A stretch of 64,000 nt of DNA, taken from NCBI GenBank assembly GCA_963855995.1, contig OY979717.1:30884297-30948296 (forward strand), written 5' to 3'. The position numbers and the translations under genes are program-made. The stretch's first letter is position 1, and each line of letters opens with the position of its first letter. Positions 1 to 64,000 of the stretch are shown piece after piece. This DNA comes from Muricea muricata. Taxonomy: Eukaryota; Cnidaria; Anthozoa; Malacalcyonacea; Plexauridae. The notes beneath the pieces are model-generated. The model searched no databases. It was not told the DNA's origin and was given only the letters and a program-made list of their open reading frames with translations.

Positions 1-32
1 TAGTGCAAAATGGACAAAAATTGGGCATATAA

Positions 33-420
33 GGGCCTGTTCATATGGGAAGAAGTTTTCCCGGTTAGCGAGAAAACATTTCGACAAGTTTACTAAGCGA
101 GATCTCGCCTAGCTTCTTACGAAAATAGTATGAAAAGTTACCTTGCGTTCATATGAGACGAAAAGTTTTCCCGTTAACCGAGATCTCGCTTGATGACAGG
201 CGAGATCTCGGTGACCGAGATAATTTTTATCCCATATGAACACAACTTTCCCGCTTAGCGGGAAAACTTTCTGTTTACACTTTACAAAATCTACATCACA
301 GCGGGAAACTTTACCCGGTAAGGGGGAAAACATTTCTCCATATGAACAGAACAACATTATTTGACCTGTCGAAATGTTTTCTCGGGAACCGAGATAACTT
401 CTGCCCATATAAACAGGCCC
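33..420. mobile_element. PIF/Harbinger-like MITE, TSD TAA
   Basis: A 388-bp non-coding insert begins GGGCCTGTTCATATGGG and ends with a near reverse complement. It is flanked by TAA at 30-32 and 421-423. Removing it with one TAA rejoins the left terminal repeat of the outer element, which matches the uninterrupted right repeat. The 3-bp TNA-type duplication and GGG ends fit PIF/Harbinger MITEs. The CCATATGAAC motif recurs inside it. Open frames across it have no coding character. Confidence 0.8.
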
Positions 421-933
421 TAAGAGACCAAAAGAAAATGTTGGTCAAAATCGCATATTTTCACCTCTGAGAGTTGGGACTAAAACCATTGAACATTAAC
501 TCCCTTTGGGATTCGAGTTGTTGACAAAACCGCTTCAGAATAAACTATTAAACTACCCGCGTGCACATATTATTAACTCTCAGTCATTGAATACAAACAT
601 GGTGCAACTTACACTTGAACAAAGAACATTTTTAGTCAAAAACTTTTTTGAAACAGGAAGCTTGAAAGTAACACGTAAGAGGTTTGCGAAACGTTTTCCC
701 GAGCGGCGTCCGCTCGCGCTTAAAACGATTTGGGAAAGAAAGCTTTTTAGAACGTTTTCCAGAATGTTTTCCAGCCACAGCACAACCTTGAATCGAAACA
801 AGGGGAATTCACGAAGACAACGCACGGGAAGATCAGAAGCCAATATCGAGACAGTAAGAGGGCCAAATGACTTGAATGAAGTTGATGCGTTGAGAAATTA
901 TCCGGCGTTTATCAGACGCACACTTCATGCAAT

Positions 934-1770
934 GGGCCAATTGCGGAATTGCAAAGCATCATGGTAGTTTAGTTACAGAACAGAATTTTGCTAAACATGG
1001 CGACCGAATTTTTTCAAGCACGGGGAGCTTCATTAATTCAAATTTATGGAAAATACAAATCATTGTTCAACTCAATTTAAATTTTCAAGAAATCTGTACG
1101 TCTTGTTCTATATTTTTGCGAAATTTTTGGTTTATACAAGCTACTGATTCTGAAATATTCAACATGCCGTACGGGATTCTCGAAATGAGGAATGACCAAT
1201 TTTCGAAGGAGTCAGGCACAAATTTTGCTGTTTTTCATAGCATAAAGGTGAGTACCTGGTTAAATTACTTCTAGGATAATAGGAACTTTATGGCTCATCA
1301 TTTGCATAAAGAAACACGGCGATCGCGTGGTTTCTAGCGGCTTGAGAAGCGAAGTTGCTTGTATACTTGTTCGGTCTAAAACAACACATCCTTGATCAAA
1401 CGTTCTTTTCACAAACCAAAACATTGAGGCCGTTTTGCCGCGAAATGTTTATATCTCAACACAAGCTTTGTTGTTCAAAATATTTTCACTGTTGTCAAAA
1501 GCACTTTTAAGGACTATTTCCTGTTCTTGGCAGGTTAAAATTTCCACAAAAATGTGAACAGATACTGTTCCTTCGGCAAATATTTTTTCCAACGTTTTGG
1601 AAATGCATTTTTTGTAAACAAATGGACAATACAAGACAAGAAGACCATAGTTTGAAGACAAGTGGGTGGACAAAAAACCTCAATGTCATCCCCCTTTTAC
1701 GCATGAGTTGCTGAAAGAACATTTAATAACCAACACCTCAATTAAAATAAACAATGGGCAACCAAATAAT
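934..1770 (+). repeat. Left 837-bp inverted arm
   Basis: This arm is inverted and nearly identical to 3741-4577. The open frames within it occur in both arms in opposite orientation and resemble no protein I know, so I treat the arm as non-coding. Confidence 0.85.
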
Positions 1771-1847
1771 GCACACAAACACAAAAAGGAAGGTTATCAG
1801 TTTTTAAGAACAAACTGGTAATTCATGTCTTAGTCAAGGCAAATATC

Positions 1848-3209
1848 ATGAAAGGCAAAGAAAAGTTTTTCTTAGTAAAGTGCAATGTCCATACATCCAT
1901 GAAAAAGACTCAGTATGTTGTTTATGTACACTTACATCAAGATACTGGCAAAGTATCTCATGCAAGCTGTTCATGCCCTGCTGGACAAGGAGGTTGTTGT
2001 AAGCATGTAGCAGCATTGCTGTTTCAACTTTTAGACTACATACAGCTTGAACTGACTGAAGTACCTAATGACTTAACATGCACCCAGCTACTTCAGCAAT
2101 GGCATGTACCACCAAATGATAAACTTGAAACAGCATTACTTTTTGAGCAGGTAAAATTTACGAAAGCAACTTGCAAAAAGTATATCAACCACAATACAAA
2201 AAACCGTCACCTGCATTTGGTAAAAAAGTTACTGAATTCGATTTGAAGAAATTAGAAGATGGTTTAAATCAACAAACTCATGTCAAGGCCTTTTAAAATC
2301 TAATCAGCATCAACCATGGGATTACAATGAGTATTTGGAAGGTCTACCTTCAAAGAGAGTTTTTATTGATGCAAATTTGCATGTCTCTCAACTTTACAAT
2401 AACAATATTAGAGAATCAGTACAAAATAAAATCAGTGTTCCAGACTTCTCTGAAGTATGCAAGCACCTACCATCTCAAGATTATGCACCATTTGTTCAAA
2501 ACTATCTATATACTACAAGAGAACAGATGGTCGAGTTAGAACGTAATACAAGAGGCCAATCAGATTGTACACTTTGGGTTGAAGAAAGGAGGTCCCGTTT
2601 AACCGCCTCCAATTTTGGTTCAGTTATTAAACGAAAGAAAAATATATTTCTAAAATCCCACTTACAAAAAATGCTTTCCCCAGCAACAAGTCAGTCTAAG
2701 ACACCAGAATCATGTTTGTGGGGTAAAACTAATGAGCAAGTCGCTATAGCAAAATATTTGGAGCAGTTAAAATCTGATGAAAAATCTGTGGCTGCTTGTA
2801 CACAGTGTGGATTATTTATAAACACTGAAACTCCTTGGCTTGGAGCCAGTCCAGACTGCCTGGTACATGACCCTGATGAAGAAATGCCATTGGGGTTAGG
2901 TGAAGTTAAGTGCCCATCATCTAAGAAAGACATGACAATTTCTGAAGCATGTCAGGATCCATCTTTTTTCCTAGCTGCACCGAGCAACAGAGCAAACCCA
3001 CTTTAAAGCATAATCATAACTGCTACTTCCAGGTACAAGGCCTGATGGCAGCATGCAAAGTGAAGTGGGCAGACTTTATTGTATATACTAAGCAAGAAAC
3101 ATTTAGTGAAAGAATTTACTTTAACACTGAATTGTGGTATAAAACAATGCTACCAGAATTAACTTCATTCTATTTTACATACATGTATCCAGAATTAACA
3201 AAACAGTAA
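1848..3209 (+). CDS. SWIM zinc-finger and YqaJ-type nuclease of the transposon
   Basis: The N-terminal part holds a SWIM zinc finger: CSCPAGQGGCCKHVAALLF, a CxCx(n)CxH pattern. The second half is a YqaJ-like (lambda exonuclease) domain of the PD-(D/E)XK fold, with RLTASNFG, LWGKTNEQVA, GASPDCLV and GEVKCPS supplying the usual acidic and lysine residues, followed by FQVQGLMAACKVKWADFIVY. Three frame changes break it, near 2175-2179 (A run), 2291-2294 (T run) and 2980-2981 (C pair). Each is cured by one extra base in the run, so the gene may be intact in the genome. It probably helps transposition by processing DNA ends, which is inference. It converges on the transposase fragment at 3368-3757. 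Confidence 0.7.
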
Positions 3210-3367
3210 AAAAATACAAAAAATTAAGTGTTACTTTCTATTTCACTATTTGCATTGATTAAGGGGGGATAAAACAATGTGAGATAGGAACAAACTACCC
3301 AAATTTTATTGAGGTCTGATGACATTTTTAATGGGAAAACATTACTTAGTATTTTATAACTTTTTAT

Positions 3368-3757
3368 TCATTGTATCGCTCTTTCCACATGTACCCTGAG
3401 TGATGCTATCTTCCTTGTTTTAACTTCATCCTGAAGTGATAATTGTGGTGCACCATCCAAGAATGGTGGTATATTTAGCCCAACACCAGGAGGCATCTCA
3501 TTTTCTATATCAAACCCCCTGTCTGCCATAACTTGATCTCCAGACTCAAGTAAATTTAGAATACCACAATCTTTGGTAATCTGTTTATCACTAGAACACC
3601 CCGCATAAAGCTCTGACACAAATGTAGGATAACCTGCTGGGGAAATGCCCAATAGTTCCTTAGCAGTGTTATGATTTTTGTATGCTGAGTATGTAGCTGA
3701 CTGGCTTCGAAATGAAGTTGGTTGAGAAGTTCGAAATGAAATTATTTGGTTGCCCAT
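3368..3757 (-). pseudogene. DDE_Tnp_4-type transposase, 3' part only
   Basis: The frame shows the second half of a PIF/Harbinger/ISL2EU-type transposase: TYSAYKNHNT, SELYAGCSSDKQIT, MADRGFDIENEMPP, LNIPPFLDG and TRKIASLRVHVERAI. The second Asp (in ADRGF) and the Glu (in HVERAI) are present. The first Asp, which should lie a few residues before the YKNHNT block, is missing, as are the whole N-terminal half and any THAP domain. Homology stops close to the inner edge of the right inverted arm, so this copy is truncated and should be inactive. The ATG at the arm edge is not a natural start. Confidence 0.75.
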
Positions 3758-4577
3758 TGTTTATTTTATTTGAGGTGTTGGTTATTAAATGTTCTTTCAG
3801 CAACTCATGCGTAAAAGGGGGATGACATTGAGGTTTTTTGTCCACCCACTTGTCTTCAAACTATGGTCTTCTTGTCTTGTATTGTCCATTTGTTTACAAA
3901 AAATGCATTTCCAAAACGTTGGAAAAAATATTTGCCGAAGGAACAGTATCTGTTCACATTTTTGTGGAAATTTTAACCTGCCAAGAACAGGAAATAGTCC
4001 TTAAAAGTGCTTTTGACAACAGTGAAAATATTTTGAACAACAAAGCTTGTGTTGAGATATAAACATTTCGCGGCAAAACGGCCTCAATGTTTTGGTTTGT
4101 GAAAAGAACGTTTGATCAAGGATGTGTTGTTTTAGACCGAACAAGTATACAAGCAACTTCGCTTCTCAAGCCGCTAGAAACCACGCGATCGCCGTGTTTC
4201 TTTATGCAAATGATGAGCCATAAAGTTCCTATTATCCTAGAAGTAATTTAACCAGGTACTCACCTTTATGCTATGAAAAACAGCAAAATTTGTGCCTGAC
4301 TCCTTCGAAAATTGGTCATTCCTCATTTCGAGAATCCCGTACGGCATGTTGAATATTTCAGAATCAGTAGCTTGTATAAACCAAAAACTTCGCAAAAATA
4401 TAGAACAAGACGTACAGATTTCTTGAAAATTTAAATTGAGTTGAACAATGATTTGTATTTTCCATAAATTTGAATTAATGAAGCTCCCCGTGCTTGAAAA
4501 AATTCGGTCGCCATGTTTAGCAAAATTCTGTTCTGTAACTAAACTACCATGATGCTTTGCAATTCCGCAATTGGCCC
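3741..4577 (-). repeat. Right 837-bp inverted arm
   Basis: This is the reverse complement of 934-1770. Its inner edge falls at the start of the recognisable transposase sequence. Confidence 0.85.
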
Positions 4578-4846
4578 ATTAGACGACGATGTGAGCTTTG
4601 TATCGAGAGAGATGATGGTCATGTCGAAGGAATTGGCGACTAAACTCTTGAAGTTTTAAAGTTTCAAGTTCAAATGCAAATAATTGTCAATAAACAACTA
4701 AATGCTAATTGTGACATGTTTATCATTAATTCAGTTGTACTTTTGTTATTCGGTGTTTTAATTAGGCACAAAGGTGAAAATATGCGATTTTGACCAACAT
4801 TTTCATTTGGTCTCGCATATGCTCAATTTTTGTCCATTTGGTGCTA

Positions 4847-5141
4847 AAAAGGTGTCATTCAGTAGCTAATTTATACGCACTGCATGTGTAACTAATTAAT
4901 TACTTTTTTCGTACCCGCCTGCTGTTTGCCTAAGAGCATATTTACCTCATTCCAGAAAAAAAATGCATACTGGTATACCTTCCACAGAGGAGATTCTTTT
5001 TGCCCAGAGGAAGATGCAGAAAAATTGTTTTACGGTGTCTCTGAGGGGGATTTCTGACAGTGCAAAAGCTACAAAATTATTATTAACTATTTAAAATTAT
5101 TCAGGAAGAAGAGCATGAAAATTTATATGCAACTATTATAT
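4847..5141. other. No gene seen
   Basis: This is AT-rich sequence between the outer transposon and the possible small gene. I see no coding signal or repeat. Confidence 0.5.
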
Positions 5142-5767
5142 TCATTTAAGGTTGTTATATTCCTTTGGTTCCACAGGTAGATCAGTCACCATTGTAGCGT
5201 TTTCTGCACTAATATGTTTTATGTAGTTGAAGGATCCTGGTAATAGCTTTTCGCCATTGGCTCGTTGAGAGCCCATAAAATAACAGTCAAGACATGCGAG
5301 ACACATCATACATATCAAATTTCATACAAAAGCCAAGAGTAGAATTTAAGACTAATATGCTATAATTTTTTATTAAAAACGTATATGCATTTCAGCATTT
5401 ATATCAGTAATCCTAGATGGCATATAACGTGCAATTGATGCGCAGCAACTTTAATTTTTCGACTTTACAATTAATAAACACAAATATATACTGAGTTGTT
5501 TAGTACAGTATGTAAACAGCTTACTTCTCTTCGCTTCATGCATTTCATGCGTTCACTTTCCTGTATGTGTCGGACGTAGCAAAAACACAAATCTAGACTT
5601 TCTTTGTTAGGTCTTGGAGTATCCAGTTTCTCAACAGTGATAGCAACAACAAAACAATCTTCAGTTAACTGCTTTTGAACGTGCTGGCGTCCATTTATCT
5701 CTTGCGTCGGACGGAAGTTCGCCCATTTCTTCCTTCGTTTAGCCGCTATAAGCGAATTATCTTCCAT
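5142..5767 (-). CDS. Possible two-exon gene, unrecognised
   Basis: Exon 1 (5767-5525) starts at an ATG and gives 81 residues rich in Lys and Arg (AAKRRKKWANFRP near the N-terminus), ending at a strong GTAAGC donor. A second minus-strand frame ending at 5142 encodes a Cys-rich run (MCLACLDCYFMGSQ) and then EPKEYNNLK before a stop. I could not place the acceptor between 5320 and 5524, so the join is a guess. No family is recognised. The charged start and clustered cysteines suggest a small nucleic-acid-associated protein, but that is only an impression. Confidence 0.3.
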
Positions 5768-6914
5768 TATTTTTCAAACGAAAATCCTACAACATTTTTG
5801 TGCAGCTCCGTACTTCCTGTCTCTGTCAAGTTTAGGACAAAGATAGTTTAGACACACATGCATCGTCATCATCATTCGTTAATCCAATGTCATGAAAAAC
5901 ATGTATGACATTTTTATCAGGTTACCTGGCATGATGTACACATGTTTGCTTTGTGCATAGACAAGACAAGACAATAATTTAATTAACACTCTCAGAAAAG
6001 TACAAGATAAATTTACAATACATTATTTACAAACAAGAGTGAATGCCATCTGCAATAACTATTAATGAGGTAGATAAGGCAGATGACCTTAAAGTAGGAA
6101 GTGAAACTATTATATTTAACAAGGTGACGGAAAACAATTAAAATATATTATATGTTAACCTAAGTTACAATGCAACGTTTATGAGACAAACAAACAAGGC
6201 ACAAAACAAAAAAAAAACAAAAAAACCCAGAAAACAAACAAAAAACAAGCAAACAAAGAGCAAAGAGTCAACATAAAGTATAGTACTTATTAAATCAAAT
6301 GAAAATAGATCGATTTGATGCCTGTGGATTGAAAATTTAATGTCAGTAACGCCCAATTATTTGATTTTTAACTTTTTTTTTGAAACAAGCGGCATCACTG
6401 ATGCCCTAGGTTACATGACTGACAGTTGCGGACAACGTATCCAAGAAAGCTAAATCGGCCAAGTAGACATATATTTTGACAAGTATAAATTCGTTGATAG
6501 AATGTGTAAACTGTCACATGTTTACTGGTATCGGTCGTAGGGCAGCACTAACTCCTTGCAATAACATTTTACGATCTATCTGAATCATCAATAATCCATT
6601 TTGGGTTTATAAGCACTTTAATTTTCTCCTTATTTTATGATGGCTGACTGCATTTTAGGAGCTGGTTACCTGCTTGACCAGCATGCATGATGTACTGTGA
6701 AGAATTAAACTGTATGAAACCATAAACGGGCATGATGAAACGTGATCAACCGAAGCCACAACCATGTATGTGGGAGTTCATATTTTACTGGACACAAGTG
6801 ATCATTGTCTATCCATCTTAAAACTCACCACGAGAAATGTGCCAGTAAGTTTGATTCTCGTGGTTTTAAATGTACTTTTAATGGTAAGCTGTATATCTCA
6901 TCAATATGGTCTAT
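5768..6914. other. Intergenic, no gene seen
   Basis: This is AT-rich sequence with an A/C-rich stretch near 6180-6260. The longest open frames (for example 6165-6356 on the minus strand) are low-complexity. Confidence 0.5.
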
Positions 6915-6924
6915 ATAGAGCATA

Positions 6925-9639
6925 CAGAGGAGGTTGGACAGCTGTCACGTGACATTTTTCGACCAATGATATTACGTTACTTCCTGAGCGCTAGCAAGCG
7001 GCCAGTCGACTGGAAAATAAGCATCAGGCTTAAAAACATCTAAATATTTCGCGTTTTGACGTAAATTTACATTCGAATACCATTCAGGACGTTTTAGCAA
7101 CAATTGATGGAACCACAAACGAAATATTGTGTAAGTATAACGGCATTTACTACTTTAATTCCGTTCTTGAAGGGAGTGCTATGTCGTTATGTGATTAGCC
7201 TAATCTGTTTTGGGTGTCAATTTTCAAAAACAAAAATCTCAAATTTCCATGGTTCGATTTCGCTCATTTTTGGGTAGATGCTAGATCAAATACTTATCTT
7301 TCGTTTAAACCATCGGAACTCATCAGAACCTCTCACCGTTTTCGAGATATTCCCCTTTGAAATTTGCCTATCATTTTTCGTGCGGTAAATTTGGTATGTC
7401 TTTATATCGAGTTAATTTCTGCAATTTTTCGTGAATTTTAGTAAAGAATTTTGATGCTTTGGTGCTAAGTTGTGCTATTGATGCATTTACCGCCTAATAT
7501 CTCCCGTATTAGTATTTCAAAAATGTTTAAAAAGTGAAACGTGTTTTTTTTAAATTTTTACAGATTTATGTTTATCTTGTGAGTAACCTGAGATCGTCAG
7601 TCTAGTATGGAATGACTATATTTTATTATTTGGTTTGTTCTGCGGTTTTATAGGTCTTGATGTCAGATTGACAAAACAGGAACCTTTTAAACTGAATAAA
7701 GAGCAAAATACAGATTTGATATTATATTCTAGAATTATATTCAAAATAGAAATAATATTTTTATTTTTTAAATAGAATTGATGAATGGAGCTTTGAAAAG
7801 ATTCTTGGTCTTCATCACGTTCACAATATTCTTGGGTTTCACTATACCATTATGCAGTGAATTTGAGTGGGGGTCAACCTCAGTTGAATTTATGCTTATG
7901 CTGTAGTAGAATGAGCAAATGATATGAAACTGGATGTTTTTGCTGTCCAAAACAGGATCAATATATAACATCAATGTAATATATTCATTAATATTTTCTA
8001 TATACCATTTAGGCAAGCAACCCTTACCAGGTTCTCTCATAAACTTCACCAAATATTTTACATAGCTTGTGAATTAAAATGGAGCTTAACATATGTTTGA
8101 TTAATTTCTGTAACACGACTTTTGGTACAAGTCTCAAAAATTTATGGGTCCAGTAAGAAAAAAATTTATTTATTGTAACAAGTATACACACAGAACAATT
8201 ATAATGGATATATTTAGAAACAACTTGTGTGTAAACAGATATGCAGTGTTGTCATAACAGTAACAATAATAAACTAGCTTTATTGGGCACAATTTACAAT
8301 CAAACATTTAAGCATTTTACACATCTGATATATATACAATATATTTTAAAGTCTTTCCACTACTAATGTCTATTCTGAAGTCTTTTGATATTGAATTACA
8401 ATAAAATATATATGAATGTAATAATTATAAATGTAGTGAATGTAATGTAAGGAATGTACTTTTGACTAAGGAATGTGACTCTTTGGTATAACATTTTTTT
8501 TAATGAAAAATTAATGACTGCTGTATGAGCACATGTCAAATGCACCCCTACTTTCTCTACATAACAAGCATGCAAAGCTTAACACACATGCTTCAGCTGC
8601 TCCTTTTTTATCCAGCTAAAGATGTCTGCTCTATAATATGTTCAACACAAGCATCAATAATATATATTTTCTGCAGCCATAAGAGTGTTGATATTTGTAT
8701 AATTCTGAAGCAATAGTGCATAATTATTATAACCAACACAAGTCCAATCTCCTCCATATCTAAATTCATAACAATTGTCTTTTTATCTAGTCAAATAATA
8801 ACCTAATATAAACTTGCACTATCTTTTCTTCCCAAAGAGCAATGTATGCTTGTTCCAAGTTATCTTGGTTGTTTTTTTCATGGGCAGCACCAATGTTTTT
8901 AGATTCTACAAAATGTGTGATCTCTTCATCTTCACCACTTTCATTATCACTTTCATTATCACAATCATCTCCATTATTAACATCAAATGCATGAGACAAC
9001 CGAACCAGTAGATTTTTTTCTACAAATGCACATTAGAAAATTCAAGTATATATGTAATAGCTATTAAAATGCGAATCAAAACATGCTGTCTGAAATCTGA
9101 ATACATTTATATATGATATTTAATCACAATAAGTGCTTTCAGAACAAGCACACATATTACACTTAAAGTAAATCACTATATATTGATGTATTTAAAATTA
9201 TGAATATTTTACGGTTTTCTTTAACAAAGAAATGTAAAATTTACAATAAGATTTATACTAAACAGTTTCCTTTAACAAAGAAAGTGAAACTGTAAAATAT
9301 GAATAATGAAAACACAAATAGAACCCCACCTTGTGATTCATCTAAGAAAGTTTATCATCTTATTAATTGCAGTCTGTTCACTTTCAAGACAGAAACCCCG
9401 CGCGCAATGTCAAAAGGGTATACTCGGATCAGTAAAAGCCACATCGTAAAAAGAATCGTAGAGACAAAGTTGGATAGTGCTCTTTTCTTGGAGAATTACA
9501 GCTCGATAGTCTCGTCCTTTGAAAACTTCCATATACTAGAGATTTTACTTCGCTGAGGTCAACGTGTGAATGAAGCCAATCGGCAAAGCGCATGCAAATT
9601 TCCCATGATGCTTTGCGAGTAGCTGTCCAACCTCCTCTG
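6925..9639. mobile_element. Unclassified DNA transposon, 10-bp TSD, CAGAGG ends
   Basis: The left end CAGAGGAGGTTGGACAGCT is mirrored exactly at the right end (9621-9639). Direct copies of ATAGAGCATA lie immediately outside (6915-6924 and 9640-9649). A 10-bp duplication fits Mutator-like or P-like elements better than hAT (8 bp), although CAGAG ends are common in hAT. The interior is AT-rich with only short minus-strand frames that match no transposase I know, so this is either non-autonomous or carries unknown genes. Confidence 0.75.
7768..8999 (-). CDS. Candidate exons in the 10-bp-TSD element, unrecognised
   Basis: Two minus-strand frames may be exons of one gene. The frame at 8999-8787 encodes an acidic protein with NGDDCDNESDNESGEDEE. 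The frame at 8052-7768 contains GKGCLPKWYIENINEYITLM and stays open a little upstream of its Met. A third minus-strand frame near 9530-9405 starts MEVFKGRDYRAVI. I could not confirm splice joins or any known domain. The frames lie wholly inside the transposon, so the product would be element-encoded. Confidence is low. Confidence 0.25.
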
Positions 9640-9669
9640 ATAGAGCATACTAATGAGCCTATTGTTCTC

Positions 9670-9770
9670 TCTAGTTTTACTAGCTCATTAGTCTGCTCCA
9701 GCCTCGTCCCCGGCGCTTTGGTGTTCTACGGCGTTGCGAGACACGCGCGCGAGATACACGCATGACAGAA
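9670..9770 (+). repeat. Dispersed GC-rich module, copy 1
   Basis: The motif CAGCCTCGTCCCCGGCGCTT followed by a CGCGCG tract just precedes the gene at 9820. An inverted copy with similar flanks lies at about 36985-37075, just upstream of another minus-strand gene candidate. A shared mobile or promoter-like repeat is the simplest reading. Confidence 0.5.
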
Positions 9771-9819
9771 AATGGGAAAGTGAGAGAGGAAGCGCCAGGG
9801 AGAAAATGCATCCAAGATG

Positions 9820-10665
9820 ATGGACAATTTTGATGAGCTGTGTGCGTCACATGCAAATGATTTGCAAATGATGTTAATGACGAAGATATGCAGGCTTTTC
9901 TTTCGCAAATGGAAAGGCCAATCCATCGAGCTTTAAGAAGCAGGAAAATATTGTGTCCGAAGGATACATGTGTGGAAAGGATGGGTTTTTTTGAAGAGAA
10001 CGGCATAGATTATCATTTTCGTGTCAAGCACAATGGGCCATTCACAAAAAGCGACAGCGATGATTCCGAAAGAATTTCTCGTTCGTTGTACGAAAAAGAG
10101 ACAAACGAATATCTGCAAGCTATATTTAGATATCGTCAACAAAAGGTGCGTTTATTTCTTATCTTAATTTTATTACTTCAGCCTAAAAGTCTAAGCCGCA
10201 AAGAAATATATAAATTTATACCATATGAATTGATATGATTAATGACACATGGGTGCGCAAAGCAGCTTTTTTTCTTTAAAAAAATGCCAGGGACGCTGTT
10301 GACATACTGGTAGTAAAGAGGGAACAGATAAACACATACTTTCATATGAATAGTAAAATATTCATAATCACAGCAAGATAATAGTATTCATCATTTGACA
10401 GGTGCAACAATATCGAAAAATTGAAGTCAGATCATTTGGTCGATGTTTGTCTTGTGTGGCAAAACATGAACGTGAAGCTGTACAGTTCATGTGTTTATTG
10501 CTTTACCATGCTGGGATATTGAAGTCTTACAGCATGGGGAATAAACCATCTGTTATCGAAGCAACATCTGAGGGGCTCCATGTAAAGCTTAACTGCTGGT
10601 ACATGAAAAGCAAGAATATACCAGTTCAAGTTTCATTTCAATTAAAATCTTTCTATGTGCAGCGG
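9820..10665 (+). CDS. Two-exon gene fragment, unrecognised
   Basis: Exon 1 (9820-10145) begins MDNFDELCASHANDLQ, then changes frame at the AAA run 9866-9868 and continues as DMQAFLSQMERPIHRALRSR to a GTGCGT donor. Exon 2 (10402-10665) follows an ACAG acceptor in the matching phase, encodes FGRCLSCVAKHEREAVQF and a run to FYVQR, and ends at a GTAAAC donor, so more exons should follow. I found none before 11288. I do not recognise the family. The CxxC in exon 2 and the charged exon 1 are the only visible features. One missing A would explain the frame change. Confidence 0.45.
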
Positions 10666-11287
10666 GTAAACACTTTACAGTAATTACTAACCATATTCAA
10701 TTTACATTGTGCAATGAAGTATTAACATACATTTTCATTGTGTTACTCAGTGAACTTAAGTCCTGGCTTTGAAAACGAATTTTACCCCCTGCAGCGTGGG
10801 TTCCGAAGTTTTGTGAATTCTGCGTGGATACTAACAAGTGTTAGCTACGAGCAATTAGGTCAGATAGTAGAACAGTTTTTACTTTAAGACAAAGGAAAAG
10901 TGGCATTAAAAGAGTCATCTACACGATAAATGAATTAAATTTAACGTTTAGAACAATTTTTGCAGATATACAAAAGAAATTTATTGCCTTCCTTGTTTAC
11001 ATTTATACATGACAAAACTTGAATGTTTTCTTGTATATTTTTCTCACACGAAACTAAAGAAGTTGAAAAGATTATATTTTAACTTTTAAAAACGAACTTT
11101 AAAAGCAAAATCGATAATACAGACTGATTGGTCGTTCTTATAAGAACGACAAATTTGATTGGTCGTGCTCATTCCGTGACTGTCTTATTGCGTGTCATGG
11201 AATTGTAACCGATTTTTTGCTTGACTAACTGTTTCCATGGAAACAAGAAAATTCAAAATTCAAAATGGCGGAAAAATTAATGACCTA
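10666..11287. other. Intergenic with one X-box
   Basis: No coding signal is seen. A repeated phrase about GATTGGTCG occurs near 11126 and 11158. A perfect RFX X-box lies at 11231-11244. Confidence 0.5.
11231..11244. promoter_or_regulatory. RFX X-box palindrome
   Basis: GTTTCCATGGAAAC matches the X-box consensus GTHNYYATRRNAAC on both strands. Related sites occur at 12372-12385 and 13072-13085. RFX factors bind such sites at ciliary gene promoters; whether this one is used is unknown. Confidence 0.45.
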
Positions 11288-12538
11288 AGGTGGCTCCCTA
11301 TGGTTTTGTTCAGTTACAACCGGATTTATAGAGATCAGACGTTGTCCGCGCGAATCACGCGTGGAATGTTCGTGGCCAGCTATAATAAAATTTTTCATAT
11401 TCAAAATTGAAAACATTGTTTTTGCCGATGTTTTTGTGTTTCTACACACAACAAAGACGACAGTTCTATCTTACAATCGTTTGTGTTTCCAAGTTCAAGT
11501 AGTACGTGCTTTAAATCAGTTTTAAAACAATTTTTAGGCGCTTTTTATGTCCAGTAATGTAAATTTTAATGCTCGAAATTTTACGAAAAATGTATGGCCT
11601 CCGACTAAACTATTTTATATTGTCTTCATCGACTTTATGGCTCTTCTGAAATGTTACCGAAGCTTATGAAACTAGTGTAAGTTTTCTCGTTCAATTGGTT
11701 ACAATATCTGTCGTGTTTTAACAACAAAATCTTATAACTATCGTGAATATTTTCATGATTTATGTATTTAGGCCGTGAAGTCAAATTTGTAGTTCAATGT
11801 CTTGAAAAGGTTTTTGTGCATTGGTTTTTAATGATAAGACTAAATTTAAGAAACAGTGGTTTGATTTGATGCCTTATTATGTGGTATCTTTCCTTTTTGT
11901 CTTTTAATCCCTTAATCTCTTTAAGTTAAACCAAAAATTCCCAGCGACAAAATACTCGCATTTCTTGCAGTTCTGGTTGTTGTCCACGAATTGTGCCGGA
12001 TTCCACGCGTGATTTAAAAAATTTTATGACGTTAGAGCAAAAAAATATCATGAAATTTAGTGAAATTTGACTACAAATTTCGCCCGTTTCCTTCGGTGAA
12101 TTTTTTTAAAATTTTGCTCATCAATTAACCTCACTCAGACGCTTGTAATGTCACATTTTTGTAAATTTTAATCGAAGGGATTTTTTTTAATATTTATTTT
12201 TAACATTTTGGAGAATAATGAAAAAATGTATCGATTAAATTTTTTTAAAATGTGTAAGTGAAACGATTACGTCAATACCATGCAGCTTGTTCAATTAAAA
12301 AATAATTCACCGAAGGAAACCCCGAAAATTGTGGGAAGAAGACGAAAAGTAAGCCATGTTCTAATCCATTTGTTGCCATGGCAACAACCTTCTAGCACAC
12401 AGTCACAACCATAAAATCTTCAGTAAGACTTCAATAACACTTGCACTGAATTTCATATTTTTATCATGAAAGAGGTGGAAATGCGAGGGTCTTAACGGCT
12501 ACAATGCACTTTTGAACTAAAACAGTAGGGAGCCACCT
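11288..12538. mobile_element. Long MITE, Tc1/mariner type, TSD TA
   Basis: The ends AGGTGGCTCCCTA and its complement are flanked by TA at 11286-11287 and 12539-12540. A second inverted pair lies inside, around the CACGCGTGGAAT and ATTCCACGCGTG motifs near 11356 and 11999. No coding frame is seen. It carries a perfect X-box at 12372-12385. Confidence 0.75.
12372..12385. promoter_or_regulatory. RFX X-box inside the MITE
   Basis: GTTGCCATGGCAAC is the canonical perfect palindrome. Because it lies within a mobile element, copies of that family could spread the site. Confidence 0.45.
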
Positions 12539-12540
12539 TA

Positions 12541-13516
12541 AAAGCTAAATTAATTCTTTTATCGTAGTGAATTTAGCCCTGCATGCGGTCCTTTTTTTGG
12601 TGAAAAATGTTTATGCAGCAACACAGTTGTTGCTAGATGGCACAAGAAGTGTGTTATATCACCTTATCTGTGAAAAAATGAGTAAAATAATTGCCATACA
12701 GCCATAAAGCTGTCAAAAGTCAGAAAAAATAGCCTCGGGAGACTACCCTGTATCAAATACCAGCTCTCAGTGACTATGAAAATAAGTTCGTTTACTCCCC
12801 ATTTTTGAGGAAATAACCGGAATGGGTGTCCTTTGTGCCGAAAACATACAAAAAATTGAAGTAGAAATGAAAAAATACATCAATTTTTAAAACAATTCTT
12901 TCTTGGCTCTAAACTATACATTTAGGACACATATTCCAGCTAGACTCATAAACTAGAATATGCGTGCTTTCTAAAGCATACAATTTGTAATGCTAACATC
13001 GTTCCCAGACCCATCTCCCAAGTCCGCAAAGATAAGTAACACAATATCAAGAATGTTATGGTCACGTGACCGTTTCCATGGCAACAAAATATTGCAATTT
13101 GTTAACACTAGGCCTAACTATTATTATAGCAAGTTTGGTGGAGGTTGCTTTAATATATTACGAGTAATTGCCATTTATGTCATATTTTGCTAAAATGAGC
13201 TGGAGCCATGACTTAAGTGCACTGAGTAGATCTATACTCATGAAGGGGAAATCTCTAGTTCTCTACAGTTAAATTATAACTCCTTAACTACCCATTAACC
13301 CATTGTCAATTAAACTCATCTGGTGCTGGACAAGAAAAAAAAATAACTTGGGTGCACTGAATCTGGTTTGCATTACAGCTGAATGGGTTAACTACTGTCA
13401 CAAACTTCAAAATCAAGTTGATATAGGTACTTTAAAAGCTCCAATACAATGCTCACTAGGAAGTAAGAAATAATCTTGTCAATTTGTATAATAAATATAT
13501 TAAATAATATTGGTAT
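12541..13516. other. Intergenic with E-box plus X-box
   Basis: No gene is seen. At 13061-13085 a GTCACGTGAC palindrome is followed directly by GTTTCCATGGCAAC. A closely similar pair recurs at about 58449-58473, beside the microsatellite. Confidence 0.5.
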
Positions 13517-15180
13517 ATGATTTGTCTTAAGGATCACCAAAGAAATGAAACATTTTGTTGTCAACCGCAAAGTTCCACAGCAACTATACAGGCGTATACA
13601 GCTGAAACCAGTGAAGACCCGTCATTAGAAATTCTCCAGAAAGTGTTCCATCATGACCAGTTTAAAGGTAATCAAAGAGAAGTAGTCCAATCTCTTTTAA
13701 ATGATCAAGATACTTTGGCAATTATTCCCACCGGTGGGGGTAAATCAATGTGTTACTGGATTCCTGGGATTGTTACTAAAGGTGTTAAAGTGGTTATCAC
13801 ACCTCTTTTAGCCCTGCTGAGTGATCAAGTATCCAAGTTAAGAAATTATGGAATACCAGTGTGTTATGTCACTTCCAGCTTGCAAACCCAAGAAAGAGAT
13901 TCTATTTTCCATCAGTTGACCAAACCAGGTCCAAAATATAAATTCTTTTACATTACACCTGAATTTGCTCTGACTCCTCAAGTATCTTCCTGTTTCAAAG
14001 CCATGACAGAAAACAAAACCCTTAGTAGGTTTGTCATTGATGAGGTTCATTGTGTGGACACTTGGGGTAGCAGTTTTAGACCTGCCTATGGTCAGCTTAT
14101 AGAACTAAGAAAATTCAGCAGGCCTGTTGCAGCATTTACTGGTACAGCTACAAATGAGACACGACAACAAATAATTGAGAAGTTGGGCCTTTGTCAGCCA
14201 GAAATACATCAGGCTTCGGGTAATAGAAGTAACTTGTCATTTTCTGTGCTGAAGAAAAGAAACAAATACTCAAAAGAAGATGTTGTTGGGTATGTTAAAG
14301 AAAGCCATGGTAGTCAATGTGGCATTGTATATTGTTCATCTACCAAGGATACAGTTGAACTTGCATACATTTTTAAATCAAAAGGTATGTCAGCTGTATA
14401 TTATCATGGAAAGCTGGATCCATTTGAAAAAGCTACCAATGCCAAAGCTTGGTTAGATGGCAAAGCCAAAATAATGTGTGCTACAAATGCTTTTGGTATG
14501 GGTATAGACAAAGCAGAAGTACGGTTTGTTATCCATGATAGCATACCAAGATCGTTGGAGGACTACTACCAGGAAGCAGGTAGAGCCGGAAGAGATGGTG
14601 CCCATCAAATTGTGCAATTATGTTCAAGTTTTCAGATAGAAGTCAACTCCTGCGCACCACCTCTTCTACTGATTCACAGCAGATGAATCGAATTAAAAGA
14701 TCTGTTGATGCTGTGGTACGCTATTGCATGTCTACTACATGCATGAGGAAATTAATCATGGAACATTTTAATGATATAACAGATGTCAATTGCAATGGAA
14801 CTTGTGACAATTGTGCAAATTCTCCCTCTCCTCCTAAAGAATATACAAAAGAAGGTGCTATGGTTTGCAAATGTGTAGAGGAAATGGGAACATTAGTGCC
14901 AGCCATTACAGCCAAACAAGTGGCTCTCACTTTCAAAGGTTCAAAGTCCAAAGCTGAAGTGGAAAGTAAGGGATTTCATAAACTTGCACATTATGGAGCA
15001 GGCAAAAATGTTTTTAAAAATGATAGTGATGCAATAACATTTGTTCAGCATTTTATTATTGAAAATGTTCTGATTGAGAATATTGATATTGCGAGTGGTC
15101 GGCTCACAACACACATCACATTGGGAAGTGAAGCAACAGAGATACAAGATGACAGGAAAAAAATTTGGATTTCATTCTAA
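13517..15180 (+). CDS. RecQ-family DNA helicase, one frameshift
   Basis: Superfamily 2 helicase motifs appear in order in the first frame: motif I IIPTGGGKSM (residues about 68-78), Ia VVITPLLALLSDQ, II FVIDEVHCVDTWG (DEVH where most RecQ have DEAH), III FTGTAT, IV GIVYCSST, V ATNAFGMGIDKA, VI QEAGRAGRDG (about 352-361). The frame changes at the CCC run 14601-14603. The next frame supplies the RecQ zinc-binding part (MRKLIMEHFND then NGTCDNCAN) and a winged-helix (RQC-like) region ending at 15180. The protein would unwind 3'-tailed DNA. A start further upstream by splicing is possible. A lost C explains the break, so the gene may be intact. No HRDC domain is seen. It lies outside the Polinton, whose left end is at 15657. 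Confidence 0.8.
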
Positions 15181-15650
15181 CTTTGTAGATACAGCCAGGT
15201 ACTGTATTGGCACTGTACATGTCGTAGCTAATTGACTAGCAAATTGAAAGCTGCTCAGTACATTAAAAATGTTTGTCCATTGAACTGAGCTTCACCATTG
15301 ATCATTAAAATAATTTCTTAGCACTAGAGTTTTCCTATTTACGAGTAAAAATATAATAGGAAAGTAAAAAAGGTGCACTGGAGTGCTGTACATTTCAATG
15401 CATGAATTGTCAAAATCAAGAAAAAGTTACTAAATAGAGTTAAATATAACACATGAAATTACAATTTGATTTCAAGTTATCTTGGGTGATATTATAAGAC
15501 AAGATGATAATTATTATTGTCGAGAGTGTGAATTTCCCTGAGTGTACAACAGTTTGTCAGGATGTTTTCATTGTTATTTTGTATATACTGTATTAACATG
15601 TTATGGTAATCCAAAAAATGAAAACTTTAAAATTTAAACTGTTAGTCCTA
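15181..15650. other. Intergenic, no gene seen
   Basis: This is AT-rich sequence between the helicase stop codon and the Polinton target duplication. Confidence 0.5.
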
Positions 15651-15865
15651 CTGATAAGTAGAATACCCACAGCTATAGAACACTTAGTCAGCATTTTTCA
15701 CGGAGCTCTTACCCCTGTGAATTAGTTCCCAGGTTATCCGTGTGAGACAGGTGCGCGCGCATGTTAACCGGAAATACGTGTAAAACCTGTTTTTACTGGT
15801 TTGGGCTATTGTTTAGAGAGGAAAGACGTCATATTGTCCGACTTTTAGCGCCAAAAATTCACACA

Positions 15866-17005
15866 TAGTCTAGCTGCTAACGACCAAAAAAGAGCTGAAT
15901 TGTTCACTTTAGTGATAAAAGCGTGAAACTTTGCATGATTGTTACTAAACATGTCATAAACAATTTTTGATATGGACCCAAGCTTAATTCAATCTCGGTC
16001 AATGTCATGAAATAGGGCATGCGCAGTGCGTGCGTCAGTAGATAAAAATTGGAAAATGAAATAATGTCTTATTTTGACTAAATACTCTTATGGAGTTTCT
16101 AAAGAGGATCAAACGCTATGTTACTTATCAGGTTGTAAAAGTGTAGTCTCTGAGATATCGCAGATCAAATATTTTTGAAAGTGCTGATTCAGCATTTTCT
16201 GTCCGATCAAAATCCCTCAGCAGTTGATAGTTACCTATTTCTTCTTTTGATATTATTGATTCTGATACAAGTGTATACCTAGGAAAATAGCTATGAAGTG
16301 GAGCAATGTCAATTTTTCCATTATATCTTGAATCAATATTCAAGTTCCAATCTATAATATTCACTATAATGATACAACCACTGAACATTGCAATATTAAT
16401 GAGACATTTAGCTCTAGCCAAATGAAGCTGAGATTGTCCCCTTTAAATCTCCAAAAATTATATATGTGAATGTTTAAAGAAGATTGCACTTTTATGACGA
16501 ATGCCTTCTGGTTAGCCCTTAATCAGAAATATAAATTTTGACCTGCGCAACGGTTTCTAGTAAATTTACGTTGTTGCACTTTTCAAAGCACTTTTTCTAC
16601 ATATACACTTCCCTTAAGATCAACAATATACAAGAAAGAAATACGTAATTATCAAACGCTGAGAGGTTTTAATAAGACAAAAAATGCTGAATCAGCAATT
16701 TCAAAAATTTTGAATCTATGATATCTCAGGAAATATACTATTACAATCATAAGTGTGATTTGGCATTTAATCCTCTTTACCAACTTTATACAAACGCTTA
16801 GTCAAAATAACACATCATTCGATTTCCCACTTTTTTTACAATTGATGTACGTGTACTGCGCTTGTCATATTCCATGACATCGACTAAGATTGAATTTGTC
16901 TTAGATCCATATCTAGATTTGATTATCTCAGCAATATTAGTAATTGGACAAATTTTCAAGCTTCTATCATAAAAGTGAACAATTTGGTCGTTAACGGCTG
17001 TACTA
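15866..17005. mobile_element. 1.1-kb foldback MITE, TSD ACA
   Basis: The ends TAGTCTAGCTG and TAGTACAGCCG (complement) are followed by a shared TAACGACCAAA and by longer imperfect inverted homology, including GCTGATTCAGCATTTT near 16181 with its partner near 16684. Flanks are ACA at 15863-15865 and 17006-17008, with the empty site in the opposite Polinton arm. No coding sequence is seen. Confidence 0.75.
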
Positions 17006-17321
17006 ACAGTCATTGTTAAAGGGCCCATGCAGCCATTTTCTTTTATTTCATCACCTTATAGATCGCAGCACGGTGAGTTTGGTGCTGCAAAAATTTTGTC
17101 GATACGATTATTCCTTGCGAAGGTATGCAGGGTTGAAGTAATGAAAATTAGGCATTTTGCGACGCCATGTTTGCCCATTGTCTGAGACTGGGGCGAGAGG
17201 TACTGTGACGTAAAAACCGGAACGGAAGTAAACACAACAAGAAAGCGCATTATCTTTCATCATGTAAATTATAGGGCACACACAGCAGTTTCGAATTACT
17301 CTCACATTTTGTTCGACAAAG

Positions 17322-20300
17322 ATGCCTGAAAGATGTGTTGTGACAGGCTGCAGCAACACGAGAAATTTAGACGAAGGTATTTCGCTTCACACAATACCTT
17401 TTTATGGTGACGAACGGCCAGAAGCGAAGAAAAGGAGGAAAAAGTGGGTTAGTTTTGTGAAACAAAAACGTGCAAAATGGGAACCAACACGACACTCGGG
17501 AATATGTTCGAAGCATTTTAAAGATACCGACTTTTCGCAAAGATTCGGCGAAGTCGAGGGGGTAAGAATGCAAGGTAAAAGATGGTTAAACTCTGATGAA
17601 CTTGGAGTTTCAGTATTTCCCAGTGTTTATATTGAAGTTACAGGAAATCCCCTGACCGGCAGAGCCAAACGACAGGTAAACTATGAAATATATATTTGTG
17701 AGGTAGTTCTTTTGCCTATTTTGGGTGCGTCAGAGTAAACTTATTGTATTTTTAGTTGATTAGAAGCGCGAAAAGCGGAGACGTGTTAGCTACAGGATCG
17801 CTGGAAACTGTTGCAAATCAAGCTACTACACGCACTGACGCTATTATACAACCTGAAGAGAAGGGTGAATGCTCTGGTGTTATATTGCCCCAACCGGATT
17901 CGCCAACAAAATGTGTCGAATGTTCGTCGCTGTCTGCAAAGAATCAGGAACTGAACAACACAATAAAGAAATTACAACGGTTACTGCAAGTGCGAGACAA
18001 AAAGTTAAGAAAGTACAAAAGAAAAGGTAGGAATTCCCAATTCAAATTATTACAAATACGGTTAAAGTATTTTGTTTGCAATTATGATGTATTAAATCGG
18101 TATATAAGCGCCAGTTATCTGAAAATTTATATTGTGCGCCTTATAGCTCTAAAGCTGGAAAACGCATTAAAACAATTTGGCGATATACCACAGAAAAGAG
18201 TGCGGGTGAAGTGATTTGGTGCTTCAGACAAAATGATTGAAGATTGCGAGGAAAGTGACTTTCAGATGGGAGGGGAATTTGATGTTAAAGAATTGGATGT
18301 TGAAGAAGAATTGGATGTTGAGCGAAGCCAAGCATCAACTTCTAGCTCACAGTATACAACAGGGTCAACAGAATCAACAGAAGAAGATCACAGCTCTGAT
18401 GATAATGACAGTCGGTAAATACAAATAATGTTTTATCCCTTTTAGTGGCAATGTGGTCAGTGCACACGTATATTTACTAGATGTATGCATTAGTCTATAT
18501 TTCAAATCCTCTTATTTTGTTTGTGTGCCAGTACCATATGCATGTTGTTAATCAGAACCCTCAAAAAATTCAAGATTCGGCCGGAATTGAGTTGCGGTGC
18601 ACCCCTAAATTTTCCTCGGTATGACCAATCATGGACGTAAGAATGATAAATCATTGGTATGATCAATGGTTCTGGTATGTCATATCTGCAGTCCTTGTAA
18701 TTGCTAATAATTTTTAAAAATTTGCCTTGAATTCACATAGGTTAGTTCTTGCTGGGAAAACTCTGAGAACAGAACCGAAGCAAGTTGTCTTCCTTTCACA
18801 GTTAATGCATCTGTTTAAATTTTGTCATGCTTGTAAAGCAGACAATCCAGAAGTACAGAAATATGAGATTGGCAGCATGGTTGTTATTAAAACTATTTGT
18901 CATGCCTGCAAGCAAGAAATGAAATGGCAAAGTCAACCATTTTTGCCAGGAGGGAGTAACCCAGCTGGGAACCTCTTAATTGGCTTTTCTATACTGATGA
19001 CTGGTGGTTCGCCTTCACGGGTCATAAGAATGTTCGAGCACATTGGTATTTGCTGCATATCTCTTCGTACTTACTTTGAGTACCAGAGGGTGAGTAAGTT
19101 TAATGGGATATATTTTTTCATGAGGCAAATATATTGACTTAGTTGCATGTGATCTATTCATTATATCCTAGGTAGCCCACTAATTGATGGTATATTTTTG
19201 GTTCAAAAAATGTGTATTTATTCTTGTGTTACTCTGTCTACAACTTTATTCATGCACACGGTCCAGTTCAATGAGCGGTCAGCTTGTGATCCAAAAACAA
19301 CCATCAATTGAACCAAAAACATACCATCAATTGAACCAAAAACATACCATCAATTAGTGGGCCCCTAGGATTATATGGCATTGAATACTGCTGCCTATTT
19401 TTATGTTAAAATACGATTTATTCAAATTTCTTTTTGTAGAACAAATTGTTCCCATCCATTTACATATACTGGGAGAGATATAAGAACCAACTAGTTGCAA
19501 AGGTGAAAGCCGAAGAAGATCCTGTGGTACTTGCCGGGGATGGACGGCATGATAGTATGGGCCACAGTGCCAAATACTGTGCTTATACAGTCTTCTCTTG
19601 CTCCCTTCCTGGAATTATCCATTTTGAGCTAGTCCAGGTTTGCAAGCATATTATAATCCCAGTATTGTACCATGAGTATCTAATATGTAGCAGACTCAGC
19701 CCTTATTAGTCACAATCTTTCCCTCACATTTCTTGATTATATTTTAATATATTTAGAGAAACCAAGCAGGAAGCAGTCCAGCTATGGAATTCATGGCTTT
19801 CAAATTGTGCATGGACTATTTGTTTGGGAATGATATAAATATGGGAACGTTTATATCTGACAGACACAAGACCATTGCCAGTTACATGAAGAAGAATCTA
19901 AAAAAAGTCATTCACTACTATGATCTCTGGCATTTAAAGAAAAGTAAGTGACTAAAAATGAAAGTGTACTTTATATTCTGTTTATAAAGCGGAAGTTTAC
20001 CTTTGATTAACACTTATAGAAATCCACAAGGTCCTTTCAAAGATTGCAAAAGAGAAAGGATGTGAAGATCTTGTAGACTGGGTAAAACCATGTGAAACTC
20101 ATCTTTATTGGAGTGCGACATCCACATATAGTGGTGATGGTGATATCATCTGGGCTAAATTCAGAAGCTTTTTGAGCCATGTTGTCAACAAACACAAAAA
20201 TTTGGATGACCCTTTGTTTGATAAATGTGCTCATAGAGAAATTGAACCCAGAAGATGGTTAAAATCCGGTGAGTCTAAAATAGTAAAGAACTGAGAAACA

Positions 20301-21352
20301 TCAAGGTGCAGTGCATAATGGGTTAATTATGTACCTGTAAAATATCTGTTTTGACAAGGTACTGTTGTTCATGACCGGTTATGTGCTGAGCTCAACAAGA
20401 AAAGTTTGGTTTCTGGCATAAAGAAGATATCACCCCTAGCCCAAACAAGTTGCTTAGAAGCCTTCCACTCAGTGTTGAACCACTTCTGCCGAAAGATGCT
20501 GGCTTTTTCATTTGCTGGGATGTATTGCAGGTAGATATGTATAATGTAGCCCAATTCTTATTGTTTCAGTAATAACTAGAGATCAGCGCATGTATTATCT
20601 GTATTACATAATACCATTGCATAATACAGATAATATATGCACTGATTCCTGTATGTTACTGAAACCACTTGGGCTACTAGGGGCTGATATGTCATTTTTT
20701 AAAAGTTACATACCTGCCTCGAAGCCCGAATCAACTATCTCATGGAAATTGAGAGAGAGTAATCTAATTGTCTGAGCAAAATTAGAGATCAAACGTAAAC
20801 ATTCAACAAAAAATTGATTTTTTGTGACATTTTGTTGGAAAAGTAATATCAAGAATGATGATTGTTTTGCTACTCACTATCTATCAAGAAACAGATAGCA
20901 AGTAGCTAGCCAATCAAATTACAGCATTTCCAATAGTATGATTCTACTGAAATTGAAAAGCGTAATTATGGACTAATATGACAATAGGATATGTGAGAAA
21001 ACAAAATATGTTATAAGTAACACATTTTCGATTTCTTTTAATTTAGGCATGCTATTGCTGCAATCCACTTCAATTCCAACCTTCAACGTGAAGTAAAAAC
21101 TAGAAAAAGTGACAACAGGGAAATGGTTAAGGTGTCGTACCCAAAGTTCAAGAATGGAGAGGCAACTGTTAAGTCTGTTAGAATAAAGCCAAATTTTGGT
21201 ATGTGACAAGTTTTGTGTGACATAGTGAAGAGTTTATTGATAACAATGAATAAAAAATTTGTCTTTATTTAGAGTTATTGCTGTTGTATATTTTGAAGAG
21301 CCTAGCTTGTGACATTACTCAAAAGTTAAGGATTGTAAATTTAACATGTTAA
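17322..21352 (+). CDS. Kolobok transposase with THAP domain (10 exons)
   Basis: Proposed exons: 17322-17675, 17756-18026, 18147-18414, 18741-19089, 19440-19637, 19757-19943, 20020-20268, 20359-20530, 21047-21198, 21273-21352. All junctions are GT-AG and phase-compatible, giving 760 codons. Exon 1 is a THAP zinc finger (CVVTGC near the start, GICSKHF near its end). Exon 2 ends in a coiled coil. The catalytic part shows AGDGRHDSMGHSAKY (Asp), ISDRHKTIASYMKK (Asp) and SCLEAFHSVLNHF (Glu). The enzyme would bind the element ends by its THAP finger and cut and paste at TTAA. Codon 231 (18212-18214) is TGA; the same frame continues on both sides, so this copy is dead unless the stop is an error or is read through. 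Confidence 0.8.
19169..19370. repeat. MITE in Kolobok intron 4
   Basis: The ends CCCACTAATTGATGGTAT and its complement lie within CCTAG-like flanks. The phrase ACCATCAATTGAACCAAAAA is repeated in tandem at its right side. Confidence 0.55.
20715..20950 (-). repeat. Dispersed repeat in Kolobok intron 8
   Basis: This is an inverted copy of about 46787-47035: it shares ATAGTTGATTCGGGCTTCG, CAATTAGATTACTC, TTTTTTGTTGAAT and AGTAGAATCATACTA in the same order. The two copies lie inside different transposons (Kolobok and P-like). Confidence 0.6.
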
Positions 21353-21371
21353 TAGTCTTCAACAGAATTAT

Positions 21372-23186
21372 TTAGTCTTCATCTAGTTCAAATCCTGTGT
21401 AGCTTTCATCTTTCTCTGCAGGGAACTTCTTCCTAATGAGGATATATGCGCATGATGGCAAAGGTTTTCTGACTTTTCCCATTATTCCATAAACAAGCCT
21501 ACAGAACTCTCTGTATGAAACACTTCGTAAGAACCTAAAATGAATAATAATTATGGTCACTAAAATAGCAATGCAACAAATTAAAATGAGGAAATATAAA
21601 TTAGAAAAGATATCTACATAAACCAGATTATCTTAAATCTGGAAAATGTTGCCAACCATGGTGGTATCTTGTGGCCATACACACACCTAACTAGAATTTG
21701 GTTATAGCACAGGGGCAGGTTTTATCAAACTTGTTTTATATTTTCAACTTTCCCAAAATTAAAGCTGAATGCTTTTGGTACAACCAGCTTCAATACAGGG
21801 AGATAGGGCCAATGAGTTGAAATTTCCATGTCCATGCATGTCACATTACAAATCTCATTAAAGGGAAATGGCAACAAAAATTTTTATCGTCTTATTTGAA
21901 AGAGACTCCAAAACAATGTATAGAAGTCAATTACAGAATTTTTATATCTGCCTTATTTGGTGAGATATTTTGACTTGAAATCTTTAGTTGTTCGCCATCT
22001 TGGATATTTGTAGATATGCATGATACGTCACAACTTGGGTCACGCAATTTTTTTTCTTAGGACACAATGATTAATTTTCTCTAATAACCACACACATAGT
22101 AAGTGTTTTGGATTTCAGCACGGACTGAAAAGGTTTCACAAATATTCTATTTGTGGTAGGTATTTAGGAGAAGCTTTGAATCGCTTATCCCTGTTGTGAC
22201 GTCACTAAAACATTGTTAATGAGGTTAAAAATTAACCCAAGATGGCGGACAGTTCGATTATTTAGGTCAGAATATCTCCCGAAGTAAAACAGATATAAAA
22301 ATTTTGTAATAGACTTCTATATATTATTTCAGAGTCTCTTTCAAATGAGAAAATAAAATTTTTTGTTGCCATTTCCCTTTAATACCATTATCCCAATCAC
22401 ACAGGGAGTCAATTGGTTTTCCGGTCAATAAGAAAGCAGGTGCAGAATGTTGCACTGCTGAGGGCCCTACTTTCTATTTGCAATACAGCAGTTATAGTAT
22501 ACCTTTCTTCTGATTCCATTTGAGTATATTTTCCCTTTATTGTGGTCTTGTAGTGTGAAGATGCCATTCTTAGACTCCACTTTTCAAGACAAATAGAGGC
22601 AAATCCTGGATGATCTGTAATGCATTGGAGTTTTGTTTCTTCTCCAATATCTTTCTTAACTAGAACACTATTTAACTCCTCCACACAGACTTCTTGTTCT
22701 TGGCAACAGTAACACTCGTTAGGATTTTGAAGAAGGCTTGTGTTACAATTTCCACATGTACACCTACAAGTTAGGGTGTAAAAAGATTAGGTATCAACTA
22801 CACATGCTAAACAATGCCACATGGCAGGTGTGTATCGGCTTCTGCATTATGCTGATTTATGCTGTCATGTTTGTATTACAGTATATTAAAAAGCATTACC
22901 ATTCACTGACTGGTATTGATCCATTTAAACGACGCGTAAGCATTTCATCTAAATTTCGCTCCTCTGCCATTTCAGCTTCGTACCTAGCAGTCCATTCTTC
23001 GTCTGCAATCGGATCATTTCGGTAGGCATATTCTTCTTCGCTACTAGACAAATACTCGCTTGAATATTTGCCGACTTTACTTTGGTCCGTGTTTTCCATG
23101 AGTTCCTCCTCCATTTCTTGCTCAAAATCAGAACATCCTGAATTCTCAGACTCGAAAATTACTTCGGAGCTTGACGAAGAACTCAT
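21372..23186 (-). CDS. P2X7 intracellular 'ballast'-like protein carried by the Kolobok
   Basis: Three minus-strand exons, 23186-22900, 22763-22503 and 21534-21372, join in phase through GT-AG sites to give exactly 237 codons (236 residues). The first about 90 residues are acidic and Ser-rich (SEVIFESENSGCSDFEQEME). The rest matches the C-terminal zinc 'ballast' domain of P2X7 receptors: WCTCGNC (Cys97, 99, 102), NECYCCQEQEVC, DHPGFASICL, SYREFCRLVYG and PLPSCAYILIRKKFP. No channel domain or membrane segment is present. Only the orientation, opposite to the transposase and inside its TTAA-flanked ends, says this is cargo. There is no frameshift or stop, so it may be under selection. Its role is unknown; a zinc-bound partner or transposition cofactor is a guess. 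Confidence 0.8.
21862..22378. mobile_element. TTAA-flanked MITE (Kolobok type) in the ballast-gene intron
   Basis: The ends AGGGAAATGGCAAC and its complement lie between TTAA at 21858-21861 and 22379-22382. It is 517 bp, non-coding, with further inverted homology inside (CAGATATAAAAATTTTGTA and partner). The TTAA duplication and AGGG end suggest mobilisation by a Kolobok transposase. It does not touch the exons. Confidence 0.75.
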
Positions 23187-25144
23187 TTTATTGAATTATA
23201 ACGTTTTAAGGCAAACGTTTGCTCCGTCAAATAAACGTAAGTGAGCTTGTATCCGCAGTTGTAAAAAATTGTAACATAAAACCAAAAATAAAACATATGT
23301 GTTTATAGTGTGCTGATCAACATGGGTTCCGGTTTTGACGTCACAAGCCAAAGTGTCATGGCGGCAAAATTGAACACGCGCGGCCAAAACTCAAATGATA
23401 ATAACTTCGCAAGGAATAATCGTATCAAAAAAATTTTTGCTGCTCTAAACTCACCGTGTTGCGATCTATAAGGTAATAAAATAAACAAAGATGGCTGCAT
23501 TGGCCCTTTAAATGCAAACGTGTGGCACATTTGCGCCATCAAATGCTCGTTCTTGAGTTGTCTTCTTTACTGAAACTTTGTATTCAGTGTTGTGAAGTGA
23601 TTATGTGTGGACATAAACTGCTAATATTCTATTGAAAAAAGGGTGAATCAAGCTGATTGTTCTATATGTGCTATAGAGCAGGGTTGCATTCATTTTGTAT
23701 GCTTGTTTATGTTGATCTTGACATGGATTAATTTTATAATAATGATTCCGTTTTAATACACAGTGCCATTATTTCCTTGTGAACGATAACTTGTTATACT
23801 TTGATAAAGTTGCCCTGATTTTGATATTTTCCATGCGTGTGTATTGATCGTAAAGCGAAGCCTATAGCTATACTGTTGACAAGCAGCATCCTACATTTAA
23901 AAACGTTCTTGCAGCAACATTACTAATATATCCTCATGATTTAGTTTCCCCTGGCGTCTATAGCGTGCATGTTTACTGTAAACAGCACGCACGATAAAAT
24001 AATTTCAAACCTTAACTTTACCAAAGCAGGAGATTACCGACCTGCTTGAAACTTCTGTAAGTTCTAGTTTTATCTTAAACGTATGTATCTTATGATTGGA
24101 ATTTGGGACAAATGTAATGTGTTACACACATATATATATATATAAAGAAGAATTCGGTGATGAGGGCATTTCTGCAGTAAACTTGTCAGTTTAGTAGTGT
24201 CACCGATATAATTATGCGCATAATTTTTTTCTCTGAACAAAGACTGGCTTTGGTGTTAAATGACATGTGTCTAATTGCCTAATAACCTACTAAGACTGAT
24301 TATATTGGGTGTTTGTGTATATAAGCTTTGTGTTAGTGAGAAAATTAAGGCGATGGACGCCAAGATTTTTATGCCATTGTACAGTATTAGCCAGTATAAT
24401 ATACATATACATGCTTTGATAGACGGCCTGATGGTCATTAAAATCTTTCAATACTGCAGTGTGGCCAATATGAACGAGATATAAAACATGCACAATATGC
24501 TAATTATATATACCCGTGAGCACTCACGCAAATGACGCAATGTTGAGTTTTAGTGTAGATTGTCTTGATTTAACGAGTCTTACATCTGCAGCAATACAGT
24601 AAACGTTTAAACTATGATTCTTCATCCATTGGTCTGGGATCATTGGTTTGGGTCTATATTGTTACAGTGTCACGCAATCTAAGACACAGTTTGGAATTTG
24701 GTAAAGTATGGCTAACCACATGGCATAACTGATATACCAGAAGCGCGGGATATTACGATGCAAGACGTGCTCCAACACGCTCAGAGATGACTGGTTTAAA
24801 ACTTGCTTGTTGTGCTAGAGTATAAAAATCGGCAGGGTTTTTCGAGAGACCAGCACAGATATCGTGTTAGCTTGCGAGGTGCATGTGCACGCACATGGTT
24901 AGGAGCGTGCTGATTAGGCAATGCGATAAATTCCCCCATTCAAAATTCTTTAATGGTCACAGATTTATTAAGACAACAACGATTTTTACAAGGCTTTTAC
25001 CAATGAAATGCCAACTTTGTACAACTTAAGAAATGTTTTTAATTTTTTTTAAACTGTTGAGCTACGGTAACAACAGTAAAAAAAGATAAATTTGAGTCGA
25101 TAAGAGCATACTGCTTGCAACTTTCACAGAGATAAGACTTTTAG

Positions 25145-25477
25145 ATGGCCAATTTAATGGAGAACTTTTTGCGGTTACATGACTTGAACAAGCTTTTGGC
25201 AGAGGCTAGAGAAAGAGTGGGATATTTGAAGAAAAAGAGGACTGCTTTATACCTTCGAAAACCGAGGGTTGACGTACAAACCTGGATGTTAAACAGTTTG
25301 GTAGACGATGCATGCCGTAACCTCAAAGAAATTAGAAGGCTTAGAAACAACCATGCACGGAGCGCTGTGCCAGAGTTTATTATCAGTAGGAAGTTGGCCT
25401 TGTCTGTTGCACATAACATTTGCCGAAACATTTGTGAGAAGGAACAGAACAAACATCATGAAACTTTTAAAAAATAG
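25145..25477 (+). CDS. Small Polinton-internal protein 1, unknown
   Basis: This frame encodes 110 residues, very basic and helix-rich, lying just inside the left Polinton arm. Features include LMENFLRLHDLNKLLAEARE, KKKRTALYLRKPR and a C-terminal half rich in Arg, Asn and His (LRNNHARS). No Cys pattern, signal peptide or membrane segment stands out. A TATAAAGG box follows at about 25487 and may belong to the next gene. It is not one of the Polinton core proteins I know (polymerase, integrase, ATPase, protease, capsid). A DNA-binding or structural role is plausible from charge alone. Confidence 0.5.
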   Translation: MANLMENFLRLHDLNKLLAEARERVGYLKKKRTALYLRKPRVDVQTWMLNSLVDDACRNLKEIRRLRNNHARSAVPEFIISRKLALSVAHNICRNICEKEQNKHHETFKK

Positions 25478-25791
25478 CTGTAGTATATAAAGGATATATA
25501 CAGCTGTTGGCGTCGTTTTATTTCCATGTCCTCAATACATCCACCCCACATCGATGTCACATCAACTCCAAATAGACCCACATCGACCTCTGGTCAACCT
25601 CATGTAAGAAAGTGCTCATACCAATAGTTGGGACCTACATACGTAGGACATAACTGTCAATACCTAAAAGGTAGGGCCTTATCAATATTTGAGTACCTGC
25701 TCATAACTTCTTATTAGCACTTGCTCACATGCTCATAAAAATACAGTGCTACTCCACGACAAGGCATTTCTGCACAATCAGTTCTAGCGGA

Positions 25792-26373
25792 ATGAGCTGC
25801 AAATTTTGCGGGAAAACATTTAATCGTGGTTTCAATCTACGTCGACACGAAAAAGAGTATTGTCCGCTGAAAAGCGAAGAGAGAGAAATGCCGTCAGAAA
25901 CAGAAAGTCAGAGCTCAGACGATGATGCTTCGAGCGTTGCAACTCACGGGTCTGAAAGTCCGATGACAACAGACAGTGAGACGGAAACTGAGGAGGAAGA
26001 AGCGGATCCTTGGATGCCTATGGTAGAAGAAGCGATGCAAAAGCATAAGGCGGCTTTTCGCGAAATGAAGATGAATTTGACTCATAGTGGTCTGGATGAG
26101 CAAACCGCAGGAGAAACAGCTTACTCTAATATTCTGCCTGAGCTCCAAAAGGAATTGAGAAGTATCTATTTGCAGCGTCTCCAATGGATACAACAACTAA
26201 AGAACGATCCAGTGCATGAGAAAATGATGCAAACAAAAGATACTTTCGTGAACGATGATTTTGATCTAGAAGAAGCTATGGAAGTAGCAGTTAATAAGAG
26301 AAAATTTCTTATTAACAGACATTTAAAAGGCTGCAATTTCACTGAGGACAGTGATGATGAACAAGATTATTAA
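25792..26373 (+). CDS. Small Polinton-internal protein 2, C2HC finger and acidic linker
   Basis: I prefer the ATG at 25792 over the upstream one because it places the zinc finger at the N-terminus: CKFCGKTFNRGFNLRRHEK followed by a Cys, a C2HC variant. An acidic Ser/Glu-rich linker follows (SETESQSSDDDASSVATHGS), then a helical region with MVEEAMQKHKAAFREMKMN, ILPELQKELRSIYLQRLQW and a DDEQDY tail. The layout of finger plus acidic stretch resembles a small transcription regulator, which is inference. An AATAAA lies at 26403. The 3' end and downstream sequence are partly duplicated at about 26862-27085. ATGAGCA-type repeats flank it on both sides. Confidence 0.55.
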   Translation: MSCKFCGKTFNRGFNLRRHEKEYCPLKSEEREMPSETESQSSDDDASSVATHGSESPMTTDSETETEEEEADPWMPMVEEAMQKHKAAFREMKMNLTHSGLDEQTAGETAYSNILPELQKELRSIYLQRLQWIQQLKNDPVHEKMMQTKDTFVNDDFDLEEAMEVAVNKRKFLINRHLKGCNFTEDSDDEQDY

Positions 26374-26479
26374 CTACATTAATATTTGTCATTATTGTTC
26401 TCAATAAAATTATATATACATATCCGAGTTTGGTATTATTTTAATATATGGGAGGGTTAATAACTGTCGAGCCATTGGG

Positions 26480-27085
26480 CCTTATGAGCGTATGAGCATG
26501 TGCTCATGAGCAGTTATGAGCAAATGCTCATCTGCTCATCGCATAAACTTGTACAAGACTAACAAAACATAGCTATACTAACCTGGTGAGTCACATCGGG
26601 CCATATGAGCGTGTGAGCATGTGCTCATGAGCAGTTATTACCAAATGCTCATGAGCAGTTATGAGCAGGTGCTCACCTGCTCATCACATAAACTTTTACA
26701 AGACTAACAAAATATAGCTCTACTGTCCGTAATACTTACAAAAATAAAATATTCCAACGTTAATTTGTGTGTTAATTAATGCAACCAAAGAAACGTCTTT
26801 TCAACAATATTTTGCTATAAAATGTCGTATTCATCATACACCCTTTATTTCCCTTTTGATGATGAAGATCATTAACTATATAGATATTTCTCAAATTGTT
26901 CTTAGTAACATTTTATATAAATATCGGAGTTTGGTATTATTTCAATATGTGGGAGGGTTATGTCGGGCAACGTCGGCTAATGTAAGCGTATGAGCATGTG
27001 CTCATGAGCAGTTATGAGCAGATGCTCATGAGCAGTTATGAGTAAGTGCTCATCTGCTCATCGCATAAACTTGTACAAGACTAAT
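26480..27085. repeat. ATGAGCA repeat clusters in the Polinton core
   Basis: Three clusters (about 26487-26560, 26600-26705, 26985-27085) consist of ATGAGCA and its complement TGCTCAT at close spacing. Each ends in a shared CATAAACTTGTACAAGACTA-like tail (the middle cluster is slightly different). More copies lie before the second gene at about 25690-25735. About 500 bp holding the gene 3' end and one cluster seems tandemly duplicated. Confidence 0.7.
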
Positions 27086-27136
27086 TGTACGGGACATGCC
27101 CATTCGTATAATGTGCATTCAAAACCTTTTTATTTC

Positions 27137-28917
27137 CCGTAGGTCAACAGTTTAAAAAAAATTAAAAACATTTCTTATGTTGTGCAAAGTTGGCATTTCA
27201 TTGGTAAAAGCCTTGTAAAAATCGTTGTTGTCTTAATAAATCTGTGACCATTAAAGAATTTTAAATGGCGGAATTTATCGCATTGCCTAATCAGCACGCC
27301 CCTAACCATGTGCGTGCACATGCACCCCGCAAGCTAACACGATATCTGTGTTGTTCTCTCGAAAAACCCTGCCGATTTTTATACTCTAACACAACAAGCA
27401 AGTTTTAAACCAGTCATCTCTGAGCGTGTTGGAGCACGTCTTGCATCGTAATATCCCGCGCTTCTGGTATATCAGTTATGCCATGTGGAAAGCCATACTT
27501 TACCAAAATCCAAACTGTGTCTTAGATTGCGTGACACTGTAACAATATAGACCCAAACCAATGATCCCAGACCAATGGATGAAAAATCATAGTTTAAACG
27601 TTTACTGTATTGCTACAGATGTAAGACTCGTTAAATCAAGACAATCTACACTAAAACTCAACATTGCGTCATTTGCGTGAGTGCTCACGGTTAGTCCATT
27701 GTATATATAATTAGCATATTGTGCATGTTTTATATCTCATTCATATTTGCCACACTGCAGTATTGAAAGATTTTAATGACCATCAGGCCGTCTATCAAAG
27801 CATGTATATGTATGTTATACTGACTAATACTGTACAATGGCATAAAAATCTTGGCGTCCATCGCTTTAATTTTCTCACTAACACAAAGCTTATACACAAA
27901 CACCCAATATAATCAGTCTTAGTAGGTTATTAGGCAATTAGACACATGTCATTTAACACCAAAGCCAGTCTTTGTTCAGAGAAAAAAATTATGCGCATAA
28001 TTATATCGGTGACACTACTAAACTGACAAGTTTACTGCAGAAATGCCCTCGTCACCGAATTCTTCTTTATATATATATATATGTGTAACACATTACATTT
28101 GTCCAAAATTCCAATCATAAGATACATACGTTTAAGATAAAACTAGAACTTACAGAAGTTTCAAGCAGGTCGGTAATCTCCTGCTTTGGTAAAGTTAAGG
28201 TTTGAAATTATTTTATCGTGCGTGCTGTTTACAGTAAACATGCACGCTATAGACGCCAGGGGAAACTAAATCATGAGGATATATTAGTAATGTTGCTGCA
28301 AGAACGTTTTTAAATGTAGGATGCTGCTTGTCAACAGTATAGCTATAGGCTTCGCTTTACGATCAATACACACGCATGGAAAATATCAAAATCAGGGCAA
28401 CTTTATCAAAGTATAACAAGTTATCGTTCACAAGGAAATAATGGCACTGTGTATTAAAACGGAATCATTATTATAAAATTAATCCATGTCAAGATCAACA
28501 TAAACAAGCATACAAAATGAATGCAACCCTGCTCTATAGCACATATAGAACAATCAGCTTGATTCACCCTTTTGTCAATAGAATATTAGCAGTTTATGTC
28601 CACACATAATCACTTCACAACACTGAATACAAAGTTTCAGTAAAGAAGACAACTCAAGAACGAGCATTTGATGGCGCAAATGTGCCACACGTTTGCATTT
28701 AACAATAACTGTGTGAATTTTTGGCGCTAAAAGTCGGACAATATGACGTCTTTCCTCTCAAAACAATAGCCCAAACCAGTCAAACAGGTTTTACACGTAT
28801 TTCCGGTCAACATGCGTGCGCACCTGTCTAACACGGATGACCTGGGAACTAATTCACAGGGGTAAGAGCTCCGTGAAAAATGCTGACTAAGTGTTCTATA
28901 GCTGTGGGTATTCTACT
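27137..28917 (-). repeat. Polinton right inverted arm with both empty sites
   Basis: The arm matches the left arm with few differences. TTAA at 28699-28702 and TGT at 28710-28712 (ACA on the other strand) are the uninterrupted counterparts of the Kolobok and foldback-MITE sites in the left arm. They give a direct before/after comparison for both insertions. Confidence 0.85.
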
Positions 28918-28923
28918 CTGATA

Positions 28924-29500
28924 GGTTCTACGTTGAACTCACAAGTAAAAAATACATTAGAATTTTATGCAATGTACAAAACAGTTTAGGCCTTTGAGAA
29001 CGGAAGATGTTACACGACTGTCAGTGTTATAAACGAGTCTTAAGAGCAATAAAACAGTTTTCATTTTTAAAGCTTCTTCCTTTTTTTCATTGATACCATA
29101 TTTTGTGAATATATATCGTGTGAATGTTCGTGGTTACATTTTGTAAAGTATTTTAAAAAATTCAAGTTGTATTACAAAAAATATATACGAAAAATTTTTA
29201 ACTTTCGCAATGAAATATGTGCGCATTGTGATCGAGTTGGTTTTCGTTGATGTACCAAGGGGTTTACATGCACTAAGATAATTTGAATACTAATTACATA
29301 AAAATACGAGAATTTCTTATAAACTCAACGAAAAAGAATTTCTTACAACAAAATCTGTTGAAAACCTCCTCGTTCATAAAAGTACTGTAAGTTAGTTAAT
29401 TTCTTCGAATATCGGATGTATCGTGCATGTGTATATAAAGCTTATCGGGACTCGGATGGTTATTATATACACACACATTTCTCATTTGTTTGGGGTATTT
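28924..29500. other. Intergenic, no gene seen
   Basis: This is AT-rich sequence outside the right Polinton end. No coding signal is seen. Confidence 0.5.
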
Positions 29501-29852
29501 AAAGAGGCACTATGATGAAAAGTCATTTATCTTGTCTTGATCTCAATCAAACATAATATGAGTAAACGAACAAGGCGTTTTTCAATAACTTGTTCGTTTT
29601 CCAGATTTTCATTGTTTTAAAACATGCATGATGCATATAGCTTCTGATGTCATCCTCTCGTGCATAAAAACCTGAAATATCTTAAAAACTAAAAATCAGA
29701 AGGTATTCAAACTTTACAAAAGTACATGAATGTTGTCAGTGCACAAATGCGCAAAATTTGCGTAAATTCTGCCGGCAAGTCTCATTTCCAACGCGTGAGA
29801 AAATGACGTCACAAATTAGCTTTAATTTAGATGTTTTGGTCACAGTGCCCCT
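29501..29852. repeat. MITE-like inverted-repeat element
   Basis: The ends AAAGAGGCACTATGA and its approximate complement (TCACAGTGCCCCTT) have an ATTT or TATTT repeat at each edge. It is non-coding and ends just downstream of the stop codon of the minus-strand DUF6589-like gene. Confidence 0.5.
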
Positions 29853-29868
29853 TATTTGACTCTTTCTT

Positions 29869-32800
29869 TTACTTATCCGTGTTCACAATCGTTGTATCCA
29901 ATACTACTTTTTCAAAAGAGAATTTTCGAAAAGGTGGGAAGCAGTCGTGAAGTTTTTCTTCAAATTTTTCTTCCACTTTCTTCTCTCCTCTTTCTTTAAC
30001 AGCAATAACCAATTTAGGTACAGCTTTTGGGACGGCAGAACTGCCTTCGGTTGGGAACTGATAAGGAATTTTTCCACTGGAAACTTCAAAAAATTTATTT
30101 TTGACGCAAAACCACATACCTTTCAGTTGGTCGGGAAAAGAATTCTTTGCTCTTTGTGTCGTGACGTCGGGTGATAATCGAATGCTTCTTTGTTAGAATA
30201 AGTAGCACGAGTTAAACCAAATAAATTCAAATTGTCCATAAGTCGTTTACACATTTGAACAGACGTGTGTCCTGTATAAGAAGAACAATTTGACAATTAA
30301 TACCGTGCACGTGTAGCTGGTAGCGCAAATAAAAAGTTGAACGTACAATACATAACATACATTAATTAAATCACTTTTGTAAAACGGACAAACAAAAGCT
30401 ATACTGCATATAGCAGCCAGTAGAATTGCGATATTTCACGTTATCAAGTGCAGCTGGCTGAGACAGCCGGAAACTAATTGTACCATAAAACTACCAGTTC
30501 AGTGAATTGCACCTGTTTTTTAGAAGTTTATTTTTGGCATACCGAACCTAGTATGCAAGATAAAATGCTGGGTTGTTTGTGTTTAAAACATACAGCTACA
30601 TAACAAATCGACTTTTTTCTTTGGTAGCCCACTGCAATTAAGGGCTTCATATTTTACAATTACTGTATATAATTTAAATAGCAATACACTTCATCCTCAC
30701 CTGTTACATATATTTTCAGAGGCCTAGCGATATAGGTTTCCACGTACTCGTCAAGATCCAAGTTATGACCGACTCTACCACTGAGGTTGACTGTCGAATT
30801 TCTCTTTATCAATTTTCTGAACGCAAGAGGCCACAATGCGCTAAAATTGACAACGTGGACAAAAGCTTCAGTCCAGTAATTTCTGAAGCCAAGTTGGGCA
30901 AACATAGGTAGCAGAATAACCCATACAATTTCTCGAAGATTCCCATCCCCATACTTTCCTGCAACAATGAATAGTGCCAAGAGAGGGCCGAATAAAGTAA
31001 ACAGCTGTTGATGATACGCATGACTTTGATCTTTTTCTGCACTTTCTTTTGGCCATTCCTTGAATTTTCGCAATAATACTTCGTTGTGATTCCCAAATCT
31101 TTGCAACGATCTCTTCAACTCGTCACTCGATGGGAAAGATGATGAACGCTTGAATTCCAACACGGCAGCCATTCCGTATGACTGACTTGCATCGCGAACG
31201 CCTTCTTTGATCCGATTTAAATCTGATCTTGAAACTTACACTTTTTAAAGGCTTCTTTTGTCAGCTTTGGTCTCTTCATGACAACGTTCAGGATTTTATG
31301 AAGACCTCCCGAACCATGAGCTTTAAATGCAGCCTCGCAAAGATAACCTTTAGCGTGCATGTCTCCAGGGACTTCAGTAAACCATCCATATTTCGAACTG
31401 TCTCTGTTTCGTACACCGCGATTGTTCTTACAAGTTCCTACATCCCCTACGACTGCTGTTGGAAAATCTCTGCATTCGGATCTTTTATACGTAAAATGGG
31501 AACAGTTGTCATCGCTATCGCTGTTGCTCATTTGCTCATCGACAGGGGTTCAGCTTCAGTCTTTACGACCTCGCATCTGTCGTTCTGAATTAAAAACGGG
31601 AGTGGACACTGCATATCTGTAGTATTCGACTGAAATAAATTAACAATTGCATGTGCTTCCATTGCCATTGCCATATCAAGTGGGCTGGGAAAGCTACCGT
31701 ACATTTCACCTTGATATTCCGCGAAATTATCCACAAGGAGTTTACAAAGTGCAACGTCCAATTTCAATACAGCTAATGTTAACGGTGTTGCACCACATTC
31801 TTCCTTTTCATTGGGATTAACACCGCATGAAAGCAGAAGTTTGACAAGAGTATAACGTTTTTCTTCAACCGCTGCATGAAAAACAGTTCTTCCGTATCTG
31901 TCTTTGGTGTTATTTATTTCCTTTTGTTTCTTTTTACAGTCCTGTATCATTTTTTCCAAGTTGCTTCCATCGCTGGAGTCTATTGCCTGCTGTGTTACAC
32001 TTATTAGCCACTTATACAACGTGCTAAATTTAGCATCCGCATCTTCATGGGCTGAACGACTCCTTGAACTTGAACTGCTACTATGGCTATCACTATCACT
32101 ATCACTATCACTATCACTTTCATCCTCGTCTGATTCTCCGCTCACATCTTCAGTTTCAAGATTGATGAGATCAATCTCCTTTTCGCTTGAGCACAACTGT
32201 TTTTCTAGCTCTTTCATTTGCATATGATGCAGCTGGAGTGACTTCATAAAAAATAGCGTTCGCGGGCAGATTTGACATCAAATTCTTTCTTTGTTTTGTC
32301 AAATTCAATGTACTCATTCCCTTTCTCATGATAAATACCAAATTCTTCTGCAAAATTATCAAGGATCGCAGCAGTTCCAGTTAAGGTGGAATTATTCTCA
32401 AGAGATAATGAAAGGTTTATGACATCTGTCTTATCTGTACATTGCATGTTTGTTACGAATTGTTCAATTGACGGTACTTGTATACTATACTTTTTCTTGC
32501 TTCCTTCTTCTATGCTAATGTTTCCCAACCAAGTGTGAACTTCGCGTTCACTCATTTTCTCTAAGGGCTTTGGGGGAGCAGGCATATCGTTAAGGCTCTT
32601 TTCCAACAGCTCAATATAATAACGATCACGCCAATTCTCCCACAGCAATTTCTGTTTAGGCATCGAATCTAATTAGATGTAAAAACTCAGGTTCAAATGA
32701 GTACTGTATAAATCACACCATGTATTGACGATATTGTATCATACGGTATGTATGTACACGTATGCGCTACCAAAAGGCTGCAGTAGCAGGCGTGCCCAAA

Positions 32801-35396
32801 TATTGAAGCCGACTATTTGTATTGTACAGTTTTAATTAGAATCAATGTCAAAAGCTTGGACAAATAGAGATTATCATATTATAAAAGCTTGTAAGTTCTC
32901 CCCTAACAATATGTCTTTAGGTTGCAAATTAGTCATATCAATTTGTGGCTCAGTCATATTTTCTTTACATGCTAACATATCTTTGATGTCAGATAATTCT
33001 GGAATTACTGCAGCACGTCCAGTAAAGTTCCAAATTTTTAGACCAATGTCTTTCAAAAAACGATCATGTCGTTTTTTCCCTCTATACATATTAATGTTGT
33101 CCATTAAAAGAATGACAAGAGTGGAATCTATACATTTCTCAGATAATGTGGCTTTCAGTTGATCAAAATGGCTGTCTAAAATGTTTGTTCTAAAAGTATA
33201 AATAAGACCCTGTAATGGAATGTCTCAGGAGAGTTTTATGGTGATTAATTTAAAAAATAACCAAATGCAAAAAAAGTATTGAGTATATTGGAAAGTTTGT
33301 TCTTTGTATAATTACGATTTCTTTGATCCCAGTCTTTTTCAACCAAAATCGTGATTAGACTAAATGGATAACAAAAATATTAACTTATGAAATAAGTGTC
33401 CCAATACATAGTGTCCCAATGTGGACTCAATCCAATTGCATTCAGCATGTTAATAAACTGCTTCCCTGCACCATATGAGATACATAATAGACCAAACAGC
33501 AATCTGACATCGTTACTAAACTTCTGGTTACGGACACTAAGAAGTAATGCCAGTGCATTTACACCACATTTAAGTTTGTGCTCAGGAGTTTTGTGAACTC
33601 TTTTTCGAACATCTGCAACAAGCAAAGTTTGCAGAATGCTGAAAATTAATGGACACTTCTCTTCAATATCCTCCAGCAATTTGGGGAATACTCGTTCGTT
33701 GATAAAACATTCAATGTCACCATCACTTTTCAAACCTAAGCAACACAAGCTTTGTAACTCCCTCATTTCATGCAAGATTTGATTTTTCTAGACATCACTG
33801 ATCTGTTCTTCCAAGTGTATTTCTTGAAGCTTTTCTAATTTGTCTTCATAAAGCTTCGCCAACACAGTTTTAAAGTTGACAAATTGTTCAAGTCTGGTCT
33901 TATATTTGACAGCAATTAGTCTCGCTTTATCAATATTACCAGCATCAAGTTCGTCCGTGAGGCAGTCCCACTCCTTTAATAATAATTCTTCCACTATAGC
34001 CATCTGCTTTTGAAACTCACTTATTTCATCACTCCCTTCAAAAAGTTCTTTAACATTTCTACTTGATGATGGCAATGAGGTTGGCTTAATGCATACATTG
34101 GTGTAGACAACTCTACAAAAAAGTTAAGTCATTATTATTTTCTTGTTGCATACTTTTTATAGACCTTAGAAGTGCTTAATACGTCACTCATTGTTTGACC
34201 AAGGTGTCACATAAGTCAATCCTCAGATAATTGAAAACATATAATATAGTACAATACTCTTGCATACATAAGAGAAATGTTCACATTATGTAGTGCCACT
34301 TGCAACATTGAAAAAATACCTAAGTTCTTTATATCACGAAACAATGGACACTCCATGGATTGAAATAATTCTCAATATGACATGTTGACTATCATGCAGT
34401 TATCATCAGATATACGATAGTCGAAACGTGTATTAAAAATGATTTCAATATAGGGAGTGTCCATTGTTTTGTTATCTTTATATAACATTTTGCATATTTT
34501 AAAACATTTAGTCAAGTTAAGAAGGAGACATGCTTCAGCCCTCTTAGCTATGAACTGCTGCAGTGGTAGAGCTAGGCAAGAAACCAAATAACTAGATTTT
34601 GTTTTGTTTCATTACTTTTTAGAATTCACGTTTATCAGAATATAAGCAATAAACAATTCAATTAAATTGCATAATGGTGCACCCCAATTGCACATTTCAC
34701 CTATAGGGTGTGCACTCAAATGCACACACTTTAAAATTCTACGAAGACGTACTGTATTTAAGACAACTGGGTATATGTACATTAAAATCATTACTCACTC
34801 TTTTTTGTTGTTTGTGCATATTGTCTTCTTTAAACGATATGGGAAAGCAGTTGTTATACTCCGAGTCAACAAGTTCTTGTCTTTTTCAGTCAAATCCAGT
34901 AAATCCATTATAGTTTTCTGCTCTACAAATGCTTCTGGATCTTCAGAATAAGCCATCACATTTTCAATTTCTTCAATTAATTTTGTTCGCCTGTCAGAGC
35001 ATTGCTTGCTACTTAGATTGGCTAAATGCAATAAATGAACTGAATAAGTATACTTATATCAAGTAGTTAATTGATGTGCTATAGCAGTGAATATCAAATA
35101 GGTCAATATGTTTTGTAAAGTTTGTACTGTGATGACTAAAAAGTAACTTATAATTTGCACCTGCTGTATGCAAATTTATTTGATAATGTGTCACAGCACT
35201 GAAATAATCAAGTCAATACTATACAAACCCCCTTGCGATGTTTACTTAATTGTGTGGAAAATTATGCTGGTGTATGACTAAGTTTATTATCACTTCTGGT
35301 ATACTCACCAGGCTGGTCATGCGTGGCTAATCGCTTTGCTGTTACTTGAGCTGACAATTTTGACTCAGGTGTCAAATCATGTTTTATGCCATACAT
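29869..35396 (-). CDS. DUF6589-like protein with ankyrin segment, multi-exon, broken
   Basis: Minus-strand exons run from about 35396-35309 through 35020-34799, 34111-33380, 33189-32874, 32668-30703 and 30272-29869; most joins have good GT-AG sites. Recognisable blocks are LVILLMDNINMYRGKKRHD, NFTGRAAVIPELSDI, an acidic Ser/Asp tract, ankyrin-like repeats (DRYGRTVFHAAVEEKRYTLV, CGATPLTLAVLKLDVALCKL), [20 protein letters not shown], and FGPLLALFIVAGKYGDGNLR with LGFRNYWTEAF near the end, the part I associate with DUF6589. Breaks: frame changes at 32248-32253, 31531-31533, 31232-31234 and 30133-30135, each curable by one base in a run, and an in-frame TAG at 33788-33790. Function is unknown; such genes are multicopy in cnidarians. 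A MITE abuts its first exon. Confidence 0.6.
34339..34469. repeat. Small MITE in a DUF6589-gene intron
   Basis: This is 131 bp with termini AAACAATGGACACTCC and its exact complement, lying between exons of the minus-strand gene. Confidence 0.65.
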
Positions 35397-35397
35397 A

Positions 35398-35913
35398 TAG
35401 AGATTTACGCGACGTAAATGGGTGAAATAAAAATCGTATTTTCACTGTGGGGAAGCGAATAAGCGTTTTCATTGGCCGTACGACTTTTTCCACTAGTGAA
35501 AATTTATCGTATCAGCATTTTGATTGGCTATACGGTTCTTCTCACTAGAGAAGAAAATCGTATTGTGATTTTGCTCACAACATGGCCGCCGTGTTGGGGA
35601 AGGAGCGAAAGGGTATTTGGCTTTTATGTCTAAAAGAAGAAGAGTTTCCTCACTAAAAAACATGAAACAGAAAGAAGAGCAGCTTTGACTCACTAAGTAG
35701 GCCAAATAACGGAGAAACAAATGGTATGATTCTGTTTTGAGAGTTCAATATTTTGTTTTGACAATGTTCGCCTTTGACGGGTGTCCACTTTTAAAATAAT
35801 CTCTATATGTTTGGCATAAACAAATTACTGCATGGTTGGCTCGTTTAGCAATCTTTCACAACTCGTGCATAAAAATCGTACGCACTCGCCAACCATGCAG
35901 TAATCTCTATTTC
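35398..35913. repeat. Dispersed MITE family 'CATGGTTGG', copy A
   Basis: It opens TAGAGATTTACG and closes with CCAACCATGCAGTAATCTCTA. The interior phrases GGCTTTTATGTC, GCTTTGACTCACTA and AATATTTTGTTTTGACA recur in the same order at about 61260-61930. A related insert sits in the BEL LTR at 38605. Confidence 0.6.
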
Positions 35914-36563
35914 CATGATGGAATGTAAGACCCTGTCCTTTTCTAGGTGTACGTACCAGGTGTTTTCAGAAGAATGTCAGTATCTTAAAGTCTGGGTTTT
36001 TTTTTATTAATGCAACTGGCACTGCTGATTGAGAGATCCAGCCAGTACATGGAACCAAATAACTTGACAATGCTTTGTTCCATGTGTTTATCAAACAATG
36101 TGCACCTACTGTGGTAGCTACAGTAATCAATCTTAGCTATATTGACTTGACTACATTATATATATATATATATATCAAAGTTACGTCAATATTAAGAGAC
36201 AATAAACTTGAACTGATGTTTACCAAATCTTTTAGATTGTCAACGATGTAACATAAAATTGATAGTTATAATAAGGATGTAGATGGAACAATGCCGATGG
36301 TTCAAGTTTATAATCATGAACCTTTTCTCAGTGTTTATATTTGAAAGGGTTACACGGTTACGGTAATAATTAAATGTCTGGCACATCGAAAAAGGTCAAT
36401 GTTTAAAAGTATATTTCAAGCACTAATCAGAGATTCATAAATGTATATAAATTGAGCTGTTATTTGAAATATATACAGCTAATACAGTTATGATGGAATA
36501 ATTCTAAAATTTATTTGCCACTCATTTATTCGTAAATAAAATTAGAACAAAAACACAATTATA
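35914..36563. other. Intergenic, no gene seen
   Basis: This is AT-rich sequence with a short (TA)n run at about 36155-36175. Confidence 0.5.
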
Positions 36564-36947
36564 CTATATAATTTTTGAACCTTGAACGGCTTCCTCGTCA
36601 GGGCTACCTGTTTCTCGCCTTTCAGGATCGCTGAGATTTACATCAGCCAAATCTACGTCAGAAAGAACGGATAAATTTGCATAGAAACGTAGCGTATTAT
36701 TGTTATATTATTGTTATATTATTGTTGATTACGTTCGCACCACTCATCACTATTAAACATAAATATTAATGAGATATCTACCTTCAAAACATATATTTTG
36801 TATCGATTCGTTAAGTCCTTCCATCCTTCTTACAACACAAGAGCGGCGAAACATTAAAAGTGCAATGTCTTCCCAATATTTCACGCGTGTGTGACCTGAT
36901 GTAATCCGAAACTCACATTTCGACACTTTCTCACATTTCGACAGCAT
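36564..36947 (-). CDS. Possible two-exon gene, unrecognised
   Basis: Exon 1 (36947-36782) encodes MLSKCEKVSKCEFRITSGH and FEG at a GTAGAT donor. A minus-strand frame ending at 36564 encodes LSVLSDVDLADVNLSDPERR and ends GSKIIstop, with a composition that looks coding, but no clear acceptor is visible upstream of it. The GC-rich module copy 2 lies just upstream of the start. I recognise no family. Confidence 0.3.
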
Positions 36948-36984
36948 TTTCTGCCAGGCGCTGACCGGCTCGCATTCGGCATAT

Positions 36985-37075
36985 TAAATTAGGTCCCACG
37001 CGCGCGTCCCGCACGCAGAACTTCAAGCGCCGGGGACGAGGCTGAGTCTGCTCTATACAGAACCTACTAATCATT
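36985..37075 (-). repeat. Dispersed GC-rich module, copy 2
   Basis: AAGCGCCGGGGACGAGGCTG here is the inverted form of the module at about 9690, with CGCGCG and TCTGCTC neighbours in matching order. Confidence 0.5.
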
Positions 37076-37080
37076 TACAT

Positions 37081-38099
37081 TATATTAGGCCGTATGTTGT
37101 GCTCCGATACCGTTCAGTTTCATAGTGCATGTCTGAGAACTGAAATATTTTTATGGGAAGTAATGCTTTAAAGCACGCTGAGTTCAAATCCGAAGATTTC
37201 CCACTACCTTGGCCCGCATTTTTTTCACATATTGCTATTTTACGACATTTTTTTCTCATTTTTAACGACACGGATAAATTAAGATACATGATTATGCCGC
37301 TCAAAGGGACAATTTCTATTATCGAGTTATTTTGAGTTATGTAATCTTATGCGTGTTGGACGTAAACAACATATTTGGGCTACAACTTTAAGATGGTACC
37401 GACACCGCTTTCTAAAATACTCAGCTCTAGAAATATCTCCATAAAATCATAAGGACGTTAAAGCTAAGTCTTTTGACTATGTCATTCGCTTGGAACATAG
37501 TTCTTTTGCGCGATCAAGGACAAGGTAGTCGCAAAGCAAATGTAACGCAAAGCAGCTGTAGGATAAAATATTTTCGATGGGTCAATTTAAAATAACCTTA
37601 ATCTAGAAGAGTAAATGTTCATATCAAAGACGGAGTTCAGTGCCAAAGCATAAAATCTTCTCTTTAAATTTACGACGAAGTGCAGAAATTTGCGCACGAG
37701 CAGTTTACTTAGTGATTTCAACGTGTATCAACACCATCTCTCTAATAATTTTCGCTCATTGCACAAAAAACACCAATAGATACACGATGGTTAACTAAAA
37801 CCATAAGTCACTTCTTGTATTAGATCTAAAAGGCTGTGTTGTAAATTTAAATTCTGACCCATCCTCATACAAGTTGCCATTTTACTTCGTTGCATAATAC
37901 AGTTTGACCGCACGTAAGAAGTTATTTCTCAGTCCCCATATATTTTTGGTTGGCAATCAATCTCTTGGGTGGTGTTTCCGCAAAATCATATTTTAATTTA
38001 ATATTCACCATGTAAACATACAAGGAACTAATTAATAACATAGTCTTTTGTGTTATACCTCCAACATGGCCGCCGTGACCTTAAATGCAAACCATCAAT
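37081..38099. other. Intergenic, no gene seen
   Basis: No coding signal is seen. It ends at the AGTC target of the BEL element; the same flank resumes at 51859. Confidence 0.5.
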
Positions 38100-38103
38100 A
38101 GTC

Positions 38104-39308
38104 TGTTGGGGATTGCCTCCCTTTTTGTTCGCCCAACAAATCACTTAATCACTCGCAATAAGTTTTAAAATTGTATTAAAATAAAAGTTCACAAATCACG
38201 TCACCGTTGAATAGAATACTCACTGTATTCCCTTCACTCACTGTTCACTCGCTTGGTCGCTTATGAATAATGCATAAGAGTGCACCGGCTTTTATACTAA
38301 CCGTTGCACCAACTTATGAGCTAATTTTCTATAACTATGTTATGAGGTAATGCTGAGCAACACTGTGTGACCAAGCGAATTCCATTAGGAACCAATCGCT
38401 AGCTACAGAGTGTTGGATTACATCAGATTACATCATCGCGTAGGCGCAAGGTATTTGCATTCTCATGCAAGTCTCAAGTGCTATAGTTTCACGTTACATG
38501 ATTTAGTCAATTCGACTATATTTCTCAACTGTGCTCATGCAAACATAACAATAATATTAAGATTGTCTCTTCATAAAGGATGAGTTAATTTTATAGTATA
38601 TATAGAGATTACTTCATGGTTGGTGAGTGCATACGATTTTTATTCACGAGTTGTGAAAGATCGTTAAACGAACGAGTGAGCGCAGCGAACGAGTGAGTTT
38701 AGCGATCCTTCACAACGAGTGAATAATAAAAATCGTACAAACGAACCAACCATGAAGTAAATTGTTTATTATATGAGAGTAAAGATGAGTATAGAGATAC
38801 CAAATATTTGATATACTGACAGACAACAAAATACAAGCGAAATATAAAAACAAAATTTCTTACCATTTAACGATTTGTTTTCGTGCAGAAAATACAACCA
38901 TGAGGTTTATTTCATGTTAATGAAACCACAAATGTATTTCTTCATGATCTTTCGAGATTTTTTGCAGACAAAATATCATAAATCTCTCTCCTCAGTAAGT
39001 TGACAAAATCGGACTCCATGTTTACATTAGCCTGCGAACAGGTGTTGAATTTTTTGGGCAGCCAATCAAAACGCTCATACGACCTTTTTCACATGTGAAA
39101 AAATATCGTACAACCAATCAAAACGCTCATACGACTTTTTTCACATGTGAAAAATATAGTATGCAGTGAAATACGAATTTTATTTCAGCCGAATAGTACA
39201 CGTAAATCTCATATACTCATATAATAAATATTGTTTATCATACCTACAGCGGTATTTCGTTGTCCCTATAATATATAACTAATATGATATATGACTAAGT
39301 CTCCGACC
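38104..39308 (-). repeat. 3' LTR of the BEL element (with MITE insert)
   Basis: The LTR proper is 38104-38604 plus 39231-39308, about 579 bp, and differs little from the other LTR. The last base next to the internal region is C where the other LTR has A. Confidence 0.85.
38605..39227. mobile_element. MITE inserted in the BEL LTR
   Basis: The insert opens GAGATTACTTCATGGTTGG and ends near CGTAAATCTC followed by an AT-rich tail, with ATA on both sides. The uninterrupted LTR at 51273 shows the empty site. It contains several inverted stretches (ACGATTTTTATTCAC and partner) and is related to the copies at 35398 and 61260. Confidence 0.75.
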
Positions 39309-39320
39309 CTCTCCCCCCAT
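39309..39320 (-). promoter_or_regulatory. Polypurine tract of the BEL element
   Basis: GGGGGGAGAGG on the coding strand lies directly before the 3' LTR, the expected plus-strand primer position. Confidence 0.7.
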
Positions 39321-39412
39321 ATAGCTCGCTAATCGAGGTATATTTTTAACGGAGACTGTGCGCTAAAGGTATATAAACTTGTCTATTGTTCAATTGTCAC
39401 GCACTCACTGCT

Positions 39413-42400
39413 TTAAGTGTCCTGTTCTTCAATTTGCTGAATCCTATGACGAGCTGCTACTGCCGCATCTCTGGTGGGTCTGAATGGGTAGTATTCCCGG
39501 AGGTATTCCGTTGACCATCTTCGCCACACTGCGTCTTTGCAACAGGATAAGAATTTGGCACGTTTACGTAAATCTGCTTCTTCTTCCTGATGAGCTTCCA
39601 GTTCTGGTATTGCGTTACATCCAACAAACAACATCGAGTTGGGTGTAAGGGTTGGCATTTGAACATCGTCCTCCAAATACTGGAGTGGTCTATTGTTCAA
39701 TGCAATCTCAACATCCAAGACAACTTCCTGCAGCTCCTTCCACATCAGACATCCGTTTCCAATGGTTTTGTAGAATGAACGTTTCACCAACCCAATCAAA
39801 CGTTCGAACTGCCCACCCCACCACGGAGCACGACTCAAGTTTAATTGCCAGTGGATTTCGCACGTAATAAGAAAGTTCTGAAGTCTCTCATCTGCTTGCA
39901 CAGTTTTCAACCATTTCGCAGCAGCCACGAACGTTTTTCCATTATCAGAATATATTTTTTCAGGTCGTCCTCTTCTCGCGATAAATCGCTTAAGAGTTTG
40001 GAGGAATTCTTGGGTGTTTAGAGACGACAACAGCTCGATGTAAACAGCCCTGGTCAAACTACAAGCGTACAACACGACGTATGCCTTTCCCTCCGTTTTC
40101 TTGTTTTTCTTGTATTTCAGCGGTCCAGCGAAGTCTACTCCAGCTGCTTGGAAGGGTCGACTTCCTTCGGTTCTCTCGGTTGGAAGATTTCCGGGTGTTG
40201 GTTGGTTCAACGCTTTCGCTCGAAATCGTCGGCATCCATAGCAATTCTTTATCACTTTACGAGTTAACTGTCGCAATCTCGGGATCCAGTATTTGCTTCG
40301 TATGTGTGTCATAGTCGTACCAATTCCCCCGTGAAGAGTACGCAAGTGAGAATCTTGTACAAGCTTCTCTGCCAATAGACTGGTATCAGGAACGTAAACA
40401 GGATAGTGTCCTTGAATTCTCCCTCGACATACTAAGACACCGTCCCTGTTAGCTTGTAGGTTCAGTTGCAGCCGATCTTCTTCTAAGTTACAGCTGGATT
40501 GGGCACGCTTTATCCAGAGGAGCCGCTGGGTCGCAATCTCAGGCGTTGTCAATGGACCACGACGTTTCTGGTTAGGACTACGGCAGTTGAACGTGAATCT
40601 TGCTACCCACGAACAGATTCTCAGCGTCTTCCACAGCTCAAACTTGGTCAATAAGCCCTCGACTCGTTGGTTTCTTCTACTGTCGTTGTGAAAATCTTCC
40701 GAATCACTTTGGTTTCAGCATCGCTTTCTTTCGTTGCTGAGGTAACGATATCACATGGCCAGTTCTTCCGATCAGCTAGCCATTCAGGACCTTTCCACCA
40801 CAGTTGATTTCCTTTCACCGGTCCACCTCTACTCCCCAAGTCAGCTGGATTCTCTTTGGTAGGTACGTGACGCCATTTAAGCTGGGTGTTGGATTTGATT
40901 TTCGCCACTGGATTCGCGACGAACTGCTTGAAATTTCCCCCACCATTTATCCAGTGAAGGGCAACGGTGCTGTCCAGCCACCTTTGCAATACGGTTACAG
41001 GAAATCCTTCGAGAGCTCTTTGGACGTTTTCAACTAGATTGGCTGCCATATGAGCGGACACAAGCTCGAGGCGCGGAATTGTCAATCCTTGTTTTGCCAA
41101 TCTTGCTTTCGCTGCAACGAGACCTTGACTTACACCCGATGGTTGACGGACAACTGCGTAGACAACACTGGAGACACCCTCGCCACTTGCATCACCGAAT
41201 GCATGGAGCTCTATGGACTGGATATCTTCGCGGAATGTTACCAATGAACGCGGTGCGTTAACTTGTTTTGGAAGGCTTTGTTCCCATCGCGACCACTTTT
41301 GCTTGAGATCGTTTTCGATTGGCGCATCCCATCCGAGTTTCCTCTGGCACGTTTCACGATAAACTAACTTCCCTTGTAGGGTCTGAGGTGAAACTAACCC
41401 CAAGGGATCGTATATCTTAGCAAGTTTTTGCAATGTTCCTCGTTTGGTGATGGTAGAAGCCTTAGACGGAATGATGACGCTGATTATGTCAGCTCTTTTA
41501 TCCCAAGGTAGACCAAGGATACTGGATTCTCCCCCGTCAGCGGTTCCAAGTTGTTGCTTTGCGAATGTTTGTTCTTCAGTTATATTGGTATCAGTCTCTT
41601 CCAATTCGGGTGCATTCGAGTGCCACTTATGCAGTGTAAAGGTTGCGTCGTCAAATATCTCAGTCGCTCTTTTCTTTAAGCACAGTGCTTCAGCTACGGT
41701 CGTCTTTCCGCTAATAAGATCGTCTACGTACATGCTCTTTCGTAATGTTTCCACTTCAGCAGGCATCCGGTCTTCCCACGACTCCAGGTGATGTTCAATA
41801 ACTCCCCCGAGTAAAAATGGTGAACATGTTAGTCCAAACAGTGCATGAGTAAACCGTAAAGTTTCAACTTTAGCATCATCGTGTGGCTTCCAATGAAATC
41901 GCAGTGCGTCTCTCTCGGCTTCTTTAATTCGCACTTGAAGAAAAGCTTGTTTTAAATCTCCGGTCAAAGCAACAGGGTGGAATCTCATTCTAACCAACAC
42001 GTCCCACAACCGATTTTGTAGAGGTGGCCCAGCATTTAAGCAGTCGTTTAAACTGGGTGCTTCAGAGTGTGCTCGGGCGGACGCATCGTACACGATTCGT
42101 AGTTTTGTTGATTCTGCAGCTTCTCTCACAACAGGTTTGTGCGGTATATAAAACTCGGTGCCAGATGGTAGATTGCTCGCGTCTTCTACGATTCCATCTT
42201 CCTTTTTTTTCTCGATTATCTCCTCGTATGGTTTAGTGAGTTCAGTCTGATTCAATTTCCTAGTTAAGTTGTTAAGTCGTCTCAAACTTCCGTTCTTGTT
42301 TGATGGAAGGGTTGGATGATTACCTTTCCATGGTAAACCAGTCTCGTACCAACCCTGTTCACTTCTCACGAGTTGCTCACGGAATTCAGTGTAAACGTCA

Positions 42401-42473
42401 GTTTGATCATGTTCCGGGCGGTCCGAAATTCCGAGGACGTCCAGTCGGCAAAGCTGTTCGTAATCACGTTGGT
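39413..42473 (-). pseudogene. BEL pol: reverse transcriptase, RNase H, integrase
   Basis: The first frame (to 40648) has the reverse transcriptase core: RIVYDASARAHSEAPSLND, ALTGDLKQAFLQV, and YVDD in MYVDDLISG, then an RNase H region (HAFGDASGEGVSSVVYAVV). The second frame (40651-39413) is the integrase: zinc-binding HLRTLHGG and CYGCRRF, then GVDFAGPL, IYSDNGKTF and WGGQFERLI giving Asp, Asp, Glu. The frames meet with a shift near the AAA run (TTT on the plus strand, 40671-40673) that one added A would cure. Coding continues beyond the first Met to the P-element junction at 42473. The retained catalytic residues suggest recent activity of the family. Confidence 0.8.
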
Positions 42474-42754
42474 TGGTTTGGGCACAGTTAATAAAATGTG
42501 ATGGTTAGGCTAGCCGGCAAGCATCAAAGAGGGCGGCAAAATATGTTAAGGATCAAAGGGGAAGAAGTCACGTGGTAACTTCACGGCACGGTGCTGTGAG
42601 ATCCTACACTATTTTATATAGGAGTTGATTTAATGAGATTGAATTTCCAATCAAAATATCAAATTTCAGATTGTTATGCCAGACAAAAACGAATGTTTTT
42701 TTAAAGCTGGCAAGCCAAGTATTTTGGAATAAAATTATTTGCTTTTAAAGCGGC

Positions 42755-43938
42755 ATGAGCGAGGAAGAATACATAACAGAAGGGGTTAGTAGTTCACCGA
42801 GTGGATCATCTATGTATTCGCACGATGAAACAACAGACTTAGAGGATTATTTTAACCTTGAATTGAGCGTTACGGTTGTTGAAACAGAAGCTGACGAGAT
42901 AGACAACGAATTTGTGGACGCTGTTACAGAAATCGAAGGCAAGAAATCTTTCCCGTGTGACAAATGCGACAAAGTATGCAAGTCAAAAGGTGGCCTCACA
43001 AGGCACAAAAACTCGAAACATGCCGAGCAGGAGAACTTAGAGGAAAGTTCCGTAGTTTTACTCGACGAGGACACAGTATGTGGCTTTGTTGAAGCCATTA
43101 AAGCTCGTATTATCGAGGAAGATCTTTACGGTACTGAAACGAATAAAGCGCTAAGTGCTGTATCGTCCACGAAAGCCTTGTTTACAGCTGTCCTGCCTAT
43201 TTACAAAACGTTTACTAGGAAAAAAAACCAGGACAAGATGCTGGAATCATTTTATGGTCTGATCCCTCAATCGTGCGAGCTGCTCAAATGCAAAGATTAT
43301 AGAATAGCTAACTTAATCATGATACAGTTGCCGGATTTTCTTATTGGCTTTTGCAACAGGACTATATGACAAGCAACCAAACTGAAGGTGATGACAGTGT
43401 TTCAAAACTTGATCCTGCTGAATACGGGCCTCTTTCTTACATCGCTGGCTACATAGTAAGTAAACTGCATCAAAAAAATAGAGCAAAAAAGAACAACTCT
43501 AATGAGGAAATTCAAACTTTATTGCATGCCATGAAGTCGACTGACACAACTCAAGAATTCATTTCAGTACGGAGCAGAGGTGGTCTTGTATCGCCCACTG
43601 TTGACTTGGTTGGAATCCTGGAAGTAGCCGAGTTGTCTTTTAGAAGTGAAGTAAGCAACGCAAAGGATTTATTAAGAAACATACCAATTGACTTGATATG
43701 TAGTAAAGTGCTAGATTTTCCCGTTGTAAGATCTTTGTGGGAGAATATCGTTATGTCATCTGGCATTGACTCTTCATCGCCAATTCAAAAGTTATGCTTG
43801 GAAAATGTTGTAAAACTTTATTTAAGAGTAAGATCTTTTTCGTACTTTCGCGACTTTATAACAAAATACAAAATAAAAGAAAAACAAACAAAGAGCAAGG
43901 CACTACGAAAAGAACTAAAAAAAGCTGATACGAAATGA
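42755..43938 (+). CDS. C2H2 protein with P-transposase-like C-terminal region
   Basis: It begins with an acidic, Ser-rich stretch (MSEEEYITEGVSSSPSGSSM), then one C2H2 finger, CDKCDKVCKSKGGLTRHKNS ending in HKNSKH. After the TTTT run at 43349-43352 the frame changes, curable by one T. The C-terminal part reads YGPLSYIAGYIVSKL, then RSRGGLVSPTVDLVGILEVA and FRSEV, a pattern I associate with the helical C-terminus of THAP9/P-type transposases. It is intronless, with about 1 kb of tail-to-tail spacing from the transposase gene. It could be a separately encoded transposase subunit or a repressor; both are inference. No DDE residues are seen. Confidence 0.6.
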
Positions 43939-44335
43939 TATTGTAATTGTTAATTAAGGTATAAATACAGTATTAAATTTATATAGTGCAACAAAAGTAT
44001 ATTTTCTAACCTTGTATTAACAAATACCTTTATGAAAACAAATTATCATTTGTTTTGCAAAACTCAGTTTGTTCTGTAATCCTGAATTCTTCACAATTAT
44101 AATTACAAAATGACAACTTCATTAAAAATTTCTTTACAGTTTATTAAGTTGTATTATATAAAGTACAGTGCTTTATAAGGATTTCGGTCACTGATAAACC
44201 TGTCGATAATCTCACATGTGAGATTATTTATGATAATATCACATGTGAAAATCATCACTTTTCAAACAATCACCAATCATAGCTTCTGGACATTATATAT
44301 TGGTGGAAAACCTGTAGTTTATATAATAAACTGAA

Positions 44336-44438
44336 AAATACATGGGTGCTTGGAAATACCGGATTTATTTCTAGTGTTGAACAGGACGAGTGAGGGCAGC
44401 GAGAAATAAATCCGGTATTTCCAAGCACACATGTATTA
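44336..44438. repeat. Palindromic repeat between the two P-element genes
   Basis: AATACATGGGTGCTTGGAAA and, after about 60 bp, its near complement form a hairpin around GGATTTATTTCT and AGAAATAAATCC. Smaller palindromes with CACATGTGA lie at about 44210-44250. Confidence 0.6.
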
Positions 44439-44971
44439 TTCTCTATCTAGTTCTTCATGTTCTAATTAATAATGTCCTATTTTCTCAGTTTATTAACTTT
44501 GCTACCAGTAATATACACTAATTATCAATGTGTGGTAGTAATGTAACTGTCAATGCCATTTTGTGGGGATTTATTTTTCCACGTGCACAATTTTTTGGTC
44601 AAATTCTCCAGCATGGAATAACCAACATCAGTTGATTGTGATATCAGCTGACTGTGAAATCTGTGCACAAAATATGGGTACTAAAAGTAATTTATTGCTA
44701 TTGATTCAGATATCTCCACTCCACTGAGAAATATGTTGGCTGTAATTATACACACCATGTATATGTGAATAGCACACTAGATATAAAATGGTGGCTTACT
44801 AGCATGCCAATTTTACCAATATCCTTTGTGAAGCATCCATGCATTCACAACTATAGTTATTTTGTCGAACTTTGGTACACTGAAAGAGATGTCTTTAATG
44901 TATGTGACATAAGTGCAAAAGATCATAGTAAAATTGACATACCCTATCTTTTCTTACTACAGTCTGTTTAT

Positions 44972-47900
44972 CTACTCTTTTTTTGTCTTTTTTACACGTT
45001 TCTTTACTGGTTCATCACTGACAGTCTGCCATTTCCTTACTTCGTATCGCCCACCAACATTTCCTCGGATAACTGGTGCAATGTCCCTTTGTGTAGCAAT
45101 GGTGAGGTCATTGTAGCCAAACTGCTGGGCTGTCGGATTATCTGATCTGCAACCTCTAGCTCTCTGGTGACCAAAATAATCTTCCAGAATGTCTTGCATA
45201 AACCTTTCTGTTAGCACATACTGAAATCCCTGCTCAAGTAAAAACTTAATTGCTTCTACATGTGACAGAACAGAGATTTTTAGACCATTGTAGGTTTGTG
45301 GTGACAAAAACATTTTTCCTCTTTCATCTGCTGAATACTCTCCAGGCCGAGTTAATGTACTTTTCCTCCAATCTTCTAAGTATTTGAGGAAAACATTGGT
45401 AAGCCAGGTAAAGCGCTCATCATCACATGATGTATATGGTTTGATAAATTCATTTCTCTTCCTGCTATGCTCATCTTTTGATCGAACATTAGTGCAGTCG
45501 AAGAAAGAATTCATCATCTCACAAAATCTAGCAGTACCAAGGACCTCTTCTCTATCACTTTCTTGCAATGCAATTGCCACAGACTTGCTTAAAACTTGGA
45601 CTGCCAGCTTGACTTTCATCTTGCTGTAAGGGGTGAGGATGATGTGGTCCAAGGTAAGCTTAGGAAGGGAATGCAGGGCAAAATCTTGGTCATTGTAAAA
45701 TAAATCGGCTATGTGCTTAAACAACAAATAGTTCCCATTGTTCCACATATAGCGGCTACGAGAACCTGATCCAGAATTGTATAAACAATTCCGTGAGGTT
45801 TTCATCAGATGTGGAGAATCGGCAAAGAAGTAAATATAGCGTGTCATTGCAAAAACGTTGCGAGTTTTATACACAACGTCACACTTTATTTCCTCAGCAA
45901 GGTTGATGTGAAGATTGAAGAACTTTCTGTTTGGCGATGCTCCATCATTGACAGCTGCAACCACCCATAAATTAACAGCAACCTCTAGAACAGAGACGAT
46001 TTTCCAAAACATTGGCATAAGCTGATACGATGTGACATTACCAGTGAAGTAATAGCCAATGATATGCTTCAAGTCGGTACATAACCCACGGACAAGGAAG
46101 GCCAAAGCATGAGAAGCAACCATATCTTCTTCTTGGATGTTAGCGTAATTGGTCATAGGATCACCAAGATCAATGAGCCCAATCAATTCCCCAGAATTTT
46201 TGTCAAAAACCAAGTTTGACTGGATTTTCATTTCATCCATCACAACACAAACATACCTAATAATAATATGAAATAATAAAATATATATTCTTGTTGAAAA
46301 TGGAAAATTTTTTTGGGTTGTATTGGTTTTGATTGTAAGAAATGTTTCAAACTTAGCCCTCTATATTGGGTACCATACCCCCATTTGGGAATTCCTTACA
46401 TCACTGTAATACTGTATAGTATTATGTAATATTTCAAATCTATGAGGACTGAACTTGTTTTCAAGTCAACACAATTTGTCCACTCCTAATTGTCAGGTTT
46501 GAAATTACATGATACGTGAAGAGAGGTAAATAAACTTTCCAAGCACTGGATGAAAATATTCCACCCTAGGTATCATCTGAGCAAAATAAAGCAACATGGT
46601 TGGCTATTTAGGGACCATTCATTGTTTATGGCCGGTGGTGGGCTGGTAATATCTATCATAAGCCAATAAGAAACTTCTTGACCCCTCTTATTTAAAAAGC
46701 AAAAAATCCATGACCCCCCCTTGATGAAAATACAAATATATATTAAACTAGCCCGCCATTTCGTATTGACATTTATAATAAATATTAGTAGAATCATACT
46801 AGTATTCTATTGCAAATGCTGTAATTTGATTGGTTACTCTACTCACTATCTATTCCTTGATAGATAGCGAGTGGCGAAACAATCATTTTCCTATAGAGAT
46901 TTCTTTTAAAAAAATTGCTTAAAAATCAAATTTTTTGTTGAATATTCCATGTTTGACCTCTGATTCTACTAAAACAATTAGATTACTCGCTCTCGATTTC
47001 AATGCAGTGATAGTTGATTCGGGCTTCGCCCTCATCAACTATCACCGCATAGAAATCTCGAGCTCGTAATCTAATTGTTAATTAGCTTTGATGAACATAT
47101 CACTGAACAAATTATTCAATAGCAGGTGACACACCCCCAACCTATTGGCATATTTTTTATGACCCCCCCCTCAAATTGCCTAAAATTTTGGATGCCCCCC
47201 CTATATTCTTACCAGCCCACCCTCAGCCATAAATAATGAATGGTCCCTTAGTCATGAATTATTATGGGTATGATGTTGGAAATGTTAGCCTGATACAACA
47301 TGTATGTTAGACAATGCTGTACTATCATACATCATGATCTTTTAATAGACAATATATAAATATATTAGTACATTATCAGTGTTTACTTTAAATTCATAGT
47401 TTATGATTACTACCTCTGAACATCTGAAAATGAAGATGTTTTTTCCCTCAAACTTTCAACATTTTCTTTATTGATTCCTGCTTTTGGTTTGTAATAGTTT
47501 TTGTAGTCTCTGAGGACACGCTCACTCGGGAGGATCAAGGCACCACTGTCTTGCAGCTCACGATATGCACTAGCAGATTTAGCATGAAGTGACAGGGCAA
47601 ACCGTATTATTTGGGGATGATATATTCTTCCCATCTTGCTTGTTTGAAGAAGCTTCATCTGCTGCTCCCAGAAGAACTTCGATCATGTGCGGATTTCCTT
47701 CAAGGTTTTTTCCAGCCATGATTTTAAGGATGTCTTTCTCTGTGGACTCACTTATGCCCAAACCATCCTTTTCAATCTTTCTTTCCAAATTCTGAAGTCT
47801 TCCCTCTAGTTCCTTACATTCGAGTCGAGTGGCTTTTAAAGTAGCACGTAACTTTTCAGGTCCACATGCTGCAAGCGGTGCTTTGGGTTTTGCTGGAAGC

Positions 47901-49135
47901 CTTGATGCCCTTGATTTTCTCCTGCTGGCTTTCTTAATCTTTGTGAGAGCACTGGAACATGGTTTGCATTGTTCTTCATCTGTTGACACAATTAGTTCAC
48001 AGTCAACAGAGCGAAAAAAAACAGTAACCTCAAAGTGACCATCACTATCTGTATCACATGGCAGCTTTGGTAATGAGTGGCGAAGAACAGTTCCTGACTC
48101 TGAAGAATATTGTGATGTAGGGTCAATAACAAGTGGATGCACATCATCATCATCTTGAGGCAAGCCATTACATAATGATGACTGTTCGACGGCTTCCAAC
48201 AGTTGCAAAATATTGGTGAATTGAGCAGTCTGTCTACATTCCTGATAGACACTATGGCTTTTTGGTAGGGGCCAGTTATATACCAAAACTGAAATTTCCA
48301 TGCCTTTGTTTACCTCCACAGAGTATTTTGGTAAACAGTGTAAATTGTCAAACTTGACTTCTTCACTGCCCAATATTTCTGCCTTCCAAGGGTCAATTTT
48401 CTCGTCCTTCGCTTGTTTAACAAAGCTATCGAAGTCTACGAGACGAAATTCACTTGGGAAGCTTGTGGAAGTCGAAGGTTCTTCGTTGTCAGGCGTCGTG
48501 TCCATCTTTACTATCGGTCTTCGTTCTTTTGTTGGCTGTCTTTCGTGGCTTTTCGTTGGTAGATTTAAAGTAGGAACACTACCGCACACTAAATCTTTTT
48601 TCTTAGGAGCTGCAGATTAAAATTTGACAGATAATATTACAGTCTCGACTAACAGTGTGTATTTGAGCGCGCAAAAAAATTAGCCTTTCTACTTGGCGCT
48701 GAAAAAGTTTGGATAAGCAGCCATATATTTAGCAAAATATGTTCAAAGACTTTCTATAGAAAGATTATTAACATGGACATGACCTCTCGCTTTTCGACCA
48801 CATATTTTATGAATATTCATAACAATGTTTATTTAACGCGAATATGAATATTATGCTGATTACTTACAGACATTAATGCACTCGGGTTTAAAATGAAGCT
48901 CACAGATATGGATGTTGTTGTTTTCTATTTGTTTTTTCAGCTCTGGCATCATCTCTCTCGTTCTTAAAATCAGGCGAAGCCATTCTTCTCTAGCCTTTTG
49001 CTTCAACGCTTTAACATGATCACCATCCCTTGCGCTTACGATGGGAATTTTAAACAGCGATACATTCTTCTTTCTACCGCTGCTAAAGCAGCCATAAAAC
49101 GCACAGTTTGCACCGGGCATATTGCCGTAACCCAC
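44972..49135 (-). CDS. P-like transposase with THAP domain (3 exons)
   Basis: Exon 1 (49135-48868) is a THAP finger: GANCAFYGCFSSGRKKNVS ending HICELHF. Exon 2 (48609-47414) carries a linker, a coiled coil (LKATRLECKELEGRLQNLER) and the segment GRIYHPQIIRFALSLHAKSA, with a frame change near 47650. Exon 3 (46256-44972) starts YVCVVMDEMKIQSNLVFDKN and holds the P-type catalytic core: LTPYSKMKVKLAVQVLSKSV, FFDCTNVR, FLSPQTYNGLKISVLS, LTERFMQDILEDYFGHQRAR and FGYNDLTIATQRD, ending in a basic tail. Splice sites are GT-AG and in phase between exons 2 and 3. This is close in layout to THAP9. It lacks the C-terminal region that the plus-strand gene seems to carry. Confidence 0.75.
46611..47247. mobile_element. 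Harbinger-type MITE, TSD TTA, in the P-transposase intron
   Basis: The ends GGGACCATTCATT and its complement are flanked by TTA at 46608-46610 and 47248-47250. Subterminal ATGGC and CCAGCCCACC tracts also pair. It carries another repeat at about 46787-47085. It lies between exons 2 and 3 and would be removed by splicing. Confidence 0.75.
46787..47085 (+). repeat. Dispersed repeat nested in the Harbinger MITE
   Basis: It is homologous in inverted orientation to 20715-20950. Its right half (about 46974-47081) is a hairpin bounded by CAATTAGATTAC and GTAATCTAATTG around a GGGCTTCGCCC core. Confidence 0.6.
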
Positions 49136-49358
49136 AAAATCACATTGAACGAGTTAAAACAACTAAAATATTTCTTTCTGGGTCAAAAAATAGCAATTTC
49201 GATTGAGGATACGCGCCTATACAATGTAATTCAATACACTCTTAACATCTGGCGTGCCGTCAAGTTTCCACGTGACCAAAAAATTAGCGAACAATAACAT
49301 ATGTGTCACGTGGTACAGCTAGCCTAACCATCACATTTTATTAACTGTGGTTTGGGCA

Positions 49359-51238
49359 AGAAGCAAAGCTGTATAATCTATTTCTTTTACCTTGGCGATG
49401 ATAGCCCATCCGAACTTTGTTCTCTCGGGTACCGGCTCTCCCGTATTTCCAACACGAGGTGGCTCGTCTGTCTTGATGCATAGATAGTCGCTTGCACCGA
49501 GAATTAGGTGGATTGGTAGCTTCAATTTTCGATCGTTGTCTTCGACTCGAATGCCCTTCAAATGCTCGTAACTAGCAATCAGCTCTTCGTACTTTGGGTT
49601 ATCAACGTTCAAAAGTTCATTCTTATCGACTTTCGTCACGTTTACTTTCATCTCGAATTTCCCGTCCAACGCTTCGACATTCATTGTAAAAATCTCCATT
49701 TCTCGCGTAACTGTTCCGAGCATCATTTCTACGTGACGTACTTCTTTACGGCGCTCCCGGTGTGACAGGCGGTTCAATAGTGCAGCAGAGGCGTAGGAAC
49801 TCCCTGCTCCTGTATCAAGAAGCGCGCGACACTTTTCCCCCTCAACATTAACTACAACTACAGGATAAACTAGTGGTTCGTAACTAGTCCCGGTTGCGGT
49901 CAGTAATGGTACGACTTGTGGACAAATGGAAGTATGGTGTTTTTGATTACACTTTTGACAATTAATGTTGCTCTTACAGTCCGAGGCGCGATGTTTTTGG
50001 CCGGTACAGTTCAAACAACGTTTTTTCTCTGCCAGAACTTTCTTTCGGGCCGAAACAGTTAAAACAGTTGAGCAATCTTTAGAGGAATTGGTGGACTCTT
50101 CACACTAGACACACGTGCGTTTTTTGCGTTCACTGTCTTTGGTAAGGAAAAATTTACTATCGCGTTTAGGTTTAGTACTTTCATTGCTTACATCATCGAG
50201 TGTATGAATGTCTTTCCATTTCTTAAGAGCAGTTACTAACCGCGGGAGATCCCAATCCTGCCATTCCTGTTCCCCTCGCACTAGGTCAGCTTTAATCCCT
50301 TTTAACTTTTCTAGTGGTACCGTTTACCCTTTCTATTTTCCCCAGTGTCTCTAGCGATTGTACGTCATAGGAAAGTGTCTTATAGAATTCATGCACTTTT
50401 GCTGGATTTGTTCGCGTTACTGTAGGTAGTCCCATTATATTCTGAATGTGAGCATTGATGATTTCGCTCGTTTTACCATACTCGTCTTTTAGAACATTTT
50501 TGGCTCGCTCGTAGCCCTCAGTTGTGAATGGCAACCCATCAATATCTGCCCGTATTTTTGGTTCTAACAGTTCCTTTAGAAATCCAAACTTCGACACAGC
50601 TGGTAAATCGGTGGAATCTATCTCTGCTTCGAACGTGTTCCAGAATGGAAACCAATCAGAGAATTTACCACTAAACTTTCTAATTTGTAATTTAGGTAAT
50701 TTTATATTTTGTACCTGTTTGGATTGCTTTTCCACCGACGTCTCTCGAAGTCCATTTTCTGCTTTAATATGAACTCTTGGTGTTCTTTCTCGCGCTTTCG
50801 CTCCTCTTCTTTGTGTATCCGTTGTAACTCAAGCTTCGCTTTCTCGATTGATAACTGTTTTTGTGTCTCCACATCCACAGCTTTACGTTGCATTTCCTCG
50901 TCTTTCTCGCGTTGTACGCTGGCTTCCTCATTGTTTATTTGGTCTAAGGTATCCCTCACTTGGGTCAAATGTGTATCTACATCGTTCAGCTTTGTTTCAA
51001 TCCCTTTAGCCTATCCCCGCACATTTTCCTCACTTTCTTTGTCAATAAACTTTAACTCCTCTATCTCTTCTTTTAGTACGTACAGCGCAGCGACCTTGTT
51101 GTTAATAGATCGCTCATTTCTTAGAAGCGAGGCTTTGTTGCGCTCAGTTACCGCGTCGTTTGTTTTCTCTAAGATCATGTTTAGTGCTTTAAATTTTCCA
51201 TCCAATTCTGATATTTTTGCTTCCATCTCGCTAATCAC
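49359..51238 (-). pseudogene. BEL gag and aspartic protease
   Basis: From 51238 downwards: a coiled coil (EMEAKISELDGKFKALNMIL), an in-frame TAG at about 51011, a charged helix (MTQVRDTLDQINNEEASVQR), a shift at 50732-50733, then the DUF1759-like gag core (IKLPKLQIRKFSGKFSDWFP). After another shift near 50300 and an in-frame TAG near 50107 come a zinc knuckle (CQKCNQKHHTSIC) and the protease active site ALLDTGAGSSYASA. It is broken several times, so it is non-functional as written. The last codons before the P-like insertion read into that element. Confidence 0.75.
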
Positions 51239-51272
51239 AAGTTTGAATTAAATCCCGTCGGAGGTGCCACTG

Positions 51273-51854
51273 TGTTGGGGATTGCCTCCCTTTTTGTTCG
51301 CCCAACAAATCACTTAATCACTCGCAATAAGTTTTAAAATTGTATTAAAATAAAAGTTCAGAAATCACGTCACCGTTGAATAGAATACTCACTGTATTCC
51401 CTTCACTCACTGTTCACTCGCTTGGTCGCTTATGAATAATGCATAAGAGTGCACCGGCTTTTATACTAACCGTTGCACCAACTTATGAGCTAATTTTCTA
51501 TAACTATGTTATGAGGTAATGCTGAGCAATACTGTGTGACCAAGCGAGTTCCTTTAGGAACCAATCGCTAGCTACAGAGTGTTGGATTACATCAGATTAC
51601 ATCATCGCGTAGGCGCAAGGTATTTGCATTCTCATGCAAGTCTCAAGTGCTATAGTTTCACGTTACATGATTTAGTCAATTCGACTATATTTCTCAACTG
51701 TGCTCATGCAAACATAACAATAATATTAAGATTGTCTCTTCATAAAGGATGAGTTAATTTTATAGTATATATATTGTTTATCATACCTACAGCGGTATTT
51801 CGTTGTCCCTATAATATATAATAACTAATATGATATATGACTAAGTCTCCGACA
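51273..51854 (-). repeat. 5' LTR of the BEL element
   Basis: This 582-bp LTR is uninterrupted. On the minus strand it is followed, a few bases after CCCCAACA, by TGGCACCTCCGACGGGAT, a likely tRNA primer-binding site because it starts with TGG. I could not match the tRNA. Confidence 0.85.
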
Positions 51855-51858
51855 AGTC

Positions 51859-52261
51859 CAAAGACTTAGCATTAAAGTGCCTATTCGTAGTCAGGGAATT
51901 TGCATATTTCAATAGTTTAGGTGATTTTTAGAAAATTTGCAATATATTTTATGAGTCGAAGATTTGATCTTTATGTACTTTTGAGGGCCTGAAGTTGGCG
52001 ATTTTTCAAAATACCGTGAGCATAAAAAACTGGGGCGAGTATGCTCCTGTGACGTCAACCGGCAACACGCATTGATTGCAAACTAGTATTCTATACTACA
52101 GAAAGGGTTGAAAAATGTTTTAATCGAATTTAAATTTATTGTTTATTGTTTGAAGCAAAATATGTAAATAAACATGCTCAATATGGCAGGCCGAATGTTG
52201 CAATATTCAATTCAATCACAATTCAGTTAATTAGTATAAAATTAAGGTTTTATGTGTGTAG
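51859..52261. other. Intergenic, no gene seen
   Basis: This is the continuation of the pre-insertion sequence interrupted by the BEL element at 38099. No coding signal is seen. Confidence 0.5.
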
Positions 52262-52681
52262 TTCAGCCATTCAAATATCCAAATATTCATTGAACTATTC
52301 ATTCAGCTATTCAACTATTCATTCAGCTATTCAATTATTCATTCAGCTATTTAACTATTCATTCAGCTATCAATTATTCATTCAGCTATTCAACTATTCA
52401 TTTTGCTATTCAATTATTCATTCAGCTATTCAACTATTCATTCAGCTATTCAATTATTCCTGCAGCTATTCAACTATTCATTCAGCTATTCAATTATTCA
52501 TTCAGCTATTCAACTATTCATTTTGCTATTCAATTATTTATTCAGCTATCAATTATTCATTCAGCTATTCAATTATTCATTCAGCTATTCAACTATTCAA
52601 CTATTCTTTAGCATTTAATTATTCATTCAGCTATTCAATTATTATTCATTCAGCTATTCAATCATTTAATTATTCAGCTAT
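52262..52681 (+). repeat. Minisatellite, about 20-bp unit
   Basis: About 20 imperfect copies of TATTCATTCAGCTATTCAAC. The long open frames across it are repeat artefacts. Confidence 0.9.
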
Positions 52682-52749
52682 AAGAAAGTAAAGCTTTACA
52701 GGGTGGAAAATGGGAGAGGGGACAAAGAGGGAGAGGTGGGAATGGTTAA

Positions 52750-54078
52750 GACTTCAAAAAGGCGTCAGAATTAAATGATTTTGCCCTTGGAAATGAACAC
52801 TTGATATTTTGTAACTCTGTTCTAAATAAAGTAGAAGCGGTTTTTGAAGCAGATTTTGACGTAACATCGATCGAAGCATTAATAGTTGTTGTTGATCGTA
52901 CGATTAGTTTAATTAGATCAATAATAAACAGTGAAGCGGAAATGCTGTCAGAGGCTTTTGTGGGTGTTCTATATTCAATGCAACATTGCATATCTTTAAA
53001 TTCCCTGAATCCAACAACAGTTGCTCAAGATTTCATGTTGACTACTCAAAATGAGTTAACACCTGGGAGACCACCTTACGAAATTCCTGCAGAAGTATTA
53101 GAAGACTTGCGGGGCTTGAATTTTTCCTGGGCTAAAGTTGCAGCCATGTTGGGCGTATCACGATGGACTATTTGGAGAAGAGTTAGAGAGTACGGCTTGC
53201 AGGATATGACTGGGTTCAGTCCAATTTCTGATGATGAACTGGACAGCATATTACAACAGTATATAGCTAACCACAGGACAACTACGGGACAAGTGTTTAT
53301 TAGTGGTTACATTAAATCACAAGGCTTGCTAGGTCAAAGACGCCGGATTAGAGAGTCAATGGCTAGAGTCAATCCTCGGAATACAGTACTACGATGGGGT
53401 ATCACAGTTTCTCGCAGAATTTGTAGAGTACCGTGGCCAAACTCATTGTGGCACCTTGACGGTCACCACTCCTTGATTCGTTGGAAAGTGGTGGTACATG
53501 GTTGCATTGATGGATTTTCAAGAAGGATACTGTACTTATCATGCAGTTCTAATAACCTTCCAGAAACACTGCTTGAGTTATTTCTTGATGCTATATTGAA
53601 GGATGGAGAAAGGTGGCCTTCAAGAATACGGGTCGACAGGGGAGTTGAAAATGTTTTAGTTTGTGATGCGATGGTGCAAGCAAGAGGTGAAGGAAGGGGG
53701 AGCTTCATTGCTGGCCCATCAACTCACAATCAACGCGTAACACGATTATGGCGTGATGTATACCGATTTGTATGCCACCTTTTTTACTATGTTTTTTATG
53801 GAAAGGAATTAAGTGGAATTTTAAATACTGAAGATCCTCTTCATATCTTAACACTTCATCTTATCTACACTCCAAGAATCAACATGGCTCTTTCGGAGTT
53901 GATGGCTGCTTTCAATCATCATGGTGTGCGTACAGAGGCAAATTGGACGCCATATCAGATATGGGTGAATGGGATGATGAATGTTGATAATCCACTGAGT
54001 CATGGGCAGTTGGATGAAAATCCAGATGACATTGAATTTTATGGTTATGATCCAGATGGTCCATCTACTCAAGAGTAA
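52750..54078 (+). CDS. Integrase-core (IS3EU-like) transposase, catalytic Glu replaced
   Basis: The frame is open from 52750 and has no good upstream ATG, so a 5' exon or a start at 52942 is likely. From the TTG at 52801 it gives 425 residues. A helix-turn-helix (LNFSWAKVAAMLGVSRWTIW, about 107-126) precedes an rve-type integrase core: LWHLDGHHSLIRW (Asp220), RIRVDRGVEN (Asp279), and STHNQRVTRLWRDV, where the family normally has Glu after RI/RV but this copy has Thr314 (ACA at 53740-53742). The ORF is otherwise intact to an acidic tail. Similar proteins are widespread in animals; I believe they belong to the IS3EU group. With Glu missing the copy is probably inactive or has another use. Confidence 0.7.
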   Translation, partial: DFKKASELNDFALGNEHLIFCNSVLNKVEAVFEADFDVTSIEALIVVVDRTISLIRSIINSEAEMLSEAFVGVLYSMQHCISLNSLNPTTVAQDFMLTTQNELTPGRPPYEIPAEVLEDLRGLNFSWAKVAAMLGVSRWTIWRRVREYGLQDMTGFSPISDDELDSILQQYIANHRTTTGQVFISGYIKSQGLLGQRRRIRESMARVNPRNTVLRWGITVSRRICRVPWPNSLWHLDGHHSLIRWKVVVHGCIDGFSRRILYLSCSSNNLPETLLELFLDAILKDGERWPSRIRVDRGVENVLVCDAMVQARGEGRGSFIAGPSTHNQRVTRLWRDVYRFVCHLFYYVFYGKELSGILNTEDPLHILTLHLIYTPRINMALSELMAAFNHHGVRTEANWTPYQIWVNGMMNVDNPLSHGQLDENPDDIEFYGYDPDGPSTQE

Positions 54079-54556
54079 TCAAGTAATCATGTTGTTGTTG
54101 AACATGTTGTTATTGATGCAGACAGAGATAGAGTAGAGACTTTTGTTCTTGAGCGAGTTGATCCACTAAAAAACTTGTCTGAATTTGAGATTGATATATA
54201 TATAAAGAAGTTCTGGAGTTAGTTATGTTTAAAGTGAATGAACTAATGTCATAAGACTTAGCTGATATGGATATACACTCAGCTTTTCCACAAATATGTG
54301 TGTAAATAACATGTCTGACGAGGACAACAAACTCATTCAGCAACAATGTGCACCAGGTACCTAGTACTTTTTTTAACTAGCCAGATTTTACTCATCAATG
54401 GTAAAGCTCTGTAGCTTGATAGGTTACGCAACCCACCCTTTTCGAGGTTTGACCGACGGGGGGTAACACGTGTAGTAATTCGAAACAGTCGGACAAACAT
54501 TGCGTTCTCATTGTACTTGCGCATACAAATATTAAGTAGTTCGACTGCGAAAGAAA

Positions 54557-54841
54557 ATGGCTAAACACTGTGAGTGGGGCACTTGCAATAGTGATTCGCG
54601 TTGCCTAGAAAGATTAATAAATTCTGAAGGAAAATGTGTTCAACTTTACGACTTCCCGTCTTTTAAAAAAGAGAAAATACGACGAGAAGCATGGATAAGG
54701 GCATGTTGTCGGGGCGACAATTTTGTTTGCGCGAAACATTCTTATATCTGTGGATTGAACTTTATTGGTAATAATGGACCCACCCTGACCCTATTCCTGC
54801 TCTTGCAAGCCGTGAAAAGGTTAGACAATACCCACATATAA
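54557..54841 (+). pseudogene. THAP-like finger domain, truncated
   Basis: The frame starts MAKHCEWGTCNSDSRCLERL with the C-x4-C spacing of a THAP-type finger, then KCVQLYDFPSFKKEK, WIRACCRGDN and KHSYICGLNF, where the final Cys-x2-His is altered (CGLNF where CSKHF is usual). Near 54777 the frame slips, apparently by loss of one CACC unit, after which HPDPIPAL-like codons lie in another frame. No catalytic domain follows before the element ends. It is probably the N-terminal exon of a former transposase. Confidence 0.5.
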
Positions 54842-54944
54842 ATGCACTCCCACACTATGGTTGGCCATTTGTTTCAAAATGGGTTCATGATATATGGCCT
54901 CTAATCCAATGTATTATTTTTCACTAAACACTTTAAACGCATAT

Positions 54945-55097
54945 ATATGTGTCTTTTAGACGCGTGTATATATATGCATACAAAACACCCATATATACAG
55001 TATGCGTGTTTTGTACGCATATCTATGCGTGTTTTGTATACGCATATATATGCGTGTTTTGTACGCATATATATGTGCGTGTTTTGTACGCATATAC
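54945..55097 (+). repeat. Short tandem repeat, about 28-bp unit
   Basis: Four to five variants of TATATATGCGTGTTTTGTACG lie inside the THAP-bearing element. Confidence 0.75.
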
Positions 55098-55697
55098 ACC
55101 ATGGTCAACCATATCACACTGGCTAATGGCTTTGTTAATATTCAACATATACCTCTTCAAAAAGACGAAAGTCATCAAATGCTTTGTAAGCGGCAAGCTC
55201 TTGTTTATCATATTCTGTGGAACTGTATATGAGATGGTTAAAAATATCGAAAAGACCGAATGGCGGCGATGCGTTAAAACCATTTACATATTCGTGCGCT
55301 GAAGATAGCGGATCTTCTATTTCAACACCATGAAATCAACTTGTTCTCCTCTTTTGATTTTGCATAGTCTAAGACAGGTATCAACATTTTTTTGACGGAT
55401 TTCGCTATCACAACTAATGCTGGTTTAAGATATCCAGTTACTGAAACGCTTCGCGCTTTTAAATATCGTTTCAAGTCAGAAGCGACATTTTCTCAAAATG
55501 ATTGCGCTCCAAAGTACTATTCATGCTTTGATAGAATTTTGCCCTTTTTTACTTTGCCTTTGTTTGTCTTTAAAAAGTAAATTTCGCTAAAATTTTTGAT
55601 AATCAATGGTTCCTCGTATACAAAAGTATTAACGCGACGCTTGTTGTTTGTCCGACTATTTCGAATTACTACACGTGTTAAAAGGGTGGACTGCAAA

Positions 55698-56305
55698 TCA
55701 GTCTTAGAAATATAGCTTGCAATATGCTATTAATTGTAGAAACAGTGAATATTGTGAATACCACCAGTATATGCATTTGTTCCTGCGACTCATTAAAAAA
55801 TATGACTGTATACTCTAGCCTGAAAAAACCAAAGCTCTATGATATAAGGCATTTTTATATGAATAATATGCTTTGAAATTGTTCCAGATTGAAACCTGAT
55901 AGAAAAACCAAACATGACGACATCATCCCACAAAACATTGCACACTTTTAGGAAAAAGACAACATCAAAATTTAATAAACACAACTGATATACATACCAT
56001 GGTTAAGGTAGGAATTGTTGTAAATATATATAGATATGTGTGGCAATTCTTGCTGAAACTTGTCCCATGGTTTCTAAATCAGTATTAAAAAATTTGTCAT
56101 GTCTCTTTCATGATAAACATTTTATAGCTGAGTTTTTACTCAGAGTCCAACAAGTTTTTTGCAACTGACACAATCATTTTTACAACAGCACATTCATATA
56201 ATGTGACTTTGGTCTTATCTGAATTGCATAACAAGTTGCAGTAAAAATTGCCTGGTATAAAAATTACTTCTTATTAACAAAAAGTATGCAGATTGTCATT
56301 TATGA
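55698..56305. other. Intergenic, no gene seen
   Basis: This is AT-rich sequence downstream of the HECT gene stop codon. No coding signal is seen. Confidence 0.5.
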
Positions 56306-58136
56306 TTAGACATGTCCAAAATATTCGTTCTTAAATGCATGGTCATAAATTTCAAAGAGATCTTCTTCACTAGGAATGGCAATATCATGGGAGCCTGTTG
56401 GGAGGTTTAGAATTTGGGAACATGTGTTTGCTGTTGGTAGAAATGTCCATATGTTACTGGTAGCTGCTGAGTAAAAGCAAACGGATGGTGGTATTTTAAA
56501 ACCCAACATGGGTTCCACATTTGCACTCGTTGTAAATTGTAAAATGTGACCTAATGTTACCCCTTCCCTTCTTCCACTTGATGTTTCTCTTACGTATGTT
56601 GAAAAAGGTGCATACACTTCATTTTCATATTTACGAGCATTGCTTCCTTCTTCAGAAAAACAAGGGTGAAGAAGGGTGACTAGCTTTCTTCTAGACAATT
56701 TAGGTGCATTACTTGGTTGCATTAATTGTACAAACAAATGCAAATTCTTGCCAATCTGATACAGACCTAGACTACAAAATCCTTTTCTCAACTGAGAAAC
56801 ACATGGGCTTGAATGTTCTTTAAAGAAAAGTTCCCGAACAATTTGCTCCGACAAAAAATGGGGGAAAGGGCCATTTTGTAAAATGCTAAAGCTTAAAATC
56901 TTTCCACTTGAAATCTTTTTCTACTTGCTCATACTCATCAGCTAAAAGAGTACGTAAGCCATTATCAAAATAATATTCTTTAATTTCTCTCAAGCATAAT
57001 CTAAAGAACTTTCTTCTCGGCCCGCCGAAGTCTCCTGCAATTTCCCCATAAAAACTTAATTCCAAGGTTAACCTTAAATTTTCAATAGCCTTAGTTTCCT
57101 CGAAGGCACTTTTTAAAACATCGTACCTGTTAATACTTATAAAGTTTGTTTCCCCTTCTAAAGGCTGGGAGGGTGAACACGTATCCAAGGGTCTACCCTG
57201 GACAATGTGCTGCTGAGTATTTCAATGGGGTTTTGAATGTTATTGTCTTTGCAAGATTTGATACACAAATTTACTGACTCCCTGATGTTTTCTTCTGTTT
57301 CTTTGTGCAGACCAACTTCGCTATTTATAATAACTTCACCATCGAGCTCTTGTGGTTGAATGCGATACTCTATGGGCGTTGCCAGTTCTGACGAGGTTTG
57401 CTTGCTTCGTTCATCAACTCTGTCAGACCGCACCGCTGTGAATATACAGGAAATTCATCATCATTGTTGTCCTCAGTTCCTTCGTTACTAGAGTCAAGTA
57501 CAAAGTTGAATCCTGATTTTATTTTGACATAAATACAACCTTGCCCTGCAAGTAACTTGATTTGTTTAAACGAATATTCCCAACAATTAACTGGCCTCGT
57601 CAACTTTCGTCTATTTGCCTTCAAGAACTCGCAGTCTCTGACCGTAACGTTTGGATACTTCAGTTGAATCGCCTCCGCAATAGCTTTTCTGACGGCAGAT
57701 TCGTCAGCTTCAGATTTTAGGTACCAAAACCCCTGAGAGTGATACACTCGTCACTCAGGTGCCAATTGTCAACGTCTATGGGTAGACCATCACTATCCTC
57801 GTCAGGAAATTTAACAAGCACAAATTCAAATGGTTTTTCAAACTCCTGTTTAGCTCGCTTGGAAGCTGACGGTACACTTGTGCTTGCTGCTTTAAGTCTC
57901 TCTCGACTGTTGAGACGGGAACACGTTCCTCTCAGCTGAGACTGATTAAGCATTGATCTTGCACGATCCACTGCTTGGCTAACAGACGACATGTCAGCCC
58001 TTCTGTTGGCAGAGCTGGGTGTAGACGATGAAATTACATTTTCTCGAGGCGTTTGAGCTCCTGCTTTAGTTGGAGGTACACCAGTAGACTCTTCTGATGT
58101 GATCTGCTCAACTATCTTTCCTGCTTCCGTCAAGCA
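56306..58136 (-). CDS. HECT-type E3 ubiquitin ligase (G2E3-like), several frame breaks
   Basis: From 58136 downward: a Ser/Arg-rich start (EAGKIVEQITSEESTGVPPT), a block with VYHSQGFWYLKS-like sequence, KANRRKLTRPVNCWEYSFKQ, then the HECT domain N-lobe (LTLELSFYGEIAGDFGGPRR) and C-lobe (GVTLGHILQFTTSANVEP), with the catalytic Cys in FLPTANTCSQILNLP and a short acidic tail. Frame changes occur near 57745, 57430, 57170 and 56880; the one near 57170 is curable by one base in a run, the one near 56880 is not. It would transfer ubiquitin from an E2 to a target; the target is unknown. It faces the integrase gene tail to tail. The 5' end abuts the GT microsatellite, so the start is unclear. Confidence 0.65.
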
Positions 58137-58152
58137 TCGTGACAATCTGCGT

Positions 58153-58440
<288 letters not shown>

Positions 58441-61259
58441 CTATATATGTCACGTGATCGTGTCCATGGCAACCAACTGTATGATAAATTAAAGATACTA
58501 TTGGGACAAAAGTTAAAACACTTGAACTGCGGTCATGAGGGGCTCGAATAATTTTTAAATAATTTTCAACCTATTTTCGTGTATTGGCACTGAGGAGAGC
58601 CAGGCATTATAGTCCAGCCGATTGGTGTAAAGTGATAAAGCAATTGTGCATTTTATGATACAAGCACACAATTTGCCATGATTGTAGTGCATATTTAAGA
58701 AAAGCATTTTTGCTATAGGGCCATAACAGGTTTTTTCGTAAACGCAACAAAATTGAGTTTTCTTACTAATGATATATTCAATTACTATTCCTTTGAAAAA
58801 ATGAAATTTCAGTTGCATTATGAGCGAAAACCACTTATATCTATAGAAAGTTTGGCAAAAACTAAATATAAAACATTTAATGAGCGGGAAGTACGGGTTT
58901 TGAACCTGTTTTCGACTTACAGGAGGTTGAAGTCGCTAAAAAACAGCCCTTTAGAGTATTTTGCGGCATTTTTCACCTGTTTGGGCGCAAATATCTCATT
59001 GCAGACAAACAAAATAGCAAAAATGGCTTAATTGTCTTTTATGTACTTTTTCGCGAACTTTCTATTCATGTTAGTAGCTTTTACTAAAATTGAATTAGAG
59101 ATTTCACTTTGTTATAACGTATAGTAAATTAATAGATAAAGGTGACAAAATCTTGAATTTTTGACAAGCAGATGTAAACCTGCAATGACCCTATAACTAA
59201 ATCACTCACTCACGACTTGTCATAACTGTATGCCACGTTTTATGCTTGTATCATCAAGTGCACACTGTTTTCACTTATCTGCAAGACTATTAATATACCT
59301 GAGTTAATATAATGAATCAAACTGCTAGATAAAAAAGTTACACCAATTGAAAAACTTTGTTGATATTTCTAATAATATTTTATCGATTTACTTCCTAAGC
59401 TCACTGAAACAATTTACTTGAGATATGAAAAGTTGTAGCCTTCCAGTGTATAGTGGCAGTACAAAAGTTTATACCGTTAATTCAAAAAAGGTTCTCCTTC
59501 TAAAAAACGTAAACTCTAAACTATGAGCGCGCAAGGAATGATTGATTGCTACTTATTCTCACCTTTAAACACTGAATTATTTCTTTGAATCACAGCACCG
59601 AGGGCACATGCAAAACTTAAGATGGCATGCAAATTTACTTGCTACAAATAACGTAATTCCCTAAGCATTGGGGCCAAAATAAACAATAATCCATCATCCC
59701 TTGCGTGCTCACAGTTCAGAGTTCACGCTGCTGTAAAGACAACCTTAATTGAAAAAGCTGTATATTAAAACAGTATAATGTTGCGAGTGAAAATTTATTC
59801 AAATTACGCATAATCACCAAAAAACCTTTTCTTTTGTTGTGTGCATCTCTAAATTCGCATTGCATTTTACAACAGGTATTTAGTATACCATTACTTCAAT
59901 TTCAAATTCGCCATGCCATGTTCGATTAACGAATTAATTATGCACCTGCTTACAAGCCTTTTGTATTTTAGTATTTGCATGCAATGAGACATCGAACAAA
60001 CGCTCAATTTGGATTGATTTTTGTAAAGCTATTTGCGAATATGATTCCATATCAGGCAATTGCCTTATTGCTTTTGCATGCATTCATACTTCTCCTCTTA
60101 CAACAAAGAATGGGAAAGTGATGTCGCGGCGCTGGATGAAAATCAAATTTTCCCATAGACTATTCGTTGCTTGATAACTGAATCTGTTGCAAACATGAAA
60201 TTCATACCGTTTAATGCAAATTCAGCAATTGTCACTTTCGCAAGAGGTTTCCACAACGCAAACCATAGGCATATTCAATTTTTCGTCCAGTACGTGTGGG
60301 GGGGGGGGGCAAAACACACCTTCTTAAAAGTTCTAAAAGTGTGCGTGGCAAAAGTGTTTTAGGCGTATAAACCATGCGTATATATTTTCGGTGCTATGAC
60401 CTATGCAGTACATTTAACAGGCGGATTGATGTCTCTTAGTGATTACAACAATCACTTGTTTTTGATTGCATTGAGTCGACGATTCCATTAATGCACGTGA
60501 TTTTCAGTAGTTTTTAATAAGTTATATGAGCCATTGACAGCGTATCTTTTACAAGCATTCAAAATTTATTGAAACGACTATTTTTTTATTTCTAAGCCGT
60601 TAGTCAATGCACGCCGGCCTGGTAATATCAATTGTGCATGGTAATATCAATATCAATTGTGGTAATATCAATTGGACACTACAGATCCATAGTAAATTGC
60701 GGCAATATCAATTTTTCATCTTGTTCTCCAATTGTTCATTATTGTTCCAAAACAGCTCCAAGGCAATTGGTCGATGGGCTGGCGAATATCGATCAGCATG
60801 CAAAGAGCATCAACAATACTTGCGTCATGCAGATCAATTTTTTCCAAATAGCAAATTAGTATTGAGTGCTGGAGTGACTATAATTGGTTTTATAGAGTTT
60901 TCAGTAGTCGGTTAAATTAATATTTGAGGAATCAAACTGTATAAGTTCTGATAAAATGACAGTGCTGAAAACGCCATCGAAACGTAGTCATAATACGGAT
61001 AGTTGTACACAAGAATAAGGCACTACTTAACGGGGTGGGGCAAAGTATAAAATTACACGCTTCCAAGCGATACATTTCAAGTGCAAGAAGTGAGATGTAG
61101 TAGTTACAAAAGATAATATATACTTTGTAATCTAAAATTACCTATTTTGCGCGTTTTTGTGTTATTTATTCTTCATTTCTAAAATTTAAAAGACATTAAA
61201 ACGGACTCTCATTGTTGCTTTATTGGTCTTTATGAACTCTGAATTATTCCATTAGATTG
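58441..61259. other. Long intergenic stretch, no gene seen
   Basis: No coding signal is seen. It holds the CACGTG plus X-box-like pair at 58449-58473, a G10 run at about 60299-60308 and a short GGTAATATCAAT repeat at about 60618-60715. Confidence 0.5.
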
Positions 61260-61603
61260 TGCAAGAGTGTTATTTGGCTTTTATGTCAAAAAGAAGAAGA
61301 CTTTTCCAATAAAAAAATAAAGAAAAGAAGAGAAAGCTGAAAGAAGAACAACTTTGACTCACTATTTAGGGCAAACAACGAAGAAATATACGGTATGATT
61401 CTGTTCAATATTTTGTTTTGACATTGTTCATCTTTGAGAAACTTTTAGTGTCAAAATAATCTCTATTTCTATGGCATAAACAAATTACTGCATGTTTGGC
61501 TTGTTTGTGCGATTTTATTATGCACTTGTTGTGAAAGATTGCTAAACACACTCGTTCGCTGCACCACACTCGTTCGCTACACTCACTCGTTTGTTTAGGA
61601 ATA

Positions 61604-61866
61604 GAGAGGTTCAGATTTACCCTGGTTGCCAGAGGTTTTTGTATCTCCGCCTTGTATATTCTCCGCATTGTATGCGGAGAATACAAGGCGGAGATACAAG
61701 AACCTCTGGCAACCAGGGTAGTTCAGATTTGACTTCTTCTACCACTACCGCTATCTTTTCCAATTTTTAAACAATTTGATTGGTTAATCGGATAGGTGCG
61801 GCACATCTGATTGGCCGAAAGATAAAGGTAGCGGTAGAAGTATTGGAAGCCAGATCTGAACCTCTC
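61604..61866. mobile_element. Nested MITE, TSD TA
   Basis: The ends GAGAGGTTCAGAT and ATCTGAACCTCTC are flanked by TA at 61602-61603 and 61867-61868. Inner inverted tract: TTCTACCACTACCGC with GCGGTAGAAG. Confidence 0.65.
61619..61720. mobile_element. 100-bp near-perfect hairpin MITE, 10-bp TSD
   Basis: ACCCTGGTTGCCAGAGG and its complement bracket an almost perfect palindrome centred on CCGCATTGTATGCGG. GTTCAGATTT is duplicated at 61609-61618 and 61721-61730. A 10-bp duplication suggests mobilisation by a Mutator-like or similar transposase. Confidence 0.75.
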
Positions 61867-62103
61867 TAATCTTTCACAACTCGTGCATAAAAATCGTACG
61901 CACTCTCCAACCATGCAGTAATCTCTACATATTAATTTTATGATTTGGCTTTCTTGACACCATGAGTCAAGCAATAAAATAACAACAATATAAGCGTTGA
62001 AGTAAAAAAAAATAATGAGGCCTTTCTCTATTGACTTCAAATTGTCTTCAAATTATAGCACGAACTTGTTAAAATTGCAATAGCGCCATATAGGGTAAGG
62101 CCT

Positions 62104-62235
62104 GGTATTGTGGAATATACACTGTATATCTCCATCCTGTATATTGGGTATACATATAACCTAACCCTAACATTAACCCTAATCCATGTACACAGTATAC
62201 TAGTGGAGTATATTGTGTATATTCAGCAATACTGC
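62104..62235. repeat. Inverted-repeat element with telomere-like core
   Basis: GTATTGTGGAATATACAC pairs with a similar inverted end near 62218-62236. The middle reads CCTAACCCTAACATTAACCC. Confidence 0.45.
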
Positions 62236-62490
62236 TACTTAGGGATCATAAGCCACAGTCATACTGATATTGACAGACAAGGGGAAAACAATTACAATAA
62301 TATGTCGAAAAAGACATAGTCATAGAGTTGTCCTCAAGAGGTGACATACCGCCATACAGCATACCTTGAAAATCATACGCGCGTCATCCAATATACCTTA
62401 AACAGGCCCTCAATAAATATGAACAGAAATTTTACATCATCATGAGCACAAAAACAATCATTAAGCTGGGGTTACACGTGCGATTTTTTT

Positions 62491-62540
62491 CTCGCGCCGG
62501 CAACGCAACGGGTCAAATTTCATCACATTGCCGGCGCGAG
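62491..62540. promoter_or_regulatory. 13-bp perfect inverted repeat upstream of the BORCS6-like gene
   Basis: CTCGCGCCGGCAA and TTGCCGGCGCGAG are separated by 24 bp, about 110 bp before the start codon. It is a GC island in AT-rich DNA. It may be a promoter element or a MITE remnant. Confidence 0.35.
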
Positions 62541-62648
62541 TGATAACAGAGGAATTGAACAAGCAATTAGCGAGTGATCATGTGAGCTCTCGACCGAAAA
62601 ACAATCGATTACTCACTCCAGAAATTCAATAAGGATCAGGCGCATACA

Positions 62649-63218
62649 ATGACCCACATTAACCCCTGTTATCCCAAACAAAAACATGGCGGATTTCCAG
62701 ATGAAAAACTACAAGAAACTGAGGGAGAAAAGTTCGCGACACGGGATAATACTCTTGCTAAGGAGAGCGTGAATATTTCGAAGCTGTCTGAGAATAATAG
62801 AACTGTTCTTACGCCACAACAGGAACGGTCAACAAAGTCAGAAACTGTGAGCAAACATGTTGCTTCTAGTGAAGTGACTGACAGAAGCAAGTCGACGGAT
62901 GTACCATTTGTTGACATTGAAGCGCTTAAAATATTGGAGAATAAAGCTGTAGAGGTGGACAAAAATCTGCATAGGATGATGGACAATATAACCAGGGGTC
63001 TCAACGGCATTTCTTCTACAAGTATTCAATATGCAGAATGTTATCGAGAGAGTGTAAAGAATGTCGGAAACGCAAGCGATAGTGCAACTAAATCTATGGC
63101 TAAATTGATAGGGAAATGTGAAGAGATGAACAAAAATATGGAACCACTTTATAACATGGCTGAACAGGTTAAAAAAGTTAGTCTGCTGCTTGACCAGTTT
63201 GAGCAGAATTGTAAATGA
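62649..63218 (+). CDS. BORCS6: BORCS6-like (BORC complex subunit), intronless
   Basis: The gene is a single frame of 189 residues from an ATG with no upstream in-frame alternative nearby. The N-terminal half is polar and probably disordered (SEVTDRSKSTDVPF at its end). The C-terminal half matches the conserved helical domain of BORCS6/lyspersin: VDIEALKILENKAVEVDKNL, HRMMDNITRGLNGISST, YRESVKNVGNASDSATKSMA, KLIGKCEEMNKNMEPLYNMA and EQVKKVSLLLDQFE. BORC recruits the small GTPase Arl8 to lysosomes and drives their outward transport on kinesins. The gene has no frame break, unlike most neighbours. It is one of the few host-like genes here. Its lack of introns could reflect an old retrocopy or true single-exon structure. 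Confidence 0.75.
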   Translation: MTHINPCYPKQKHGGFPDEKLQETEGEKFATRDNTLAKESVNISKLSENNRTVLTPQQERSTKSETVSKHVASSEVTDRSKSTDVPFVDIEALKILENKAVEVDKNLHRMMDNITRGLNGISSTSIQYAECYRESVKNVGNASDSATKSMAKLIGKCEEMNKNMEPLYNMAEQVKKVSLLLDQFEQNCK

Positions 63219-63489
63219 GCATTAATATTAAAGGTAGGTTACAGTCGCTTCTGCGCATGTGCGATAGGTTTGTTATGAGGAGCCTCCTCATAACAAGTTT
63301 CCAGTCCCATGGCGTAAATGAAACACGCGCGGCCGTCTGAATCGTTCTCTGTTATATTGCAAGGAGCGATGGCGCATCAAGTCCTGGCATGAAAATTGTC
63401 GCTTTGAGACTTTCAAGATCAAACAATTAATATTGAATTCTGGAAACGCGGCAAATCGCGTTGCCTAAAGGTTCAATTATTCGCGTTTA

Positions 63490-63592
63490 ATGGCTTTTGC
63501 TTCAGATGCTGTGGGTTTCGTTCGAGACTTCGAGTCGCACTACAGAATATTCACGAGTCACGACTTGCTCACAGGCTCTGTCATGCGATGTG
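63490..63592 (+). CDS. First coding exon of an unidentified gene
   Basis: ATG at 63490 opens MAFASDAVGFVRDFESHYRI and about 14 more residues, ending in TG followed by a strong GTAAGAAAT donor at 63593. The upstream region is GC-richer than average and could be a promoter shared with the end of the BORCS6-like gene. The rest of the gene lies beyond the window, or in the last 400 bases where I see no clear exon. I do not recognise the protein. Confidence 0.5.
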
Positions 63593-64000
63593 GTAAGAAA
63601 TATATTGTATTACTTTTACATAATAAGGAAATGTTAAGCTAGTTACGCTACCTGAGTTCTACTAATAATATTCAGGATGTATTTAGAAGTTGACAAGTAT
63701 GTTTAAAACATGAAACAGTGTAGAGAGGAACCTTACATGCAATCACAATTTTGGCAGAGAACCAATTTTATCAAAAGAAAATCACGATACTTTAGTCTAT
63801 ATATCACTCAATGAGTATATTGTGGATATGATCTATAACATAGCTAGCAATACATAGAGGATATTACATGGTGCATGGCGCGAAGATATTATTTACGAGT
63901 GGTGAAAACACCGGTTCAGGTTGGAACAAGCGAACAGAGAACATATAAATCCCAGGGGAAAACACACGTGTTTTTCAAGCGTTACATCAGTATTTTTTCA
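63593..64000. other. Probable intron, no exon seen
   Basis: This is AT-rich sequence following the donor at 63593. No acceptor with a convincing frame is seen. Confidence 0.4.

Follow-up and report, generated by a model that had tools for sequence, protein, structure and literature searches.

A two-gene Kolobok element of Muricea muricata with a KolX gene related to the P2X7 ballast domain

Kolobok transposons of the Kol0 group, as originally reported by Kojima & Bao (2022, PMC9587614), encode two proteins, a transposase and KolX. The passages of that paper dealing with KolX describe it as similar to residues 476-595 of human P2X7 and as adopting the ballast fold, in which seven conserved cysteines surround two zinc ions. 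The same passages place Kol0 in vertebrates, annelids, cnidarians, and sponges, trace P2X7 to a P2X4-like gene that fused with KolX, and regard Nanor as a likely domesticated KolX. Stand-alone ballast proteins across animals and the capture of such a domain by P2X7 are described in the sections of Rump et al. (2020, PMC7016195) drawn on here, a paper whose main text contains the string "transpos" 0 times. Among the papers listed by an open-licence literature search, no other was seen to make the link between KolX or Kolobok and P2X7; PMC9319628 mentions Kolobok and P2X7, in the passages retrieved, in unrelated places. The initial annotation of the present locus proposed that the stand-alone homologs may be transposon genes and that P2X7 may have taken its tail from one. 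This is, in the passages cited, already the conclusion of Kojima & Bao (2022, PMC9587614), and the core idea that the P2X7 tail comes from a Kolobok gene has been known since 2022.

The locus studied here lies in a 64-kb window (64,000 nucleotides, the whole stretch of DNA that was analyzed) of the cnidarian Muricea muricata. Like Kol0 of the Kolobok-1_XT type (PMC9587614), it combines a second gene beside the transposase with a TTAA duplication and RR/YY ends, and, like KolX in the published passages, this second gene encodes a ballast protein similar to human P2X7 476-595. Compared with the published description of KolX, ours is a cnidarian copy that has three exons and carries a nested TTAA element in its second intron. 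Nanor and the other stand-alone ZCD proteins resemble KolX in being, in the sections of PMC7016195 concerned, mostly short, with a C-terminal ballast domain and no transmembrane part, but unlike KolX, they are described without mention of transposons. We give a probability of about 0.92 to the account as a whole, in which the locus is a two-gene Kolobok of the Kol0 kind, KolX would work as an accessory factor, and P2X7 would have obtained its ballast through a KolX fusion.

Architecture of the element and its two genes

The Kolobok element spans positions 17020-23507 of the window (6,488 bp) and encloses both the transposase and the KolX genes. It is bounded by the following features:

17016-17019, no strand: left TTAA target-site duplication, flanking the element
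17020-17126, + strand: left terminal inverted repeat, 107 bp, starting AGGGCCCATGCAGCC
23401-23507, - strand: right terminal inverted repeat, pairing with the left repeat
23508-23511, no strand: right TTAA target-site duplication, flanking the element

The two 107-bp repeats are 88% identical, and the ends read AGGGCC(C/A)ATGCAGCC, giving the overall form 5'-AGGG...CCCT-3'. Both the 4-bp TTAA target-site duplication and the 5'-RR / YY-3' termini are those of the Kolobok superfamily, the latter unlike piggyBac. When the two 350-bp element ends were aligned, they scored 149, against a control of 1000 random same-spaced pairs drawn from the 64-kb window: the 988 pairs starting at least 400 bp from the element start scored 32 or less, and the 12 nearer ones, which overlap the element's own ends, reached 123.

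The transposase gene occupies the left part of the element and was modeled with ten exons:

17322-17675, + strand: exon 1, with counterparts in P0015 and P0018; THAP domain (Pfam E 2e-11)
17756-18026, + strand: exon 2, linker, coiled-coil-like by eye
18228-18414, + strand: exon 3, begun at the acceptor that gives an open frame
18741-19089, 19440-19637, 19757-19943, + strand: exons 4-6, part of 18741-21198
20020-20268, 20359-20530, 21047-21198, + strand: exons 7-9, part of 18741-21198
21273-21352, + strand: exon 10, short, with the stop codon TAA at 21350-21352

Exons 4-9 carry D448, D515, D536xxH539, and E659 (numbering of a 759-aa model), all invariant in 6/6 aligned rows, which corresponds to the DDD/E transposase with C/DxxH between the second D and the last E that characterizes Kolobok. 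These would be the catalytic residues, an assignment that we made ourselves from the published description of Kolobok. In Pfam, THAP alone scored above its cut-off, a Mutator-like match reaching 17.2 bits where 26.5 are needed. Among the 7999 candidate proteins that shared most words with the transposase and were scored, at least 47 matched it. Every match with a named organism was cnidarian except Antedon mediterranea, and identity over the aligned part was 43-63% in 17 of the best 20 matches and 35-42% in the other three. Pattern matches to the transposase in viral contigs were found, 0 of which were confirmed.

A stop codon in the transposase, reported by the initial annotation, is present when exon 3 begins at acceptor 18147, which leaves one in-frame stop, and disappears with acceptor 18228, which keeps the frame open for 732 residues. 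As this in-frame acceptor avoids the stop, we rejected the latter as proof of a dead partner. Exon 10 is not matched by the longer C-termini of P0015 and P0018, whose final ~100 or more residues lack an equivalent in the window; the transposase P0014 likewise ends early. Because its C-terminus is shorter than those of P0015 and P0018, the copy may be non-autonomous, yet its frame would be open with acceptor 18228.

KolX lies on the opposite strand, to the right of the transposase:

22900-23186, - strand: KolX exon 1, acidic, serine-rich start with a conserved ADEEW-type motif
22503-22763, - strand: KolX exon 2, encoding the cysteine-rich region of the ballast domain
21862-22378, no strand: nested 517-bp MITE-like element, in KolX intron 2
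21372-21534, - strand: KolX exon 3, containing the stop codon

Its introns have GT/AG borders, and the joined exons amount to 711 nt, that is 236 aa plus the stop, or 237 codons. Frame 0 contains the terminal stop only, where the other two frames have 10 and 21 stops. The three-exon gene of 237 codons had been called beforehand with exact coordinates, and its frame is intact, as claimed. The exon model is further supported by an alignment (A1) whose seven database proteins run gap-free across both exon joins. The two genes are convergent, with 19 bp between the stop codons TAA 21350-21352 of the transposase and TAA 21372-21374 of KolX. That the gene faces the transposase at this distance from inside TTAA-flanked Kolobok ends was likewise correctly seen, the TTAA on both sides and the 107-bp inverted repeats with AGGG enclosing both genes. 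The match of KolX to the P2RX7_C family falls inside the inverted repeats, so that a second gene with a ballast domain lies within the element, as in Kol0.

The nested 517-bp element is flanked by TTAA at 21858-21861 and 22379-22382, ends in AGGGAAATGGCAAC, and has inverted repeats of about 150 bp. The predicted protein P0013 matches 26% of KolX at 95% identity and continues into intron sequence. Once the insert is removed from the window, the alignment to P0013 passes through the insertion point, pairing DWDNGINEICNV with DWDNGSYEICNV, and shows a single two-residue gap farther along; if the insert is retained, the match breaks at that point. Since P0013 aligns only with the insert left out, a sibling copy without it exists, and the nested TTAA element in KolX intron 2, absent from this sibling, is a new detail. 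P0010 is 92% identical to KolX over 33% of the query (exon 1), drops out of frame close to the end of the exon, and carries a leucine where A1 has an invariant proline. We infer that P0010 and P0013 represent copies from the species of the window or a very close relative.

The initial annotation viewed KolX as cargo. On such a reading, KolX would be a host ballast gene acquired by this single transposon copy or family. Stand-alone ballast genes are indeed widespread in animals and described as host genes in the sections of PMC7016195 concerned, and this alternative survives better than any other. It is nevertheless very unlikely: in the passages of PMC9587614, KolX is the second protein of Kol0 as first described and Kol0 is stated to range from sponges and cnidarians to annelids and vertebrates, and other copies of the family exist, namely P0010 and P0013. 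We rejected the cargo reading on this published Kol0 definition; KolX is an accessory gene of the Kol0 lineage. Even less probable is a host ballast gene that lies beside a Kolobok by chance, with the ends misjudged, a scenario to which a window rich in other mobile-element genes lends itself, but both genes lie between the inverted repeats and TTAA duplications, and just 19 bp separate their stop codons.

Relationship of KolX to the P2X7 ballast domain

KolX matched the Pfam family P2RX7_C (PF20478) with 41.9 bits (cut-off 23.5) and an E-value of 1.4e-10, the sole Pfam family found in it at E ≤ 0.01, and 8/8 members of A1 match the same family at E ≤ 0.001. No P2X channel domain was found in the 236-aa protein by Pfam at E ≤ 0.01, and KolX does not qualify as a P2X7 receptor. 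Database proteins matching KolX numbered 13 by single-sequence search and 64 by profile search; those with a named organism were all cnidarian except one from a mollusc, Sinanodonta woodiana. Identity to named cnidarian KolX proteins was 47-56% in local alignments and 42-53% over the whole alignment. Three of the profile matches, P0065, P0078, and P0075, gave no P2RX7_C match at E ≤ 0.01 in Pfam. Phage records contained no match to KolX, and viral contigs and prokaryote genome contigs contained pattern matches, 0 of them confirmed.

Among solved structures, P2X7 was the sole phmmer match to KolX up to E 1, at E 0.57, and was found by a KolX profile search at E 0.019 and 0.028. Alignment of A1 with rat P2X7 474-592 by hhalign gave a probability of 96.3% (E 1.5e-9 for that one pair) and paired P2X7 C477, C479, C482, C498, C499, C506, and C572 with KolX C97, C99, C102, C115, C116, C143, and C211, and R546 and R578 with R186 and R217. 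In this register, KolX has 7/7 of the cysteines of the P2RX7_C family, the seven P2X7 residues presumably meant being those that we read off the alignment. The partner of C506 differs between methods, being KolX C122 in the profile search against structures and C143 in hhalign; we prefer the latter because QCIT then pairs with QCIT. Besides the co-linear cysteines, the two proteins share LR...YR and LPSC...IRK.FP...GF blocks in hhalign.

Conservation was scored in 35 KolX rows, made up of the window protein and the 34 of the 64 matches whose end appeared complete by a GF filter, with the rat sequence aligned to them. R186 is kept in 35 of these rows, C211 and R217 in 34 each, and C143 in 33; among rows with a letter at the position, C97 and C102 are kept in 28/28, C115 and C116 in 30/30, and C99 in 26/28. 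The guanine-nucleotide site of P2X7 comprises R546-H547 and R574xxR578xxxxxK583, and R546 and R578 are the site residues kept in invertebrates, according to the relevant sections of Rump et al. (2020, PMC7016195). KolX has the equivalents of R546 and R578 and lacks those of H547, R574, and K583.

These data support the view that KolX is a relative of the P2X7 ballast domain, and the earlier identification of the domain stands on the P2RX7_C match and the aligned seven cysteines, R546, and R578. The seven cysteines and the positions of the two arginines are common to KolX and the P2X7 ballast (exon 13). On the other hand, KolX is a stand-alone protein with no channel while the P2X7 ballast sits in a receptor, it has additional sequence between its CC pair and QCIT, and its ballast is split over two exons, where that of P2X7 lies in one, which encodes 170 aa according to the passage concerned in PMC7016195. 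Chance cysteine richness in a gene unrelated to P2X7 could explain the non-significant phmmer and marginal profile values against P2X7 structures, but it is hardly credible given the Pfam score above cut-off, the agreement of all A1 members, the co-linear cysteines, and the shared sequence blocks.

Possible role of KolX and proposed origin of the P2X7 tail

In the Kol0 account, the transposase would cut and paste the element at TTAA sites. KolX would be transcribed from near the right end and would act as a small zinc-stabilized accessory factor working with the transposase, most likely by assembling or regulating the transposase-DNA complex. The literature passages retrieved give no biochemical role for KolX. 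We favor a helper role because KolX and the transposase are kept to a similar degree among cnidarian relatives (47-56% versus 43-63%, the latter in 17 of the best 20 matches), and an idle passenger would hardly be kept as KolX is. We put the odds that KolX is needed for transposition at about even. Control by nucleotides through R186 and R217 (P2X7 R546 and R578) is a testable possibility, although we consider it improbable. GTP is used by the THAP-type transposase of the P element, which would make a nucleotide-binding partner unsurprising.

The P2X7 ballast would then have arisen when a P2X4-like gene fused with a KolX coding sequence, following Kojima & Bao (2022, PMC9587614). When rat P2X7 was compared by BLAST with the window KolX and its 64 matches, P0109, P0094, P0100, P0106, and P0088 outscored the window KolX, which came sixth. 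A tree of 29 ballast domains (27 of the 64 matches, the window KolX, and rat P2X7) had 8/26 well-supported inner branches and set P0094, P0100, and P0106 apart as a separate clade (99/99); the terminal branch leading to rat P2X7 was about 4 changes per column long, which makes the placement of P2X7 impossible. Judging from these comparisons, the direct donor was probably nearer to the group of P0094, P0100, and P0106 than to the window KolX, and the vertebrate donor of the P2X7 ballast would have to be sought elsewhere than in this KolX.

One of the profile matches, P0075 (E 2.9e-71), is a predicted protein named "CUB domain-containing protein-like isoform X3 [Acropora muricata]". By eye, a stretch near its N-terminus resembles a signal peptide. 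Residues 191-238 match half a CUB domain (E 0.0019, under the Pfam cut-off; positions 6-54 of the 110 in the profile), and residue 238 onward aligns with KolX from C97 through its C-terminus. In the window KolX, the junction of exons 1 and 2 falls within the codon for W96, so the chimera picks up KolX at the beginning of exon 2. In the tree, P0075 groups with P0073 (100/98). This structure fits a host gene splicing into KolX exons 2-3, the same kind of step as proposed for P2X7, and it may equally be a gene-prediction artifact. The CUB-KolX protein is reported as a new detail, a candidate second capture. We only tentatively suggest that KolX could serve as a ready-made 3' exon cassette into which host genes have spliced repeatedly, P2X7 being an old and P0075 a young, independent example; if true, host genes would repeatedly gain a C-terminal zinc ballast.

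P2X7 is a medically important receptor, and the main evolutionary claim about it is not new. A single element with both ends, both genes, and its duplications confirms the membership of the inner P2X7 tail in a family of transposon genes, and the element is a well-preserved further example of Kol0 with KolX. It also adds testable details, namely the retention of guanine-nucleotide-site arginines by a transposon protein and what may be a present-day capture of the same kind.

Ballast genes elsewhere and other contents of the window

A tick protein in the sections of PMC7016195 consulted joins "TAHP" (which we read as THAP) to a ballast domain and could reflect a Kolobok gene pair; the finding in the same sections that ballast genes are linked to two markers could likewise reflect such pairs. 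The Dendronephthya KolX P0078 and transposase P0049 were considered as a linked pair and set aside, as the longest contig of 3,488,676 bases listed for both says nothing about distance.

Outside the left Kolobok end, at 13508-15180, are RecQ-like helicase frames (Pfam DEAD, Helicase_C, RecQ_Zn_bind, and RQC); RecQ genes are found within other Kolobok lineages, according to passages of PMC9587614. Positions 15866-17005 are strongly palindromic and end ~10 bp before the Kolobok duplication, perhaps as another foldback element, with arms 15898-16027/16855-16984 and 16044-16297/16582-16835 that are 74% complementary. Further to the left, a SWIM-like stretch (by eye) begins the interval 1770-3006 and is followed by a YqaJ/viral alkaline exonuclease-like frame at 2236-3006 (Pfam).

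To the right of the element, retroelement frames lie on the - strand at 39413-42504 and 49331-50828, including an integrase with H2C2 zinc binding (39413-40714, Pfam), the others being reverse transcriptase- or gag-like by eye. A transposase with the Pfam TNP-like RNase H and GTP-binding insertion domains, which we take to be P-element-like, lies at 44972-46360. Finally, a repeat of ~220 bp occurs at 20720-20939, in intron 8 of the Kolobok transposase, and again at 46804-47028 in the opposite orientation, the two copies being 81% identical.
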